Assembly: GCA_001804785.1 (NCBI GenBank)
Contig: MHBG01000111.1
Span: 1-64,000, forward strand
Reading direction: 5' to 3'
Length of the DNA stretch: 64,000 nucleotides
Origin: Lentisphaerae bacterium GWF2_45_14
GTDB taxonomy: Bacteria; Verrucomicrobiota; Lentisphaeria; Victivallales; GWF2-45-14
Positions 1-64,000 of this stretch are shown here, in pieces. Within the stretch, counting starts at the first letter, position 1, and the number at the start of each line of letters is the position of its first letter. The notes under the pieces were generated by a model that saw only the letters and a program-made list of their open reading frames with translations, ran no database searches and was not told the origin of the DNA. The translations under genes were made by a program, and so were the position numbers.

Positions 1-1
1 G

Positions 2-64
2 TTGTTCGCGATTGTCGCATTCATGATTCGTGACGTTTTACCTGGAGAAGAAAACGTTTTGTAG
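2..64 (+). CDS. C-terminal end of an unidentified upstream protein (partial)
   Basis: Frame 2 is the only forward frame open from the window edge. It reads LFAIVAFMIRDVLPGEENVL and stops at TAG 62-64. A hydrophobic stretch followed by a short polar tail could be the end of a membrane protein. The fragment is too short to assign to a family. The terminator at 282-304 has the right orientation to end this transcript. This could be chance, because only 20 codons are visible. Confidence 0.35.
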   Translation: MFAIVAFMIRDVLPGEENVL

Positions 65-108
65 TCCGGAACAACAACACAGGATCTCGAGGAAAAGCCA
101 ACCCACGT

Positions 109-163
109 AAGCTAATAAATATTAGAATTTATTGAGCTTGTAGCGCCAGAATGACTTTTGGCG
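109..163 (+). other. two strong adjacent hairpins in the nusA upstream region
   Basis: The intergenic stretch 65-349 has no ORF. It contains a 12-bp stem (109-120 with 127-139, one bulged G, loop ATTAGA), followed at once by an 8-bp stem (144-151 with 156-163, loop TGAC, one G-T pair). Neither has a T tract, so neither is an ordinary terminator. They could be part of a small RNA ending at the terminator 282-304, or 3' UTR structure of the upstream gene. I recognise no RNA family. Confidence 0.35.
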
Positions 164-281
164 GGACCATCGCATTACAGATATACCAAGATAAACTAAA
201 GTAAAAAAGCAGATAGAGTTGAAAAATTCCGGTTCTGACTTATATTAAGAAGTTTTATAATAAAAAACCGTTTTTCTGAAA

Positions 282-304
282 GTGGGTTTTTACCCGCTTT
301 TTTT
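282..304 (+). terminator. rho-independent terminator upstream of nusA
   Basis: A 6-bp stem (282-287 with 292-297, one G-T pair) with a TTTT loop is followed by seven T residues. It should end transcription from upstream, so the nusA operon probably starts from its own promoter. A TATAAT hexamer lies at 306-311, just after the T tract. Confidence 0.7.
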
Positions 305-305
305 G

Positions 306-311
306 TATAAT
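306..311 (+). promoter_or_regulatory. candidate -10 element of the nusA-infB operon
   Basis: A perfect TATAAT sits 39 nt before the nusA start. No good -35 is visible at 16-18 nt, because that region is the terminator stem, so the promoter call rests on the -10 and on position alone. Confidence 0.4.
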
Positions 312-349
312 GAACAACAAACACAGAGGGGACTGCCCGGGAGAAAATC

Positions 350-1591
350 ATGAACAGCGAACTTTTATCTATACTTGAGCATATCGAGCAGGAACGCGGG
401 ATAGACCGCGAAACTCTTGTAGATGCCGTGGAGCAAGCTCTTCTTTCAGCATCGCGGAAAAGCATACACCCCGCGAAGGACCTCGATGTGAAGGTTGACC
501 GGAACACGGGAGAAATAAGGGCTTGGGCGAGGCTGGAGGTTGTTGAAAGCAATCCGACTTCTGACCAACTCCTTATCGAACGCGCTCGCGAAAAATTTCC
601 GGATGTAAAGCCCGGCGATGTCGTAGACTGGGAAGTTACCCCGAAAAACTTCGGACGAATAGCAGCCCAGACCGCGAAACAGGCAATACTCCAGCAGCTA
701 CGCAAGGCGGAAAAAGCCATTGTCAAAGAGGAGTTCGAGGACAAAATAGGCGATATAGTCAATGGTACCGTGCGCCGCTTCGAGGCGGGAAACATCATTG
801 TGGATTTCATGAAGGCCGAGGGCATTATCACTCCCAGGGAAAAAATTCCGGGCGAGCAGTATATGCAGGGCGACAGGATAAGCGCGCTCCTTCTGAAAGT
901 CGAAACCATTGGTTCAGGGCCCAGTCTGATACTTTCGAGAGCCCATCCGGATTTTGTGAGAAGACTTTTCGAAAGGGAAGTTACCGAGATTCATGACGGC
1001 GTTGTGGAGATAGTCGCAATCGCACGCGAGGCTGGAAACCGTACAAAAATAGCAGTGGTAAGCAACGATCCGAGAATCGACCCGATAGGCGCATGCGTCG
1101 GGATGCGCGGGATGCGCGTCAAAAACATTACCAATGAACTCGGCGGTGAAAGAGTTGACATAATCAAATATGAAGAGGATATCAGAGCCTACGCCGCAAG
1201 CGCGATTCAGCCGGCGAAACCTTCTCTTATAGATGTTATAGAAAGCGAAAGGACTGTAAATATCTATGTGGCTGCCGATCAGACAAGCCGCGCTTACGGG
1301 AAAAAAGCGCAAAACGTCAGGCTCTGCGCCAAGCTGATAGGATGGAATGTCAACATCCTGGTTGAAGATTCAGTCAAAGTGGAGTCTTTCGAGGAAAAAC
1401 TCCAGCGTACCATAGCCCATCTTTCTGAAGCCCTTGAACTTGATGAGGAGCTGGTAGGCAGAATAGTACGGGGCGGCTATGTGTCCATTGAAGGACTCAA
1501 AGGCGCCTCCATGGAAGACCTTATGGCGCTTGACGGAGTTTCCGAAGAAGACGCCGACAGGGTCATGGCCGTTCTAAATTCATTAGGGTAA
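350..1591 (+). CDS. nusA: transcription termination/antitermination factor NusA
   Basis: NusA binds RNA polymerase and nascent RNA and modulates pausing, termination and rRNA antitermination. The 413-residue protein has the expected order: N-terminal polymerase-binding domain (about 1-125), S1 domain (about 132-198, starting near KIGDIVNGTVRRF), tandem KH region (about 205-345, containing CVGMRGMRVKNI), and a short helix-hairpin-helix tail (about 365-413). It lacks the full pair of acidic repeats of the longer E. coli protein, as in many bacteria. The start is supported by a GGGAG ribosome site 6 nt upstream. It is the first gene of the operon and infB follows after 23 nt. No rimP lies directly upstream. 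Confidence 0.97.
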   Translation: MNSELLSILEHIEQERGIDRETLVDAVEQALLSASRKSIHPAKDLDVKVDRNTGEIRAWARLEVVESNPTSDQLLIERAREKFPDVKPGDVVDWEVTPKNFGRIAAQTAKQAILQQLRKAEKAIVKEEFEDKIGDIVNGTVRRFEAGNIIVDFMKAEGIITPREKIPGEQYMQGDRISALLLKVETIGSGPSLILSRAHPDFVRRLFEREVTEIHDGVVEIVAIAREAGNRTKIAVVSNDPRIDPIGACVGMRGMRVKNITNELGGERVDIIKYEEDIRAYAASAIQPAKPSLIDVIESERTVNIYVAADQTSRAYGKKAQNVRLCAKLIGWNVNILVEDSVKVESFEEKLQRTIAHLSEALELDEELVGRIVRGGYVSIEGLKGASMEDLMALDGVSEEDADRVMAVLNSLG

Positions 1592-1614
1592 ACATTTTTT
1601 GCAGGATAGACAAA

Positions 1615-3828
1615 GTGGATAAAGTAAAGAAAATAAAAGTAAAAAGCATTGCTGAAGAATACGGCGTGACACCGAAAGAAATAGTCAGCGCGCTTCAGTC
1701 GCAGGGAGTGGAAGTAAGCAACGCTGCCAGTTCCGTTACCGAGGAGACACTGGCGCACGTCAAGGGGTACCTCGAAAAGGTTTTTAACAAGACGAAAGCC
1801 CCGGCATCAGCACCGACACCGGCGACAAAGTCGACACCGGCACCGGCGACAAAGTCGACACCGGCTCAAGTTTCCAAAAAGAAGCCGACATCTGAAAAAA
1901 TAAAAAAAGCGGCCCCGGCCAAGTCACATACTCATACGAAAGCCCCGGCCCCCGCATCGGCACCAGCACCAGCACCAGCACCAGCACCAGCACCAGCACC
2001 AGCACCAGCACCAGCACCAGCACCAGTTTCTGAAATCAGCGGAGAAGTACATATTAAAACTCCGATCGTTGTGAAAACACTGGGCGAGGCCATTGGCAGA
2101 AGACCAAATGAAATCATCAGCAAATTGATGTCAATGAATATCCTTGCCAGCATAAACCAGGCTCTTGAGCCGGATATAGCGATTAAAGTGTCGGAGTCCC
2201 TTGGCATAACTCTATTGGTCGACCGCAGAGAAAAAGAAGAGCATATCAAGCACGTCCAGGAAGAGTATCAGCATGCCCAGGAAGAGGAAGAAAAAGTAAA
2301 AGATAAAGCGCATGACCTTATTGCAAGGCCGCCTGTCGTAACCTTTCTTGGCCATGTAGACCACGGCAAGACATCACTTCAGGATAAAATGCGTTCAACC
2401 GACATAGTTGGCGGCGAAGCGGGTGGAATTACGCAGCACATCGGCGCATCAGTTATCAACGCCAATGGCAGGCAAATAACATTCATTGACACACCCGGAC
2501 ACGAGGCGTTCACCCAGATGCGTGCTCGCGGTGCCAAAGTTACCGATATAGCGATTCTCGTTGTCGCGGCGGATGACGGTTTTATGCCTCAGACCATAGA
2601 AGCGCTTAACCACGCGAAGGCGGCAGGCGTCCCAATAATCGTAGCTGTTAATAAAATGGACCTTCCCGGAGCGAATGTCGACAGGATATTGCGCCAGATG
2701 CAGGAAAATGGACTAATGTCTGAAGACTGGGGTGGCGAAATAGGTGCCGTCAGAGTTTCCGCCAAAACCGGTGAAGGCATGAATGACCTTCTTGAGCGAA
2801 TCCTTCTCGAATCCGAAATGCTTGAACTTAAGGCCAACCCGAAACGCCCCGCAGAGGGAACAGTCCTCGAAGCCCAGCTCGAACAGGGGCTAGGCCCAAC
2901 GGCAAGTGTACTTGTTCAGAATGGGACATTGCACGTCGGCGACGCGGTTCTTTGCGGTGAATACTATGGCAGGGTCAAGGCGATGATTGATGCCAGAGGC
3001 GCCAGAATTAAATCGGCGGGTCCCAGTACTCCCGTTAAGCTCGTCGGGCTTTCAGGCGCACCGGCGGCCGGGTCAGTCCTTACTGTCTGCAAGAGCGAAA
3101 AAGAAGCCAGGGAAATGGCTGAGCAGCTTGCCTCGGCATCGAGGGAAACCAATCTTCAGAGGACATCCGGCGCAACGCTGGAAGACCTTTTTAGTCAAAT
3201 CAAGATCGAGCAGCGTAACGAACTCAGGCTCGTCATCAAGGCGGATGTGCGTGGTTCAGCCGAGGCCATTGTAGATGCTCTTGCGAAATTGCCGTCGGAC
3301 AAGATCAAGGTCGAAGTAGTAATGTCTGGCGTAGGCGCTATAATTGAGAACGATGTTATGCTTGCCTCCGCCTCAAGTGCGATTGTTGCCGGCTTTCATG
3401 TCAGGGTCAATCCCGGCGTGAATACACTTGCCAAGCGTGAAAAGGTCGAAATAAGGCTATATACCATCATATATGAACTTATCGAGGACATAAAGGACGC
3501 CATGACGGGACGCCTTGCTCCCGAAAAACGTGAAAAACCACAGGGGAACGCTAAGATTCTCAAGATTTTCAGCGTATCCAAAGGTCCGAAGGTCTGCGGT
3601 TGCATGGTCGAACATGGTTACGTCAGGACTGGCTCCAAGGCCAGGGTCTTCAGAAATAATGAGCTTATATTCAACGGTGAAGTCGCATCGCTGCGCCGCT
3701 TCCAGGACGATGTCAAGGAAGTACGCCAAGGCCTCGAGTGCGGGATAAGGTTAGACAATTTCATGGATTTCACCGAAGGCGATATAATAAACTTCTACGA
3801 GATAGAAATAAAAAAGGCCACGTTGTAA
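1615..3828 (+). CDS. infB: translation initiation factor IF-2
   Basis: IF-2 is the GTPase that brings initiator tRNA to the 30S subunit and promotes subunit joining. The start is GTG, with AGGA about 8 nt upstream. In the 737 residues, an IF2-N module lies at about 5-50 and a second at about 150-200. The GTPase motifs are GHVDHGKT (246-253), DTPGHE (from 292) and NKMD (from 346), followed by the beta-barrel and C-terminal initiator-tRNA-binding domains. Between the N modules is a low-complexity linker: an 8-residue TPATKSTPA-type duplication and then an Ala-Pro run coded by eleven GCACCA copies. It sits between nusA and rbfA, as in most bacteria. Confidence 0.98.
1960..2025 (+). repeat. (GCACCA)11 microsatellite inside infB
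   Basis: Eleven uninterrupted 6-bp units encode an Ala-Pro linker in IF-2. A 24-bp near-tandem duplication coding TPATKSTP lies just upstream (about 1812-1866). Units are whole codons, so copy-number change would alter linker length without a frameshift. Confidence 0.95.
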
Positions 3829-3831
3829 GCC

Positions 3832-4197
3832 ATGCCTGCCCCCGATAGAATGGTAAGGGTCAACGAGATACTCAAACGGGAAATCGCTGACCTTTTAGAG
3901 AAGGAAAAGTTAATGGACGGCGAGTACCTCGTCTCCGTTACCGGCGTAAGCACGTCCCCTAATCTCAGAAACGCCTTTGTGGGAATAAGTGTCTTGGGCG
4001 GAAATGAACAAATCGAAAGAGACATTCTGCGTTCTCTCTACAAGCGCAGAAAAGAGCTCCAGAGAATAATAGCGCATGACCTGAAACTCAAGTATACTCC
4101 TGTGCTTCACTTTAAGACAGACAGGAACATCGAGGCCGGTGACAAGGTGCTCCAAATCTTGAAGGGACTTGAGAATGACGAAACACACGATTCCTGA
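3832..4197 (+). CDS. rbfA: 30S ribosome-binding factor RbfA
   Basis: RbfA is a small cold-shock-associated protein that helps late maturation of the 30S subunit and the 5' end of 16S rRNA. At 121 residues it has normal length. The N-terminus (RMVRVNEILKREIADLLEKE) and the HDLKLKYTPVLHFKTD segment match the family's KH-like fold. The ATG lies 3 nt after the infB stop, so translation is probably coupled. The 3' end overlaps the next gene by 23 nt. Confidence 0.95.
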   Translation: MPAPDRMVRVNEILKREIADLLEKEKLMDGEYLVSVTGVSTSPNLRNAFVGISVLGGNEQIERDILRSLYKRRKELQRIIAHDLKLKYTPVLHFKTDRNIEAGDKVLQILKGLENDETHDS

Positions 4198-5176
4198 CAT
4201 AGCTTCCTTTATCAGAGAAAACAAGAGTTTTCTAATCGTTACACATGCCAATCCTGACGGAGATGCCATCGGGTCCTCGTTCGCGATGCTTAACTTTCTG
4301 CGTGAAAACGGAAAAGAGGCTGAGGCGCTTCTCCCCGAAGACCTTCCCCTTAATTACAGGGAATTTGTGACGGGTGATTTTGCGGCGTCAATGACGAAGG
4401 ACAAGATAAATACTTTTGGCGCCTGTCTTTGCATCGATGTTTCCACTGCCGAACGCATTGCGCTCGGTGCGGTGCTTTCGAGAAATGATATAAGTATTCC
4501 GCTTGTCAATATAGACCATCATCCCGACAATACGCTTTTCGGCGATGTTAATCTTGTCGATTCCGGTTCCGCCGCGGCAGCCGCGATAGTTTTTAATACG
4601 GCTTGCGCGATAAAAGACTTTAAAATATCACCGAAGACCGCCACGCTTATGCTTCTTGGCATCGTGATGGATACCGGTTGTTTCAGGTTTGACAATACAT
4701 CCCCGTGCGCCCTCCGTGATGCTGCGTCGCTTATTGAGCTTGGCGCCTCTTATTCAAGAATAATCAATGCTATGTATTTCACAAGGCCGCTCGCATATCT
4801 CAAGTTTGGAGCGGAGGCAATCCTTGACTATATGAATACCGCATGCGATGGGAAGTTCGCATGGATATCGATAGAAGACCAGCTCCTCGAAAAATATTCC
4901 GTCAAACTCAAGGATATCGAGGGCATTATCGATTCAGCAAGAAGCATTGACAGTGCCGTAGTAGCCGGAATCATTTATCGAAAAAATGACGGCTTCAAAA
5001 TATCGCTCCGTTCTAAGAATCCCTCCGTTTCCGTTGGAAGGATTGCTAGAAAAATAAAAGGCGGAGGACACGAGATGGCCGCAGGCGCTTTTATCCAGGA
5101 AAAAAATAAAAAAGAAGCTGAACGCATTCTGGTTGAACTCGTTCAGGAAGAACTCAAAACGTCAGGTATTCTATAA
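4175..5176 (+). CDS. nrnA: DHH-family phosphoesterase, NrnA-type oligoribonuclease/pAp phosphatase
   Basis: NrnA-type enzymes degrade nanoRNAs of two to five nucleotides and dephosphorylate pAp. The 333-residue protein has the DHH motifs in order: THANPDGDAIGS, CIDVS, IDHHPDN, and then the DHHA1 domain ending in GGGHEMAAGAF. A TTG lies in frame at 4169, but ATG 4175 is preferred because GAAGGGA (4161-4167) is 7 nt before it. The gene overlaps rbfA by 23 nt and truB by 1 nt. An rbfA-nrnA-truB order is common in bacteria. Confidence 0.92.
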   Translation: MTKHTIPDIASFIRENKSFLIVTHANPDGDAIGSSFAMLNFLRENGKEAEALLPEDLPLNYREFVTGDFAASMTKDKINTFGACLCIDVSTAERIALGAVLSRNDISIPLVNIDHHPDNTLFGDVNLVDSGSAAAAAIVFNTACAIKDFKISPKTATLMLLGIVMDTGCFRFDNTSPCALRDAASLIELGASYSRIINAMYFTRPLAYLKFGAEAILDYMNTACDGKFAWISIEDQLLEKYSVKLKDIEGIIDSARSIDSAVVAGIIYRKNDGFKISLRSKNPSVSVGRIARKIKGGGHEMAAGAFIQEKNKKEAERILVELVQEELKTSGIL

Positions 5177-5949
5177 TGCGCAGAAATGGAAAATTCAATT
5201 CCGGAAAACACGGGCTTTCCCCCTTTCAGCAGAGCGGGGTATTGCTCGTCGATAAACCCAAAGAGTGGACAAGCTTCGATGTCGTCAATTTTGTCAGAAG
5301 CAGGTTCAATATCCCCAAGACAGGACACTGCGGCACTCTCGACCCCGCCGCCACCGGCTTGCTTGTGCTGGTACTCGGGAGATTTACAAAACTCAGCCAG
5401 AAATTCAGCGGAGAGGACAAGGTTTATGACGCGAGTATTCTGCTCGGAACTGAAACAGATTCCCAGGATATGGACGGTAAAATAATCCGCACTGCTGACC
5501 CGTCAGGCGTCACCGAAAAACAGCTCCGCGACACGTTTAATGAATTTATCGGAGAACAGCAGCAGATCCCCCCAATGGTTTCAGCTGTAAAGATTGACGG
5601 GAAAAAACTTTACGAGCTTGCTCGCAAGGGCGAGGAAATCGAACGCGACCCCAAAGATATCACGATTTACTCCCTGGACGTGAAAAGTGTTAACTTGCCC
5701 TATGCCGACTTCTCCGTGCACTGTTCGAAGGGGACATACATCCGCACGCTCTGCTCCGATATAGGCAGCAGGCTTGGATGCGGTGCTGTGCTTAACGGAC
5801 TTAAGAGAACTTCCAGCGGCAGTTTTATGCTTTCCGATGCCGTTTCGGTAGAAACTCTTAAAGAGTGGGAGCAGCCTGAGCTCGAAGCATATCTTTCTGA
5901 TTTTCTTTACCGTAAAATAAGTTCTAACCCCCAGTTTTCATCCATTTGA
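5176..5949 (+). CDS. truB: tRNA pseudouridine(55) synthase TruB
   Basis: TruB makes pseudouridine 55 in the T loop of tRNAs. The 257-residue protein has the opening VDKPKEWTSFDVVNFVR and the catalytic motif GHCGTLDPAATGLL, with the nucleophilic Asp. RTLCSDIGSRLGCGA follows near the C-terminus. Its ATG shares one base with the nrnA stop (TAATG). A ribF gene often follows truB but is not present here. Confidence 0.96.
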   Translation: MRRNGKFNSGKHGLSPFQQSGVLLVDKPKEWTSFDVVNFVRSRFNIPKTGHCGTLDPAATGLLVLVLGRFTKLSQKFSGEDKVYDASILLGTETDSQDMDGKIIRTADPSGVTEKQLRDTFNEFIGEQQQIPPMVSAVKIDGKKLYELARKGEEIERDPKDITIYSLDVKSVNLPYADFSVHCSKGTYIRTLCSDIGSRLGCGAVLNGLKRTSSGSFMLSDAVSVETLKEWEQPELEAYLSDFLYRKISSNPQFSSI

Positions 5950-5973
5950 TAAATCAAGGAGCCGTCCGTCAAA

Positions 5974-7410
5974 ATGCCTTACGACTTTCATAAATTCGAA
6001 GAAGCCTCAATGGATTTCGCACGCCGTGCGGAAGGAACATTTTCAGTCTCCGATTCTGTCAGGGTGCTTTCCGGAATTGTCGGGGCAAGTCCCGACGACG
6101 AAGCCGAGCTTTTGCGTGAAGCAAGAGCCGTGTTTGAATCATGTCCCGACCTTTTTCCTACTGAAGACCCCGATATTTACGAGCCCCAAAACGGCTTTTT
6201 TAACGGTGCATCATTTCTTGTAACACCCACTGAATATGAAATTCAAAACGGCATACTCTTTCCGGGTCACCGCTTTGCCCCCTTCTGCAGCCAGGCAATT
6301 TTTCCCTCCGAGGCTTCCATCTCGGCAGGCAGAGAAAAAATAGTTCCGCGCGAGTATAAGGCGAAGTACGCCGATGTCATTATGTACCACAGCCTTATAG
6401 GTGTCTATGAAATGCTTGATTTTTTTGTGGCAGATCATCCCGACAATTTCACAATAGTGGATTCCGATGATAAAAAAGGCGATGTGACCCTTACCGTGTT
6501 TGACATGAAAAAGGCCTATAGCGCAAACTCTGTAAAACCTGGCGACGCGTTTCTTATGAAAATCGAAAACTGGGCGGAAGGCCGTTTCAGCTTTTCATAT
6601 CTTTCTCTTAAAGACCGTGATGTCAAAGAGAAAAAAGACTGGGTGACGAAACTTGAAAAAGCCCTTGGAAGTGTTTTCGACAGGTTCGGCAACTACCTCG
6701 AAATATCCGAGCAGTTCGCACAGTCGTTTCATATCGATAAGTCTCTCATTAAAAAGCCAGCCGCAAGTCTCGATGAATTTATATATATGACAGAAAAAGT
6801 CCAGATAATACTCATGGGAAGCCAGACAGTCCTCGGTCCCGCCGAGGGTGACAGCTCCGACGAGTCTGACCCGGAACTTCCCGAAAATGTCATGGTCTCG
6901 ACCGGCAAAACCTCTTCGCTTGAAGAAATCCTCAATGAACTCGGCTGCCCTCTCAAACCCATTGAAATAGAATCTTATATGCTTGACGAGCTTTATAATG
7001 CAGGTACCTCCTTTCAGGCATTTTTCGAGCGTTGTTTTTCCGGAGGGACACTCAACTTTGCCGATGACGCTCAGGAGGCCGTTTTTATGAACTATATGGA
7101 AGACCTGTGGGAGCGGCGCGGCGAAATTTATAACAGGTTCGACGATGATAAAAAAGGACTTGTCCGCGCTAAAGTCCTTGAGATAGTGGAAGAGAGAAAT
7201 TCGTGGCTCACCGGAATGAAAGACGATGCCGCGGAGCAGGAATCATTCAAAAAGAAGATTGAGACCCTTGCCGAATCGTCCGCACGGCTCCGCAAACTTC
7301 TTGAAATGCTTAATTCCGAAGACTATGCGATAGATGATGTCGAAATGCAGAATATACTCGATGCCGTAGAGGACATGGCGGATACGCAGCATGGCGTCAT
7401 AGATCCTTGA
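5974..7410 (+). CDS. conserved-looking protein of unknown function, last gene of the translation operon
   Basis: I do not recognise this 478-residue protein. It begins 24 nt after truB behind AAGGAG, so it is very probably cotranscribed with nusA-truB. The sequence is acidic, without a signal peptide or membrane segment, and therefore probably cytoplasmic. Residues of about 1-270 look globular, with several Phe/Tyr-rich segments (HRFAPFCSQ, ENWAEGRFSFSYLS). A Ser/Asp-rich linker lies near 290-300, and the last 100 residues look helical and charged, with possible coiled coil. Codon use resembles its neighbours. Its position hints at a role in RNA or ribosome biology, but that is inference only. 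Confidence 0.85.
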   Translation: MPYDFHKFEEASMDFARRAEGTFSVSDSVRVLSGIVGASPDDEAELLREARAVFESCPDLFPTEDPDIYEPQNGFFNGASFLVTPTEYEIQNGILFPGHRFAPFCSQAIFPSEASISAGREKIVPREYKAKYADVIMYHSLIGVYEMLDFFVADHPDNFTIVDSDDKKGDVTLTVFDMKKAYSANSVKPGDAFLMKIENWAEGRFSFSYLSLKDRDVKEKKDWVTKLEKALGSVFDRFGNYLEISEQFAQSFHIDKSLIKKPAASLDEFIYMTEKVQIILMGSQTVLGPAEGDSSDESDPELPENVMVSTGKTSSLEEILNELGCPLKPIEIESYMLDELYNAGTSFQAFFERCFSGGTLNFADDAQEAVFMNYMEDLWERRGEIYNRFDDDKKGLVRAKVLEIVEERNSWLTGMKDDAAEQESFKKKIETLAESSARLRKLLEMLNSEDYAIDDVEMQNILDAVEDMADTQHGVIDP

Positions 7411-7437
7411 GTCTTTCTCCCTTTACTCGTCCGCTAG

Positions 7438-7630
7438 TCATTTAACAACCGAACAGACTCCAGAAACGCTGATTGCCATCTTCGGATAGTTAATTCTGTC
7501 CCAGTTATCCTCGCTTACGGCAGTCTGTTGCCGACTTATGAGTTTCCATGAGCCAAGAAGATTCCCGGCTAACGCTATGAAGGTTCCTGTCACGGGATAA
7601 AAAAGACCCGTCTTGCGATGGGCCTTTAAG
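7438..7630 (-). other. open reading frame without clear start, possible gene remnant
   Basis: The reverse strand is open from about 7630 to a TGA at 7438-7440. It reads HLKAHRKTGLFYPVTGTF, then ALAGNLLGSWKLI and ends in VSGVCSVVK. The composition is protein-like with a hydrophobic middle. There is no ATG; a GTG near 7594 has no clear ribosome site, and the frame runs through the terminator of the neighbouring gene. It may be a decayed gene fragment. I see nothing else in 7411-7598. Confidence 0.25.
7599..7627 (-). terminator. rho-independent terminator of the 7663-7941 gene
   Basis: On the reverse strand, AAAGGCCC (7627-7620) pairs with GGGTCTTT (7609-7602). A GCAA tetraloop sits on two extra pairs, and a run of T follows. 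It lies 36 nt after the stop codon. Confidence 0.75.
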
Positions 7631-7662
7631 TGTCAGACGCATATATTTTCAGTAATAGAAGT

Positions 7663-7941
7663 TTATGATAGGCATGAACGGGATGGGGTGTAGAGGAACG
7701 AGGGTTCAAGCCCACAGACCCTGCCTTCGCCGTCGACCAAAGGGGCGCCGAGTTTGAGTCCGTAGACGTTGGAGTACTTTGTCGAGCCGGGAACTCCCGG
7801 AAGGAAGCCGATCTGGAAGAATGTCCAGTCGCTTGCCGGTTTAGGTGTTACGGTTTTTTCCGCGGCGGCCGTGGTATTCTGCGCCGTCATGATTGTGCAT
7901 GAGACGAGAAACGCGGCCATGCATGAGAGCATTTTTTTCAT
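7663..7941 (-). CDS. short exported protein, resembles one truncated unit of LA_2272-type surface repeats
   Basis: The 92-residue protein starts with a signal peptide (MKKMLSCMAAFLVSCTIMTAQ, cleavage near 20-27) and has a good ribosome site (AAGGGG). The mature part reads WTFFQIGFLPGVPG, SNVYGLKLGAPLVDG and GLEPSFLY. These recall the repeating Gly-Leu units of LA_2272-family surface proteins common in this bacterial group. The assignment is from memory of the motif style. Only about one unit is present before the stop, and the last residues (TPSRSCLS) depart from the pattern, so it may be truncated. The terminator just downstream suggests that it is still expressed. Confidence 0.6.
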   Translation of the reverse strand: MKKMLSCMAAFLVSCTIMTAQNTTAAAEKTVTPKPASDWTFFQIGFLPGVPGSTKYSNVYGLKLGAPLVDGEGRVCGLEPSFLYTPSRSCLS

Positions 7942-8011
7942 GATAATAGCCCCTTTTGTAGGTTTATAGGTTGGAGTTTTACAAGAGCATTTCTATTTAG
8001 GAATGCAATAA

Positions 8012-8737
8012 TTACGAATTTTTTACGACTGTCGCAATCGATGTATCGCCCGCAAGGACTTTCTCGAGACTTGCCGGATCGGAGAAATTGAAAACGATTA
8101 TGGGCAGATTATTGTCACTGCACATCGAGAATGCCGTTGAGTCCATTACCTTGAGCTTTCTTGAGAGGGCCTCGGTAAATGTAATCGTTTCAAATCGTTT
8201 GGCTTCAGGGTTTTTGAATGGATCGTCCGTGTACACGCCGTCTACCTTCGTTGCCTTCAGAACGGCTTCGCAGCTTGTTTCAAGAGCCCTTAAACTGGCA
8301 GTCGTATCGGTTGTGAAGAAGGGGCTTCCGGTGCCGCCCGCAAAGATAACAATCCTGCCTTTTTCGAGATGTTTTATGGCGCTTATGTGGTCGAATGCCT
8401 CGGCAATAGGGTTCATGGGGATGGAAGTCTGGAGTACGGCATCGATTCCGGCCGATTTGAAGGCTTCGCGCAGGCAAAGTCCGTTCATTACGGTGCCGAG
8501 CATTCCCATATAGTCGGCGCTGACCCGGTCTAGTCCCCATGATTTGCCGTTCACCCCGCGCCAGATATTGCCCGCCCCGACGACGAGCGCGATTTCGACC
8601 CCGGACTTCGCCGCGCGTCCTATTCTCTCGGTTATTGCGGACACTGCTGCTGAGTCGTAACCGTGTTCCAGCGTTCCTTTGAGTGCTTCTCCGCTGATTT
8701 TGAGAAGCACCCGCTTGTAGATATACTTTGAAGACAT
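8012..8737 (-). CDS. pyrH: UMP kinase
   Basis: PyrH phosphorylates UMP to UDP with ATP in pyrimidine nucleotide synthesis and is a hexameric amino acid kinase-fold enzyme. The 241 residues are standard length. They show KRVLLKISGEAL at the N-terminus, VVGAGNIWRG, the UMP-binding DYMGMLGTVMNGL, and TKVDGVYTDDP near the C-terminus. The start is supported by GAGGG about 8 nt upstream. No frr or tsf is adjacent, unlike the usual tsf-pyrH-frr order. It is divergent from the oxidoreductase at 8862. Confidence 0.96.
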   Translation of the reverse strand: MSSKYIYKRVLLKISGEALKGTLEHGYDSAAVSAITERIGRAAKSGVEIALVVGAGNIWRGVNGKSWGLDRVSADYMGMLGTVMNGLCLREAFKSAGIDAVLQTSIPMNPIAEAFDHISAIKHLEKGRIVIFAGGTGSPFFTTDTTASLRALETSCEAVLKATKVDGVYTDDPFKNPEAKRFETITFTEALSRKLKVMDSTAFSMCSDNNLPIIVFNFSDPASLEKVLAGDTSIATVVKNS

Positions 8738-8861
8738 GGCAAACCCTCATTTTAATTAAAGTGAAAGGCAATTAATGTATTTTAGGAAATTACTTATATA
8801 TTATTCAGCAATTTCAAAATTTCTATCCCCGGAACGGGATATTTTTTCAAGGAGCCTGAAA

Positions 8862-9857
8862 ATGTCATCAGAAAAAAGCAAGGTAAAGGTCGGTGTCATA
8901 GGGGTCGGAGTTCTCGGGCGGCATCATGCGCGGCTTTACAAACAGAGCGAAAAAGCCGAAATAGTCGGCATATACGACGTGAATACCGAAGGTGCTAAGG
9001 CCGTCGGTGCGGAATTTGACATTAAAGTATTCGAGTCTATTGGCGAACTCGCCGACCAGTGCGACGCGTTGAGTATCGCCGTTCCCGCGACCAAACATCA
9101 CGAGACAGCGATGCCGCTCCTCAGAAAAAATAAACATCTTCTCATCGAAAAGCCGCTTGCCGCGACAATCGAAGAGGCTAGGGAAATCGTGACCGAAGCT
9201 GAAAATCGGAAGCTTGTTCTTGGCGTTGGACACGTTGAAAGGTTCAACCCTGCCATGGACTACCTCGAAAAACGTTCCGCCCTGACCAGGTTTGTCGAGG
9301 CCCACAGGCTCGCCGGATACCCGCCGCCCCGCAAAGGGCAGCATCGAAGAGGCACCGAGGTAGGGGTCGTGCTGGACCTTATGATTCATGATATAGATCT
9401 TATCCTTTCCATGATTGACAGCGAAGTGGAAAAATTTGACGCGGTCGGCATTCCGGTCCTCAGTAAAACGGAAGACATTGCCAGCGTCAGGATTAAATTC
9501 AAAAATGGAAGTGTTGCCAACCTCACAGCAAGCCGCGTTAGCGTGGAGCCGATGCGGCGCTTCAGGGTTTTTCAGACCGACTGCTATCTTTCCATGGATT
9601 ACGGTCAGCAGTCCGGTATGATAATTCAGAAAAAGAAGATAGGAATGGCGCAGAAGTCGATAAGTCTCAACGAAAAGAACGCTCTTCTCGACGAGCTTGA
9701 AAATTTCCTTGACAGCGTTGCTAAAACTGTTAAGACAGGTAAGGTGCATGATCCGAAAGTGTCAGGACGGCAAGGGTTTAAGGCACTTGAGCTTGCCGTT
9801 AATATCACCGAGGAAATACACAAATATAACAAGCACTATGGAATAGAGTTCGCCTGA
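8862..9857 (+). CDS. Gfo/Idh/MocA-family NAD(P)-dependent oxidoreductase
   Basis: The enzyme has an N-terminal Rossmann fold (GVIGVGVLGRHHARLY) and the family motif EKPLA, with GVGHVERFNPA and the substrate-domain segment VVLDLMIHDIDLIL. Length is 331 residues. The frame is open back to 8775, but ATG 8862 is chosen because AAGGAG (8849-8854) lies 7 nt before it and the Rossmann motif follows directly. It overlaps ispE by 1 nt. The substrate is a sugar or sugar nucleotide. Relatives with the GHVERFNPA motif include the UDP-GlcNAc 3-dehydrogenase GnnA used in lipid A, so that role is possible but unproven. Confidence 0.88.
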   Translation: MSSEKSKVKVGVIGVGVLGRHHARLYKQSEKAEIVGIYDVNTEGAKAVGAEFDIKVFESIGELADQCDALSIAVPATKHHETAMPLLRKNKHLLIEKPLAATIEEAREIVTEAENRKLVLGVGHVERFNPAMDYLEKRSALTRFVEAHRLAGYPPPRKGQHRRGTEVGVVLDLMIHDIDLILSMIDSEVEKFDAVGIPVLSKTEDIASVRIKFKNGSVANLTASRVSVEPMRRFRVFQTDCYLSMDYGQQSGMIIQKKKIGMAQKSISLNEKNALLDELENFLDSVAKTVKTGKVHDPKVSGRQGFKALELAVNITEEIHKYNKHYGIEFA

Positions 9858-10705
9858 TGCGCCCCGCCGAAACGAAGGCACCTTCAAAAATAAACCTTTT
9901 CCTTGAAGTGAAAGGAAAGAGAGCGGACGGCTATCACGATATCGAGACAGTTTTTATGCCTCTCGCATCGCCCTCCGACACAATAAGAATATCGGATGCC
10001 TCTTCCGGGATTGTAATCACTTCGAACGACGACTCAATCCCGTTCGATGAAAAAAATCTCTGCTGGAAGGCCGCATCGAAATATGCCGAGGCCGCGTTGA
10101 TAAATCCGGCATGGTCGATTCATATCGAAAAGAATATTCCCGTTGCGGCTGGGCTCGGCGGCGGAAGCAGCGATGCCGCAAGTGTACTTTTGCTGCTTAA
10201 CGGCGAATACAAACTTCTTTCCGATGAACGGCTTGCGGCGCTTGCTCTTTCAATCGGTGCGGACGTGCCGTTTTTCCTTAATCCGCAGCCGTCGAGAGCC
10301 TGCGGAGTAGGTGAGAAAATAGAGCCGCTCGGCTTCGTCGCTCCCGATATCCCTCTGCTGATTCTTGCACCGGGTTTTCCCGTCAGCGCGGCCTGGGCAT
10401 ACAAGAATAGGCTTGATTCGCCACGCCCCGGAGCGGAACAAATCGATAAAATCATAACTGCTCTTAAGAACCGCAACTGGAAAGAATTAGGTGATTTGAT
10501 TTACAACGACCTTGCGCCTGCGCTTCACAATAAGTTTCCGCTCCTGCTGATGATAAAAGATAAAGCTCTTGAATCAGGTGCCTGCGGCGCTGAAATAAGC
10601 GGAAGCGGCCCGACGCTTTTTGCAATCTACGAAAATAATGAAGCCCTTTCCTCCGCCCGCGAATTCCTCGGCGGTTACTTCGGACCTTCCCTCAAAATAA
10701 TTTAA
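9857..10705 (+). CDS. ispE: 4-diphosphocytidyl-2-C-methyl-D-erythritol kinase
   Basis: IspE is the GHMP kinase of the non-mevalonate (MEP) isoprenoid pathway. It phosphorylates CDP-methylerythritol. The 282-residue protein shows APSKINLFLEVKGKRADGYH at the N-terminus, the ATP-binding loop PVAAGLGGGSSDAA, GADVPFF, and the C-terminal EISGSGPTLFA. The start overlaps the preceding stop (TGATG), so translation is probably coupled with the oxidoreductase. The presence of IspE implies the MEP pathway supplies isoprenoids, consistent with uppP nearby. Confidence 0.96.
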   Translation: MRPAETKAPSKINLFLEVKGKRADGYHDIETVFMPLASPSDTIRISDASSGIVITSNDDSIPFDEKNLCWKAASKYAEAALINPAWSIHIEKNIPVAAGLGGGSSDAASVLLLLNGEYKLLSDERLAALALSIGADVPFFLNPQPSRACGVGEKIEPLGFVAPDIPLLILAPGFPVSAAWAYKNRLDSPRPGAEQIDKIITALKNRNWKELGDLIYNDLAPALHNKFPLLLMIKDKALESGACGAEISGSGPTLFAIYENNEALSSAREFLGGYFGPSLKII

Positions 10706-10770
10706 GTATTCCGTCCAGTCGGCACGAGAGATTCAGTGTCATAAAGCAGCATGGATAAGCATGCTCTTTT

Positions 10771-10794
10771 GAACGTGAGCCGTTCTTATTTTTT
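10771..10794 (+). terminator. weak terminator after ispE
   Basis: GAACG (10771-10775) and CGTTC (10781-10785) form a short hairpin followed by TTATTTTTT. A second small hairpin (AGCATG/CATGCT, 10748-10765) precedes it. The T tract overlaps the 3' end of the convergent glycosyltransferase gene. Confidence 0.4.
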
Positions 10795-11553
10795 AGGGGC
10801 AAGCACCTTTTCCCAGTCTTCTTTGTAGAAGCTCCGGGTCTTGCTGAAAAGGTTGTATTTCAGGATGTGATGAAGGGCGGAAATGCCATCTTTCCAGGTA
10901 ATCTTCTTGCCTTCGTTATATCTTCTGGGGTTGTATGAAATGGGTACTTCATAGATTCTAAGGATGCGCGCCTTGGCTATTTTAGCGGTAAGTTCGACTT
11001 CTATTCCGAAGCGGTTCGATTCTAGGTTGAGATTCTGTATTACCTCGCGCTTGAAGGCCTTATAGCATGTTTCCATATCGGAAAGATGAATGTCCGTAAA
11101 GATATTTGAGACGAATGTGAGGAATCTGTTGCCCATTTCGTGACGGAAATATCTCACAAGGCCGGGTGTGTGCATGAAGCGCGAGCCGTAGACGACATCC
11201 GCTAGGTCTTCGGCAAGGGGGCCGATAATTTCAGGGTAGTCGTTGGGCGAGTACTCGAAATCGGCATCCTGTATGACGACATACTGGGCGGTAGCTTCAC
11301 TTATGCCCCGCCTGACGGCGGCACCCTTGCCCTGGTTTTTTTCTTGCCTGAAAAATTTGATTTTATCATTTTCGAGAAAAGGTTTTATCATTTCGGCAGT
11401 TTTATCGTTTGACGCATCATCGACCAGGATGATTTCGGCGGTTTCCGGTCTTGCCAGTACGCGTTGTATAATTCCTGAAACGGTTTTTTCCTCGTTGTAG
11501 ACAGGAATGATCACAGAGAGGCTTTTATCCAGCAGGACTTTTGGTGATCTCAT
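10786..11553 (-). CDS. family 2 glycosyltransferase, dolichol-phosphate mannosyltransferase type
   Basis: The 255-residue GT-A enzyme has LSVIIPVYNEEKTV, ILVDDASNDKTAEM and the metal-binding QDADFEYSPND, a pattern seen in polyprenyl-phosphate hexose transferases such as DPM1. No C-terminal membrane helices are visible, so it is a soluble or peripheral enzyme. It probably transfers a sugar from a nucleotide sugar to a polyprenyl phosphate. It is the last gene of a reverse-strand run uppP-proC-this gene, 17 nt after proC, with AGGAG before its ATG. Cotranscription with uppP, which recycles undecaprenyl phosphate, fits this reading. Confidence 0.88.
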   Translation of the reverse strand: MRSPKVLLDKSLSVIIPVYNEEKTVSGIIQRVLARPETAEIILVDDASNDKTAEMIKPFLENDKIKFFRQEKNQGKGAAVRRGISEATAQYVVIQDADFEYSPNDYPEIIGPLAEDLADVVYGSRFMHTPGLVRYFRHEMGNRFLTFVSNIFTDIHLSDMETCYKAFKREVIQNLNLESNRFGIEVELTAKIAKARILRIYEVPISYNPRRYNEGKKITWKDGISALHHILKYNLFSKTRSFYKEDWEKVLAPKK

Positions 11554-11570
11554 AAAGCTCTCCTGATTTA

Positions 11571-12395
11571 TTAGCCGCGCCCGAGCTTTTCCGCTTTCTG
11601 TGCGGCTGCGCAGACGGCTTCGGCGACAATTCCGCGGAAGCCTCCTTTGTCAAGAACGGCGAGACCGGCGCCGGTCGTTCCGCCAGGGGAGAATACCTGG
11701 TCGCGGAGTATTGCCGGATGCAGGTTTGTGGCGATGAGCATTTTTGCGGAACCGATAATTGTTTCAACCGCAAGCTTCATTGCCGCATCGCGCGGGAGTC
11801 CTGAATTTACGCCGCCATCGGCGAGTGCCTGAATGAATTCGAACACGTATGCGGGACCGCTTCCGCTTAATCCGGTGACCGCGTTCATGTGTTTTTCTTC
11901 GAGCGCGCAGTAGCTTCCGAACATGGAAAGGATTGCTTCCACATTTTCTATGTCCTCGGGTCCGACTTTCGGCGAGCAGCAGTATGCCGATATTCCGGCC
12001 CTGACGAGGGCGGGAATGTTTGGCATGACCCGGATTATTTTTTCAGCCGCGGTGATTTCCTGTATCTTTTCAATACTGACGCCTGCGACTATCGACATAA
12101 TGGTTTTGTCGTTGAAACCGCCATAGAGCGTCGAAAGATCGGTGATATTCTGTGGCTTGACCGCGATTATCACGAAGGAGCTTTTTTCAAGAAGGTCTTT
12201 GGCTTCAAGGTCTTCCAGTTCAGTTACGAGGACATCTATTCCGGTTGCTTTGAAGAAGGAGAGTGCGGCGCCGTCTGATTTATCTATCGCCGATATCTGA
12301 TTTTTCCTTATTCCTTTTTCGAGCATTCCAGCTACCATTGATGTAGCCATTCTTCCCGCGCCGATAACAAGGATGTTTCCGATATTTATTTGCAT
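11571..12395 (-). CDS. proC: pyrroline-5-carboxylate reductase
   Basis: ProC reduces pyrroline-5-carboxylate to proline with NAD(P)H. The 274-residue protein starts with the nucleotide-binding motif ILVIGAGRMATSMV. It contains VIIAVKPQNI, RVMPNIPALVRAGISA and the family signature near the C-terminus (LSGSGPAYVFEFIQALADGG, then QVFSPGGTTGAGLAVLD). It begins 14 nt after uppP. Confidence 0.95.
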   Translation of the reverse strand: MQINIGNILVIGAGRMATSMVAGMLEKGIRKNQISAIDKSDGAALSFFKATGIDVLVTELEDLEAKDLLEKSSFVIIAVKPQNITDLSTLYGGFNDKTIMSIVAGVSIEKIQEITAAEKIIRVMPNIPALVRAGISAYCCSPKVGPEDIENVEAILSMFGSYCALEEKHMNAVTGLSGSGPAYVFEFIQALADGGVNSGLPRDAAMKLAVETIIGSAKMLIATNLHPAILRDQVFSPGGTTGAGLAVLDKGGFRGIVAEAVCAAAQKAEKLGRG

Positions 12396-12409
12396 GATTT
12401 TTCCCGTTT

Positions 12410-13207
12410 TTATAAAATTCCTGTGAGCTTCAGCGATATTGCCAGAATCCCTATAATAAAGCAGTAGTAAGAGAAAAATGAAAGCTTGTTTTTCTTTAAT
12501 AAACTTATGAGGAGCGCTATAGCGATGTAGCCGCTTATGGCTGAAACAAAAAATCCTAGGAGCATGGAACCTGTCCCGTATGAAGTTCCGAAATCATTTT
12601 TAAGGAATTTGGAAAGTACTTCTACAAAGGCGGCCCCCCCGATGGCGGGAACCGCGAGAAAGAATGAGAATTTAGCGGCATCTTCGTCTTTCAACCCCAC
12701 CTTCATCCCTGCGGTAATTGTCGTCCCTGAGCGCGAGATGCCGGGGAGAATTGCAAATGCCTGGGCTATGCCGACGAATAGTGCCTTTGGAAGGGAGATT
12801 TCTCGCATGACGAACATTCCTTGCCGGGTTTTCGAGGCGCTCCTCAAGATAAAACCTGTTATGATGAGACCGGCTCCGGCCACATAGATGCTGTTGAAAA
12901 GATTGTCGGCAACATTTGTTTTGTGAAGGATGATTCCCACAGCCGCGGCCGGGGCTGTGCCGACAATGATTTTAAAAAGCATTTTGAATTCGGATGGTTT
13001 CAGAAGGGCGAAGAGTTCTTTGAAATAGTAAAGCAGTATTGCCACGAGCGTTCCCGCATGGAGGGTTACGACGAGGCAGAGCGAACCGTCGGGGTCAAGT
13101 CCCAGAAGATCCCTGGATATTGCAAGGTGTCCTGAAGAACTGACGGGCAGGAATTCCGTAAAACCCTGAATAAGTGCCATAAAAACTATCTTTAAGGTCT
13201 CGCTCAT
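12410..13207 (-). CDS. uppP: undecaprenyl-diphosphatase UppP (BacA)
   Basis: UppP is an integral inner-membrane phosphatase that recycles undecaprenyl diphosphate to the monophosphate for peptidoglycan and O-antigen synthesis. Its loss gives bacitracin sensitivity. The 265-residue protein shows the two active-site motifs, QGFTEFLPVSSSGHL near the N-terminus and PGISRSGTTITAGM in the middle, and about eight hydrophobic helices. An upstream in-frame ATG at 13228 exists, but 13207 is chosen because GAGGGG lies 4-5 nt before it. It heads the uppP-proC-glycosyltransferase run. Confidence 0.95.
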   Translation of the reverse strand: MSETLKIVFMALIQGFTEFLPVSSSGHLAISRDLLGLDPDGSLCLVVTLHAGTLVAILLYYFKELFALLKPSEFKMLFKIIVGTAPAAAVGIILHKTNVADNLFNSIYVAGAGLIITGFILRSASKTRQGMFVMREISLPKALFVGIAQAFAILPGISRSGTTITAGMKVGLKDEDAAKFSFFLAVPAIGGAAFVEVLSKFLKNDFGTSYGTGSMLLGFFVSAISGYIAIALLISLLKKNKLSFFSYYCFIIGILAISLKLTGIL

Positions 13208-13240
13208 TTGTCCCCTCTTTTTGCACATTAAAAATACACA

Positions 13241-13278
13241 GCCCTAACAGGTAATCTATTACCTTAATTCCTCAGGGC
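13241..13278 (-). promoter_or_regulatory. inverted repeat in the uppP upstream region
   Basis: Nested arms GCCCT/AGGGC (13241-13245, 13274-13278) enclose AGGTAAT/ATTACCT (13249-13255, 13258-13264; 2-nt loop). The structure lies 34-71 nt before the uppP start, within the gap 13208-13371. It could be an operator or an mRNA leader hairpin. No T tract follows. Confidence 0.3.
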
Positions 13279-13371
13279 AATCTCTGATTTGAAGAAAGTC
13301 GCCTCTTTCGTTATATCTGTGAGTGGCGCGAACGGAGTTTAGCGGTTTTATTCTTCCGAGCGGCCGATGTA

Positions 13372-13920
13372 TTAACGGAGGAATTTTGAAACGGCTTTGA
13401 AGGCGGGATGTCCCGAATTTTTCATGAGCATAAAGAGGAATGATTCGACGCTTGTTACATTTATTCCTTTTGAGCGCATGAAGTCGATCGAAAGCGCTTT
13501 GTCTGAATCGTTTCTCGAACCTGTCGCGTCCGCAAGGACGAAGACCTCCTGTCCAGAATTCAGTGCATCAAGGGCGGTCTGTTGTACGCAGACATGGGTT
13601 TCTATTCCCATTATAACTAATGACTTGGCGGTAACTTTTGCGAGTTCTGTCCTGAATGTGTCCGAACCAAACGCGGAGAAGGATGATTTTTCAATGATGG
13701 GCCAGTCTGCCTGAAGCAATTCCTTTACGGGTCCGATGGTATTGCCGAGTCCTTTCGGGTACTGTTCGTTTACTATTGTTCTCAACTTAAGTTCGGCGGC
13801 GGCACGGAGCATGAGCTGCTGGCGTGGCAGTACAGTGTCGAATGCTGAAATGGATGGAACGAGTTTTTCCTGAATATCTATTACGCAAAGCACCGAAGAG
13901 GCGGCGTCCGGAAACTTCAT
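13372..13920 (-). CDS. isochorismatase-family cysteine hydrolase
   Basis: The 182-residue protein has the alpha/beta cysteine hydrolase pattern: catalytic Asp in LCVIDIQEKL, a Lys in PKGLGNT, and the nucleophile Cys in MGIETHVCVQQTALDAL. The SAFGS segment is typical of the YcaC/ISOC1 branch. Members cleave amides or esters, and the natural substrate here cannot be told. Its ATG overlaps the stop of the receiver gene upstream (ATGA), so the two are translated together. Confidence 0.88.
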   Translation of the reverse strand: MKFPDAASSVLCVIDIQEKLVPSISAFDTVLPRQQLMLRAAAELKLRTIVNEQYPKGLGNTIGPVKELLQADWPIIEKSSFSAFGSDTFRTELAKVTAKSLVIMGIETHVCVQQTALDALNSGQEVFVLADATGSRNDSDKALSIDFMRSKGINVTSVESFLFMLMKNSGHPAFKAVSKFLR

Positions 13921-14315
13921 GACGTCTTGTCCCCTGTAAGACCCTTGACTATGGAATTGAATTGTTCAAGATCGAAGTCGCCTTTGTGGAGTACCGCGTT
14001 GCATGTGGCTTTTACTTTCTCGAATTCGTCGAACGATGTTGCCAGTCCTGTAATGGCGACCACGGGGATGGTTTTCATTGAGTCCTGGCTTTTCATATAT
14101 TCAATGAGTTCCCATCCAGTTCGTACCGGCATAAGCAGGTCTATTATGGCGAGGCATACGACCCCCGGATTTTTTTCAAGGACTTCGATAGCCTCGTCGC
14201 CGTTTGTAGCGGAGATGGTCTGCAATCCCTGTGTTTTGAGCACTCTGGAATAGAATTCCCTGAGAAGATCGTCGTCATCGCAGATAAGAACTGTTTTTTT
14301 TGTTGCATCGCTCAT
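13917..14315 (-). CDS. single-domain response regulator
   Basis: The 132-residue protein is a CheY-like receiver domain only. The acidic pair is in ICDDDDLL, the phosphoacceptor Asp in LAIIDLLMPV, a Thr in VAITG, and the conserved Lys in LHKGDFD. There is no output domain, so it must act by protein contact or as a phosphorelay intermediate. No kinase is adjacent; hybrid kinases encoded elsewhere in the window are possible partners. AAGGAAA precedes the start. It is coupled to the isochorismatase-type gene by a 4-nt overlap. Confidence 0.92.
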   Translation of the reverse strand: MSDATKKTVLICDDDDLLREFYSRVLKTQGLQTISATNGDEAIEVLEKNPGVVCLAIIDLLMPVRTGWELIEYMKSQDSMKTIPVVAITGLATSFDEFEKVKATCNAVLHKGDFDLEQFNSIVKGLTGDKTS

Positions 14316-14325
14316 TAGGGTTTCC

Positions 14326-14690
14326 TTAAGAATTATACCTCTTCAGAGGAATATAGACCCGTAGGTTTCGCCATTCAATAAGGAAATTCAGAAAATTTTC
14401 CACAGTCATCCCGTAACTTCCTAAAAATGGCGTTTTCAGGGAAAAGCTGAGCGTGTGGAAAGCGTTTTCCGCTCCCCCCTTTTTGGTAGATGTTATATTT
14501 TTGAGCAGGAATATCATGAAAAGTGAAAACACATCTGATAGCACTTCTCCGGTAACGCGCGAACTGGCATGCGCGGCCGCCTGCTGTCCCATAACTTCAT
14601 GCTGCATGTTCTCCTTGGCCCGGGCTACCCAGAATATCCCGCGTTGATCAAGACGGAAGAGATGTTTGAAATCCACATACGCCTTTCTCT
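14326..14690 (-). pseudogene. remnant of an IS4-family transposase
   Basis: On the reverse strand the frame reads RKAYVDFKHLFRLDQRGIF and then WVARAKENMQHEV, followed by a GEVLSD segment. This is the characteristic stretch of IS4-type transposases in which a conserved Asp is followed by FxxL and WVxRAKxNM. Both sides are missing: the 5' part ends at the stop codon of the hydrolase gene at 14693, and the recognisable homology fades before 14500. There is no ATG. I therefore call it a decayed internal fragment. Terminal inverted repeats were not found. Confidence 0.65.
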
Positions 14691-14692
14691 AT

Positions 14693-15769
14693 TCAGCGCT
14701 CGTTCGATAGAGGGTCCATGAGGTAACTTGCAAGCATTGAATCTGATTGATTAAGGATGCTTCCTTCGTTTTGCTTTCCTGCGATATATTTTTCCAGAAA
14801 GGCAATCGAATATCGCCGGATAATTTCAAACTGTTTTTCTGTCCCGCAAAGCGGCATTATCCCGAGCGGGTCAGTGAGATTATTGTTGAATGAAAAATGG
14901 TTAGCTCCTTTGATTTCAAGAAAATACTTAGGGGAAGCCATCGCATTGAAAAGCCTTGAAGAAAGCTCCAGCATTGTTTTGTTGCCACGCTTTTGCTTCT
15001 CTTCCAGTTTGCCCATGAAGAGCATGGACGGGATTCGGACAGACGCAAGTTCGCTGTCTGTAAAAAGGTAGGAGCCTGCCCCTGTCGAAAATAACAACAC
15101 CCCTTTAATAAGGGGATTATGAAACTCCTTTATCGTTCCGCTTATTCCCAGTGCGGTAAAGCCCCCGAAAGAATGACCTCCGGCTGCAATACGGTTTTTG
15201 TCGATCAGTTTAGTAAAAAGTTCAGTCTCCATCAATCCTCTGAATGCAACGTCCATTTCGCGCAGCCTATACAGGTATTTATGACGGTCTTCCGGCCCTG
15301 ATGATGCTATTTTTTTAGCGCTGAGTATAAAGGCAAGTCGCTTGAGCTTTTCTCCCGTCTTCCGTATGCGGACAAGAGAATATTCGTCGTGGTGGTCCGG
15401 GCAGGCTACAATCCAGCCATGCGCTGCCAGGGTTTCTGTAAAAAAGACTGACCCGGTTCCGCAACCGCCATACCCGTGGGAAAAAAGAAGAAAGGGATAA
15501 GCTGCGCCTTCAAGAGGCTTTGCTCCGAAAGCGACACATCCTTTTGCTGTCCCTCCGTAATCGTAGGTATGCGGTTTTTCTGCCGTAGGATACCAGAGTG
15601 CCACGCTGAGTGTCTCGGGCTTGCAGTCATCATCCTGATATTTGATGTCCAGTATCTGATAACCAACATTAAATAATTTGTTATCCTGTCCGAATGCAAA
15701 ATTTCCCCGTGTCAGCAACAGAAGAAAAATTCCAATCAACATGAATCTCATTTTATTTTGATGCTTCAT
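14693..15769 (-). CDS. exported alpha/beta hydrolase, PAF-acetylhydrolase/dienelactone-hydrolase-like
   Basis: The chosen 358-residue form begins MKHQNKMRFMLIGIF and carries a signal peptide ending near NFAFGQ, so the enzyme is exported to the periplasm or beyond. The nucleophile elbow is AAGGHSFGGFTAL, an oxyanion-type motif is FSHGYGGCG, and the likely catalytic His is in KGANHFSFNN. The SVALWYPTAEKP segment resembles platelet-activating-factor acetylhydrolase-like proteins. The substrate is an ester, otherwise unknown. The frame is open to 15964, but that extension precedes the signal peptide and is probably untranslated. ATG 15751 is an alternative start. Confidence 0.8.
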   Translation of the reverse strand: MKHQNKMRFMLIGIFLLLLTRGNFAFGQDNKLFNVGYQILDIKYQDDDCKPETLSVALWYPTAEKPHTYDYGGTAKGCVAFGAKPLEGAAYPFLLFSHGYGGCGTGSVFFTETLAAHGWIVACPDHHDEYSLVRIRKTGEKLKRLAFILSAKKIASSGPEDRHKYLYRLREMDVAFRGLMETELFTKLIDKNRIAAGGHSFGGFTALGISGTIKEFHNPLIKGVLLFSTGAGSYLFTDSELASVRIPSMLFMGKLEEKQKRGNKTMLELSSRLFNAMASPKYFLEIKGANHFSFNNNLTDPLGIMPLCGTEKQFEIIRRYSIAFLEKYIAGKQNEGSILNQSDSMLASYLMDPLSNER

Positions 15770-16026
15770 ATAGCTAAAGTTTTCTTGTTTTTTAACTCTT
15801 TTACCCAGCCTGCTAAACTCTGCTGAGTCGCAATCCACCATTTTTTCAAACCATTGCCACCAAGCCAGAAAAAAAACAAATTTTTTCTGACTGCTTTTAA
15901 TGGGGCCCCAACGGACTGAAATCCCATACCTACAAATATAGATTGCCTTTATTTGTCTTTCCAAGCTCCTTTTCGCTTCACTTCAGGAAGTTGCGGGATG
16001 ACTGTGGCTAGGCGGAATACTCTTGA

Positions 16027-16046
16027 CGCAGGTTCAAACACCTGCG
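16027..16046 (-). repeat. 7-bp hairpin directly after the DUF202 gene
   Basis: CGCAGGT (16027-16033) and ACCTGCG (16040-16046) flank a 6-nt loop, 1 nt beyond the stop codon on the reverse strand. No T tract follows, so this may be mRNA 3' end protection and not a canonical terminator. I see nothing else in 15770-16026. Confidence 0.35.
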
Positions 16047-16047
16047 A

Positions 16048-16374
16048 TTATTGAGAGTCCTGCGGTTTTGCCGTCTCGGAGTTTTTTCCAAAGTTATCAC
16101 GGATGGCGCGTATGGATGCATTCATTGTGCGGTAACGGAGCACTCCGAAAACAGCGACTATCAGTCCTGAGGGGATGGCGGCGATTCCAATCCAGAAGAG
16201 CTCCCCGAATTCGAAGAAATGAAGGAATGTGATTCCCGCGATGAAAAGCGTAAGGGCGCTTCGTAAATAAGCCATGAGTGTGCGTTCATTTGCGAGAATA
16301 GTACGATCAACGGCAAGTTCATCGCGTAGGATGAGCTCTTTCCGCAGGAACCTGTCATAAGGATTTTCTGCCAT
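16048..16374 (-). CDS. DUF202 (YidH-like) small membrane protein
   Basis: The 108-residue protein shows the DUF202 pattern: VDRTILANERTLMAYLRSAL, followed by hydrophobic segments (LTLFIAGITFLHFF and IGIAAIPSGLIVAVFGVLRY). It is an inner-membrane protein of unknown biochemical role, homologous to E. coli YidH. The frame extends to 16485, but ATG 16374 directly follows a strong AGGAGG site and starts the conserved region. Confidence 0.88.
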   Translation of the reverse strand: MAENPYDRFLRKELILRDELAVDRTILANERTLMAYLRSALTLFIAGITFLHFFEFGELFWIGIAAIPSGLIVAVFGVLRYRTMNASIRAIRDNFGKNSETAKPQDSQ

Positions 16375-16542
16375 ATTTCCTCCTGTTATGTTTGGGAAAG
16401 AGCAAAATAACCACGTATTGCTTGAAGAGCAATTAATATCCTGAAAAAAATTGCAAAAAAGAGGACACGGAGTTAGGTTACACAATGAGGATGTTTGTCC
16501 TCATCGGGAAGATTAATCCAGTCAACTGAAAGGAAAAACATA

Positions 16543-16713
16543 ATGGCCGGAAAAGTAGACAGTGAAAAATGTGTTGGCTGCGAAGCCTGTTTAGGGGCCT
16601 GCCCCACCGAAGCGATCGTAATGAAGGAAGGTAAGGCATTTATTACCGATGCCTGCATCGACTGCGGCGCCTGCGTTGACGAATGTCCCGTGGATGCCAT
16701 TACCCTCGAATAA
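16543..16713 (+). CDS. 2[4Fe-4S] ferredoxin
   Basis: This 56-residue clostridial-type ferredoxin has two CxxCxxCxxxCP clusters (CVGCEACLGACP and CIDCGACVDECP). It carries low-potential electrons in the cytoplasm. ATG 16543 is chosen over the upstream in-frame codon at 16495 because AAAGGAAA lies just before it and the family starts MAxKVD. It is a monocistronic gene ending at its own terminator. Such ferredoxins are typical of anaerobes. Confidence 0.95.
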   Translation: MAGKVDSEKCVGCEACLGACPTEAIVMKEGKAFITDACIDCGACVDECPVDAITLE

Positions 16714-16737
16714 AATATAGATTATGTTCCGATTTTG

Positions 16738-16768
16738 AATCCGCCTCGAACTGGGGCGGATTTTTTTT
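16738..16768 (+). terminator. rho-independent terminator of the ferredoxin gene
   Basis: AATCCGCC (16738-16745) pairs with GGCGGATT (16755-16762) around a 9-nt loop, followed by a run of eight T residues (16761-16768). The stem is strong and the spacing from the stop codon is 24 nt. Confidence 0.9.
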
Positions 16769-16797
16769 AATGGACTTAAAAACAGCGGAGACGTTCG

Positions 16798-18024
16798 ATG
16801 ATAAAGGCGGCGGTAATTGGAATATCGGGTTATGGCGGCACCATATATAACGACCTGATGAGAGAAAGAGGCAATGGCCTTCTTGAAATAAAAGCTGCGA
16901 CAGTTATAAATCAGGACCAGGAAAAAGAGAAGTGCGATACGCTCAAGTCAATCGGTTGCAGTCTTTACACCGACTACCGCGAAATGCTCTCGAATGAAAA
17001 GATTGACATCTGTTTCATTCCCACCGGGATACATCTTCATGAGCCGATGACGGTCGATGCCCTTAAGGCCGGAGTCAATGTCGTCGTTGAGAAACCCGCC
17101 GCGGCCACCATCCAGGAAGTCGAATCCATGAAAAAGGCCTCCGCCGAAAGTGGAAAGTTTGTCGCGGTCGGCTATCAGACCATGTATGCGCCTGAGACCG
17201 AATTGATGAAGAAAACCATAGTCGAAGGTCGACTGGGTAAGATTAAAACGATAAAATGTCTTGCCATGTGGCCCCGCACTTTCAAATACTATTCGAGAAA
17301 CAACTGGGCCGGAAAGATTGCGGTGAACGGCAAGTGGGTGCTGGACTCTCCGTTCAATAACGCTCTCGCCCACCAGCTTAATATGATATGTTTCCTAGGC
17401 GGGAAGACTTTCAGGGAATCCGCAAAGATAACGAAGCTTCAGGCGGAGCTTTACAGGGCCAACGAGATACAGAGCGCCGATACCGCGGCGATAAGTTTTT
17501 ATTCCGATACTGGAACGAAATTCCTATTTACTGTTACACATGCGTGTGATGAAAGTTTCGGCCCCGAAATAACTGTTATCGGCGAAAAGGGACGGATTGA
17601 CTGGAGCAATACATTTACAAGAATCGTTACGGAGGATGGCAAGGATCAGGTTCATTCGTCAGTCCATGAGGAACTCAGGAAAAACTTGTTGTCCAAGGTG
17701 CTGAAAAGGGTTAGCGATCCCGACCAGTTTATCTGCAATCTGGATATCGCCGGCACGCAGACGCTTTGCGTCAACGGTACGCATGAGTCATCGGAGGTAA
17801 ATTTGATAGACAGCCGTTTTTGGTACGAGAAGACTGCCCCCGACGGGTCCGCCGTCAGGATAGTCCGTGATATTGAGAGCGTAATCAGAGCCTCTTTCGA
17901 AAAGGAGAAGCTTTTTTCCGAGCTCGGAGTGGAGTGGGCGAAGCCAGGGCTTGAAATGAACATGGCGAATTATCGCGAATTCCCGTGCGGCAACCGACTT
18001 TTGGATTTTCTGAGCATGGCGTAA
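16798..18024 (+). CDS. Gfo/Idh/MocA-family oxidoreductase
   Basis: This 408-residue enzyme has the Rossmann motif AAVIGISGYGG, ICFIPTGIHLHEP and the family signature VVVEKPAAATIQEVE. A C-terminal substrate domain includes SPFNNALAHQLNMI. It probably oxidises or reduces a sugar or cyclitol with NAD(P). It differs clearly from the enzyme at 8862 and is closer to the large families expanded in glycan-degrading PVC bacteria. A CGGAGA site precedes the start. It may form an operon with the MscS and argG genes downstream. Confidence 0.88.
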   Translation: MIKAAVIGISGYGGTIYNDLMRERGNGLLEIKAATVINQDQEKEKCDTLKSIGCSLYTDYREMLSNEKIDICFIPTGIHLHEPMTVDALKAGVNVVVEKPAAATIQEVESMKKASAESGKFVAVGYQTMYAPETELMKKTIVEGRLGKIKTIKCLAMWPRTFKYYSRNNWAGKIAVNGKWVLDSPFNNALAHQLNMICFLGGKTFRESAKITKLQAELYRANEIQSADTAAISFYSDTGTKFLFTVTHACDESFGPEITVIGEKGRIDWSNTFTRIVTEDGKDQVHSSVHEELRKNLLSKVLKRVSDPDQFICNLDIAGTQTLCVNGTHESSEVNLIDSRFWYEKTAPDGSAVRIVRDIESVIRASFEKEKLFSELGVEWAKPGLEMNMANYREFPCGNRLLDFLSMA

Positions 18025-18057
18025 TATATTAAAAACCCGAAAGAAAAAGGATGAGAT

Positions 18058-19443
18058 ATGACTCGGAATAATAGATATCTGAAAATACTTTTTACTTTTA
18101 TGATGTCAGCTTTTATTCTGACGTCTTCCTTTTCCGCGGAGGAGACTGTCGTAAAGGAATTGACGATTAAGGCCGATAAAATAGTCATAGTAAATTCCGG
18201 AGCCGAGCCTTCCATATCGGGCGTAAAAGAATCCGAGCCCCCACCTGTGGAAAAAGATTTTGGCAGCATTCTCTCTGAATTCATGAAAAAATACGACCTG
18301 AAGCTTTTTCTTTCGGAGATCAAGGCCAGGCTTGGCAAAATAGAGTTTCTTCGTGAGCTGGGTTCATGGAAACTCTTTTTTCTCATCGGGGGGATAGGAT
18401 TATCTTTCCTTGCCGTTAAGATGCTGGGGATGATATTTGGCCATATTTTCAAGAAGTTTCTCGCGGATAGAACAAAGATGGAACTGGACAACCTGCTGAT
18501 ACACGCACTTTCTCCGTCTGTCGGGGTTTTCCTTTTTTCCATTGGCGTATTCTTCAGCTCAGCACCGCTTTTTAGTTCGCTCAGTGATACTGTCCGCGTT
18601 TACATCGGCAAGTTTTTTCTTGCAGTCTATGCGGCTGCCGCGGCATGGGCCGTATTTCGCTTGGTTGCGGTAGTCGATTACTATGTCCAGAAGCTTGTAA
18701 AAAGTTCGGAAAACACCCTGGACGATCAAATTGCAGGACTATTCAGGAAAACTTTGAAGGTAGTTATCGTCGCAGTTGCCGTGATGCTTATAGGACAGAA
18801 TATTCTCGGTCTTCAGCTTACGACTCTTATCGCCGGTGCCGGAGTCGCCGGACTTGCAATCGCTTTCGCGGCGCAGGACACAATCGGCAATCTCTTCGGT
18901 TCCGTGATGCTGATACTAGACAAGCCGTTCAAGGTCGGCGATGTCGTTACTAGTCTGGATGTTACAGGTTCAGTTGAGAGCATAGGTTTCCGCAGTACGA
19001 GGATAAGGAACTTCGACGGGCAGGTGGTGGCGATTCCCAATAAGGAACTGGCGAACACAAAGATTCTCAATATAACATCGAGGCCCTTTATAAAGTTCAT
19101 ACATAACTTTACCGTTACCTATGATACCGCGCCGGACAAGATGGAGCGCGCCATCCAGATACTTCATGAGATTTACGACAATCACGAGGGAATGGCCGAG
19201 GACAAGACACCTAAAATATTTTTTAATTCATTCAATGACTGGGCCTTGAATATCATTGTCATCGTCTGGTACCATCCCGGCGACTACATGTTGGCTCAGG
19301 AATGGAACCACAAGATGAATCTCCAGGTGCTTCGCCGATTCAACGCAGACGGAATAGACTTCGCATTCCCGTCGAACACCACGTACCTCGCTTACGACAA
19401 AAAAAGAAAACTCGAAATAGCAATAGACCGAAAAGGAGAATAA
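18058..19443 (+). CDS. MscS-family mechanosensitive channel
   Basis: The protein releases ions and small solutes on hypo-osmotic shock. It has 461 residues, longer than E. coli MscS. A signal peptide (1-26) leads to a periplasmic segment of about 70 residues. Membrane helices follow ([33 protein letters not shown], and others). Then comes the pore-lining TM3 region with [20 protein letters not shown] and [13 protein letters not shown], and the cytoplasmic beta and alpha/beta domains. The ribosome site AAAAGGATGAG is good. The argG start lies only 2 nt past its stop. Confidence 0.93.
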
Positions 19444-19445
19444 AA

Positions 19446-20642
19446 TTGAAAATCGTAGTCGCTTACTCAGGCGGACTTGATACGTCCGTTATCGTGAAAT
19501 GGGCAAAGAACACATACAATGCCGAAATCATCGCGTTTTGCGCGGACGTGGGTCAGGCCGAAGAACTTGACGGCCTTGAAGCGAAAGCTATAAATACCGG
19601 CGCCTCAAAATGCTATATAAGAGATCTCCGCGAAGAGTTCGCGAAAGATTTTATATTTCCCATGATGCAGGCTAACGCCATTTATGAAAACAGCTACCTG
19701 CTCGGCACCTCTATCGCGCGCCCGCTTATAGCCAAGCACCTTATCGAAACAGCCCGCGCGGAAAATGCCGACGCTATCTGTCACGGAGCTACAGGCAAAG
19801 GCAACGACCAGGTACGCTTCGAGCTTACCGCATATGCGATGGAGCCGGGAATAAAGGTAATCGCTCCCTGGAGGACATGGGGCTTCAAATCAAGGACCGA
19901 CCTCATCAACTACGCCAAGGAAAACGATATTCCCATTAGTACCACCCAGAAGAAACCCTACAGTATGGACAGAAACCTTCTGCACATCAGCTTTGAAGGC
20001 GGAATCCTCGAAGACCCGTGGAACGAAGCCCCCGAAGAACTCAGCGTAATGACAAAACCCCTGAGCCAGACTCCAGACAAAGGCGAATACGTTGAAATTT
20101 TCTTTGAAAAAGGAATTCCCATAAGCGTCAATGGCGAAAAACTCTCGCCAGCCAACCTCATGCTCAAACTCAACGAACTCGGCGGAAAGCACGGCGTCGG
20201 CAGAACCGATATCGTGGAGAATAGGTTCGTCGGTATGAAGTCGAGAGGCGTCTACGAGACTCCCGGCGGCACAATCCTTCACGCCGCTCACAGGGCCATC
20301 GAAACAATTACGATGGACAGGGAAGTCATGCATTTGCGAGACAGTTTTATCCCGACCTACTCGAAGCTCGTATACAACGGCTTCTGGTTCGCGCCGGAGA
20401 GGGAAATGCTCCAGACGGCGATAACCGAGAGCCAGAGGTTCGTAACGGGCGATGTCCGCGTAAAGCTTTTCAAGGGAAGCTGCATCATCTCCGGCAGGCG
20501 CTCCGAGTATAGCCTCTACGATGAAAATATAGCAACCTTCGAGAAGGACAATGTCTACAACCAGGCCGACGCCGAAGGCTTTATAAAGCTCAATGCTCTG
20601 CGCCTGAGAGTACTCGCTAACAGCAAGCAGCACCGCTACTGA
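19446..20642 (+). CDS. argG: argininosuccinate synthase (TTG start)
   Basis: ArgG joins citrulline and aspartate with ATP in arginine synthesis. The 398-residue form has the N-terminal PP-loop motif [29 protein letters not shown], and ERNLL-type segment [10 protein letters not shown] longer frame starts at ATG 19302 inside the MscS gene. TTG 19446 is preferred because AAGGAG (19433-19438) sits 7 nt before it and the protein then starts exactly where the family does ([10 protein letters not shown]). It follows the MscS stop by 2 nt. argH is not adjacent. Confidence 0.95.
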
Positions 20643-20655
20643 AAAAGCGGGGGAC

Positions 20656-20684
20656 TTGACAAAACACCATTCAGTCATTAAAAT
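20656..20684 (+). promoter_or_regulatory. promoter of the GntR-type regulator operon
   Basis: A perfect TTGACA (20656-20661) is separated by 17 nt from TAAAAT (20679-20684). A TATAAT at 20684-20689 overlaps, but would give a 22-nt spacer with the same -35. The start codon of the regulator is 55 nt downstream. Spacing and sequence are close to the sigma-70 consensus. Confidence 0.7.
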
Positions 20685-20739
20685 ATAATCCTGTATAGAC
20701 AGCTTTTGTAATGGATTTAGAATTAATGACAATGGTGGT

Positions 20740-21852
20740 ATGACGGAACCAAAGTACAAGAAATTGTCCGCGCATTTGAGGACTGTGATTGCGGGGATGC
20801 CTCCCGACGGGAAGCTTCCTTCGGAAAATACCCTCTGTGCGGAACTCTCCATTTCGCGGATGACCGTCAACAAGGTCATAAATTCCCTTGTCGGCGAGGG
20901 TTTGCTTTACAGACGAAAAGGCAGCGGCACTTATGTGAGAGCTTCCGGCTGTGCCCGGCAGCCATTACGTTTTCTTCTTCCGTGTCAGGATTTCTTCATT
21001 TACGACTGTACCTACAATCTCAGGCTTCTTCTCTCAGGCGTGATGCGTGAGGCATCGGCAAGCGGGCTTGAAGTAAAGGGTGTTCCTGTATCGAAATTCA
21101 ATAATCCGCACAACATAGACTGGGGCGCCCTTAGCGATTTCAACGAAGAAACAGTTGTAATCGTTTTCGGCTTCTGGTTTTCGGAAGTCCTGCCGTTCCT
21201 GAGGGAGCGGGGTTGCAGGGTTGTTTTCTATGATTTAAGCGCTGAACGCCCAAAAAAATATCCTGATTATTTTGACAAATGGCTTCTCATTAAGTCGGAT
21301 ATAAGGAAGATGATAAAGGAAATGGTACTTTTCCTGGCGGGAGCGGGCCGAAGAAAACCCGCCTTTCTTTTTAATAATTATCCGAAAGACGATCCTCTGA
21401 ATTCCGGTTTTTGTGATGGAATTGCAGCGGCCGGGCTCGAGTTTTCTTCCAAACGCTGTATCTACTCTGAAAATACCGATGACATGTATGATTTTTTCCT
21501 GAAGCGCGCGGATTCTTTTGACTCGCTGATAATTTCGCATTATTCGCTTGTCAGGCAGGCGCTCGGGTTTCTGAAGGAATCAGGGAAAAGAGTTCCCGAA
21601 GATATTGCTGTCATGGTTTTCTATGACCATGAACGTCTCACAAATTATGATCCTCCTGTCAGCGCGGCCGCATTTCCCTATGCGGCCGTAGGAATGGAAA
21701 TAGTGAAGAAGGTTGTGGCTGATTCCCTGGTTGGAGTAATGGAGTTCGAAGGGAAAATCTACGAAAGAGAGTCTGTCAGAAAGGGGGCTGGCATGAATCC
21801 CAGTCCGGATTGCCGTGCGGATAAACTTTTTGAAGCTTCTACAATTTTTTAA
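20740..21852 (+). CDS. GntR-type transcriptional regulator with LacI-like sugar-sensing domain
   Basis: Residues of about 1-70 are a GntR winged helix (KYKKLSAHLRTVI, GKLPSENTLCAELSISRMTV, GLLYRRKGSGTYV). The rest, about 75-360, looks like a periplasmic-binding-protein-like effector domain, as in AraR-type regulators. Such proteins repress sugar operons and release DNA when they bind a sugar. Total length is 370 residues. It is the first gene of an operon with the epimerase (31 nt gap) and the exported glycan-binding protein (18 nt gap), so it probably regulates them and itself. The ribosome site is poor (GGTGGT). Confidence 0.88.
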   Translation: MTEPKYKKLSAHLRTVIAGMPPDGKLPSENTLCAELSISRMTVNKVINSLVGEGLLYRRKGSGTYVRASGCARQPLRFLLPCQDFFIYDCTYNLRLLLSGVMREASASGLEVKGVPVSKFNNPHNIDWGALSDFNEETVVIVFGFWFSEVLPFLRERGCRVVFYDLSAERPKKYPDYFDKWLLIKSDIRKMIKEMVLFLAGAGRRKPAFLFNNYPKDDPLNSGFCDGIAAAGLEFSSKRCIYSENTDDMYDFFLKRADSFDSLIISHYSLVRQALGFLKESGKRVPEDIAVMVFYDHERLTNYDPPVSAAAFPYAAVGMEIVKKVVADSLVGVMEFEGKIYERESVRKGAGMNPSPDCRADKLFEASTIF

Positions 21853-21883
21853 AACACAATAATACAAAGAAGGAGTTACAGAG

Positions 21884-22819
21884 ATGAAGAGAAAAGTTGT
21901 TGTTTTCGGAGCGTCCGGAGAAATCGGTGGAAGAATCGCCCGTGGCTGTGTCGACGCGGGCCATCAGGTGATTGGCGTGAGCCGGGGCCAGAACAAGCGC
22001 GAAATAGTCGATCTTTCAGGGGTTGAAATGGTCTACGGCGACAAGAATGACGAAAAATTCATTGCGGAAAAAATCGCAACAATGGAGTTCGATGCTGTAA
22101 TCAACTCCGTTCCGTCCATCGCTGATGTAAAGCTTTACCATAAGTACTTTAAAAAAGTGCAGAATATTTTTATATGCAGTTCAACCGGGACTTTTGTTCC
22201 GCTGCAATATTTTCCAGCCGACGAAAATCATCCTTGGCGCGAAAAGACCCCTGTCAATTTCTGGCCGCAGTGCGTGAGAGATGCTCATGCGCTCGAGCTC
22301 TGGGAGAAGGAGTCTTTTCCGATAACAATATTCAGGCCCACCAACATAATAGGGTATGGCCGCATTCCGCTGGAGCTATGGGGGGCGCGCGATATAGAAT
22401 TTTTCAGGAAGCTCAAGGCAAGTGAGCCTGTGGCTATCCCCGATTGCAAAAATGTTCTTCTCCAATCGGGATACAACAGCGATCTTGCCAGCGCGTTCGT
22501 AAAGGCTTTGGATTTTCCCGACAAGGTACGCGGCGAGATATTTATAATCTCCTGCAAAAAAGCTATCACTCTGGGTACTTATCTTGAGACCGCGATGGAA
22601 TACCTCGGAAGCAAGTCGGAGATCACTGTCGCATCGACCGAAGAACTCATGAAAATCTATCCGGATATAACCTGGACTAACCGTCTGGAGTTCCTTCTAG
22701 AACACATGTGCCTCGACATAAGCAAGGCTGAAAAAACATTCGGCTACAGTCCGACTAAAACTGCGGAGGAAGGACTTATCGACGCCCTGAAATGGTGTGA
22801 ATCATCGGGAATTCTTTAA
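21884..22819 (+). CDS. NAD-dependent epimerase/dehydratase-like (atypical SDR) protein
   Basis: The 311-residue protein has an N-terminal Rossmann motif (VVVFGASGEIGGRIARG), VINSVPSIADV, an FRPTNIIGYGRIPLE segment and a C-terminal region typical of extended SDR enzymes acting on nucleotide sugars. The usual catalytic YxxxK is not obvious; LYHKYFKK lies near 85-92 and may or may not fill that role. Its position between a sugar regulator and a glycan-binding protein suggests carbohydrate metabolism. AAGGAG lies upstream of the ATG. Confidence 0.82.
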   Translation: MKRKVVVFGASGEIGGRIARGCVDAGHQVIGVSRGQNKREIVDLSGVEMVYGDKNDEKFIAEKIATMEFDAVINSVPSIADVKLYHKYFKKVQNIFICSSTGTFVPLQYFPADENHPWREKTPVNFWPQCVRDAHALELWEKESFPITIFRPTNIIGYGRIPLELWGARDIEFFRKLKASEPVAIPDCKNVLLQSGYNSDLASAFVKALDFPDKVRGEIFIISCKKAITLGTYLETAMEYLGSKSEITVASTEELMKIYPDITWTNRLEFLLEHMCLDISKAEKTFGYSPTKTAEEGLIDALKWCESSGIL

Positions 22820-22837
22820 GAAGAAAAAGGGGGGGTA

Positions 22838-25048
22838 ATGAAGAAATTTATATTTTCAACAATCATTATGAGTACGCTATCTATTTTTGCCGTTGAATCG
22901 ATAAATCTTCCGATACTGAAGGACGTACCGGCAATTGACGGGAAATTCAGCGACTCTGAATGGGCTAAGGCGTCATGCGCGTCAGGCTTTATAAGGACGG
23001 GCGGCGAATGGCCGAGAGTTCAGACATCGGTCTATCTCGGGGTGGATGATGAAAATTTGTACTTTGCATTCAAGTGTATGACGGGCAAGCGATTCGACGT
23101 TTTATCCAAGAAGCGAAAAGATGACTCTACGGGAATCTTCGGGGATGAATCCGTAGAGTTTTTTATCTCTCCTTCCGGTAAAGAAGGCGAAAGCTATTAC
23201 CACATTGGAATTAATCCGTCGAATAGTCTTTATTCCGCATCATGCGGCAAGGCGCGCGATACCTCATGGAGCCCGGAAATAAAAACCGTTTGCGGGGTAT
23301 CGGAAGAATACTGGTTTGCCGAGGGCAGGATTGCGCTGGCATCAGTCAATCTGAAAGCCGTGGAGGGAAAGAGCTTTTTCGCCAACTTCGGAAGAAATGT
23401 TTGCAGTCCTGAAATGAAAGGTTCATCAAGCTGGACTGGGCAGGCGGACTTTAATGATCCGAGGCTTTTCGGTAAGCTTATGATTGCAAAATTCGCAGGA
23501 TTCGATTATTCCCTCGAAGATATGTCAAAGATTGTTTTGAGAAACAACGGCCCATCGGCACTGAACGTTCTTTATTCTTTAGGAGAAGAAAAAAAGTCTG
23601 TGGACGTTCTCGCGTTTACTGCGCTGCCGGTGAATATTAGACTGCCTGAAAAGGAAATGAGGGAATTGACTCTCGAAATCTCTTCCGACGGGAAATCATT
23701 TGTGAAAAAAGGAGATCTCCCATATGTGAAAAAACTTTCCCTTGTACCGGAACTTTTCTACAGCCCGAAGTCAGCCGAGAAAATTAAATCTTCAATATCT
23801 TCCATTTATGACAATATTGATCGACTGGAGATAGTCGCTGATAGTTTTCCATTTCATAAGACTTTTAATGTTAATGAGTTTGAGATTGACCTTAAGGAAG
23901 CTAACCCGGGCCGCTCCGTATTTACTCTAAAGGCTTTTGACAGAAATAACAAACTCCTCGGAGAGGATAGGGCTGTTATATATATTATGGAAGATATCCC
24001 AGCTTCCGCTTTGCCCGAGAAGCAGGAAATAAGTCTTGATGGAAATGTTTTTATGATGAATGGCAAACCATTTTTCCCGTTCATGGCTTCAGATACGAAA
24101 GACCCGTCCCAGCTTGTTGCAGACTCTTTCAATGTCAGATTCGGCCCGCATGGCGTAAGGAATAACGCTATGGAACGTGGTTCGTGCGGACTAGGAACTC
24201 GTATCGACAGAACAAGGGGCGTAGTTTACGAAATAGCCGATGATGAAGTTGTAAAAGAAAACATTAAAAAAACAGTCGTTTCTCTTGTTTTTTACAGGCA
24301 GCTTCAGTATGAAATCCAGATTTCCCTGCGCCGGAAGAGCAGCGACGAGATGCTCAACGGTTCTGAGAAATATCTCGAATATTATGAGTATGTGAAAAAG
24401 ATTTCACCTGAAACTCTTGTTTCCGTTCAGATTGACAAAATGGATAAGATAAGGGAATATACAGCAGCCGCCGATATTGTCGAAGTCGCGTCACGGCAGT
24501 CCTCATATGCAAAAAATATGATAAGAAATCTTGCGGCTGACATAAAATACGCAAAGGAAACTGTAGGAAACAAGCCTCTTGTATGGTGGCTGGGCGCGTC
24601 TATCCCCAATCCTTACGTAAGGGATGCCGAATCCCTGCGAGCAGCCTCGTATATTTCGATGATGCATGGCGCGAACGGGATTATTTACCACATGGGACAC
24701 GGCGGAATCCCGCTGTCGATGACGCGGTTATGGTCTCTTTTTAGAGGGCTTTCGCGTGAAATGGAGTTCCTTTATCCGATAGTTATTTCGGGTAAAGCCG
24801 TTGACATGCCGACCGTAAAATTCAACTGTTCCGAAATAGATTTTATCTGCCGCGAATTTGAGGGTGATATTTATATAATCGCGGTCAATACCAGTGGGAT
24901 GGTGCTGGAACCGGTAATAAGTATAAATGGAGCGGTAAAAGTCTCCGTTCTTTTTGAAAACAGGGAAATCAAGAGCGAAGACGGGAGATTCAAAGATCTC
25001 TTTACCTCATATGAACCGCATGTATACAGATTTACGAAAAGGCATTGA
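22838..25048 (+). CDS. exported protein with CBM9-like domain and glycosidase-like C-terminal part
   Basis: The 736-residue protein starts with a signal peptide (MKKFIFSTIIMSTLSIFAVES). Residues of about 22-200 resemble family 9 carbohydrate-binding modules (VPAIDGKFSDSEWAKA, VYLGVDDENLYFAFKC, ESVEFFISPSG). A beta-rich middle follows. From about 395 onward there is a barrel-like region (MNGKPFFPFMASD, PLVWWLGASIPNPYVRDAES, MMHGANGIIYHMGHGG) resembling glycoside hydrolases with a TIM barrel. I cannot name a GH family or the catalytic acids. It is the third gene of the regulator operon, suggesting that it acts on the regulator's inducing sugar polymer. Confidence 0.78.
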   Translation: MKKFIFSTIIMSTLSIFAVESINLPILKDVPAIDGKFSDSEWAKASCASGFIRTGGEWPRVQTSVYLGVDDENLYFAFKCMTGKRFDVLSKKRKDDSTGIFGDESVEFFISPSGKEGESYYHIGINPSNSLYSASCGKARDTSWSPEIKTVCGVSEEYWFAEGRIALASVNLKAVEGKSFFANFGRNVCSPEMKGSSSWTGQADFNDPRLFGKLMIAKFAGFDYSLEDMSKIVLRNNGPSALNVLYSLGEEKKSVDVLAFTALPVNIRLPEKEMRELTLEISSDGKSFVKKGDLPYVKKLSLVPELFYSPKSAEKIKSSISSIYDNIDRLEIVADSFPFHKTFNVNEFEIDLKEANPGRSVFTLKAFDRNNKLLGEDRAVIYIMEDIPASALPEKQEISLDGNVFMMNGKPFFPFMASDTKDPSQLVADSFNVRFGPHGVRNNAMERGSCGLGTRIDRTRGVVYEIADDEVVKENIKKTVVSLVFYRQLQYEIQISLRRKSSDEMLNGSEKYLEYYEYVKKISPETLVSVQIDKMDKIREYTAAADIVEVASRQSSYAKNMIRNLAADIKYAKETVGNKPLVWWLGASIPNPYVRDAESLRAASYISMMHGANGIIYHMGHGGIPLSMTRLWSLFRGLSREMEFLYPIVISGKAVDMPTVKFNCSEIDFICREFEGDIYIIAVNTSGMVLEPVISINGAVKVSVLFENREIKSEDGRFKDLFTSYEPHVYRFTKRH

Positions 25049-25079
25049 GCTATGTGGGTATTGCAATAGGATATAGATT

Positions 25080-28000
25080 CTATGTTCGGAGGTATTTTTC
25101 TATTTCCGAACAGGTTTCTTCAAATATTGTTCTCACTGAGGCGATTGCATCGTTGAGCTTTTTGGCGTCCGCTTCTTTTCCGGCGCTTTCGGCCGCTATT
25201 GCCGCCTTATTAAGGCGGGGGGCACCAATCGAAGCGGCCTCGCCTTTTATTTTGTGGGCGGTCTTTGAGGCGAGCCTTGTATCCCCGCCCGTGGTTAAAA
25301 ATATCTCAAGACTTTTAACGTCGTCGCGCGAGTCTTCGATGAATATTTTAAGGAGTTCCACATAGAAATCCCTATTGCCGCCGATTGCGGTTATTGCGGT
25401 ATCAGGATCAAAGAGAATGAAAGACTCAAGGGAAGGAGGAGCGTTTTCCCTTTTGCCCCCCTCTGTTTTCAGAGACGCGCTTGAAGCGGCAGCGAGTGCG
25501 GGAGGGATGTCCTTTACATTGCCGGAGATGAAGTCTTCGAGATTTCGCATCAACATTTTTTTAAGTTCTATTTCCTGAACAGGTTTGCTTAGGTAGTCAT
25601 CCATTCCTGAAGAAAGGCATCTTTCGCGTTCGGTGTGGATTACGTTCGCAGTCATAGCTACTATGGGAATATTTTTTAAATCACCCTGCATTTTTCTTAT
25701 TTCGGAAGTGGCCTCAATGCCGTCCATTATGGGCATAAGGATGTCCATAAGAACAAGGTCATAATTGTTTTTGAAGAGTTTTTCCACTGCCTCTTGGCCG
25801 TCTCCTGCAGTATCGGTGCGACATCCATTTTTCTCCAGGAGCGCGACTGCGATTCTCTGATTTATATCGCTGTCGTCCACGACCAGTATTACGGGCGCCT
25901 GCTTCCAGTTGAGTTTCAAATCTTCTCTGACTTGGATTACTTTTTCAGTGCTTGGCCGCATGGGGAGTCTCAGCGTAAAGAGGCTGCCGCTTCCTTTGTT
26001 ACTTTCTATGGAGATGACGCCGCCCATTTTTTCGGCGAGCATTTTACATATTGAAAGGCCTAGCCCGGTGCCGCCATATATTCTGGTGGTAGAAATTTCC
26101 TCCTGGGTATACTTTTCGAAGAGGCGGCCTATTTTATCCTTGGATATTCCTATTCCCGTATCTTCAACTCTGATAATGAATTCTCTTTTTTCGTCGGCAA
26201 GGGTGGCAAGAGGGCTTTCGACAAATAGTTTCACGTATCCTTCGTGAGTGAATTTCAAGGCGTTCCCCAGCAGGTTCATGACGATCTGCCTTACTCTGAC
26301 TTCATCGCCGATTACATCTTCTGGGCAGCCTTCGCCATATTCATAGAGGAAGGAGACATCTTTCTTCTTAGCCTGGAAATTCATTATTTCGTAGAGCTTG
26401 GCGAGTGTAAGTTTAAGATTGAACGGTGATTCTTCTATTTCCAGTTTGCCAGCCTCTATTTTAGAGAGGTCCAGGATGTCATTTATTATGGATAGAAGCA
26501 ATTCGCTTGAGAGCAGCATCGTTTCAACGTACTGTTTTTGCTCGGGAAGGAGTGTGGTTGAGCCGAGAATCTGCGCCATTCCGACAATGCCGTTGAGGGG
26601 TGTCCTTATGTCATGGCTCATGTTTGCGATAAACTCAGTTTTCGCGTTAGTTGCAGCCTCTGCCTTTTTTCGGGCTTCATCAAGGTTGGACTCGGCCCGC
26701 TGGCGGAGTATCGCGCCGCCGATGGTGCAGCCTACTGTTTCCAGAATGGTGCTTTCGTTGTCGGTCCAGGTTCTCTGAAAATGACAGTCATAGTAAATAA
26801 CAAATCCCCAGAGTTTTCCGTGCAGGATTATGGGGGTGCAGAGAAGCGATTCGAGAGGCAGGAATGAGAAAAATTTCCACTGTTCCGAAGGGAAAGAACT
26901 TGTTGTTCCGCTCACGCACCCGCCGTTTCTGAGAGTTTCAAGCCAGTCGGCGAATCTTTCCGAAAGCGGCAGGCTGTGCAGCATCCGCGTGGTATCGGTT
27001 TTTTCGGCGGCCGTAGAGGAGGCCCATTCGTACTGGATTTCGGCAGTGACGGCGCCGGTCGAATCATTTACCCGGCACTCGAAGATATTTATAACGTCCA
27101 CATCGGTTACGGGGCCGACGAGTTCAAGAGACTGTCTGACCGCGGCATCCGGATCAAATGCGGAAAGAAGCAAGGTACCTATCTGAGAAGTTGCGCCGAG
27201 AAGTAAATCTCTCTGCCAGAGGGCCTCTTCGGTTTCCTTGCGGTGGGTCACGTTAACTCCTATGAGCCAGGAAGACCAACCGGTGATTTCTACTTTTGAG
27301 GAGACCTTCGACCACTTTATGGTACTTGTGGAGCCATCCTTACAGATAATGTCGAATTCGGCGTCAAGAAAATCGTCATGACCGCAGAATACTTCGCGAA
27401 TATGTTCGTAATTATCGGGATACATCGTTTCAAAGGCGTCGGGATTATTTGTTATCTCGTCTCTGTGGAAGCCGGTCACTTTTTCGCATTCACGGTTCCA
27501 TGTTATAATGTTCATTTTATTGTCTAACGCTATCAGGAGTACCGGCATGCTTTCGAGGACTTTTCTGAGGCGCTCCTCATTTTTCCGGATTTTTAGTTCC
27601 GCCTCTTTCTGTGATGTTATATCGATTATTATACCGTCAAAGATTATTTCGTCTTCGGTCGAGAGGACGGTTTTGGCTCCGCCGCTCCACCACATGATTT
27701 TTCTATTCGGCAAGATGAAACGGCCTTCGTAGTTCCAGTCGGTTTTATTGCGGTAGGCGTTGTTTACTGTATCCTTCCATCTGTCGAAATCGTCAGGGTG
27801 GATCTCAAGGAGTTTATAATCCCTTACCAGAGCCTTTGCGCTGATTCCCAGGATGTCTTTGGCGCGCGGGCTTACATAGGAGTAGCCGCAGTCCCCGTTT
27901 TCTCTCTGATACCAGCGATAGATTATTCCTGGAACATTGGCCGCCATTGACTCGAACATCTCGCGGCTGCTGCGGAGCGCGTCACGGCTTCCCTCGATCC

Positions 28001-29054
28001 GTGTTCTGTAGACGTCACGCAAGAAGAGAAGAAGCACGAGGAGGAAGAACGCGGAGTTGAGTGCGATTGATTTTTCTATGAATGTCCGGAAATATTCGGA
28101 GGCTGTCGCATCTTTTGAGTATGATACTGTGTAGCCGTTATGATGTCCGGATATGTCGTTAATTGGAATGAATATGACCGCGTAGTCTGTTTTATTTGAA
28201 TTTATGCAGACGGCGAAGGAATTTCCTTCCGCCAGCTTTTTTCCGAGGGACTGTGTTTTTTTCAGTTCCGAATTTATTCTGGTTATTTCATCAGCGGATA
28301 TTCCGTTTTCACCGCGGCCGCGTTTTACATCCAATATCGATTTAGTGTAGAAGTAATCCGGACTGATGTCGCTGAGGATATAGTTTTTGTCTTTTGATTT
28401 CTTGAGGGTCGCGTTTGAGAAGACGCGGTTGTTAAGTATCAGCGAAGTTTCAAAAGGGAATATTTTTGAGAGCTGACTTCTTATCGCGTCGTATGAAATA
28501 CATGTTTCGACGCTCCCCGCGAATTTTCCATCCTTATGAAAGGGGTAAATATATCTGAACCCGTTCCCGTGAGGGCCCGCTTCGTAACCGAAAATGGATC
28601 TTGTCCTTCTGCCTATTATTTTAAAGGACTCTCTGAAGGTTGCAAGCTTTTCGCCGTATTCATGCGGTCTGCTGAAAATCAGGAAACTTTCCGAGTTATT
28701 GAGGTGGAAGTGGAGTTCTCCGATATTTTTCTTTTTGAGGTTCTCGTAATCCTTTTTCAGCTGTTCGTAAAGTTTTTTTCTGAGTGCGTCTTTTTCCTCT
28801 TTTGTGCAGATGGAGGCCGTTTGGAGTATCGTCGCTATTTGGGGAATATCCAGTACATCTTCGCAGAAATAAGCGGAGAGAAGTCCAAAAGAATTGATTA
28901 CGGCCTTGATAGAAATGTCCATTTCGCGAGTTTGGGCATTGAGCGAGTCATCTATTCTGTTTTTATATTCGGCATAGAATAAAACGGATGAACATAAGGC
29001 AAGCAGAATGAAGCTTATGGAATAGAAAATAATCTTTCTCGTCGCTGCTTTCAT
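25080..29054 (-). CDS. hybrid sensor histidine kinase with Cache, PAS, GAF, receiver and HPt domains
   Basis: This 1324-residue membrane kinase carries a complete phosphorelay. A first membrane helix at about 8-28 is followed by a periplasmic Cache-like sensor (about 35-325, containing FHLNNSESFLIFSRP and YPFHKDGKFAGSVE) and a second helix at about 331-346. Then come two PAS domains (about 365-485 and 490-605), a GAF domain (about 620-785), HisKA with His813 in NMSHDIRTPLNG, and an ATPase domain with EDTGIGIS and GGTGLGLS. The receiver has Asp1103 in LMDILMP, and the HPt domain has His1266 in AHKIKGEA. GGGGAGG precedes the start. It is convergent with the glycan-binding gene; no dedicated regulator is adjacent. 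Confidence 0.95.
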   Translation of the reverse strand: MKAATRKIIFYSISFILLALCSSVLFYAEYKNRIDDSLNAQTREMDISIKAVINSFGLLSAYFCEDVLDIPQIATILQTASICTKEEKDALRKKLYEQLKKDYENLKKKNIGELHFHLNNSESFLIFSRPHEYGEKLATFRESFKIIGRRTRSIFGYEAGPHGNGFRYIYPFHKDGKFAGSVETCISYDAIRSQLSKIFPFETSLILNNRVFSNATLKKSKDKNYILSDISPDYFYTKSILDVKRGRGENGISADEITRINSELKKTQSLGKKLAEGNSFAVCINSNKTDYAVIFIPINDISGHHNGYTVSYSKDATASEYFRTFIEKSIALNSAFFLLVLLLFLRDVYRTRIEGSRDALRSSREMFESMAANVPGIIYRWYQRENGDCGYSYVSPRAKDILGISAKALVRDYKLLEIHPDDFDRWKDTVNNAYRNKTDWNYEGRFILPNRKIMWWSGGAKTVLSTEDEIIFDGIIIDITSQKEAELKIRKNEERLRKVLESMPVLLIALDNKMNIITWNRECEKVTGFHRDEITNNPDAFETMYPDNYEHIREVFCGHDDFLDAEFDIICKDGSTSTIKWSKVSSKVEITGWSSWLIGVNVTHRKETEEALWQRDLLLGATSQIGTLLLSAFDPDAAVRQSLELVGPVTDVDVINIFECRVNDSTGAVTAEIQYEWASSTAAEKTDTTRMLHSLPLSERFADWLETLRNGGCVSGTTSSFPSEQWKFFSFLPLESLLCTPIILHGKLWGFVIYYDCHFQRTWTDNESTILETVGCTIGGAILRQRAESNLDEARKKAEAATNAKTEFIANMSHDIRTPLNGIVGMAQILGSTTLLPEQKQYVETMLLSSELLLSIINDILDLSKIEAGKLEIEESPFNLKLTLAKLYEIMNFQAKKKDVSFLYEYGEGCPEDVIGDEVRVRQIVMNLLGNALKFTHEGYVKLFVESPLATLADEKREFIIRVEDTGIGISKDKIGRLFEKYTQEEISTTRIYGGTGLGLSICKMLAEKMGGVISIESNKGSGSLFTLRLPMRPSTEKVIQVREDLKLNWKQAPVILVVDDSDINQRIAVALLEKNGCRTDTAGDGQEAVEKLFKNNYDLVLMDILMPIMDGIEATSEIRKMQGDLKNIPIVAMTANVIHTERERCLSSGMDDYLSKPVQEIELKKMLMRNLEDFISGNVKDIPPALAAASSASLKTEGGKRENAPPSLESFILFDPDTAITAIGGNRDFYVELLKIFIEDSRDDVKSLEIFLTTGGDTRLASKTAHKIKGEAASIGAPRLNKAAIAAESAGKEADAKKLNDAIASVRTIFEETCSEIEKYLRT

Positions 29055-29085
29055 CTTTTTAGATAGCCTCCCCTGCCTAGCCGAT

Positions 29086-29847
29086 TTAATTGAACCATAC
29101 GAAAACTTCGGGCGGTGCCGCCTTCTGTTTATTCATCATTTTTACGAATGTTTTTGCCCACTCGTCGGCAATCTGCCTTAGATTACCGTAAGCGGTAAAG
29201 TCCCTGGTACTAAAAATGGCCGTTTTCTGCTTCTCGCGGTCGGCGAATATCGCGATGGGTTTGCGGGTTTCGGAGTCCCTCACGATTCCCTCCATTGCGA
29301 CAGATGCCTGGGTGGCGTTATCAAGCGAGGTGCTGGCGGCTGTTTTAAGAGGAAGAAGTATAAGTCCGATGATGGTAAAATTCGTTATGTTCTTTATTCC
29401 TCCGAAGATGGGTTTTCCAGGAACTATTTTTACGAGGGCTAGCTCCAGTATCAATGTTTTGGGACTCGGTCTATCGGCCAGCGTTAGTCTTTTGTCTTTA
29501 TATATGGCGTCTTTGTAGGCATGCTCGGTATAACGGGCGAACTCTGCGAAGTCCTGCTTGTCCTTATCCATAATGTGACGGATATTGTTTCTTTCCATCC
29601 AGCCGCGTTCAAGCTGTTCATCCATCCGTACCGGCATGACTATTATCCTGTCGTATTGAAAAATATTTACCTGCGGATCTTTCCATATTTTATTGACCGG
29701 CCCGCTTTCGTCGAGGGACCTCATTCTTGTCGGCTCTGGCAGGAATTTTGTTTGCGCTTCTGCGGGATCAGCGCGGTGACAGCCGTTTATAACCAATGCG
29801 GCGGCTCCGATCAGTAAGGCAATATTTGGCATGAAACAAAAATTCAT
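29086..29847 (-). CDS. DUF3313-type lipoprotein
   Basis: The 253-residue protein has a signal peptide ending in the lipobox-like ALVINGC (Cys at 23), so it is likely lipid-anchored at the cell envelope. The body contains YDRIIVMPVRMDEQLERGW and FARYTEHAYKDAIYKD, resembling the DUF3313 family, and a glycine- and hydrophobic-rich stretch (NITNFTIIGLILLPL). No function is known for the family. It lies 31 nt upstream of the large sensor kinase on the same strand, and may be cotranscribed with it and help its sensing; that is inference. Confidence 0.7.
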   Translation of the reverse strand: MNFCFMPNIALLIGAAALVINGCHRADPAEAQTKFLPEPTRMRSLDESGPVNKIWKDPQVNIFQYDRIIVMPVRMDEQLERGWMERNNIRHIMDKDKQDFAEFARYTEHAYKDAIYKDKRLTLADRPSPKTLILELALVKIVPGKPIFGGIKNITNFTIIGLILLPLKTAASTSLDNATQASVAMEGIVRDSETRKPIAIFADREKQKTAIFSTRDFTAYGNLRQIADEWAKTFVKMMNKQKAAPPEVFVWFN

Positions 29848-29996
29848 TAATACGTCTCCAGCTTTCTCTGTGGTTTAATCAATACGGAATTCCCGCTTTT
29901 TCAAGAATCAAGCCGAAAATAAGCGTCAGGAAAACTCCATATTGCTTTCGCGCGAAATTGAGGTATCTTGAGGGTTTGACAAAAAAGGATTTCCGA

Positions 29997-30554
29997 ATGA
30001 AAGATCCATATACCATATATTGCGTTGCCCTGGCTGCTTGCGGAGTGATTTCGCTCTTTGTCGCTCTGTGGTTTTTTAAATTGAATGAGAAAAATCTTTC
30101 GCTCCGCGAAAAACTTCCGCGGAATGCCTTTTTCGGAGTGCTGACAGCCGTTGCCGCCGCTCTGTGGTGTATTCCTCATGCCGTTCCGGTTGTTCCGGCA
30201 GGCTTGCAGCATCTCATTGTGCCGGGGGCCGTTGTAGCGGCCGTGCTTGCGATAACTTTTCTTGACTATCTCTTCGCCCGCACTCTGGGCGGTTTTCTGA
30301 TTCTTCTTGCACATTATCTGCTGCATGATTCATTTACCTTTCATACCCCGCTTTCTCCAATTTTTGCCGTTTTCTGCTTCATTATAGGGACTGCCGGAAT
30401 ATTTTTTGCCGGTAAACCTTACCTCATGCGCGATCTTATAAGGAAGGGTGCGAAAGAGAGGATTTTCAGGTTTGCGGTATCCGCATTTTTCGTGCTTTTT
30501 GCCATCTCCTGCATTGCCGCTTCAATCTTTCATTTTGCCGGAGTGTCTGCATGA
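29997..30554 (+). CDS. small integral membrane protein of unknown function
   Basis: I do not recognise a family. The 185-residue protein has about six hydrophobic helices (YCVALAACGVISLFVALWFF, AFFGVLTAVAAALWCIP, LIVPGAVVAAVLAITFLDYLF, a central pair, and SAFFVLFAISCIAASIFHF). The frame is open to TTG 29958, but ATG 29997 is chosen because AAGGAT lies 7 nt before it. Its stop overlaps the rsmG start by 4 nt, so translation is coupled. Confidence 0.75.
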   Translation: MKDPYTIYCVALAACGVISLFVALWFFKLNEKNLSLREKLPRNAFFGVLTAVAAALWCIPHAVPVVPAGLQHLIVPGAVVAAVLAITFLDYLFARTLGGFLILLAHYLLHDSFTFHTPLSPIFAVFCFIIGTAGIFFAGKPYLMRDLIRKGAKERIFRFAVSAFFVLFAISCIAASIFHFAGVSA

Positions 30555-31207
30555 GTTTCAGTTTGGACGCCGCCTGTCAAGTATGTCTTGTTGCCGATGC
30601 CGTTTCTTTTACCACCAAGTGTTCAATGCTTTTCGACCTTTTGAAAGAGGCGGGTGAAAGGACAAATCTTACCCGCATCCTTGATGAAAAAGACTATCTT
30701 ATAAAGCACGTTGTCGATTCTCTTATGATTGCGAAGTTCTTTCCGGAACTCGCGTCAGAGCCGCTTGCAGTCGCAGACATCGGCTGCGGAGCCGGCTTCC
30801 CATCGCTTGTGCTGGCTCTCGCTTATCCGCGCTTGAAAATAACGGCTATCGATTCGACGGGTAAAAAAATCGATTTCGTCAGCTCAGCCGCTTCTGCGCT
30901 AGGACTCCGAAACATTGTCCCCGTCCAAGGGCGTGCCTGCGAACTAAATAGAAAAAGAGAGTGGGCGGGCCGCTTCAACATAATAACCGCGCGCGCTGTC
31001 GGCAATTCGAAAACAATGTATTCTGACACTTGTAATATGCTTAAGAAAAACGGACGCCACATCTTTTATAAAACACCCGGACAGGCAGAGTCGGAAATCT
31101 CAGAACTCTCAAGTATCCCGGACGGGCCGACCTGGAAAACTACCCCTGAATTTAGTCTTCCGGAAAACGCGGGAACGCGTCTTTTTATATATGCCAGCAA
31201 TATTTGA
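30551..31207 (+). CDS. rsmG: 16S rRNA (guanine(527)-N7)-methyltransferase
   Basis: RsmG methylates G527 of 16S rRNA using S-adenosylmethionine; its loss gives low-level streptomycin resistance in other bacteria. The 218-residue protein has NLTRILDEKDYLIKHVVDSL, the SAM motif VADIGCGAGFPSLVLA and the signature IDSTGKKIDFV. Length and motif order are normal. ATGA overlap with the membrane protein upstream, and ligA follows after 15 nt. The usual parA or mnmG neighbours are absent. Confidence 0.94.
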   Translation: MSFSLDAACQVCLVADAVSFTTKCSMLFDLLKEAGERTNLTRILDEKDYLIKHVVDSLMIAKFFPELASEPLAVADIGCGAGFPSLVLALAYPRLKITAIDSTGKKIDFVSSAASALGLRNIVPVQGRACELNRKREWAGRFNIITARAVGNSKTMYSDTCNMLKKNGRHIFYKTPGQAESEISELSSIPDGPTWKTTPEFSLPENAGTRLFIYASNI

Positions 31208-31222
31208 CGGGAGCCTTAGTTT

Positions 31223-33145
31223 ATGTCAGAACTCATTGATTACAAAAATCTTGACGGAATATCAGAAAATGAAATAGCACGCCTTATTGAATATCACGAT
31301 AAACGCTACTGGGAGCTGGGCGAACCCGAAATAAGCGATGAAGAATATGACCTTCTGGCACGTCAGCTCGAAAAACTCAATCCAGACCACCCGCTTCTCT
31401 TGAGACTCGGCAGCCCATCTGTCGCCGGTACCGGAAAAGTCAGACATAAAAAACCTATGCTCTCCCTCGATAAAGCCTATTCCCTCGAAGAGCTCCTCGA
31501 ATGGGCCAAAAAATACGTGCGGAACCCCGATGAAGAATTTATCATTCAGCCTAAATATGACGGGATCTCCGCCAATTTCGACGGTTCGGTCCTCGCCACC
31601 CGCGGAGATGGCGAGGAGGGTGAAAATATTACCGATAAAATTCCGCTTATCGAGCTTGAGTCGGCTGGTTACAAGGGGCCGCTAAAACGTCAGGCCCGCG
31701 GGGAAATAGTAATCCGCAACGACGATTTCAAAACACGCTATTCGTCCATAACCAAAAAGGACGGAAACCCTTATAAAAATTCCCGCAATGCCGTCGCCGG
31801 AATAATGGGGCTCAAGGATATTGCCGATATGAAACGGCAGAACGCCAAGCTTACTTTTGTAGATTACGAAATGATCTCCGAAAAAGTCTCCTTCCACGAG
31901 TTTAGAGAGCGTTGGCCCGCAATCCTCGAGAATCTTGAAAATCTTCCGTATCCAATGGACGGCCTTGTCGTGAAGCTCGCCGATGAAAAATATTCCGAAT
32001 CACTCGGTTTTACCGCGCATCATCCGCGAGGACAGATTGCCTTCAAATTCAGCGGCGTCAGAAAAACAAGCACTCTCCTTGATGTGGAATGGAGTTTCGG
32101 GAAAAACTGTCTTACGCCGGTCGCGGAACTCGAACCCGTGGAAATAGGCGGCATAACCATCAGGCACGCGACGCTTCACAACGCACAGAATATCAAGGAT
32201 AAAGATATAAAGATCGGCGATACTATAACCGTTGAGAGGGCCGGAGATGTAATCCCTTACGTCATAAACGCCATTCCGGGCGAAACGAGGAAGGACGCGC
32301 TTATTTCCATTTGCCCGTGCTGTAAGGCGGAACTTGTTTTTGAAAAGCCCGAACTTCGCTGCGTCAACCCTGAATGTTTCGAGACAAGGGTTCAGCGACT
32401 CCTCGCCGCCGTTAGAAATATCGGGATAGAAAGGCTCGGCGAACCTAATATAAGACGTATGATGACAAAACTTAACGTTAAGACGCTTCGTGATATTTTC
32501 GAACTCGGATTTGACGACATCGTGAAGCTCGAAGGGTTCAAGGAAAAGTCCGCGAACAATCTCGTCTCCGAAATAAAGAACGCGCGAAAGACTACCGACT
32601 TTCAACTGCTCGCCTCTTTGAATATTCAGGGAATAGGAAAAAATCTCGCCAAATCCATCCTTACTGAATATACTCTTGACGGATTGAGAAAGCTTGACAT
32701 CGAAAAACTTTCTTCCATCGACGGCGTCGGTCCCGAACGCGCCTTCGCAATCGAGAAGGAATTGAAGGATCAGTCTGTCTTTATCGATGAACTTCTTCAA
32801 TGTGTAGAGCTTGCGCAGACAAAAGGTTCTTCCGAAATAAATCTTCCCACGATATGTTTTACCGGGAAAATGCCCGAAAAAAGGTCATACTACGAAGGTA
32901 TCGCAAAATCACGAGGCTACAGCCCCGTCGATACGGTAAGCTCAGAACTTTCCATCCTCGTTGCCGCGGACATTTCCTCCGGAAGCTCCAAAATCGAAAA
33001 GGCGCGCGCTTTCGGGGTAAAGCTTATTTCCCTTGACGAATGGCTTTCCTCTTCCGGAAACACAGCGGCTCCAGTGTCCCCGGAAAAGAAAAATGACGAT
33101 TTCATGGATTTACCTCTTTTCTTCAGCGGCAACTCAGAAGGCTGA
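31223..33145 (+). CDS. ligA: NAD-dependent DNA ligase LigA
   Basis: LigA seals nicks in duplex DNA at replication and repair, using NAD. The 640 residues show the expected layout: N-terminal NMN-binding region, adenylation domain with nucleophile Lys111 in QPKYDGIS, and OB fold (FSFGK-type VEWSFGKNCLTPVAEL). A zinc finger follows (CPCCKAEL and CVNPECFE), then helix-hairpin-helix repeats and a C-terminal BRCT domain (ICFTGKMPEKRSYYEGIAKSRG). GGGAG precedes the ATG. Its 3' end overlaps the zinc-ribbon HTH gene by 12 nt on the other strand. Confidence 0.96.
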   Translation: MSELIDYKNLDGISENEIARLIEYHDKRYWELGEPEISDEEYDLLARQLEKLNPDHPLLLRLGSPSVAGTGKVRHKKPMLSLDKAYSLEELLEWAKKYVRNPDEEFIIQPKYDGISANFDGSVLATRGDGEEGENITDKIPLIELESAGYKGPLKRQARGEIVIRNDDFKTRYSSITKKDGNPYKNSRNAVAGIMGLKDIADMKRQNAKLTFVDYEMISEKVSFHEFRERWPAILENLENLPYPMDGLVVKLADEKYSESLGFTAHHPRGQIAFKFSGVRKTSTLLDVEWSFGKNCLTPVAELEPVEIGGITIRHATLHNAQNIKDKDIKIGDTITVERAGDVIPYVINAIPGETRKDALISICPCCKAELVFEKPELRCVNPECFETRVQRLLAAVRNIGIERLGEPNIRRMMTKLNVKTLRDIFELGFDDIVKLEGFKEKSANNLVSEIKNARKTTDFQLLASLNIQGIGKNLAKSILTEYTLDGLRKLDIEKLSSIDGVGPERAFAIEKELKDQSVFIDELLQCVELAQTKGSSEINLPTICFTGKMPEKRSYYEGIAKSRGYSPVDTVSSELSILVAADISSGSSKIEKARAFGVKLISLDEWLSSSGNTAAPVSPEKKNDDFMDLPLFFSGNSEG

Positions 33146-33577
33146 GGTTCCTGAATTGTATCGTTTGTCTATCAGCAGGGCATATTTCAGATATTCGCAG
33201 ATGGAGACGGCCTTTTTCATATGATAGAGAACGTTCTGCTTGCGGCACTTGAATTTCCTCGCGATTTCAGTGTAGGAACAAGAGGGATTCATCAGTTTCA
33301 TTATAGCGAATTTGAATGTTTCGGGGGATTTTTCCTTTATTTTAACAAGCTCAAGCACGCAGCGGCTGAGTGCTCCAAGCATCTTGTGTTGAACTTCCTC
33401 ATCAACAAGGTAGGCGGGATGTACCGTGTATGGTTCATCTTCACGCTTGAGGTCCTGAATTGGTATCGCGGCAAGCGGCGGCGGGGTGCTGACTGCGCGG
33501 CATGAGGCACAGGGAGAAGAGCTGTAGTCGTGAAATTTTTTACCGTCGTGTTCACAATTGTGGCATCCGTAAATCAT
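33134..33577 (-). CDS. zinc-ribbon / helix-turn-helix protein
   Basis: The 147-residue protein begins with a treble of paired cysteines (CHNCEHDG and CASC, residues 5-26), likely one zinc site. It ends with a helix-turn-helix of the sigma-region-4 or Trp-repressor style (SYTEIARKFKCRKQNVLYHM, about 100-120). It is likely a DNA-binding or transcription factor. A GGAA site precedes the ATG. It follows the excisionase-like HTH gene by 75 nt on the same strand and belongs with the divergent S24 repressor. I do not recognise a named family. Confidence 0.75.
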   Translation of the reverse strand: MIYGCHNCEHDGKKFHDYSSSPCASCRAVSTPPPLAAIPIQDLKREDEPYTVHPAYLVDEEVQHKMLGALSRCVLELVKIKEKSPETFKFAIMKLMNPSCSYTEIARKFKCRKQNVLYHMKKAVSICEYLKYALLIDKRYNSGTSAF

Positions 33578-33652
33578 ATGCGTATATTCCTTTTTCTATT
33601 GTTTAGTATTTACATGGTCAAGATTGGAGACTCGTGTTTTTTTGAGTTTTGA

Positions 33653-33820
33653 TTACGATAAACAATTATTGAGATAGTTTTTGATTGACTCTTTTGAAAA
33701 GCGCCAGACTTTTCCGATTTTATAGGCCTTGAGCTGGCGGCCTCGGGCCTTTCGCCTGACAATCTCAGGTTTTATTTTGAGGCAGGACGCTACCTCGGTC
33801 ACCGTCATTAATTCTTCCAT
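33653..33820 (-). CDS. excisionase/MerR-like HTH DNA-binding protein (55 residues)
   Basis: The 55-residue protein reads MEELMTVTEVASCLKIKPEI and continues to a C-terminal KVWRFSKESIKNYL. This is the winged helix of the HTH_17 (excisionase, AlpA-like) family, which recognises DNA in recombination or transcription. A strong ribosome site (AAAAGGAG, 33838-33831) lies 10 nt before the ATG. It is the first reverse-strand gene after the divergent regulatory region, and no integrase is found nearby, so a regulatory role is as likely as excision. Confidence 0.85.
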   Translation of the reverse strand: MEELMTVTEVASCLKIKPEIVRRKARGRQLKAYKIGKVWRFSKESIKNYLNNCLS

Positions 33821-33861
33821 TTAAATTTTTCTCCTTTTAGGTTGAACAAGGCATATGATAG

Positions 33862-33986
33862 TGTTTACAATAAACATTTCAAGACAAAATGAGAAATTTT
33901 TAGTTTTTTATTGTTGGTGATTTGTAAACAAAGATAAACAGTAGTATATACTGATATAAAGGGGACTGGAGGGATAATAATAAACA
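33862..33986. promoter_or_regulatory. candidate operator array between excisionase-like and S24 repressor genes
   Basis: The divergent region contains a 15-bp palindrome TGTTTACAATAAACA (33862-33876) and direct copies of TAAACA at 33925-33930, 33935-33940 and 33981-33986. The middle two start 10 bp apart, one helical turn. Such a set of related half-sites between a CI-like repressor and a divergent HTH gene is the usual position for repressor operators. The binding protein is inferred. Confidence 0.5.
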
Positions 33987-34015
33987 AAAAGAATCTCAAG
34001 GGGGTAGAGAAGATT

Positions 34016-34747
34016 ATGAAAATAACAGAAGAAATAAAGGCGGCTATCAGCAAGTATGCTGAAAAGTGTGGAAATGTATACCAGCTTAGCAAAAAGATAG
34101 GGGTTTCGCACAGTACGATATTGTTCTGGCTGGACGGACGGACAGAAAATATAAGCGGTGATGTCTGGCACGAAAAACTATATCCGCTCCTGCGCCCATA
34201 TTTACATTACAGGGAAAGAAGCCCGGCGCAGGATCCAGTCGGCGGCGAGGAGATAGCCGTGTATAAATCGGAGGTAAGCTCGGGGGTTACGCTGTTCGAG
34301 GTGCCTGTTCTTAATTTTGTTCAGGCGGCGGGCTATGATCCGGCCTTTGAGCCGATTGATGATTATGCGTACAACTGCTCCAGCGAGACGGCGCTCTTCG
34401 ACAGCGAGATGAAAACGGGTTATTTCGCCCTGAAGGTGGAAGGGGACAGCATGAGCCCAGTGCTTCCCGATGGAACCATCGTGTATGTGGCTGGCGGCGA
34501 ATATGCACAGAATGCGGATCTTGTAGTGGCAAAACTTCGGGAGTCCGGACAGGTGGTGATAAAGAAGTTTGCCCGCAAAGAAAACAGTATATGCCTCAAT
34601 TCCATAAATCCCGATGGCAAAAGTTTTGAGTTCGATCCGAAGCAGAATCCGCTTGTGTGGATGTGGCCTGTAATAGAATATACGGTCAAGGCACGCCAGC
34701 AGCGCTGGGAAAAATTGAGACATAGGACATTCAATGCTAATGAATAA
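34016..34747 (+). CDS. CI/LexA-like repressor with S24 autocleavage domain
   Basis: The 243-residue protein has an N-terminal helix-turn-helix (GNVYQLSKKIGVSHSTILFW, about 20-39) and a C-terminal S24 peptidase domain. The nucleophile is Ser145 in VEGDSMSP. The general-base Lys is 183 or 184 in VVIKKF, 38-39 residues later as in LexA and lambda CI. An Ala105-Gly106 pair (FVQAAGYD) sits where the self-cleavage site is expected. It is thus likely a repressor inactivated by RecA-stimulated self-cleavage after DNA damage. It is divergent from the excisionase-like gene. No phage structural genes are visible. Confidence 0.9.
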   Translation: MKITEEIKAAISKYAEKCGNVYQLSKKIGVSHSTILFWLDGRTENISGDVWHEKLYPLLRPYLHYRERSPAQDPVGGEEIAVYKSEVSSGVTLFEVPVLNFVQAAGYDPAFEPIDDYAYNCSSETALFDSEMKTGYFALKVEGDSMSPVLPDGTIVYVAGGEYAQNADLVVAKLRESGQVVIKKFARKENSICLNSINPDGKSFEFDPKQNPLVWMWPVIEYTVKARQQRWEKLRHRTFNANE

Positions 34748-34827
34748 ATAAAACCGATTTTTCATAATGCTGTTTGCGTCTTCGTGTTGCCTAGTGTATT
34801 ATAGTTAGGGGAGGAGGAAGACGGGGA

Positions 34828-37470
34828 ATGGCTCAGCGAGACTCACTACATGGTGCAATGCCGGAATTTACTGTTCCGTCCTACTTGCTTCTTCGCAAAT
34901 GGACTGACGCTGCGTCAAATGCCGACAACCCGGAGTCTCTTGTGAGAGGTCTTTGCGGGGCAGTCATCGGGGCCGGAATATTCGATTCCGTCTGTGTAAA
35001 TGTTATCCTGCAAGAAAAAGCGCTAAGAGGTTTTATGTCTCATGGGCGCGAATTTGATTTTGAGACGATTAGCGGCATGCCGGAAGACAGTTCCTGCTGG
35101 GCATTACATGAAAAAAAGGCAATTCCAAGACCAATTGTTCTGGCCCAGCCGATTCCATGCAAATGCGAGAAGCTGAGGACGAGAAACGAAATCGGAAGCA
35201 TGATGTCCCTGCCGCTTGTCATTGAGGGAAGAAGAATCGGAAGCCTGAGCGTTATGTCGCCCCAGAGTAATTGCTTCAATTCTGACATGGCTTCTCTGTT
35301 GGAGCGACTTGGAGCGGCATTCGGTCAAATCATAAGAAACGTTGCGCAAGGAGAATCTGCGGGCGGCTCAAAGGAATACGAAAAAACACTCAAGCTGATG
35401 TTGAGTACCGCTTGCGATGGAACATGGGAATGGGAACCTGAAAGCGAAAGGCTCTCCATTGATCAGAGGGCTGCCTGGATGTTTGGGAAAATAAAAGCCA
35501 AGTCCGTTCCCTGCGAATTGAGCTGGAAAGATATTATACCAGAATGCGAATATGATCTTTTTCGTGGCGCAATAAGGCATCATATGGAGGGGGAAACGAA
35601 GTTTTTCGACTATCGTTTCACTGTTGAAAATCTTGACAGGAGTTCGTTTATCTTAATAAGAGGCGTCTCTCAGAAATCCAAAGACACGACCCACACGCTT
35701 GTAGGTTCATTTAAAGATATTACCGAGAAAAAGGAAAATGAGCAGCGGCTCATTTATGAAAGGCGACAGTTCGAAAAAGCAATCAGCGAGAAAAATAACC
35801 AGCTTTTCGTTTCAGGCGTAAATCTCAAGCATGAAATAAATCTCCGCTTCAAAACCCAGGAAGAACTTCTAAAGAGCGAAAAGAAGTTCAGAACAATTGC
35901 GGAAACAAGTCCAATCGCGCTGATTATAATCCGCTTCAAGGACGGGAATGTCCTCTTCTCGAACCCCAAGGCGGTCAGTCTTTTTAATGCGAATGACGCT
36001 AAATCGGAGTCTTTCTTCAAATTTGTTAGTAATCCCAGTGAGATGAAAAAAGTCTACCGGAAGCTCTTGAAGTTTCGCCACCTGGACAACTATGAGATAA
36101 GTCTCAACAGGCAGGGAAGCGGATCTTTTTCCGCATGCGTATCAATGCAGCTGGGATATTATGACGATGTCGAGGCGGTGTTTGTCGGGGTAATGGATGT
36201 TTCCGAGCAGAAAACCACATCTGGCAACCTTGTCAAGGCGATTTCCGAGTTCGAAGAGGAAATAGTTGCCAGAAAGAAAGCGGAAAAGGCTCTGAAAGAA
36301 AGCGAAAAACGCTACCGGATGCTCTCTGAGTCAATACAGGTCGGGATATGGCAGCTGGATCATAAAGGTTTAATAAAGTACATAAACCCGAAAATGGCTG
36401 AGATGCTTGAAACTGAAAATGCGGAAGATATCATCGGTAAAGCGTTTGAATCATATATTTCTGAAGAGACAATAAAGACGGTGGATTTCGATGCTTTTCA
36501 ACAGACAGGCGGATTATACTCAAGTTACGAAGCTGAACTTTTAGGGGAAAAAGGTGTAAGGCGCAACGTGATTGCGACAGGGATTGGACTCTTCTCCGAA
36601 AAAGGGAAATTTAAATATTATATAGAGACCTTTACCGATATAACAGAGCGGAAAAATGCAGAAAAAAAAGCCCAGATGCATCATCAGCAGCTTATGCAGG
36701 CTGACAAAATGGCCTCTCTTGGCATACTTGTCGCGAGTGTGGCCCACGAAATAAACAACCCTACTAATTTCATAACCCTTAACGCTCCGATAATAAAAGA
36801 CTCATGGCTAAGCATTCGGCCAATTACTGAAGAATACTTTAAACAGAACGGGGATTTCTCCATCGGCGGTCTGCATTATTCAGAAATGAGAGATTCTCTC
36901 TCGCAGCTTATTGACGGAATGATAGAGGGTGCCGACAGGATATGCGATATCACAAACTCTCTCAAGGATTATGCGCGACAGGAACCTGATTCCAAAATGA
37001 ACGAAAAGGTTGAACTTAACCTTTCTGTCCAAAAAGCAATCGCACTCCTTTCAAATATGATTAAGAACTCGACTTCCCATCTTGAGGTAACCTATTCAGA
37101 TGAGCAGCTTTGCTGTATAGGGAGTCGTCAAAAAATCGAGCAGGTCATCGTAAACTTGGTACAGAACGCGTGTCAAGCCCTTCCACGTCCGGAAAAGGCA
37201 GTCAGGATAAGGGTAGGCAGAGAGGATTCCGTGGGCATGATAAGTGTTGAAGACGAAGGGATAGGCATACCGGAAGAAAATATGCCTTATCTCCTGGATC
37301 CGTTTTTCACAACTAAACGTGATGTCGGCGGGACTGGCCTCGGCCTTCCCATAGCAGCCGGAATAATAAAGGAACACGCCGGCAGGATACAGATAGACTC
37401 AAAAGAAGGTAATGGTACTGTCGTAAAAGTATATTTTCCCTTATACGAGTATGACCAGGGCCAGCTCTGA
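34828..37470 (+). CDS. soluble sensor histidine kinase with GAF and three PAS domains
   Basis: The 880-residue kinase has no membrane helix, so it is cytoplasmic. A GAF domain (about 20-175) is followed by three PAS-type modules (about 190-300, 350-470 and 495-615), linked by coiled coil. HisKA has phosphoacceptor His640 in SVAHEINNP, the NtrB-like subclass. The ATPase domain contains EDEGIGIP and GGTGLGLP. There is no receiver domain. It is convergent with the receiver-Ser/Thr-kinase gene at 37491, whose receiver is a plausible partner; this pairing is inferred from position. A GGGGAGGAGG site precedes the ATG. Confidence 0.94.
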   Translation: MAQRDSLHGAMPEFTVPSYLLLRKWTDAASNADNPESLVRGLCGAVIGAGIFDSVCVNVILQEKALRGFMSHGREFDFETISGMPEDSSCWALHEKKAIPRPIVLAQPIPCKCEKLRTRNEIGSMMSLPLVIEGRRIGSLSVMSPQSNCFNSDMASLLERLGAAFGQIIRNVAQGESAGGSKEYEKTLKLMLSTACDGTWEWEPESERLSIDQRAAWMFGKIKAKSVPCELSWKDIIPECEYDLFRGAIRHHMEGETKFFDYRFTVENLDRSSFILIRGVSQKSKDTTHTLVGSFKDITEKKENEQRLIYERRQFEKAISEKNNQLFVSGVNLKHEINLRFKTQEELLKSEKKFRTIAETSPIALIIIRFKDGNVLFSNPKAVSLFNANDAKSESFFKFVSNPSEMKKVYRKLLKFRHLDNYEISLNRQGSGSFSACVSMQLGYYDDVEAVFVGVMDVSEQKTTSGNLVKAISEFEEEIVARKKAEKALKESEKRYRMLSESIQVGIWQLDHKGLIKYINPKMAEMLETENAEDIIGKAFESYISEETIKTVDFDAFQQTGGLYSSYEAELLGEKGVRRNVIATGIGLFSEKGKFKYYIETFTDITERKNAEKKAQMHHQQLMQADKMASLGILVASVAHEINNPTNFITLNAPIIKDSWLSIRPITEEYFKQNGDFSIGGLHYSEMRDSLSQLIDGMIEGADRICDITNSLKDYARQEPDSKMNEKVELNLSVQKAIALLSNMIKNSTSHLEVTYSDEQLCCIGSRQKIEQVIVNLVQNACQALPRPEKAVRIRVGREDSVGMISVEDEGIGIPEENMPYLLDPFFTTKRDVGGTGLGLPIAAGIIKEHAGRIQIDSKEGNGTVVKVYFPLYEYDQGQL

Positions 37471-37490
37471 GTCTGTGCAGAATTGCCGAC

Positions 37491-38816
37491 TCAGTTCCAG
37501 ACGGAGTCTATAAGTTCCCTATGTCCGGCCTCGCGCGCGCCGGAGTCGAGGAGCGAAAGGAGCTCCGCGGCGGTGAGCCTTTTTCTATGGTCTTTTAAAA
37601 GCATTCCTCCGATAGCATCTTCAATCTCCGGAGGAATGTTGTTTATAATCATTCTTGGTCTGGGCGGCTTGTCGTTTTTGATGGACGCAATTATTTCCGC
37701 AATATTTTCTCCGTAAAAGGGTCTTATTCCTGTAATAAGTTCGTAAACGAGCACGCCTGCGGCGAAGATATCGACCGGCGCCCCGATTTTCTCAAAAGAA
37801 CTGAAGCATTCCGGGGCCATGTAGGCGGGGGAACCTCTGAGATTTTCCGTCTCCGTGTAATTCTGTGCGATAAGCGTTGATATTCCGAAATCGGTGACTT
37901 TAATCGATCTGGTATCGCGGTCAAGGATGATATTGGCGGGCTTTATATCGCGATGAAGTAGACCGGCCGTATGAATGGCAGAGAGCGCCGAGACTATTTC
38001 CCTTACTATTCTATATTTTTCTTCGGCAGAAAGTTTTCCGCTTCCTATGTAATGAGCGAGAGAACGGCCGGGGACATATTCAGTGACCATGTAAGGACTG
38101 TTTTTCTGGTTGACCGCATCGCTGTACTCGTGTATCCTTATTACATTCGGGTGCCTTATCCCGGAGGCACTGTGTACTACCCTCTGGAACTTTTTCATTA
38201 TTGACTCAAGGTCTTCCGGTCTATCCAGTTTGTGAAAAATCTTCATGACGTAGTAGGCTGAATTCTTTTCCACGAGCATTACATCACAGATGCTGCCGCC
38301 GTGAAGGTCTTTGATATATTTATAACCGTGGAAGCTGTTTCCCATCGAGATGTTCTGAGTGGCGGTGTGCTCTAGTTCATCCATTATCTTCTTGTTTCTT
38401 GATCTTATGGCATCTCTGACTTTCTGGATCATTTTGTCGTTGTCAAACGGTTTAGCGAGGTAATCGAAGGCGCCTTCTTTGACGACATCCACAGCCGCTT
38501 CGATATTGGGACTGCCGGTCATGACTATAAGTTCGGTATATTCAATGTCTTTGTGGAGGTTATGGAAAAATTCCACCCCGCTCATGTCGGGCATTCCTAC
38601 ATCAATCATTATGAGGGAATACTTTTTTGACGAGATTTTGCGGAAGGCATCAGCACAGGAAAATACAGATTCGACATGATAGCGCTGCATTGTAAGAATC
38701 TTTTTCAGAAAAGAACTGAAATCCGGGTCATCGTCGACAATCAGTATTGATTCGACGAACTCCCGCCTGTCCATATTTTTTGAGTCCGTACCATTCTTCA
38801 ATATAAGACTACTCAT
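37491..38816 (-). CDS. receiver domain fused to Ser/Thr protein kinase
   Basis: The 441-residue protein joins a CheY-like receiver (about 20-140; SILIVDDDPDF, phosphoacceptor Asp in MIDVGMPDMSG, Lys in YLAKPFDND) to a eukaryotic-type kinase domain (about 165-430). The kinase has MKIF (ATP Lys), HRDIKPANIIL, TDFGIS and GSPAYMAPE. The glycine loop is degenerate (DLHGGSICDV replaces GxGxxG). The ORF runs to 38885, but ATG 38816 with an AAGAAAG site is the likely start. Such fusions let a histidine kinase control protein Ser/Thr phosphorylation. It is convergent with the sensor kinase at 34828. Confidence 0.9.
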   Translation of the reverse strand: MSSLILKNGTDSKNMDRREFVESILIVDDDPDFSSFLKKILTMQRYHVESVFSCADAFRKISSKKYSLIMIDVGMPDMSGVEFFHNLHKDIEYTELIVMTGSPNIEAAVDVVKEGAFDYLAKPFDNDKMIQKVRDAIRSRNKKIMDELEHTATQNISMGNSFHGYKYIKDLHGGSICDVMLVEKNSAYYVMKIFHKLDRPEDLESIMKKFQRVVHSASGIRHPNVIRIHEYSDAVNQKNSPYMVTEYVPGRSLAHYIGSGKLSAEEKYRIVREIVSALSAIHTAGLLHRDIKPANIILDRDTRSIKVTDFGISTLIAQNYTETENLRGSPAYMAPECFSSFEKIGAPVDIFAAGVLVYELITGIRPFYGENIAEIIASIKNDKPPRPRMIINNIPPEIEDAIGGMLLKDHRKRLTAAELLSLLDSGAREAGHRELIDSVWN

Positions 38817-38998
38817 CTTTTCTTTCTTACAAGTTTGCGCAAACCGATATGTCACGACATAGGTATTATAATGTTTTTTTTGCAAATTTCAGAAAAAATT
38901 TCAGATTTAATGGAATTTTATGATAATTACTGAAAGCACGAGCGTTGATTTATGTATGACTCTGAAATATTATTCTTTCAAAAATAAGGAATGCGTCA

Positions 38999-40795
38999 AT
39001 GTTTATTTCAAAGATTCTCTGTAATGGCAAGAGAACAAGTAAAACTCTCACACTGGCGGTTTCGGAGTTAAAAAAACTCGCAGCCGACTGTGGAATCAAT
39101 TCCAAAAAAATTATCAGCGCGGAGTTCAGGCATTGTCCTGAGGCAGAGGGGTATTCCGCAAGAGTAGAAAGTAAAAAGCTGATTTTTGGGTACATGCAGG
39201 AAATTGACGCTCTTTATGCAGTATATGATTTTGCTTCGGACTATCTGGGATACTGTTTCTGGGGGCCGGGGAAGAGCGTCCTTGCTCCGGCAAGCGCCCT
39301 GAAGATAGAAGACGGTTTGCTTTTCGGCCCCAGAAAACCACTTATCAAAAGACGGGGCTTTATTCAGGAATTTCCATTCAATAAAGACAGCCGCATCCTA
39401 GCGGACTGGATGGCGAAAAATAAGTTGAACTACCTTCTTGTCTGGATGAAATACTATGACAAAATGAGTCCGCAGCTTAAGCAATATTTTAATGTCAGGG
39501 GAATTGAGATTGAGAGCGGCCATCACAATTTCAGCTATTGGATACCGGGAGAAAAGTATGCCCGTAGTAATCCTGACTTTTTCGCTATGAAGGATGGAGA
39601 GAGGATTAAACCGTCTCCAGGCAAAAGCGAACTGCTTCTCAGTGAGCAGCTTTGCACTACCAATCCTGAGTTACGCCGAGAAATCGTAAAGCGCATGGCC
39701 GAATACCGTAAAAATAATCCCGAAGTAAAAACACTTTCGCTGATACCCAATGACGGCTTTGGCTGGTGTGAGTGCGAAAAGTGTTCAAAATTCTATGACA
39801 AGAACAAGAAAGGCGGGTTCTACAGCGTATCCGAACATGTGTACAAGGCTGGCCGGATATACCACGATATGGTTGCCGATGTCGCAAGTCAGCTCAGTGA
39901 AAAAAGTTCGGGCACTAACCTCACGTTGTGTGCGTATGTTAACTACTGCGCGCCATCTCCAGGTTTCAAGCTTAAGGAAAATATGGCTGTGCACTTTGCC
40001 CCTTACTGGCGCTGCATCAATCACAGTGTCGGTGAAAAAAGCTGCTATACCAATAGTTCCTATCTTAAAGACCTCAAGGCTTGGCTTGCGGCAAAAAAAG
40101 GGGGCGAAGTCAATATATATGAGTATTATATGGGCGTGAACTTATATCTCTCGCTTCCTATGGTTCATCATGAACAAATTTTTGAGGAGGCAGCCCTTTA
40201 CCACAAGTTGGGCGTTGACGGCCTCCTTACGCAGTTTCATCTGCCTCACTGGACAGCCTATGGTCTTAATTTTTATATGATGGCCAAAGCCTGTTGGAAC
40301 TCCGATTCCGGAAAGCAAGAAATTGATGCCGCTTTTAATAAGATATTCGGTGCGAAAGCATCCGATGCGAAAAAATTCTACCGGATGCTGAGAAAGCTTC
40401 AGGAGAGCGCCGGAAAATGCCTGATACCGTATCCGAGGGCTTTGCTTCTCAGGACAAAGGCTTCCGATTACAGAAAAATCCACGACGCGGCAAAAAAACT
40501 TGCCGCGGGATTCCCTGAAGGTTCTCTGCCCGCAGAGCTTCCATTCTGGACCGAATATCTTCTGAAATTCAAGACACTTTTTGACGATTATCACAATGCG
40601 AAGGCTGGGGAAAAGGAAATAGAAGCTTTTATTCGCTGGTGTAAAAAGCTTAAACACAGCGTGCTGGTGGAAGGAAAACTTGATTATCTTTTCGGAGCCT
40701 GGCTTGAATGTTTAAAGAGCAATAAGGAATGGCTGCATTTCAATCTCGACTGGGAGGATGACTACATCCGCCGTCACGACAAGTCGCTTAACTGA
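38999..40795 (+). CDS. DUF4838-type putative glycoside hydrolase
   Basis: The 598-residue protein resembles the DUF4838 family, which is related to alpha-glucuronidases and GH20-like enzymes and is abundant in glycan-degrading PVC and Bacteroidetes members. Supporting segments are an N-terminal GH67/GH20 N-domain-like region, DSRILADWMAKNKLNYLLVW, SLIPNDGFGWCECEKCSKFY, and a WTAYGLNFYMMAKACWN barrel end. The WCxCxxC cysteine group is typical of these proteins. No signal peptide is visible, so it may act on imported oligosaccharides. AAGGAA precedes the start. The gene precedes the IclR regulator and FAD oxidoreductase. Confidence 0.82.
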   Translation: MFISKILCNGKRTSKTLTLAVSELKKLAADCGINSKKIISAEFRHCPEAEGYSARVESKKLIFGYMQEIDALYAVYDFASDYLGYCFWGPGKSVLAPASALKIEDGLLFGPRKPLIKRRGFIQEFPFNKDSRILADWMAKNKLNYLLVWMKYYDKMSPQLKQYFNVRGIEIESGHHNFSYWIPGEKYARSNPDFFAMKDGERIKPSPGKSELLLSEQLCTTNPELRREIVKRMAEYRKNNPEVKTLSLIPNDGFGWCECEKCSKFYDKNKKGGFYSVSEHVYKAGRIYHDMVADVASQLSEKSSGTNLTLCAYVNYCAPSPGFKLKENMAVHFAPYWRCINHSVGEKSCYTNSSYLKDLKAWLAAKKGGEVNIYEYYMGVNLYLSLPMVHHEQIFEEAALYHKLGVDGLLTQFHLPHWTAYGLNFYMMAKACWNSDSGKQEIDAAFNKIFGAKASDAKKFYRMLRKLQESAGKCLIPYPRALLLRTKASDYRKIHDAAKKLAAGFPEGSLPAELPFWTEYLLKFKTLFDDYHNAKAGEKEIEAFIRWCKKLKHSVLVEGKLDYLFGAWLECLKSNKEWLHFNLDWEDDYIRRHDKSLN

Positions 40796-40813
40796 ATAAT
40801 TCTTTTTACGCCC

Positions 40814-40847
40814 TTGATAAATTTCTTTTAATTGCTATAATAGCAAT
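40814..40847 (+). promoter_or_regulatory. promoter and palindromic operator of iclR-type gene; leaderless arrangement
   Basis: TTGATA (40814-40819) and TATAAT (40836-40841) are 16 nt apart. A palindrome ATTGCTA-TAA-TAGCAAT (40831-40847) covers the -10 and ends directly before the ATG at 40848. The expected transcription start, about 7 nt after the -10, falls on the start codon, and there is no ribosome site. The palindrome is well placed for autorepression. Confidence 0.65.
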
Positions 40848-41570
40848 ATGAAAAAACTGCCAGCACAACCAGTTTCAGGATTGATGGATGGGCTTGAGGT
40901 CCTTCGCGAACTGACGATATCCGCCAGTCCCGTATCCTGCAAGCATATTTCGGAAAAGCTGGGATTCGAACTGACCAGGGTCAACAGGATACTTAAGACC
41001 CTTGACTATATGGGCCTCGCCTGCAGGGGGCCGTCAAGGCGCTATCTGCCCGGTCCGGGCATCCACGTTCTTGCCATACAGAGCATGATTGGATCCGGAC
41101 TGCTGAAGCGCGCTCTGCCTGTTCTGGAGGAACTCCGAAAATATAAACTTACCATAGCACTCGGCGTCCTGTGGCGCGATTCGGTATCGTATCTGTACCA
41201 CAATGACCTGTCAAGGTTCAATGCCTATGATGCCATAGGCCGTCTTGCCGTTCATCCGGCTGGGGCTTCAAGCATTGGAATCGCACTCCTTTCAGAACTT
41301 GAGGATTCAGAAATACGTCAGATATACGAGGGGCAGGAGATAGCGCAGCCCATCGGCAGTCTCGAATCTCTTTTTAAGGAGATATATAAATCCAGAGAGA
41401 ACGGATTTTCGAGCATAATGAATGCTAAGGGAAATCTTTCATTAGCGGTCAAGCTGGGAAATCCGGCATATGCGGGCATCGCGCTTTCTGGTATCGCTTC
41501 GGACGAAGACATAACCAAGTATATTAAAATACTTAATGAATCGGTGGATAAAATAGGGGCAGTCAAGTAA
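40848..41570 (+). CDS. IclR-family transcriptional regulator
   Basis: The 240-residue protein has an N-terminal winged helix (about 12-70; GLEVLRELTISASPVSCKHI, GFELTRVNRILKTLDYMGL) and the C-terminal effector-binding GAF-like domain of IclR proteins (ALPVLEELRKY, RLAVHPAGASSIGIALL, GNLSLAVKLGNP). It likely controls the adjacent FAD oxidoreductase and perhaps the DUF4838 gene. ATG 40848 has no ribosome site and coincides with the predicted transcript start. An internal ATG at 40884 with AGGA upstream is an alternative. The oxidoreductase ATG follows its TAA with no gap. Confidence 0.9.
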   Translation: MKKLPAQPVSGLMDGLEVLRELTISASPVSCKHISEKLGFELTRVNRILKTLDYMGLACRGPSRRYLPGPGIHVLAIQSMIGSGLLKRALPVLEELRKYKLTIALGVLWRDSVSYLYHNDLSRFNAYDAIGRLAVHPAGASSIGIALLSELEDSEIRQIYEGQEIAQPIGSLESLFKEIYKSRENGFSSIMNAKGNLSLAVKLGNPAYAGIALSGIASDEDITKYIKILNESVDKIGAVK

Positions 41571-43295
41571 ATGAAAACGGACAATCACAGGGTTGATTTT
41601 TGTGTTGTAGGCGGCGGACTTGCGGGCTTGTGCGCGGCGGTGTCATGCGCAAGGAAAGGTTTGAAGGTCGTACTGATGCATGACCGCCCCGTACTTGGAG
41701 GAAACGCCTCAAGCGAAATAAGGATGTGGGTCTGTGGAGCACACGGCGAAAATATGCGTGAAACCGGGATTATAGAAGAAATCCAGATGGAAAACCTTTA
41801 CCGCAATAACTATCCGAGCTATGCAGTGTGGGACAGCATACTTTATGAAAAGGCCGCCTTTCAGGAAAATCTTACGTTGCTTCTCAACTGTTCATGCAAT
41901 GACGCAGTCGTAAAGGATTCGCATATTGTCTCCATAAAGGGCTGGCAGCTTACCACCGAAACATGGCACATTGTCGAGGCCGATTATTTTGCGGACTGTT
42001 CCGGCGATAGTATTCTCGCCCCTCTTTCGGGCGCTCTTTTCCGCTACGGACGCGAGGCCTGTGGCGAATTTAATGAATCAATCGCCCCTGAAAAAGCCGA
42101 TGATAAAACAATGGGCATGAGCTGCCTGCTTCAGGCCCGGGAGACGGACAGCGCTCAGAAATTCATTCCTCCTTCGTGGGCGTATAAATTTGAAAATGAT
42201 GAAAAACTGGCAAACCGCCGTCATTTGCTCTCGGGCTATGAAAACTTCTGGTGGCTTGAAGTTGGCGGGGAAATCGACAGCATCCACGGCGCGGAGATTA
42301 ACCGCGGTGAACTTCTCAAAATAGGCTTCGGTATCTGGGATCATATAAAAAATCATGGCGATCACGGTGCCGAAAACTGGGTGCTCGAATGGACCGGATT
42401 CCTCCCAGGCAAACGCGAGAGCCGACGTTATGTCGGCGATTATATATTGACTCAGAACGATGTGCGTGCCGAAGGCCGTTTTGACGATATCATCGCCTAT
42501 GGCGGCTGGTCTATGGACGATCATAATCCGGCCGGGTTTTACCATCCCGGCGAACCTACGATCTTTCACCCTTCGCCATCTCCCTATGGCATCCCATACC
42601 GTTCGGTCTACTCTAAAAATATCGAAAACCTTTTCTTCGCGGGGAGAAATATCAGCGCGACGCATTCGGCAATGAGCTCAACGAGAGTAATGTCAACCTG
42701 CGCAATCCTCGGACAAGCCATCGGTACGGCTGCCGCGATTGCCGCGAAAAATTCCCTCTCACCTCGCGGGGTATACGAACAGAAAATCGGAGAGCTTAAA
42801 CAGTCTCTTATGGAAGATGACTGCTATCTGCCCTGGAACTTTCGAAATATTAGTAAACTTAGTTCGGAAGCGAAACTTTCCGCCTCAAACGGCAATCCAG
42901 AGATGCTTAGGAACGGGGTTGACCGCCCCGTTGAAAATGAAATGAATTCATGGCAGGCAGCACCGGGCGACTTTGTCGAGTTCCGCTTTGATTCTCCGAA
43001 AAAGATTGAGAAAATGAGGTTCGTTTTCGATAGTAATCTTAAGGTGCGCCTATTGAATATGCCTGCTCTCCGCAAGCGCGAGGGATGGTCATTTAAAACA
43101 CCGGAAACCCTCGTGTCGGACTTCCATATTGAGGTCTTTGAGAACAATAAATGGCGCAAAGCCCTTATCGTAAAGGACAATCATCAGCGGCTCCTGAAAA
43201 TAGAAACCAGCTTCGAGGCGGAAGCCCTGAGATTTGTTCTCGACAAAACTCACGGCAGCGAAAAGGTGAACATCTTCGCGATAGATATTCAGTAA
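41571..43295 (+). CDS. FAD-dependent oxidoreductase
   Basis: The 574-residue protein belongs to the FAD_oxidored type. The dinucleotide-binding motif is CVVGGGLAGLCAAVSCARKG, followed by DRPVLGGNASSEIRMW. Further marks are ADYFADCSGDSILAPLSGA, an FAD-site segment near FFAGRNISATHSAMSSTRV and a C-terminal beta-sandwich-like tail of about 130 residues. Such proteins are frequent beside sugar-degradation genes in Lentisphaerota-type bacteria; substrates are mostly unknown. Its ATG directly abuts the stop of the IclR gene with no clear ribosome site, so translation is probably coupled. It is convergent with the ketoacyl synthase gene. Confidence 0.87.
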   Translation: MKTDNHRVDFCVVGGGLAGLCAAVSCARKGLKVVLMHDRPVLGGNASSEIRMWVCGAHGENMRETGIIEEIQMENLYRNNYPSYAVWDSILYEKAAFQENLTLLLNCSCNDAVVKDSHIVSIKGWQLTTETWHIVEADYFADCSGDSILAPLSGALFRYGREACGEFNESIAPEKADDKTMGMSCLLQARETDSAQKFIPPSWAYKFENDEKLANRRHLLSGYENFWWLEVGGEIDSIHGAEINRGELLKIGFGIWDHIKNHGDHGAENWVLEWTGFLPGKRESRRYVGDYILTQNDVRAEGRFDDIIAYGGWSMDDHNPAGFYHPGEPTIFHPSPSPYGIPYRSVYSKNIENLFFAGRNISATHSAMSSTRVMSTCAILGQAIGTAAAIAAKNSLSPRGVYEQKIGELKQSLMEDDCYLPWNFRNISKLSSEAKLSASNGNPEMLRNGVDRPVENEMNSWQAAPGDFVEFRFDSPKKIEKMRFVFDSNLKVRLLNMPALRKREGWSFKTPETLVSDFHIEVFENNKWRKALIVKDNHQRLLKIETSFEAEALRFVLDKTHGSEKVNIFAIDIQ

Positions 43296-43304
43296 GTCAA
43301 AAGC

Positions 43305-44549
43305 TTAATCAATAAATCTTTTTACTATGAGGACGGAATTTATTCCGAGCATGCCGAAGGAAGTATTGAGGATGTAATCGACCTTTTCCGCCTTGACAGA
43401 GTCTTTTACTACCAGATTCGGGAGCGCACACTCAGGGTCAAGTTCGTCGATGTTGAGGCAGGGATGAACGATTTTATCGACGAATGACGGTATGTTTCCC
43501 GCCAGTTCAAGCGCTCCTGCCGCACCCATCGCATGGCCGATGAAGCCCTTCGTATTGTTGAAGTAAGGCTTGTGTCCGGGGCCTGAAAATACTTCACGGA
43601 TTGCGGCGCATTCCTGTATGTCGCCCGCTTTCGTTGAGGTCGCGTGGGTGCTGACTATATCAATATCTTCAGGCGTTATTCCGGCGTTTTGAATCGCCTT
43701 TCTTATGCATTCTGCCTGACGCGCCGCATTAGGAAGTACCGGATCGGTCGCGTCGGAATTCATTGAGTAACCGGCGATTTCGCCATATATTTTTGCGCCA
43801 CGCTTCAGAGCGTCGGAGAGTCGCTCAAGAAGGTATATACAGCCACCTTCGGAAATGACTATTCCATTGCGTGTCATATCGAAAGGCCTGCTGGCTTTTG
43901 TGGAATCTGCATGATGACCGAGAGCGCCCTGGCTTCTGAAGCTTGCGAATATCCCGAAGGTATGTATGCTTTCCGATATTCCTCCGGCGAGCGCGAAATC
44001 CACTTCCCCGAGCATAAGCTGCTGTGCCCCCTGAATGATTCCGGCGTTGCCCGCGGCACATGCGGCGCCTATGCAGTAATGGGGACCCGTTATATTCATA
44101 TTCATGGTAACTTCGCCGGCTGGATTATTGGCTATCGAGCGCGGGTTGTGGTGATGTGTCCAGAACTTTACATCGTAATTGAAGGTGCTGAGATTATAGA
44201 CTTCGTTTTCGGTTTCCACGTTGCCGTGTTCAGTGGTGCCGATATAGATTCCTATCTTGTCGCGGTTTGAGTTGTTTACTTCAAGCTTGGCATCTCTCAC
44301 CGCCTCGTTTGAGCAGTAGATAGAAATGGAACCCGCGCGGGTGCCTGTCCTTAGTGCCTTCTTGTTCTGATATTTCAGAGTGTCGAAATTACATATACCG
44401 GCATGAACTGTTCCGACGTAACGGTGTTCCATATCGGAGATTCCGGATACCTTGTCAAGCAGGTTTTTCCTGTACTCGTCGAGCGAGTTACCGTTCGGGG
44501 AACAGAGCCCTATTCCCGTGATGACTATTCTTTCACGTATTGCAGACAT
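43305..44549 (-). CDS. beta-ketoacyl-[acyl-carrier-protein] synthase, FabF-like
   Basis: The 414-residue thiolase-fold enzyme condenses malonyl-ACP with acyl-ACP. The catalytic Cys is in GAACAAGNAG, and the two His residues are in VSTHATSTKAGD and TKGFIGHAMGAAGALEL, giving the Cys-His-His triad of KAS I/II. The start is ITGIGLCSPNGNSLDEY. No acpP, fabD or fabG is adjacent, so it could be the housekeeping FabF or a dedicated synthase for an unusual lipid. It is transcribed from just downstream of the glnN terminator. Confidence 0.9.
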   Translation of the reverse strand: MSAIRERIVITGIGLCSPNGNSLDEYRKNLLDKVSGISDMEHRYVGTVHAGICNFDTLKYQNKKALRTGTRAGSISIYCSNEAVRDAKLEVNNSNRDKIGIYIGTTEHGNVETENEVYNLSTFNYDVKFWTHHHNPRSIANNPAGEVTMNMNITGPHYCIGAACAAGNAGIIQGAQQLMLGEVDFALAGGISESIHTFGIFASFRSQGALGHHADSTKASRPFDMTRNGIVISEGGCIYLLERLSDALKRGAKIYGEIAGYSMNSDATDPVLPNAARQAECIRKAIQNAGITPEDIDIVSTHATSTKAGDIQECAAIREVFSGPGHKPYFNNTKGFIGHAMGAAGALELAGNIPSFVDKIVHPCLNIDELDPECALPNLVVKDSVKAEKVDYILNTSFGMLGINSVLIVKRFID

Positions 44550-44662
44550 GTCGACGCATTCCGTTTTTATTGTTACAATTCAAGGCCACTAATATCCACA
44601 ATATTTCCACTTTTTTCAAACGTAACGCGCCGTTTTTTGAACTTTTATTCCATGCAGAGGAG

Positions 44663-44700
44663 AAAAAAATCCCCGTGCCGTCATTTCTGACGGCACGGGG
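44663..44700 (-). terminator. rho-independent terminator of glnN
   Basis: A perfect 13-bp stem (44671-44683 with 44688-44700) has a 4-nt loop. On the reverse strand it is followed by one A and seven T residues. It lies 30 nt past the glnN stop and isolates glnN from the ketoacyl synthase gene. Confidence 0.95.
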
Positions 44701-44730
44701 CGTTCTTGATACTTATATTCAGATGCCCAA

Positions 44731-46878
44731 TCAATACATGAAGAGCAGCTCGGAATATTTTGGAAGCGGCCAGAGTTCATCGTCAACGCTGAGCTCAAGC
44801 GCATCAACCGTAGTTCTTGCTGAAACAAGCTCTTTGAGGATCGAGGCTGTATCATGGGAGACTATTCCTTTTTCGAGTCTGGAGACGAGCGAACTCAAGT
44901 CTTCGATCGCTTTACCTACAAGTTCCAGATTTTTTTTCTGAGGCTCGGCTCCGGCCTTTATTCCGAGAGTCTTGAGTTTTATCAGATTCTCCAGCAGTAT
45001 TGCTTGCTGTTTGACAGCGGCCGGGAATATCATCGTTTTGACGATGTTGAGACCGACTTTGCCTTCTATCATTATTGTCTTGTGGTATTCTTCCATGAAT
45101 ATCTCGTAGCGGGAATGGAGTTCCGTACCGCTGAGCACCTTGTACTTCTCGAAGAGTTTTATGTTCTCTTTTGACACGATGCACTTGAGGGCCTCCGGAG
45201 TGGTCTTCATGTTGTGCAGGCCGCGCTTTGCGGCTTCTTTTTCCCATTCTTTGGAATAGTTGTCACCGTTGAAGATGACTCTTCCGTGTTTCTTGACTAT
45301 TGAGATAAAGATATCCTGAAGTTCTACGATGCGTTTTCCGGCGGGAGCCTTTTCAAGTTTTGTTGCGATCTCGTCGAGGGCTTCGGCGACTATCGTGTTG
45401 AGTACCATGTTCGGCCCGGCGCAGGACTGCTTGGAACCGGCGGCCCTGAATTCGAACTTGTTGCCGGTGAAGGCGAAGGGGCTTGTCCTGTTCCTGTCCG
45501 ATGTATCCATCGGGAGGAGCGGGAGGGCATCGACGCCGATGTGCATGAAGCCGCCTGTTTTGGCTTTGCCTGAGGCTTTACCCTTCTGGAGTGACTCTAT
45601 GACTTCGGTGAGTTCTTCGCCGAGGTATATTGAGATGATTGCGGGGGGAGCTTCGTTGGCGCCGAGTCTGTGGTCGTTGCTGGCGGAAGCTACCGAAGCG
45701 CGGATGAGGTCAGCATGAAGATCAACTGCCTGGATGATTGCTCCTAGGAATGTGAGGAATATGGCGTTTTCATGGGGGTTCGAGCCGGGCTCGAGGATAT
45801 TCCTGCCGTCAGAGATGCCGAGCGACCAGTTGTTGTGTTTGCCCGAGCCGTTGATGCCGGCGAAGGGTTTTTCGTGGAGGATGCAGACGAGGCCGTGTTC
45901 GTCGGCGACCTGCTTGAGGGTTTCCATTACGAGCATGTTATGGTCGACCGCCAGGTTGGCTTCTTCGAAAACGGGAGCGATTTCGAACTGGGCCGGTGCG
46001 ACTTCGTTATGTCTTGTCTTCGCGGGGATGCCGAGCTTCCAGAGTTGGGTATCGACATCGGCCATGAAGCTCAGTATTCTCGGTCTGATTGTGGCGAAGT
46101 AGTGGTCTTCCATCTGTTGATGCTTTGCGGGGACGTTGCCGAAGAGCGTGCGGTCGGTCTGGAGCAGGTCGGGCCTGGCCATGAAGAGCTCTTTGTCGAC
46201 AAGGAAATATTCCTGTTCGGCACCGAGCGACGCATTCACTCTGACTGAGTTTTTTTCGCCGAGGGCCATGAGCAGTCTTTTCGCATGCTTGGAAACGGCC
46301 TGAATCGAGCGGAGAAGCGGCGTCTTTTTGTCTAGAGCTTCCCCCTTGTAGGAGCAGAATGCCGTAGGGATGCAGAGAGTGGCGCTGTTTCTGCCGCGCT
46401 TTATGAATGCTGGGCTTGTCGGATCCCAGGCTGTGTAGCCGCGCGCTTCAAATGTGGCGCGAAGTCCGCCTGACGGAAAGCTTGATGCGTCCGGTTCGCC
46501 TTTTGTGAGGGACTTGCCCGAGAAGTGCATCATTACGCCGCCTTCGGCATCTGGTTCGATGAAAGAGTCGTGTTTTTCAGCCGTCGCGCCGGTGAGCGGC
46601 TGGAACCAGTGGGTGTAGTGGCTTGCGCCTTTTTCGAGGGCCCAGCGCTTCATCGCGTTTGCTATATCGTCGGCGATGCTCTGATCAAGTGGAGCACCTT
46701 CGCGAATTGTATTGAGCAATTTAATGTAAACGGGTTTCGGAAGGAAATCTTTCATTGTCTTGAGGTTGAAAACTTCTTCCCCGTATATTTCAGTAACGGG
46801 TTTTTCCATTCCGCTGCCTTTGTCTTCGCATTTGCGGGAGGCAATGTTGGAGAGTGCGCGTCTTCTCTGTGAGGTCAT
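44731..46878 (-). CDS. glnN: glutamine synthetase type III
   Basis: GSIII condenses ammonia and glutamate with ATP and is a large dodecameric enzyme unlike GlnA. The 715-residue length fits. Characteristic parts are SHYTHWFQPLTG (ammonia/metal region), FSGKSLTKGEPDASSFPSGG, GAEQEYFLVD, KTRHNEVAPAQFEIAP, GSGKHNNWSLG and NRTSPFAFTGNKFEFRAAG. No GSI gene is present here. AAAGGAA precedes the ATG. A palindrome TGACAA-TT-TTGTCA lies 21 nt before the start, and a terminator follows the gene, so it is monocistronic. Confidence 0.96.
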   Translation of the reverse strand: MTSQRRRALSNIASRKCEDKGSGMEKPVTEIYGEEVFNLKTMKDFLPKPVYIKLLNTIREGAPLDQSIADDIANAMKRWALEKGASHYTHWFQPLTGATAEKHDSFIEPDAEGGVMMHFSGKSLTKGEPDASSFPSGGLRATFEARGYTAWDPTSPAFIKRGRNSATLCIPTAFCSYKGEALDKKTPLLRSIQAVSKHAKRLLMALGEKNSVRVNASLGAEQEYFLVDKELFMARPDLLQTDRTLFGNVPAKHQQMEDHYFATIRPRILSFMADVDTQLWKLGIPAKTRHNEVAPAQFEIAPVFEEANLAVDHNMLVMETLKQVADEHGLVCILHEKPFAGINGSGKHNNWSLGISDGRNILEPGSNPHENAIFLTFLGAIIQAVDLHADLIRASVASASNDHRLGANEAPPAIISIYLGEELTEVIESLQKGKASGKAKTGGFMHIGVDALPLLPMDTSDRNRTSPFAFTGNKFEFRAAGSKQSCAGPNMVLNTIVAEALDEIATKLEKAPAGKRIVELQDIFISIVKKHGRVIFNGDNYSKEWEKEAAKRGLHNMKTTPEALKCIVSKENIKLFEKYKVLSGTELHSRYEIFMEEYHKTIMIEGKVGLNIVKTMIFPAAVKQQAILLENLIKLKTLGIKAGAEPQKKNLELVGKAIEDLSSLVSRLEKGIVSHDTASILKELVSARTTVDALELSVDDELWPLPKYSELLFMY

Positions 46879-46899
46879 TTTTAAATTCCTTTCTGTTTA

Positions 46900-46913
46900 T
46901 GACAATTTTGTCA
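46900..46913 (-). promoter_or_regulatory. palindrome upstream of glnN, candidate operator
   Basis: TGACAA and TTGTCA arms with a 2-nt spacer lie between the glnN start (46878) and an AT-rich stretch that probably holds the promoter. This is a suitable site for a repressor responding to nitrogen. The protein is unknown. I see nothing else clear in 46914-47072. Confidence 0.35.
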
Positions 46914-47072
46914 TTCGCTCCTTATAAAAATACAATAATATCATTTTTTGGTTTTTCAAGCAGTAGAAACTAAGATGTTAAGGTTTTTTATAGGACAATG
47001 TCCGAAATTGACTCAAAAATATGGTAATAATGGGGGAGAAATGGAATTAAAGGTGCCTTCGGAGCAGACTAA

Positions 47073-48254
47073 CTATTTTTTGCCCGTGCGGCCTTTTTCC
47101 ATAAGGTCGATGCAGACTTTTGCTGCATTTGAACTGGCTATCTCTGAACCAGATGAGAGGGCTTTTGTGACATCCTCCATTTCCTCTTCGACATAGTTTC
47201 TGCGTTCGCCGCCGGGGAGTATTTTTTTTATCGCCGGTAAAAGATTTTCAGTTGTTACCTGGAATTGCACAAATTCCTCGAACACTGTTTTGTTGGCGAT
47301 TATATTTACCATCGTGAAGAAGCCGCGGAAAAGTGTTATAAAAATGCGCGCCAGCTTGAACGTTAGGCTATTAAGTTTGTAGACGACGACCAGCGGCAGA
47401 CCCGCGATTGCACACTCGACTGTAACAGTGCCGGAGGCGGCAATACCTGTTCCGGCCTCCTTGAGGATGCGCGGTGTCGCTCCGCAGAAAATTTTTATTT
47501 CAGGCAGGGCGTCGGCAACATGCTCCGCCTTAAATTTCTCAAGAATCCCTTCGCAAAGTTTTGAGATTTTTTCCCTCGGGGCGGATATGACAAATCTCAG
47601 TTCTCTGCGTTCATTGTAAAGGAGGCGTGCCGTTTCCAGCATAGGCTGGAGGAGGCGTGTTACTTCATGGGTACGGCTTCCCGGCAGAAGCGCCACTAGT
47701 GACGGGTCGCGTTTCAGCGATTCCTCATTGCGGCTTTTTACAATATCGACAAGCGGATGACCCACAAATTCAATGTCAAGCCCAGTTCCTTTGTAAACCT
47801 GCGGCTCGAACGGGAATATGACCATCATTTTTCGGCACCATGCCGCAAGTTTGGGGATATTCGACTTGCGCCATGCCCATACCTGCGGGCTTATGTACCA
47901 GATCACAGGGATATTTCTCTTGAACATTTGCTTCGCGAAACGTATGTTGAACCCAGGGTAATCTATAAGTACCACGGCATCAGGGCGTTCCTTTTCGGCG
48001 CGCTTGACCAGGGAAAGGAATATCCTTATAAAGACAAAGATGTGCTTCATAATCTCCACACAGCCGACAACGCCGAGTTCCGTTGAATCGACCATTATCT
48101 CGACCCCGGCCCCGCGCATTTTTTCGCCGCCCATCCCCGCTATACGGAGCTTTTCAGCCGGAAGTTTCTTTCTGAGCTCACATGCCAGCTCGGCTCCGTA
48201 TATATCGCCAGAACTTTCTCCGGCGAATATCCATATGTTATAAGGCTTTTCCAA
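47073..48254 (-). CDS. lpxB: lipid-A-disaccharide synthase (TTG start)
   Basis: LpxB joins UDP-diacylglucosamine and lipid X to form the lipid A disaccharide at the inner membrane. The 393-residue protein has WIFAGESSGDIYGAEL, the RIAGMGGEKMRGAG segment, the Pro-Gly motif VLIDYPGFNIRFAK, WYISPQVWAWRKSNI, LLPGSRTHEV, and a GTVTVECAIAGLPLVVVYK donor-site region. The start codon is TTG with AGGAGA 6 nt upstream; the nearest in-frame ATG would remove the active region. It shows that the organism makes lipid A. No other lpx gene is in the window. Confidence 0.95.
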   Translation of the reverse strand: MEKPYNIWIFAGESSGDIYGAELACELRKKLPAEKLRIAGMGGEKMRGAGVEIMVDSTELGVVGCVEIMKHIFVFIRIFLSLVKRAEKERPDAVVLIDYPGFNIRFAKQMFKRNIPVIWYISPQVWAWRKSNIPKLAAWCRKMMVIFPFEPQVYKGTGLDIEFVGHPLVDIVKSRNEESLKRDPSLVALLPGSRTHEVTRLLQPMLETARLLYNERRELRFVISAPREKISKLCEGILEKFKAEHVADALPEIKIFCGATPRILKEAGTGIAASGTVTVECAIAGLPLVVVYKLNSLTFKLARIFITLFRGFFTMVNIIANKTVFEEFVQFQVTTENLLPAIKKILPGGERRNYVEEEMEDVTKALSSGSEIASSNAAKVCIDLMEKGRTGKK

Positions 48255-48300
48255 AATTTTTCTCCTGATTGCAAAGCCTTAATATAATGAACTGTCTCTC

Positions 48301-48342
48301 AAAAAAAAGGCCGAAGAAGTCCATTTTAGAAAATCTGCGGCC
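48301..48342 (-). terminator. terminator of the rubrerythrin gene
   Basis: On the reverse strand, GGCCG (48342-48338) pairs with CGGCC (48313-48309), extended by AGA/TCT and an inner TTTT/AAAA stem. A run of eight T residues follows (48308-48301). Confidence 0.8.
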
Positions 48343-48355
48343 ATGAAAGTATATT

Positions 48356-48931
48356 CTAATAATTGCCTTCCTTGATCTCAAAGTAGGCTTGGGGATGCAG
48401 GCAGGCGGGGCATTTTGCCAATGCGGAAGTTCCCTCGTGGACATATCCGCAGTTTCTGCATTTCCATCTTACAGGCGTTGATTTGTTGAAAACTGTAGCA
48501 TTTTCTATATTCGCCGCAAGTTTCAAATAACGTTTTTCGTGTTCGACTTCGACTTTCGAAATCATGCGGAACGCGGCAGCTATCGGAGCAAATCCCTCCT
48601 GTTCGGCAACATTGGCAAATCCCGGATAGAGGATTGTGTGTTCCTCGTTTTCGCCTTCGGCGGCGGCCTTGAGGTTTTCCAGAGTGCTTCCAATTATCCC
48701 CGCCGGATAGCTGGCTGTTATTTCCACGCAGCCTCCTTCGAGAAACTTGAAGAAACGCTTGGCGTGCTCCTTTTCGTTGTCGGCGGTCTCCAGAAATATG
48801 GCTGAAATCTGTTCATAGCCTTCCTTCTTTGCCGCCGATGCAAAATAGCTGTAGCGGTTTCTTGCCTGAGATTCTCCGGCAAAGGCCTTTAAAAGATTCT
48901 GTTCGGTTTTTGTCCCCTTTAGTGATCCCAT
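48356..48931 (-). CDS. rubrerythrin
   Basis: Rubrerythrin reduces hydrogen peroxide in the cytoplasm of anaerobes, using a di-iron site and a rubredoxin-like iron centre. The 191-residue protein has the di-iron ligands in FAGESQARNRY, ETADNEKEHAKRFF and SKVEVEHEKRYL. The C-terminal rubredoxin knuckles are CRNCGYVHEG and CPACLHPQAYF. The frame includes an upstream TTG (48937), but ATG 48931 has AGGAGG 7 nt before it. It is divergent from the corrinoid adenosyltransferase gene and has its own promoter and terminator. Confidence 0.95.
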   Translation of the reverse strand: MGSLKGTKTEQNLLKAFAGESQARNRYSYFASAAKKEGYEQISAIFLETADNEKEHAKRFFKFLEGGCVEITASYPAGIIGSTLENLKAAAEGENEEHTILYPGFANVAEQEGFAPIAAAFRMISKVEVEHEKRYLKLAANIENATVFNKSTPVRWKCRNCGYVHEGTSALAKCPACLHPQAYFEIKEGNY

Positions 48932-48971
48932 TTGCAACCCTCCTTGTTTGTATTTTTTCTGTGTAAAATTA

Positions 48972-48999
48972 ATAATAGTTCCTATTTTCCTTTTTTCAA
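48972..48999 (-). promoter_or_regulatory. promoter of the rubrerythrin gene
   Basis: On the reverse strand, TTGAAA (48999-48994) and TATTAT (48977-48972) are 16 nt apart. The start codon is 40 nt downstream of the -10. Confidence 0.5.
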
Positions 49000-49076
49000 A
49001 CTCAATAAAAAGCGCGACGCTGTAAATTTTTGAATGATATGTTAAGTTAAAAGACTTCTTTTACGGAAAGTGAAAA

Positions 49077-49595
49077 ATGGATAAAGCTTATATACAGATA
49101 TATACAGGGAACGGCAAAGGAAAGACAACCGCATCATTGGGGCTTTGTCTTCGGGCCCTCTCTTGCGGAATGAGGGTTTTTTACGGGCAATTTCTCAAGT
49201 CCGGCGAGAGTTCTGAATTTTCTATTTTGAAAGAGTTCGAAAAATTCGATTACCGCTCATTCGGTCCGGCGCGCTTCATCTGCGGAAGAGGCCCGTCGGA
49301 AGAGGAGCTCAAGGCCGCGCTGGAAAGTATAGAAAATATCATTACGTCCGTATCTTCAGGCAATTACGATATAATTGTTCTTGATGAGATCTTTCCGGCA
49401 CTGAACGCAGGCCTTATTCCCGAGTCAGCAGTCGAAAATATCGTAAAATCCAGAAACGAAAGTACGGAACTTATCCTTACCGGGCGAGGCGCGCCGGAAA
49501 GCATTATCGCTATGGCAGACCTTGTAACAGAGATGCGGGAAATCAGGCACTATTGGGAAAAGGGAGTCTCTGCCAGGAAGGGCATTGAAAAATGA
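49077..49595 (+). CDS. cobO: corrinoid (cob(I)alamin) adenosyltransferase, CobO/BtuR type
   Basis: The enzyme transfers the adenosyl group of ATP to corrinoids to form adenosylcobalamin. The 172-residue P-loop protein has the motif IYTGNGKGKTTASLGLCLRA near its N-terminus, IVLDEIFPALNAGL, and LILTGRGAPESIIAMADLVTEM. No other cobalamin genes are adjacent, so it may serve salvage. A GGAAAG site precedes the ATG. Its stop overlaps the ATG of the HAD gene, so they are coupled. Confidence 0.94.
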   Translation: MDKAYIQIYTGNGKGKTTASLGLCLRALSCGMRVFYGQFLKSGESSEFSILKEFEKFDYRSFGPARFICGRGPSEEELKAALESIENIITSVSSGNYDIIVLDEIFPALNAGLIPESAVENIVKSRNESTELILTGRGAPESIIAMADLVTEMREIRHYWEKGVSARKGIEK

Positions 49596-50461
49596 ATAGA
49601 ATAAATGAATCGTTTTTTGAATGGTGGGAAATCAATTCGCCTTCCTACAGCGCGCTTCTTTTCGATATCGACGGAACCCTTCTTGCCGGAAAACGTGCAT
49701 TGCCCGGTGCGGTCGGGCTGCTTCAGTGGATAAGAAACAACAGTTATCCCTTCTATCTGCTGACCAACGACGGAAATCACTCGCTCCAGGAAAAAAGTTC
49801 ATTCCTGAAAAGAGCCGGGCTTGAGATAGCCCCGGACGAAATCGTTTCATGCAGCTCGGCGATAAAGGAGTTCGTTGACGATAATTCGTTGAGGGGTTTT
49901 ACTGCATTTGTGATGGGCGACCTGGGAAAGCCTGATTACGCCGAAGAGGCCGGACTTATCGTAACTCGGAATACCGAGAAAATAGAGGAGTGCAGCATCG
50001 TGATCGTCGGGGAAGGCGAGTACGACTGGTATACGAATATCAATGCTGTTTTGAATATGCTCGTCCGCCATCCCGAACGGACTTTGCTCGTTCCGAATCC
50101 GGATACCTACTGGCCTGACGGATACGGCGGTTTCGGTATCGGTGCGGGCGGCAAGGCTCGTTTTATAAAATCAATACTCGATGAGATGCACGCACCTGTT
50201 AAAATAGTCTACCTCGGCAAACCTTATAAGGCTATATTTGAGTTCACGCACCATCTGCTACGCTCAAAATACAATATGCCCGATACCGTTGAGGGAAAAC
50301 GTATAATCATGATTGGCGACAACCTCCAGTCTGATATTCTCGGTGGGAACACCGCAGGTTTTACCTCCGTCCTGATGCTTACGGGCGTCACAAGCGAAAC
50401 CCAAGCCATCCAGGCGGAAAAATCTTTAAAGGCCGACCTTATTTTTAGAGGATTCGCTTAA
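49592..50461 (+). CDS. HAD-superfamily hydrolase, NagD-like phosphatase
   Basis: The 289-residue protein is a type IIA HAD enzyme. Motif I is LLFDIDGTLLAG with the nucleophile Asp, motif II is LLTNDGNHS, a cap domain follows, and the last motifs are YLGKPYKAIFEF and IMIGDNLQSDILGGNTAGF. Members dephosphorylate sugar phosphates or nucleotides. It starts within the cobO stop (ATGA), with AGGAAGGG upstream. It is convergent with the hybrid kinase gene. Confidence 0.9.
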   Translation: MNRINESFFEWWEINSPSYSALLFDIDGTLLAGKRALPGAVGLLQWIRNNSYPFYLLTNDGNHSLQEKSSFLKRAGLEIAPDEIVSCSSAIKEFVDDNSLRGFTAFVMGDLGKPDYAEEAGLIVTRNTEKIEECSIVIVGEGEYDWYTNINAVLNMLVRHPERTLLVPNPDTYWPDGYGGFGIGAGGKARFIKSILDEMHAPVKIVYLGKPYKAIFEFTHHLLRSKYNMPDTVEGKRIIMIGDNLQSDILGGNTAGFTSVLMLTGVTSETQAIQAEKSLKADLIFRGFA

Positions 50462-50467
50462 AACCTG

Positions 50468-52582
50468 CTATTTTTGATATAAATCAGGTGGAAGCACGTG
50501 ATCCTCTCTCGGAAATTCGTGGCAGTATTTCAAAAGAATATGCTCCAGGTCTATTTTTTTGATAGGTTTTGTTATGATGTCATCCATTCCGGAATGGAAA
50601 CATTCGTCTTTTTCCCCGTTAAGCGCATGCGCAGTCTGCGCAATAATCGGCACGCGGCGAAAAGTGCCTTCTTCTAGTTTTCTGATTTTTCTGGTAGCTT
50701 CATAGCCGTTCAGAAGGGGCATTTCTATATCCATGAAGATGATAGCGAATTCGCCGTAGTCCATGAACTTTTTCACGGCCTCCTCTCCATTCACCGCAAG
50801 TTCCACCGAGCAGTTTAGATCTTCCAGGACTGTTAGCGCGAGCTTCCTGTTTATCGGATTATCTTCGGCAATGAGTATTTTAAGTTTATTTCTGCGGATT
50901 TCTTTTTCCATCCCGCATTTTTCCTCTTTGGCGGAGGCGGTGGGTTGCCGTTTTTTCCTTTCCAATTCGGGCATCTCTTCTCTGTGGCAGGCAAAAGGTA
51001 TTGAGAAAGAGAAAAGGGAACCCTTTCCTAGAGTACTTTTTACGTTGATTTCACCGCCCATGATGCTTACGAGCTGATGGCATATCGCAAGCCCGAGTCC
51101 CGTACCCCCGTATCTTCTGGTTATGGAGGACTCGGCCTGCGTGAATTTTTCAAAAATATATTCAATTTTTTCTTCAGGGATGCCTATTCCGCTGTCTTCA
51201 ACGCAGAATCTTATAACACATTCTGCATCGTATTTTTCTTCACAGCTTATATTGAGAGATACGAAGCCCTTTTCTGTAAATTTTATGGCATTGCCTATAA
51301 GATTGGAAATGATCTGGCGGAGCCTTGTGTGGTCACCTTCTATCCACTGTGGCATGGACTTGCCGACGCTTAACCTTAGCGAAAGCCCCTTTTCGGTAGC
51401 ACGTGGGGAGAAGAGCTTTATTATTTTGTCCATGACCATCGGGAGGTTAAACGGGGCAAGCTCAAGTTCCATTTTTCCCGCTTCTATCTTGGAGAAGTCG
51501 AGAATGTCATTTATTATCGCCATCAACGCTTCCGCTGAAATCATTATTGAATCGGCGAAATCCTCCTGTTCCTTCGAGAGTTTTGTTTCGAGCAGGAGTT
51601 CCGTCATTCCCATTATGCCATTCATAGGGGTCCTAATCTCATGCGACATGTTTGCTAGGAACTCGCTCTTTGCCTGGTTCGCGACAATTGCTTCCGCCGC
51701 CATTATGTTCGATCTGGTAATGGCCTGCTGAAGAGACTGCTCAAGATTTTTTCGGTCTGAGATATCTACCGCTGTCCCAACAATACCGCAGGAATGCCCG
51801 TCCTCATCAAGATATGGCGCCTTATGGAATATGAAAAGCTTTTCTATCCCGTTCTTTCGCAATTTCATCTTCCGCTCGTAGGTTTTTATTTCTCCGGAGG
51901 CTAGTATGTCTTTTTCGACTTCGTTTGTAAACCGTGCATCTTCCGGTTCTAATATGTCTTCAGCCCGCTTCCCTGTCATTTCCTCCTTCGTCAAGCCTAG
52001 CGTTTTTAAAAGAGCCTCGTTTGCCCCGGTGAAGCGAAGTTTGGAATCCTTGTAGAAAATGGGGACGGGGATAGTATCTATCAGTCTTTGGATGAAAGAC
52101 ATCTGGTGGATAAGCTTTTTCTTGGTCTGTTCATTCTCCCTGACTTTTTCGTGAAGCATCGATTCAAGTTTTTCTTGCCCCATTTTTTTCTGGTCCGCAA
52201 GGCATTTTTCCTTGCAACGACAGCGCGCGACACAGTTCCTGACCATACCTTCTACTTCCTGGATATCGGAATCAGGGTATATTATGAAAGAGGCCCCGGC
52301 ATCAAACGCGAGCTTGACAAGTTTCGGGGACTTTCCTTCAAGCAGAGCGGCTGTCTCATATAACGAGCATGGGGAAGGCTTTTTCCCTCTTAGAAAATCC
52401 AGGCAATCCTTGTCCGACGGGTCAAAAAATAGAATAACAGGCGTTCTTTCGCGGAAAATATTTTCAGCATTATCCATCCCATCGGCAAAATAAATATCAC
52501 AGACATCACTCAAGGCGAATTTTTCTATGATTGACCGAATGGCGCCGCTTCCGGCCAGTGCCATTGCAGGTATTTTTTTCAT
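50468..52582 (-). CDS. cytoplasmic hybrid histidine kinase with PAS and receiver domains
   Basis: The 704-residue protein (ATG 52582; an earlier TTG at 52600 is less likely) has no membrane helix. Residues of about 1-110 look like a receiver fold without the usual acidic pocket (VILFFDPSDKDCLDFL, IIYPDSDIQEVEGM). A cysteine cluster, CVARCRCKEKC, comes next. A coiled coil leads to a PAS domain (about 165-285), HisKA with NMSHEIRTPMNG, ATPase motifs EDSGIGIP and GGTGLGLA, and a C-terminal receiver (LIAEDNPINRKL, IIFMDIEMP, KPIKK). There is no HPt domain. The Cys-rich segment could sense redox or metal; that is inference. Confidence 0.93.
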   Translation of the reverse strand: MKKIPAMALAGSGAIRSIIEKFALSDVCDIYFADGMDNAENIFRERTPVILFFDPSDKDCLDFLRGKKPSPCSLYETAALLEGKSPKLVKLAFDAGASFIIYPDSDIQEVEGMVRNCVARCRCKEKCLADQKKMGQEKLESMLHEKVRENEQTKKKLIHQMSFIQRLIDTIPVPIFYKDSKLRFTGANEALLKTLGLTKEEMTGKRAEDILEPEDARFTNEVEKDILASGEIKTYERKMKLRKNGIEKLFIFHKAPYLDEDGHSCGIVGTAVDISDRKNLEQSLQQAITRSNIMAAEAIVANQAKSEFLANMSHEIRTPMNGIMGMTELLLETKLSKEQEDFADSIMISAEALMAIINDILDFSKIEAGKMELELAPFNLPMVMDKIIKLFSPRATEKGLSLRLSVGKSMPQWIEGDHTRLRQIISNLIGNAIKFTEKGFVSLNISCEEKYDAECVIRFCVEDSGIGIPEEKIEYIFEKFTQAESSITRRYGGTGLGLAICHQLVSIMGGEINVKSTLGKGSLFSFSIPFACHREEMPELERKKRQPTASAKEEKCGMEKEIRRNKLKILIAEDNPINRKLALTVLEDLNCSVELAVNGEEAVKKFMDYGEFAIIFMDIEMPLLNGYEATRKIRKLEEGTFRRVPIIAQTAHALNGEKDECFHSGMDDIITKPIKKIDLEHILLKYCHEFPREDHVLPPDLYQK

Positions 52583-52742
52583 GCGTTTTTTCCTCTCCAA
52601 CCCAAAACACTATATTAGTCTAGCTTGGAATAAAAATCAACAATGCCAGTAAACATTTATTCATGTATTGTTTTGGCGCCGGGAAATACTATATTGCAGG
52701 TTGTGCCTCTAGTATGAAAATTTTACTTTCGGAGTCCGGATA

Positions 52743-54041
52743 ATGGAAAAAATTGATTTCAGCATCAGATGCCTAGGAGAGCCGCGCGTAAAATCACCCC
52801 TGAAAGAGGCCGACTTTGTCGAAGACTCGGAGAAGGTGATATACAGCAACGATCCCGCTGAAATCCTTGAGCAGCAAAAGGAATTTAATGAACTGTGTGC
52901 CTTTGAAAAGGCAGGTCCCAGAAGAATGATATATCACGACCCCTCCTGGTCTAAGGCTGCAATACTTACCGCGGGCGGCCTCTGCCCCGGACTCAACGAT
53001 GTAATAAAATCTCTTACCATGACGCTCAAAAAGCGCTATCGCGTTCCCGTTGTTTATGGCATACGTTACGGCTATGCCGGGCTTAATCCCGACTATCGCT
53101 ACGAACCGCTGGTTCTCGATGATGAAAATGTGGATGATATCCATTGCGACGGCGGAACAATACTGGGTTCCTCTAGAGGAAATCAGGACGAGAAGGTAAT
53201 CGTTGATACCCTGATGAGAATGGATATAAATATGCTCTTCTGCATCGGCGGCGACGGGACACTTCGCGGCGCTCACGCAATAGCCGAAGAAATAAAAAAA
53301 CGCAAACTCTCCATCAGCGTCATCGGTATCCCCAAAACTATAGATAACGATATCAGTTTTATAGACAAGAGTTTCGGATTCGAGACCGCCATCTATTCCA
53401 CACACACCGTGATAAGCTCCGCTCACAACGAGGCCAAGGGCGCAGCCAACGGCGTAGGACTGGTTCATCTCATGGGACGCGACAGCGGATTTATTGCGGC
53501 ATTCGCATCGCTTGCAAATTCGGTTGTCAACTATTGCCTCATCCCGGAAGAAAGTTTCTCTCTTGACGATGGCGGTCCTAATGACCTAATAAGAAGCCTT
53601 GTTCCGCGACTGAAGGAACGCAAGCATGCGGTGATTGTTGTAGCCGAAGGAGCAGGACAGGAATTTTTTGACGTGACCCAGAAGATGATTGACAAATCAG
53701 GGAATGTCCTCAATGGCAATATCGGACTTTTGCTCAAAGAGAAGATCAAGGAGGCAGGCGATAAATACGGAATAGAAATAAATGTCAAATATTTTGATCC
53801 GAGCTACATGATCCGAAGCGTTCCAGCGCATGGTACGGACTCGGTTTTTTGCCTTATGCTGGCCCAGCACGCGGCACATGCGGCAATGTTGGGCCGTACC
53901 GATATGGTCATCGGCCACTGGAACAGTGCGTTTACGCACGTCCCCATAGTACTTTCCACGAGTAAAAGGAAAAAAATCGAGCTCAAAAGCCAGCTCTGGC
54001 GCAGTGTTCTCGCTCTTACATGGCCCGAATACCAGTCCTGA
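52743..54041 (+). CDS. pfkA: 6-phosphofructokinase, ATP-dependent type
   Basis: PFK phosphorylates fructose 6-phosphate in glycolysis. The 432-residue protein belongs to the longer group II/III enzymes found in plants, spirochaetes and PVC bacteria. It contains TAGGLCPGLNDVIKSL, FCIGGDGTLRGAHAI, GIPKTIDNDI, and LVHLMGRDSGFIAAFASL. The GGDGT form predicts ATP as phosphoryl donor, since pyrophosphate enzymes usually have GGDDS. The Lys in PKTIDND is shared with both ATP and PPi types, so the donor needs an assay. CGGAG precedes the ATG. Confidence 0.92.
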   Translation: MEKIDFSIRCLGEPRVKSPLKEADFVEDSEKVIYSNDPAEILEQQKEFNELCAFEKAGPRRMIYHDPSWSKAAILTAGGLCPGLNDVIKSLTMTLKKRYRVPVVYGIRYGYAGLNPDYRYEPLVLDDENVDDIHCDGGTILGSSRGNQDEKVIVDTLMRMDINMLFCIGGDGTLRGAHAIAEEIKKRKLSISVIGIPKTIDNDISFIDKSFGFETAIYSTHTVISSAHNEAKGAANGVGLVHLMGRDSGFIAAFASLANSVVNYCLIPEESFSLDDGGPNDLIRSLVPRLKERKHAVIVVAEGAGQEFFDVTQKMIDKSGNVLNGNIGLLLKEKIKEAGDKYGIEINVKYFDPSYMIRSVPAHGTDSVFCLMLAQHAAHAAMLGRTDMVIGHWNSAFTHVPIVLSTSKRKKIELKSQLWRSVLALTWPEYQS

Positions 54042-54109
54042 GATTTGAATATATCGGCCTTTGGGCTAACTTACCTGTTTTCACAACTAACAGATACGGA
54101 GATAAAAAG

Positions 54110-54781
54110 ATGCACAAGGAAAAAAAGAAGGCTCTCGACGCCGAAATAAATGATATGCTCCTCGACGATATCGACAAGTTCGAGCACTTCGCCGCCAACA
54201 ACTGGAAGGGTATCATCATAGGATTTTTCGTCATGTTTGCCGCGGTCGTCGTAGTCGCAGTCGGTTATCAGGTCAACAACAGCATGAAAGCAAAGGCACT
54301 TAACGCCATATCCGCCGCCGACACAAAAGAGTCCCTCGAAAAAATAGTGAAAGATTACGCCTCATATCCAGCCGTAAATTCGGCAAGGATAAAACTCGCT
54401 CTCATCTACATAAATGCGAAAAACTATGACAAGGCAGCTGATCTATATAAGATTATGCAGAGCGCGTCAGGTATCCCAGATGAGATGCGTTGGCGCGCCG
54501 CCCTCAATGTTTCCTACGTGATGGAGCTCAAGGGCGAAAAGGAAAAAGCTGCCGCTTCTTTTGTCGAAACAGGAGCTCAGTCACTTCTGTCCGAAGCATT
54601 TAAGTCAGAGGCAAATTATTCAGCCGGAAGAATATACGCAGAGCTCAAAAATAATTCAAAAGCTTCCGAATTTCTTAAAAAAGCCGCCGTTTCATCTGTC
54701 GCTCAGGGTGCCGCAGGTTTCTGGGGAAATCAGGCAAAGATGCTCCTTGAGCGGATTACACTCGAACCCACAAAAAACTAA
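54110..54781 (+). CDS. membrane-anchored TPR-like protein
   Basis: The 223-residue protein has a charged cytoplasmic N-terminus, one membrane helix (GIIIGFFVMFAAVVVVAVGY, about 33-53), and a soluble part of Ala-rich helical repeats typical of tetratricopeptides (YPAVNSARIKLALIYINAKN, ASEFLKKAAVSSV). The layout resembles the ancillary SecYEG/BamB-linked protein YfgM, but identity is not established. ATG 54110 with GGAGA 7 nt upstream is chosen over an ORF opening at 54020 inside the pfkA end. It is followed after 7 nt by the methyltransferase gene. Confidence 0.8.
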   Translation: MHKEKKKALDAEINDMLLDDIDKFEHFAANNWKGIIIGFFVMFAAVVVVAVGYQVNNSMKAKALNAISAADTKESLEKIVKDYASYPAVNSARIKLALIYINAKNYDKAADLYKIMQSASGIPDEMRWRAALNVSYVMELKGEKEKAAASFVETGAQSLLSEAFKSEANYSAGRIYAELKNNSKASEFLKKAAVSSVAQGAAGFWGNQAKMLLERITLEPTKN

Positions 54782-54788
54782 GAAGCAA

Positions 54789-55547
54789 ATGAAAGAACTC
54801 AGCAGAAAAAATGAGTCGCTGCTGAGAAGCCTCTACACCAGGCATGGCAGAAAAAAACACGACATGTGCGTCTGCGAAGGACTGCGCTGTTGCCGTGAAC
54901 TCCTGCTTTCCGCGCCCGACCTTCTCGAATTCGCTGTATGCTCCGAAACTTTTGACAGGAGTGCGCTCGATACTGATTTCTGCGTTGTCTCAGAAGAAAA
55001 CTTCAACTCTATTTCCGCCACTGTCAATTCACAGGGCGTACTCTTCGTCGCAAAAAGGCCCGATACTTCGCCAGAAAACAAGGAAACGCCGTCAAGTCCT
55101 TTCATTACCGTCCTTGACCGGATCGGCGATCCCGGCAATTTCGGAACCATAGCGCGGACGCTCAAGGCCGCAGGACTTAAAGACCTTTGGATAACTTCGG
55201 GCACCGTGGACGCATTTAGCGACAAGGCAATACGCTCAGGCATGTCTGCCCAGTTCTCCATTAACATACGTGAGTTCAACGATCTGCCGGAACTTGCAGT
55301 ATTTCTTCGCGCGCATGGTTATGACAGCATTTTCAGGACGGACCCTCATGAAGGTCTGAACTGCTTTACCGAAAAGAAACTATTCGACAAAAGCGCCGTA
55401 ATATTCGGAAGCGAAAGCGGCGGCGCGGGTGAACTTGAAGGCTCAATGCCGCTTCGTATCCCCATGCCGGGGGATTATGAATCGATAAACGTAGCGCAGG
55501 CTGCAACTGTTATTATATTCGAATACGTCCGGAGGCTTTACACCTAA
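54789..55547 (+). CDS. TrmH/SpoU-family RNA 2'-O-methyltransferase
   Basis: The 252-residue protein has an N-terminal SpoU substrate-binding region (SLYTRHGRKKHDMCVCEGLRC) and the C-terminal SPOUT trefoil-knot domain. The knot motifs are VLDRIGDPGNFGTIARTLKA, VIFGSESGGAGE and RIPMPGDYESINVAQAATVI. It methylates the 2'-OH of a ribose in rRNA or tRNA, most likely rRNA by resemblance to the RlmB/TsnR group. ATG 54789 is chosen; an ORF opening at 54561 lies inside the TPR-like gene. Confidence 0.9.
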   Translation: MKELSRKNESLLRSLYTRHGRKKHDMCVCEGLRCCRELLLSAPDLLEFAVCSETFDRSALDTDFCVVSEENFNSISATVNSQGVLFVAKRPDTSPENKETPSSPFITVLDRIGDPGNFGTIARTLKAAGLKDLWITSGTVDAFSDKAIRSGMSAQFSINIREFNDLPELAVFLRAHGYDSIFRTDPHEGLNCFTEKKLFDKSAVIFGSESGGAGELEGSMPLRIPMPGDYESINVAQAATVIIFEYVRRLYT

Positions 55548-55570
55548 GAGACCGCAAAATGCTATAAGCT

Positions 55571-56713
55571 TCAAAAGCGAATGGTTAGATTTTCCAGTTC
55601 CGAGCCAATCCCTATTTCATATTCAAAGAGTAAAAGCCCGTGTTTTTTAACAGAGAGAACGGATGGGTTCAACGGGAGCGATATTTCAAAATCCGTCTTT
55701 ATTCTGAATGTCTTGCCAAGATAAGGATAGCGCCCGGCATTTAATTTTGAAAAATCCAGAACCGCCGCCGAATCAGTAAGCGAAATCGGAAGCTTTTTTG
55801 AACAAAGGAGCTGTGTCCAGCAGTCAATTGAATCCTTTGCCATCACCCGGTCTTTTGACCGGACATAGTTTTTGTTAAGGTAGTCAGCCCAGCATTCGAC
55901 GGTCAGTGAATTTTCCTCCGGAACCGGATTAAGAATATTCGGCCAATGCAGGCCGCAGATGGGGCCGTCCCAGTAAATTCCCTCAGGGGAAGCATCTATT
56001 ACTTTCCATGAGATAAGCCCCCTGCCTCTGTTTACGAATGGAATACCGCCATCAATTCCGAAGGCGGGGTCTTCCGGAGCTTTTTCCCACACGGTAGCGT
56101 CGAAAGGATTGGATATAAAATTGATGCCATACGATTTAAGAATGGGGGTAATGCCGTTCTCTTCCGCACCGAAGCAGTGCTTAAACGCGGAAGGCACAAA
56201 AGATGTCGGAAAATCTCCCAGACTGTTTTGTTCCATAATTTTCCTGAACGCCTCGGTGTGCGCTACTATGTCAGAGGCAGGACGCATAACGCCATCCATA
56301 TCAGCCCATTCAGCGCGTGAGAAGGGGCCGGGGTGCTTCCAGTATTCGTGACCTATCGCATGCAGCGCTATTTCAATATGCGGGCGATTTTTTATTATCA
56401 CATCGGCAGCCTCATCGAGCCACGGGCCCTGATGCTTTGAATTGTCCCAATCCCCGCCCATCCAGGTGGATGAAGGGACATTCCTCAAAATGTTTTCCCT
56501 GTCCCATTCACAAAGGACAAACCCTGCCTGGATACGTGTCCCCGTCATTTTTGCAAGCTCGGCAATTGCCGTATAATCGTTGACGCAGTGATTACGGGAA
56601 ATCCCTGTGCGGAAAGGCTCGTTTGAGAGGTGGGAGTCTTCGCCGCTCCACCAGCCAACATCATCCATTACGATTAAGAGCGGTGCTGGAATATTGAAAT
56701 ATATGGGTTTCAT
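55571..56713 (-). CDS. polysaccharide-deacetylase-like protein of unknown specificity
   Basis: I do not recognise a precise family for this 380-residue protein. The N-terminal LLIVMDDVGWWSG holds a DD pair, and IALHAIGHEYWKH holds a His-x-x-x-His pattern, as in the metal site of NodB-type carbohydrate esterases. The length and the YGINFISNPFD and WKVIDASPEGIYWDGP segments suggest a larger, divergent barrel. There is no signal peptide. It starts 3 nt after the lipoprotein gene, third in an operon headed by the receiver-Ser/Thr kinase gene. Confidence 0.6.
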   Translation of the reverse strand: MKPIYFNIPAPLLIVMDDVGWWSGEDSHLSNEPFRTGISRNHCVNDYTAIAELAKMTGTRIQAGFVLCEWDRENILRNVPSSTWMGGDWDNSKHQGPWLDEAADVIIKNRPHIEIALHAIGHEYWKHPGPFSRAEWADMDGVMRPASDIVAHTEAFRKIMEQNSLGDFPTSFVPSAFKHCFGAEENGITPILKSYGINFISNPFDATVWEKAPEDPAFGIDGGIPFVNRGRGLISWKVIDASPEGIYWDGPICGLHWPNILNPVPEENSLTVECWADYLNKNYVRSKDRVMAKDSIDCWTQLLCSKKLPISLTDSAAVLDFSKLNAGRYPYLGKTFRIKTDFEISLPLNPSVLSVKKHGLLLFEYEIGIGSELENLTIRF

Positions 56714-56716
56714 TAT

Positions 56717-57757
56717 TTACTTAGTCGTTGGGGACGTTTCGGGTTTTTCCCACATTTTTTCAAGTCCGTAGTAGTCGTAAAAGGCTATGCCCCTGAACGA
56801 TTTGAAATCTCCGGCTGTTTTAAGGACGCTCTCAAGGTCTTTGGTGAGCTTGAACCAGCTTTTGTCCGAAAGCGATTTTTCTTTGTCCGCTCCACCGTAA
56901 ATGTCGACATACGTTCTTACGGCGACAAAGGCAGAAGCCGGTGATTTTATATTTTGGAGCGGTGTCTGGATGTTTTCTTCTATCTGAAAACGGTCGCTGA
57001 AATATGCCGCGATGCAGACCTTCGAGCATATCTTCATAAAATCGGAAGTTGAGCCGTGTACAAGCGAGCCATCTTTTATTCGGCTGTCGTAAAACGGCGA
57101 AAGCATCTGCGCTATTTCAAATTCGGGAGGAAACGCCTTTCTGAACTTTTCGGCAATATCAAGCGCACTTTTCATAAGGAGGTCATTATCTTTTCCCTTT
57201 CCATAGGAATCATCATCCCAGTGATAAAGAATATGAGACGTATATCTTCTTCCTGGTCCGAATATAAGATCAGGCCTCTGGTATATGAGAAGCCCCTTTA
57301 AGGAAGGATGCTCATTGCGGAACTTATTGACAGACGCCAGCAGCGTCGTGAGAAATTCATTTCCCGAATAAAGACTTGGCGAGTCGATATAGAGCCACAC
57401 GTTTATCTTCGCATTGTCAAGGGATTTTATAAATGAGTCCAGATCATTGGAATCCTTCTGCGTATCAAATAATACTAAAACATCGGTAAAGCCGAGAATG
57501 GAACAACGCTCCGCAAGTTCATCCGTCCGACCATAGTAAAGCGTTATCGTCTGATGACTGATAAATACGGCGGACGCGGCACATTTTGAAAAAACACGTT
57601 CCCTGATATATTCTGCGCGCATCTTCATTATTGGCGTTACCGGAGTAGTCGCAAGTTTATCGGTCTTCATGACCGGGACCTCTACTTTTTTCGAAACACA
57701 GGAAATAAACAGTAATGGAATAAGTAATGCCAGACATTGTTTAGGGAATATTTTCAT
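56717..57757 (-). CDS. lipoprotein with a barrel-like periplasmic domain
   Basis: The 346-residue form (ATG 57757; the ORF begins at 57787) has a signal peptide ending in LLFISC, a lipobox, so it is lipid-anchored. The mature part has segments typical of TIM-barrel sugar-enzyme folds (LGFTDVLVLFDTQKDSNDLD, INVWLYIDSPSLYSGN, HPSLKGLLIYQRPDLIFGPG, FRGIAFYDYYGL), but I cannot place it in a family. It lies 20 nt after the receiver-kinase gene and 3 nt before the deacetylase-like gene, so the three are probably cotranscribed. Confidence 0.7.
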   Translation of the reverse strand: MKIFPKQCLALLIPLLFISCVSKKVEVPVMKTDKLATTPVTPIMKMRAEYIRERVFSKCAASAVFISHQTITLYYGRTDELAERCSILGFTDVLVLFDTQKDSNDLDSFIKSLDNAKINVWLYIDSPSLYSGNEFLTTLLASVNKFRNEHPSLKGLLIYQRPDLIFGPGRRYTSHILYHWDDDSYGKGKDNDLLMKSALDIAEKFRKAFPPEFEIAQMLSPFYDSRIKDGSLVHGSTSDFMKICSKVCIAAYFSDRFQIEENIQTPLQNIKSPASAFVAVRTYVDIYGGADKEKSLSDKSWFKLTKDLESVLKTAGDFKSFRGIAFYDYYGLEKMWEKPETSPTTK

Positions 57758-57777
57758 AGCCGGATGCCTTTTTTTAA

Positions 57778-59127
57778 TTAGTGCCAATCACAATGGAAGA
57801 ATTCCCGGATACGGTCAGTCATCTTCCTTCCCGTCTTACCATTCAGGAACGCATCTATATTCTGAATTATCTCGGTACCATCCTTATAACGCTTCTTCGG
57901 ATTTTTCCTCAGCATTACGGCAAGTATCCGCTGAAGCTCCGGCGGAAAACCCGGAACGAGACGGGACGGTTCCGGCGGACGCGAATTAATTATTTTATTC
58001 ATAAGATCGGTCAGTGTCGTCGCCTCAAAGGGCTTTCTGCCGACAAGCAGCTCATAGGCAACGACACCCAGCGAATAGATGTCCATCGCCTTGTCTGTTT
58101 TTCCATGTCTTATGTATTCGGGCGCCATATAGCCCGGGGATCCCATGAGTTCCGATGTTCTTGTCACGTCCGACGTAGGCAGATAACATATCCCGAAATC
58201 GGTAATCTTGACCTCAAGATCGTTGTTTACCAGTATATTGTCAGGCTTTATATCCCTGTGGCAAATATTGCGCTGATGTGCGGCGTAAAGACCCTCTGCT
58301 ACCTGCGAGATTATCGAAAGCTTCTGTGCTATGCTGAGCTCTTTGACGCCTTCCATAAAATGCCTGAGGGACATGCCCTCAAAGTATTCCATAACGATGT
58401 AAGGCATCCTGTCATGACCAATCCCCGAATAGCCGAATTCAATAAAGTTTACGATGTTGGGATGGTTGAGCTGCGATATCGCGCTGCCTTCGTTAATAAG
58501 ACGTCTTATGGATGAATCCTTATCGTCGTCCAGTGTCCGTAATCGCAATGTTTTAAGAGCATAGTGCTGCTTTGTTTCAGGGTCCTCGCAAAGGAATACG
58601 GTGCCGATTCCCCCTTCACCGATGACCCTTTTTATATTGTATTTTCCAATCATCTTTGAATAGGGAACTTTCAGGGATGCTGTTTGCGGATGTCCGAAGC
58701 GCTGAGTATCGTCCGCCATGTCCCGCGAGCTTCTCTGACCGGAGACTTTTTCAATCTTATCGAAGGTCGATTTCACTTTGGCTATTACATCGGGCATGAG
58801 GGGTTTATCTATAAACTCGTGACAACCGCGGCGGAGCGCGTTAAGCACAACGTCCCTGTCATCCTGTCCGGTAATGACAATCACAGGAAGGAAGATATTC
58901 CGCTCTTTTATTGCGTCGATGAGAGAGAAGCCATCCATCAGAGGCATCTCGATATCGGTAATAAGCAGGTCAAACGGCTCTTCAAGGCCGTTTACCGATG
59001 CATCGATAAGTTCAAGGGCCTTTTTGCCGTTGTCTACAGCTTTTACCTTGTAATCGTTTTTTTCCAGAAGAAGGGCCAGATATTTTCTTACGGCCTCTTC
59101 ATCCTCAGCCAAGAGAATACGCTTCAT
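57778..59127 (-). CDS. receiver domain fused to Ser/Thr protein kinase
   Basis: The 449-residue protein has a CheY-like receiver (1-125; ILLAEDEEAV, Asp in LLITDIEMPLMDG, Lys in FIDKPLMPD) and a eukaryotic-type kinase domain (about 160-425). The kinase has an intact glycine loop VIGEGGIGTVFL, ATP lysine in HYALKTL, HRDIKPDNIL, TDFGICYL and MGSPGYMAPE. It is a paralogue of the fusion at 37491, but with a normal glycine loop. It is the first gene of an operon with a lipoprotein and a deacetylase-like gene, which could be targets of the signal. No histidine kinase is adjacent. Confidence 0.93.
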   Translation of the reverse strand: MKRILLAEDEEAVRKYLALLLEKNDYKVKAVDNGKKALELIDASVNGLEEPFDLLITDIEMPLMDGFSLIDAIKERNIFLPVIVITGQDDRDVVLNALRRGCHEFIDKPLMPDVIAKVKSTFDKIEKVSGQRSSRDMADDTQRFGHPQTASLKVPYSKMIGKYNIKRVIGEGGIGTVFLCEDPETKQHYALKTLRLRTLDDDKDSSIRRLINEGSAISQLNHPNIVNFIEFGYSGIGHDRMPYIVMEYFEGMSLRHFMEGVKELSIAQKLSIISQVAEGLYAAHQRNICHRDIKPDNILVNNDLEVKITDFGICYLPTSDVTRTSELMGSPGYMAPEYIRHGKTDKAMDIYSLGVVAYELLVGRKPFEATTLTDLMNKIINSRPPEPSRLVPGFPPELQRILAVMLRKNPKKRYKDGTEIIQNIDAFLNGKTGRKMTDRIREFFHCDWH

Positions 59128-59382
59128 GTCTTTATTATCGTGTTAGGCTTGAAAATCATCAGTTGTAAATATAGTTCCCCCGAGTGCTTTAACAAGGCCG
59201 TCAAGCATAAGAAAAAAGATTATCGTTATAACCGGGCAGGAGAAGCTTTGCCGATCATTCTCTGAATATCTAAGAGCCTTGCTGTCAATATTTATGCCTA
59301 CAGCAATTTGCATACCGCCTCAAACTATAGTAAAAAGGGATTAGATGACGCGTATATACGGGCACTTTTTTCAAGAGGTGTC

Positions 59383-59411
59383 TTGACTTTTTTCGGAGCC
59401 GGAGATATAAT
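59383..59411 (+). promoter_or_regulatory. sigma-70-type promoter of the AGE epimerase-LacI operon
   Basis: TTGACT (59383-59388) and a perfect TATAAT (59406-59411) are 17 nt apart. This sits in the 313-nt gap 59128-59440, where I see nothing else besides the operator. Confidence 0.85.
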
Positions 59412-59413
59412 TC

Positions 59414-59429
59414 ACTAAAGCGCTTTAGT
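59414..59429. promoter_or_regulatory. perfect 16-bp palindromic operator, LacI type
   Basis: ACTAAAGCGCTTTAGT is a perfect palindrome with the central CG typical of LacI-family operators. It starts 2 nt after the -10, covers the expected transcription start and ends just before the AAGGAGG ribosome site. The LacI-family gene two cistrons on is the obvious ligand, giving autoregulation. Confidence 0.85.
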
Positions 59430-59440
59430 AAGGAGGGGCT

Positions 59441-60619
59441 ATGAGTTTTCTGGGTTATATCAAACGGTACGAAAATGAACTGTTTAACAACGTAATACCC
59501 TTCTGGGAAAAAAACTGCGAAGATAAAAAATACGGCGGCTATTTCAGCTTCCTTAATAAGGACGGATCTGCCTACGACAGCGAAAAATTTATGTGGATGC
59601 AGTGGCGGATTGTCTATATGTTTGCCATTCTTTACCGCGCGTCCGAAAAGAAAAATGAAAACTGGCTCAGAATAGCAAAGCAGGGTTTCGATTTTCTCGA
59701 AAAAAATGGCAAAGACCAGGAAGGGTTCTACTACTTCGCCATTAACAGACAAGGGCAGCCATCTGTTGCCCCGTACAGCATTTATTCGGACTGTTTCGCG
59801 GCGATGGGGGCAGCGGCTCTTTATCACGCGACGGGCGATGAAAAATACCGCACCGAGGCAAACCACTCCATGAAAAATTACATCAGCCGCATGCACAACC
59901 CTAAAGGCAGATGGGAAAAAGGGCTTTCGGGCAGACCAGCCAGGCTCAACCTAGGCCACTTTATGATTCTTGCCAACCTCGGACACGTAATGAAGGAGTG
60001 TCTCGGAACAAATATATATGACGCCGATACGGCAAACGCGGTAGGGACAGTGATGGAGAAATTCTGGCACCCGGAATTCCGCATCCTTTTTGAGAATGTC
60101 AACACGGATGCCTCATTCGATCTTGAATCATGCGACGGCCGCCATGTCAATCCCGGACACGGTCTCGAGTCAATGTGGTTTGTACTCCAATACGCCGAAA
60201 AGGAAAACGATAAAAAGCTTATAGCAAAGGCCAGTGATTACATATCCGGCCTTCTTGATTTCGGCTGGGACAAAACTTTTGGCGGCATCTATTATTTTAT
60301 GGATGTCCTCGGCAAACCCCATGTCGAACTTCAGGCGGATATGAAACTCTGGTGGCCTCACAATGAAGCTTGTATCGCCGTGCTTTATGCGTACAAGCTT
60401 ACTAAAGACGACAAGTTCCTCGAATGGTTCAAAAGGCTCGACGAATGGAGTTTCTCGAATTTTCCCGACAGGGAATGCGGCGAGTGGTTTGCCTACCTTC
60501 ACAGGGACGGACGTCCCGCCAATATGCTGAAAGGCGGTAAATGGAAAACATTTTTTCATCTGCCGCGTTTCCTGCTTGTATCGTTAAAACTTATGAAGGA
60601 AATAGAAGAGGCTGAATGA
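59441..60619 (+). CDS. AGE-family sugar 2-epimerase
   Basis: The 392-residue protein is an N-acylglucosamine 2-epimerase-type enzyme with an (alpha/alpha)6 barrel. Features are YGGYFSFLNKDGSAYDSEKF, WMQWRIVYMFAILYR, HVNPGHGLESMWFV with the conserved His, and VELQADMKLWWPHNEACIA. Members epimerise N-acetylglucosamine, cellobiose or mannose at C2; which one applies here cannot be told. AAGGAGG precedes the ATG. It heads an operon with the LacI-type regulator, with which it overlaps by 4 nt. Confidence 0.92.
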   Translation: MSFLGYIKRYENELFNNVIPFWEKNCEDKKYGGYFSFLNKDGSAYDSEKFMWMQWRIVYMFAILYRASEKKNENWLRIAKQGFDFLEKNGKDQEGFYYFAINRQGQPSVAPYSIYSDCFAAMGAAALYHATGDEKYRTEANHSMKNYISRMHNPKGRWEKGLSGRPARLNLGHFMILANLGHVMKECLGTNIYDADTANAVGTVMEKFWHPEFRILFENVNTDASFDLESCDGRHVNPGHGLESMWFVLQYAEKENDKKLIAKASDYISGLLDFGWDKTFGGIYYFMDVLGKPHVELQADMKLWWPHNEACIAVLYAYKLTKDDKFLEWFKRLDEWSFSNFPDRECGEWFAYLHRDGRPANMLKGGKWKTFFHLPRFLLVSLKLMKEIEEAE

Positions 60620-61590
60620 GTAAAACACTTACATTACAAGACATTGCGGACAAGGCAGGCATATCACTGACTACCGCCTCCATGTACATCAACGGAAAGG
60701 CCGGGAAATATAATATTTCTAAGGCCACCTGCGAGCGCATCGCGAACGTAATAGCGGAAAATAACTATAATCCGAATATTCACGCACGAGCGATAGCAGG
60801 AAAGAAAACATACCTCATCGGAGTAATCATCGCGGGCGGAATCGATAGTTCGTTCTGGCTCGACATTGTGGCAGGAATCGAGGAAAAAATAACCCCATGC
60901 AACTACCATATGATCCTTTCTGTCTCGCATTACGACGTGGAAACCGAGCGAAAAGCAATCGAATTCATGAATTCCAAGGGCGTTGACGGTTTCATCTACA
61001 GCCCGGCCATGCCGGATGCGAATTTTGATATAATCGAAAAACTTAAAAAGAAAAAGCCCTTCGTTAGTATTACTCTTCCTATTCCTGGAATTCCATCGGT
61101 CTATAATGACAATGCTGCCGGCGGCGAGGCTGCCGCAAAATGCCTTTTCGATAACGGACACCGCAAAATAGCCTACATCGGACAACTTAAAAACTGGGGT
61201 GACCCGCGAGGGGTATCTTTTGTTAAAATACTTAAAAATAAAGGAGTTAGCGTGACGGTTTTTTCCGATGTGAATTCCTTCATGCCAAAGGTCAGGGACT
61301 TTACCGCGGTATTCTGTTTTTCGGACTATCAGGTACTCGATCTTTATAACGAAGCCGCGAAAATCGGCATAAAAATACCTGACGATCTTTCAGTCATAGG
61401 CTACGACAATATGAGTTTTATCCAGTATCTTTCACCGCGCCCTGCCACGATCCATCAGTATAAAAAAGAACTCGGCAGCGAAGCCGCGGATATCATGATG
61501 GCCCGCCTTGAAAAAAATGAAATCCTTAAAGATAAAGTCTTTACGCCAAAGCTTATCGAAAGTTCAAGCATAAGGAGATGGTATGAATAG
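60616..61590 (+). CDS. LacI-family transcriptional regulator
   Basis: The 324-residue protein has the LacI helix-turn-helix at the N-terminus (TLQDIADKAGISLTTASMYI), the hinge region and a sugar-binding periplasmic-type domain (YLIGVIIAGGIDSSFWLDIV, DDLSVIGYDNM, ATIHQYKKELG). It overlaps the epimerase stop (ATGA). It probably represses its own operon through the palindrome at 59414-59429 and responds to the epimerase substrate or product. An IS110 element follows its stop by about 9 nt. Confidence 0.94.
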   Translation: MSKTLTLQDIADKAGISLTTASMYINGKAGKYNISKATCERIANVIAENNYNPNIHARAIAGKKTYLIGVIIAGGIDSSFWLDIVAGIEEKITPCNYHMILSVSHYDVETERKAIEFMNSKGVDGFIYSPAMPDANFDIIEKLKKKKPFVSITLPIPGIPSVYNDNAAGGEAAAKCLFDNGHRKIAYIGQLKNWGDPRGVSFVKILKNKGVSVTVFSDVNSFMPKVRDFTAVFCFSDYQVLDLYNEAAKIGIKIPDDLSVIGYDNMSFIQYLSPRPATIHQYKKELGSEAADIMMARLEKNEILKDKVFTPKLIESSSIRRWYE

Positions 61591-61651
61591 TTAGTGAGAT
61601 TTCGGAGCTTGTTCTTGAAACTGTTGTAAATTATAGAAACATCAGTTCAGG

Positions 61652-61815
61652 AGCAGACGGGATACAGGCTGCATTTTTATGTGGGTACGTGATTCGAGAA
61701 TCATGGAACCCGAAAAGGAGATTAGCGTCAGACCTGTTTCCGAAGCGCCACCGTAAAGACGGCAGAAGCCGGACTTTGTATAGGAGAATGTTTGGCCCGA
61801 AATAGCACGTCTGCT
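61652..61815 (+). ncRNA. candidate bridge RNA of the IS110 element
   Basis: AGCAGACG (61652-61659) pairs with CGTCTGCT (61808-61815) and closes the domain. Inside, ACAGGCTG (61664-61671) pairs with CAG-A-CCTGT (61729-61737). This leaves an internal loop of 11 nt (61672-61682) and 17 nt (61712-61728) below an apical stem (GGGT/ACCC, TGATTC/GAATCA), which resembles a target-binding loop. The second half (61738-61807) carries the two segments matching the element's right and left ends, as expected of a donor-binding loop. A separate 6-bp GAAA-tetraloop hairpin (61817-61832) follows before the transposase. Bridge RNAs lie 5' of the transposase in IS110-group elements. Confidence 0.7.
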
Positions 61816-61842
61816 TCGATCTGAAAAGATCGGAGAGAAAAA

Positions 61843-62868
61843 ATGAAGAAGTCAAAAAGGTATCTGGGCGTGGACTTGCACAGGACGCAGTTCACGGTGT
61901 GCGAAAGGAACGAAAAGGGCGAAGAAAAATTATGTCGTTATCACATCAAGGAACTGGAAGAGTTCGCTTCTAAACTGGACCGGAATGTTGAAATTGCGGT
62001 TGAAGCGACAGGGAACACGAAATTCTTCTGTGATGTGGTAAAAAAGAAAGCCGGAAAACTTGTAGTTATAAATCCGCATCAGTTTAAAGTGATAAGTAAA
62101 TCGGTAAAAAAGACTGATGAAAACGATGCAAAAACAATAGCACTGTTTCTCGAAAAGGACATGCTGCCGGAGATAAGGATGAAAGACGATCTGCACGCGA
62201 AAATATCGAGTCTGGTACAGACAAGGGAGAAGCTTGTCCGGCTCCGTACCGCGCTCAAGAACAAGATCAATAACATCTTTTCTTCCAACATGATGCCGCT
62301 TGAAAAAGAAAGCATGAGCAGCGAAAAAGGATTGAGAAAAATACTTTCCGCGACCTTTGATCCGATAACCGATGTGGAACTCCGGGTAATGGTTTCTGAG
62401 ATCCGGAATCTCAATAACAGTATCAAAGAACTTGACGACGCCATCGCCGAGAACGGGAATAAACTTGAAGGGCATAAAAACCTCACCAGCATCAAAGGAA
62501 TAGGAGACAAAGGTTCGGCAATACTTCTTTCCGTAATCGGCAACGTTCATGACTTCAGCAATAAGAACAAACTTGCCGCATATTTCGGAATAGTTCCACG
62601 GGTGAGCAATTCGAATGAGACAGTTCATCATGGAAGAATCACAAAAAATGGGAGCAAAATAGGACGTTCGACACTTGTCCAATGTTCCTTGATTGCGAAA
62701 CGCTATTGCAAACCGTTACGCGATTATCATGAGAGGATAAAAAGCCGACGCGGAGGCGGTAAAGTAAATATCGCGCTGGCTCGCAAGTTCCTGGACATCA
62801 TTTACTATACGCTTAAAAACGATAAAGTGTTCGAAGACTTCCCGACTTTCAAACTGGTGGAGTCTTGA
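61843..62868 (+). CDS. IS110-family transposase (DEDD recombinase)
   Basis: The 341-residue protein has the RuvC-like DEDD domain: Asp11 in YLGVDLHRTQ, Glu54 in AVEATGN, and Asp92 and Asp95 in KKTDENDAKT. A coiled-coil middle follows. The C-terminal Tnp domain has SIKGIGDKGSAILLSVIG, AYFGIVPRVSNS and the catalytic Ser candidate 271 in ITKNGSKIGRS. It should catalyse RNA-guided recombination together with the bridge RNA. GGAGAG lies 5 nt before the ATG. The gene appears intact. Confidence 0.95.
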   Translation: MKKSKRYLGVDLHRTQFTVCERNEKGEEKLCRYHIKELEEFASKLDRNVEIAVEATGNTKFFCDVVKKKAGKLVVINPHQFKVISKSVKKTDENDAKTIALFLEKDMLPEIRMKDDLHAKISSLVQTREKLVRLRTALKNKINNIFSSNMMPLEKESMSSEKGLRKILSATFDPITDVELRVMVSEIRNLNNSIKELDDAIAENGNKLEGHKNLTSIKGIGDKGSAILLSVIGNVHDFSNKNKLAAYFGIVPRVSNSNETVHHGRITKNGSKIGRSTLVQCSLIAKRYCKPLRDYHERIKSRRGGGKVNIALARKFLDIIYYTLKNDKVFEDFPTFKLVES

Positions 62869-62927
62869 TATAAAAACGTTAAAATTTTTCAGAACGAAGT
62901 AGAAAACTATCATAGGAGAATGATATT

Positions 62928-63992
62928 ATGAGCAGTAGAAAGAGAATAAATGACGCATTCGTGCATAGGAAGCCGGACAGGACGCCGGTCTTTGAGTATG
63001 TTTTAAACTCTGATGAAATTACAAAGCGTATTCTTGGAAGACCTGTGTCTTATTTGCACTGGGAGGAATGCGTAAAGGAAAAAGGATGGGAAAAAGCCCT
63101 CAGGCAATATGCAATCGACAGACTCGATATAGCCGAATTTTTCGGGCATGACATGCTTTATCAGGTACGAAGTCCAGTTCCGCCCCGAAAAGAAAAAACT
63201 ATCGAAGAAAAGCAGCCAGAAACTGACGACCCTGTCGAAAAATTGGAAAGAAGGAATAGGCTGAAACGCGAATTCCGAATAGAAATTGCTTCGGAATCGA
63301 TGATCATATATGATTTTCTGAAAGAAGAAATGCTACGACGGAATATTGATCTGCCAATCCTGGCTCCCGCATATTGCCATGGAGTCTGGACGGATATTGA
63401 TCTTATGCAGGTAATGCTGCTTGCTCCGGAGCTTGCCCATGAACACTTTTCACTGGCTTCTGAAACGGCTATACGCCTTATAGATGAATACCTTAAACAT
63501 GGCATTGACCTATTCGGAATAGGCGGCGATTTTGCTGGGAACTCCCCTCTTATTTCACCGGAAAGCTACAGGACTTTCATAATGCCGGAACTGAAAAAAC
63601 TTTCCAATAAAGTTCACGCATCCGGGAAACTCGCAATAAATGCAAGCGACGGAAATCTGTGGAGCGTGATCGACGATTTTCTCATCGAGTCAGAGGTCGA
63701 CGGTTATCTTGAAATAGATCTTCATGCAGGAATGGAATTGAAAAAACTTAAACAGTCATATGGCGAACGGATAACCTTTCTCGGCAATCTGGACTGCGGA
63801 AATACTTTAAGCTTCGCATCGCCGGAAAAAATCCGGGATTCTGTTATCAAGTGCCTTGAAGACGGGACTGGAAACGGAGGGCATATTCTTACGGCAAGCA
63901 ACGCGATAACGGAAAGTGTTCCGCCGGAAAACTATATAGCTGTGACAAATGCTTACAGGGAATATTTTTCACTTGAGAAAATTAAATTATAA
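62928..63992 (+). CDS. UroD-family (uroporphyrinogen decarboxylase-like) protein
   Basis: The 354-residue protein has the UroD/MtaA barrel pattern: RINDAFVHRKPDRTPVFEY at the N-terminus, DLFGIGGDFAGNSPLISPES, HASGKLAINASDGN and ITFLGNLDCGNTLSFASPE. True UroD makes haem precursors, but this branch, common beside sugar genes in PVC bacteria, is more like corrinoid-dependent methyltransferases. The HASG segment lacks the Cys of the zinc site of MtaA-type enzymes, so neither activity is assured. Its ribosome site AGGAG (62914-62918) lies in the right end of the IS element. AAGGAG at the window edge suggests another gene follows. Confidence 0.87.
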   Translation: MSSRKRINDAFVHRKPDRTPVFEYVLNSDEITKRILGRPVSYLHWEECVKEKGWEKALRQYAIDRLDIAEFFGHDMLYQVRSPVPPRKEKTIEEKQPETDDPVEKLERRNRLKREFRIEIASESMIIYDFLKEEMLRRNIDLPILAPAYCHGVWTDIDLMQVMLLAPELAHEHFSLASETAIRLIDEYLKHGIDLFGIGGDFAGNSPLISPESYRTFIMPELKKLSNKVHASGKLAINASDGNLWSVIDDFLIESEVDGYLEIDLHAGMELKKLKQSYGERITFLGNLDCGNTLSFASPEKIRDSVIKCLEDGTGNGGHILTASNAITESVPPENYIAVTNAYREYFSLEKIKL

Positions 63993-64000
63993 AAGGAGAT

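What the first reader, a model, noticed from the sequence alone, without database searches (positions are those of the whole stretch)
61591..62927. Complete IS110 element with a bridge-RNA-like region whose donor guides match the element's own ends
The 5' non-coding end forms a closed domain (8-bp outer stem 61652-61659/61808-61815) with a two-hairpin plan. Segment 61780-61790 (ATAGGAGAATG) is identical over 11 nt to 62912-62922 at the right end, and CCGAAAT (61797-61803) is complementary to ATTTCGG (61599-61605) at the left end. In described IS110-group bridge RNAs, the donor loop carries a guide in the sense of the right end and one complementary to the left end, as found here. GAT at both ends would hold the core. 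A chance 11-nt match between such short regions is unlikely (about 0.4 percent by simple counting).
Basis: partly seen in the sequence, partly recalled or inferred. Interest (0 to 1): 0.88.

Follow-up and report, generated by a model that had tools for sequence, protein, structure and literature searches.

The report
Transposon guided to ribosome-binding sites
This is a small jumping gene whose RNA guide spells out the bacterial ribosome-binding sequence, so it and its relatives in several bacterial phyla insert into the ribosome-binding site in front of genes and rebuild that site at their far end.

Summary
Copies in relatives, including a multi-copy Victivallales genome with exact empty sites, show that every member inserts into an AGGAG Shine-Dalgarno (SD) sequence. 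The window element runs 61576-62916 (1341 bp, core GG), not 61591-62927 with core GAT. It splits the SD of the downstream gene (ATG 62928) and rebuilds an SD (CATAGGAG-N9-ATG) at its right end.

Of 71 independent right junctions, 65 have an ATG 3-12 nt downstream. The target guide (AAAGGAG, 61714-61720) covaries with each element's own insertion site (permutation p<5e-5), and the donor guide (ATAGGAG, 61780-61786) matches its own right end. Subterminal inverted repeats with 7-bp and 3-bp outer extensions mark it as IS1111-type, although its non-coding RNA lies upstream of the transposase as in IS110. The same guide is kept in relatives from Lentisphaerota, Planctomycetota, Acidobacteriota, KSB1, Alphaproteobacteria and Spirochaetota.

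SD targeting is known for IS900, in the opposite orientation, so this is a new variant of a known kind.

The parts
61576..62916 (+). whole element (1341 bp, one GG core counted at the right end); left core GG 61574-61575, right core GG 62915-62916
   Evidence: boundaries fixed by 18 full copies and empty sites in G011 and about 35 relatives; crossover placed in GG by L033 (base before GG differs) and L077 (base after GG differs)
61572..61577 (+). left half of the interrupted Shine-Dalgarno target (AAGGAG; AAGG from host, AG from element)
   Evidence: same motif at every left junction
62912..62930 (+). right junction: ATAGG (element) + AGAATGATATT + ATG, a rebuilt SD in front of the URO-D-like gene
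61843..62868 (+). transposase/recombinase, 341 aa; D11, E54, D92, D95 and S257 intact
   Evidence: IS621 equivalents D11/E60/D102/D105/S241 from PMC11208158
61576..61582 (+). 7-bp left terminal extension AGATGGT outside the subterminal inverted repeat
   Evidence: 7 bp is the IS1111 value (PMC11187229)
61583..61591 (+). left subterminal inverted repeat (ATGAATAGT, imperfect in this copy)
62906..62913 (+). right subterminal inverted repeat (ACTATCAT), followed by the 3-bp extension AGG 62914-62916
61582..61587 (+). putative -10 box (TATGAA, preceded by TGG) of a promoter formed in the circle; putative -35 at 62900-62905 (TAGAAA), spacer 17
   Evidence: sequence; better -35 matches in relatives (TGGACA in Rhodobacteraceae, TTGACT in spirochaetes); inference
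61650..61817 (+). guide-RNA domain closed by a 10-bp stem 61650-61659/61808-61817
61714..61720 (+). left target guide AAAGGAG (Shine-Dalgarno sense)
   Evidence: covariation with the insertion site at -2 (32/35 vs 23.6) and -3 (23/32 vs 11.7), p<5e-5
61683..61711 (+). hairpin of the target module (GGGT 61683-61686 / ACCC 61708-61711)
   Evidence: helix 4, all 4 pairs with compensatory changes
61780..61786 (+). left donor guide ATAGGAG, matches the element's own right end 62912-62918
61755..61777 (+). hairpin of the donor module (AAAG/CTTT)
   Evidence: helix 5, 100% paired with 3 of 4 pairs compensated
61749..61754 (+). candidate right donor guide CACCGT, pairs with ATGGT 61578-61582
   Evidence: sequence; compensatory changes in spirochaete members; weak outside them
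61594..61605 (+). leader strand (GTGAGATTTCGG) complementary to 61797-61808 (CCGAAATAGCAC); forms instead of the closing stem in the long RNA

Best explanation
This is an RNA-guided DEDD insertion sequence of IS1111 type with its guide RNA encoded upstream of the transposase. The guide RNA's target loop reads (N)AAGGAG, so the transposase-RNA complex inserts a circular form of the element into Shine-Dalgarno sequences, exchanging strands at the GG of AGGAG. The donor loop (ATAGGAG) recognises the element's own right end, and probably a short segment before the donor hairpin recognises the first bases of the left end. Because donor and target share GGAG, insertion leaves no extra duplication and rebuilds a Shine-Dalgarno sequence in front of the target gene. 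The element always ends up sense to the host gene and downstream of its promoter, which probably helps transcribe the guide RNA and transposase. Shown by sequence: ends, target, guide-target and guide-end matching, RNA fold, sTIRs. Inferred: RNA expression, circle formation, recombination, and the benefit to element and host.
For: Eighteen full copies in G011 (17 independent sites) all sit in AGGAG, 15 in AAAGGAG, the exact guide; this is 20/125 among other AGGAG-ATG sites there, Fisher p=5e-9. Three uninterrupted copies of one target locus give an exact empty site, CACAAAAGGAG|ACATCAGCCATG. Over the family 65 of 71 independent right junctions have ATG 3-12 nt after GGAG, against 23-54% for AGGAG, AAGGAG or AAAGGAG sites in 392 kb of G011. 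The target guide covaries with host flanks that are not inherited with the element, e.g. ACAGGAG in L054, CAAGGAG in L060, TAAGGAG in L055, TGAAGGAG in L091, AAGGGG in L077. Donor guide and right end covary. RNA domain. sTIRs: own ends match better than permuted ends, 7.4 vs 5.5 nt, none of 10,000 permutations as high, with 7/3-bp extensions.
Against: No expression, circle or transposition data. The element is single-copy in its own assembly apart from a 43-bp lone right end, so this copy may be inactive. The right target guide could not be found by covariation. The right donor guide is convincing only in spirochaetes. No uninterrupted ortholog of the window's own site was found. Part of the bias to true start sites may be selection against insertions inside genes.
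Confidence: 0.86

Rival explanations
1. One reading: an IS621-like IS110 element spanning 61591-62927 with core GAT, whose donor loop carries ATAGGAGAATG and CCGAAAT as left and right donor guides.
For: Both sequence matches are literally present.
Against: All other copies have their left end at AGGAG|ATGGTATG; AATG of the match is host flank; GAT is not conserved; ATTTCGG is about 24 bp inside the end, whereas IS621's right donor guide pairs next to the core (PMC11208158).
Confidence: 0.04
2. SD insertion is a survivorship effect: the element inserts at many AGGAG-like places and only insertions outside coding sequence persist.
For: In G011, 16/17 insertions lie before an ATG, more than the 20/37 of AAAGGAG sites in sampled G011 DNA (p=0.003); a few insertions without a nearby start codon survive (L048, L094).
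Against: Selection cannot explain that each element's own guide matches its own site at -2 and -3, nor 15/17 AAAGGAG. It may add to guide-directed targeting.
Confidence: 0.1
3. The LE leader/DBL complementarity (ATTTCGG/CCGAAAT) is a long right donor guide pairing with the DNA of the left end, not an RNA helix.
For: Complementarity is conserved across clades (own pairs score 21.0 vs 17.65 permuted).
Against: It lies 17-32 nt from the core, at the predicted transcript start; it is part of the minimum-energy fold of the leader RNA in 25/35 elements against 33% with shuffled leaders; a core-proximal candidate guide exists.
Confidence: 0.2

Closest known systems
IS1111-type insertion sequences (ISEc11, ISKpn4, ISPa11) with seekRNA
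   Same: DEDD transposase of 330-350 aa, subterminal inverted repeats with 7-bp left and 3-bp right extensions, no target duplication, apparent order of the guide for the top strand before the guide for the bottom strand
   Different: non-coding RNA upstream of the transposase instead of downstream; sTIR 8-10 bp rather than 11-13; target is the Shine-Dalgarno sequence
IS621 / IS110-type bridge RNA systems
   Different: core GG not CT; left guide lies 3' of the loop hairpin instead of 5'; sTIRs present; about 70 bits to IS621/ISCro4, C-terminal half only
IS900 of Mycobacterium avium subsp. paratuberculosis
   Same: IS110-family element that targets translation initiation signals: motif CATGNNNNNNTCTCCTT = reverse complement of AAGGAGANNNNNNCATG (PMC8141618; Doran 1997 cited there)
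   Different: opposite orientation to the target gene, carries hed on the other strand, different host phylum; its guide was not examined here

Membership tests
IS110/IS1111 superfamily (DEDD RNA-guided transposases) | Transposase with DEDD_Tnp_IS110 and Transposase_20 domains and conserved D, E, D, D, S | tested here: met
IS110/IS1111 superfamily (DEDD RNA-guided transposases) | Long non-coding region encoding a structured guide RNA with target and donor matches | tested here: met
   structure; guides; RNA itself not observed
IS110/IS1111 superfamily (DEDD RNA-guided transposases) | Circular intermediate with abutted ends and a junction promoter | not testable with these tools
   promoter-like boxes across the junction only
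IS1111 group | Subterminal inverted repeats with 7-bp left and 3-bp right extensions | tested here: met
   exact 7/3 in G011, most acidobacterial and spirochaete members; imperfect repeat in the window copy; repeat shorter than the usual 11-13 bp
IS1111 group | Non-coding region downstream of tnp (usual) | tested here: not met
   upstream in all members; exceptions are on record (PMC11187229)
IS1111 group | Transposase groups with IS1111 proteins in a tree | not tested
IS110 group (IS621-like) | Left guide 5' and right guide 3' of the loop hairpin | tested here: not met
   left guides lie 3' of the hairpins
IS900-like SD-targeting elements | Insertion into SD plus start codon context | tested here: met
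IS900-like SD-targeting elements | Opposite orientation to the target gene with hed ORF | tested here: not met
   element is sense to the gene at all junctions with a start codon

The most novel reading that the evidence does not exclude
The family's guide RNA has two mutually exclusive folds. In the long transcript its 5' leader pairs with the donor-loop flank while a 5' hairpin hides one strand of the closing stem; after the leader is removed the closing stem forms. Leader removal or transcript start would then switch the RNA between states, for example donor-blocked and active.
Probability: 0.25. Interest if true: 0.72.

Novelty: new variant of a known kind. Interest (0 to 1): 0.62.

Why it matters
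Guides of IS110/IS1111 elements are thought to drift to many different sites. Here a guide stays on one sequence, the Shine-Dalgarno motif, across several phyla and down to about 33% transposase identity. That motif is the least host-specific site a bacterial genome offers, it occurs in front of many genes, and it is sense to transcription. If right, it shows how an RNA-guided transposon can settle on a near-universal, low-cost site, and it offers a natural guide that inserts DNA at gene starts while restoring the ribosome-binding site. It also supplies many natural guide-target pairs and a sTIR-bearing element with an upstream guide RNA, which bears on how the IS110 and IS1111 types are related.

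Tried and rejected
Rfam scan of the region: nothing above gathering score. First genome-contig scan with the single protein found no relatives; the alignment query did. Covariation scan for a right target guide gave no signal above z=2.9 in 1342 tests, and hand-picked RTG candidates had inconsistent offsets, so none is claimed. The scan for right donor guide columns is confounded by clade structure. A conserved mini-ORF after the left SD (ATG AAT AGT TAG) was considered; planctomycete members have ACG instead of ATG, so it is more simply the -10 box. The G001 ortholog of the downstream gene has a different upstream context, so it gave no empty site for the window. Further genome searches in Rhodobacteraceae gave no new members at E<=1e-80, the other two only one and two. 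One alignment with wrong coordinates was discarded.

Full report
The finding is a complete insertion sequence carrying a transposase of the IS110 superfamily (61843-62868) and a 5' non-coding region. Relatives fix the ends and change the story.

Ends and target. In genome G011, of the same order, 18 full copies 62% identical in protein lie at 17 independent sites. Every copy starts right after AGGAG with AG|ATGGTATGATAAATAAC and ends ...TTTATCATGGGAG, followed within 4-10 nt by ATG in 16 of 17. One target locus is present uninterrupted elsewhere in the same genome: AACATCACAAAAGGAG|ACATCAGCCATG, against the filled site AACATCACAAAAGGAG|ATGGTATG...TTTATCATGGGAG|ACATCAGCCATG. The insertion is exact, with only GGAG shared. 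The same pattern holds in relatives from Victivallales/Lentisphaerota, Planctomycetota, Acidobacteriota, KSB1, Rhodobacteraceae, Sphingobium and Spirochaetota. Over 71 independent right junctions, 65 have ATG 3-12 nt after GGAG (67 with GTG or TTG), while in 392 kb of G011 only 23% of AGGAG, 33% of AAGGAG and 54% of AAAGGAG sites do. So the target is the Shine-Dalgarno sequence.

In the window the left junction is AAGG|AGATGGTATGAATAG (61572-) and the right junction is ATCATAGG|AGAATGATATTATG (-62930). The element is 61576-62916. Joining the flanks gives AAGCATAAGG|AGAATGATATTATGAGC. On that reading the LacI-type gene upstream (60616-61590) would have overlapped the start of the URO-D-like gene (62928); insertion split their SD and replaced the last codons of the regulator. 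This pre-insertion state is inferred; no uninterrupted ortholog was found.

Core. In G011 the base before GG is A at the left junction (host) and G at the right junction (element). In L077 the base after GG is A at the left junction (element) and G at the right junction, as its guide AAGGGG predicts for the host site. The crossover therefore lies in GG.

Guides. The RNA has two similar modules, each a hairpin followed by a guide: AAAGGAG (61714-61720) and ATAGGAG (61780-61786). The first equals the target. Across 35 elements its bases at -2 and -3 match the element's own host flank in 32/35 and 23/32 cases against 23.6 and 11.7 for permuted flanks (none of 20,000 permutations as high). Host flanks are not inherited with the element, so this is strong evidence for guidance. 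The second matches the element's own right end, including the A/G change next to the core in G011 and L100 (30/30, p=0.002). In G011, 15 of 17 sites are AAAGGAG, the exact guide, against 20 of 125 AGGAG-ATG sites sampled (p=5e-9). The right target guide was not found. For the right donor guide, spirochaete members show CAUUC/GAATG, CGUGC/GCACG and CAUAC/GTATG just before the donor hairpin; the window has ACCGU/ATGGT. This order is reversed relative to IS621 and like IS1111 seekRNAs (PMC11187229, PMC11208158).

RNA fold. On a 26-sequence alignment 89% of cells pair, 16 of 23 pairs have compensatory changes, and sliding the partners destroys the signal. The window domain folds with z=-3.3. With the leader from 61593 the minimum-energy fold changes (z=-5.9): ATTTCGG pairs with CCGAAAT and a 5' hairpin captures the closing strand. 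Leader-to-donor-flank complementarity is above permuted pairs over the family, although the window's own pair is not individually outstanding (43rd percentile). It appears in 25 of 35 predicted folds against 33% with shuffled leaders (p=5e-6). The leader begins about where a transcript from a junction promoter (-35 in the right end, 17-nt spacer, -10 in the left end) would start. A two-state RNA is possible but untested.

Class. Subterminal inverted repeats of 8-10 bp with 7-bp left and 3-bp right extensions are present in most members, which is the IS1111 hallmark. The guide RNA lies upstream of the transposase, as in IS110. I file it as IS1111-like within the IS110 superfamily. A labelled transposase tree was not made.

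Known and new. IS900 targets the same SD-start-codon motif in the opposite orientation (PMC8141618), so SD targeting by this superfamily is known. The searches of open-access papers found no bridge- or seek-RNA account of it; subscription papers were not covered. New here are the guide-level evidence, the sense orientation, the regeneration of the SD, the persistence of one guide across phyla, and the possible leader switch.

Noticed in passing
L002 79-121 (G000:C87): A lone 43-bp right end of the same element (98% identical) sits 6 nt before the ATG of an ISL3-like transposase ORF that has an early stop; the sequence before it is a dispersed repeat, so this looks like a remnant of a second insertion into an SD.
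   Followed up: partly
L040, L050 and empty copies L178, L181, L184: In G011 the element has inserted into the SD of another multi-copy IS110-like transposase gene (9 copies); uninterrupted copies give the exact empty site.
   Followed up: yes
L077 right junction and guide: Natural reprogramming: the target guide reads AAGGGG and the right junction reads GGGG while the left junction keeps GGAG.
   Followed up: partly
L104 2600-2666: Two right-end sequences (TTGACTTTTTATAGGAG) in tandem 29 bp apart, as if a second copy had inserted into the rebuilt SD and then been lost.
   Followed up: no
window 61560-61590: The last codons of the LacI-type regulator (...RRWYE*) are read from the element; in the inferred pre-insertion site the gene would end ...RRMIL* overlapping the next start codon.
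   Followed up: partly
L073 (contig JAFYHA010000031.1): A 67% identical member lies on a 3.2-kb contig of a MAG labelled Clostridia; binning error or recent transfer.
   Followed up: no
L107-L119 (Marispirochaeta JC231): Twelve copies of a 33% identical relative in one draft genome, many at contig ends; the six right flanks that could be read all lead into SD-ATG.
   Followed up: partly
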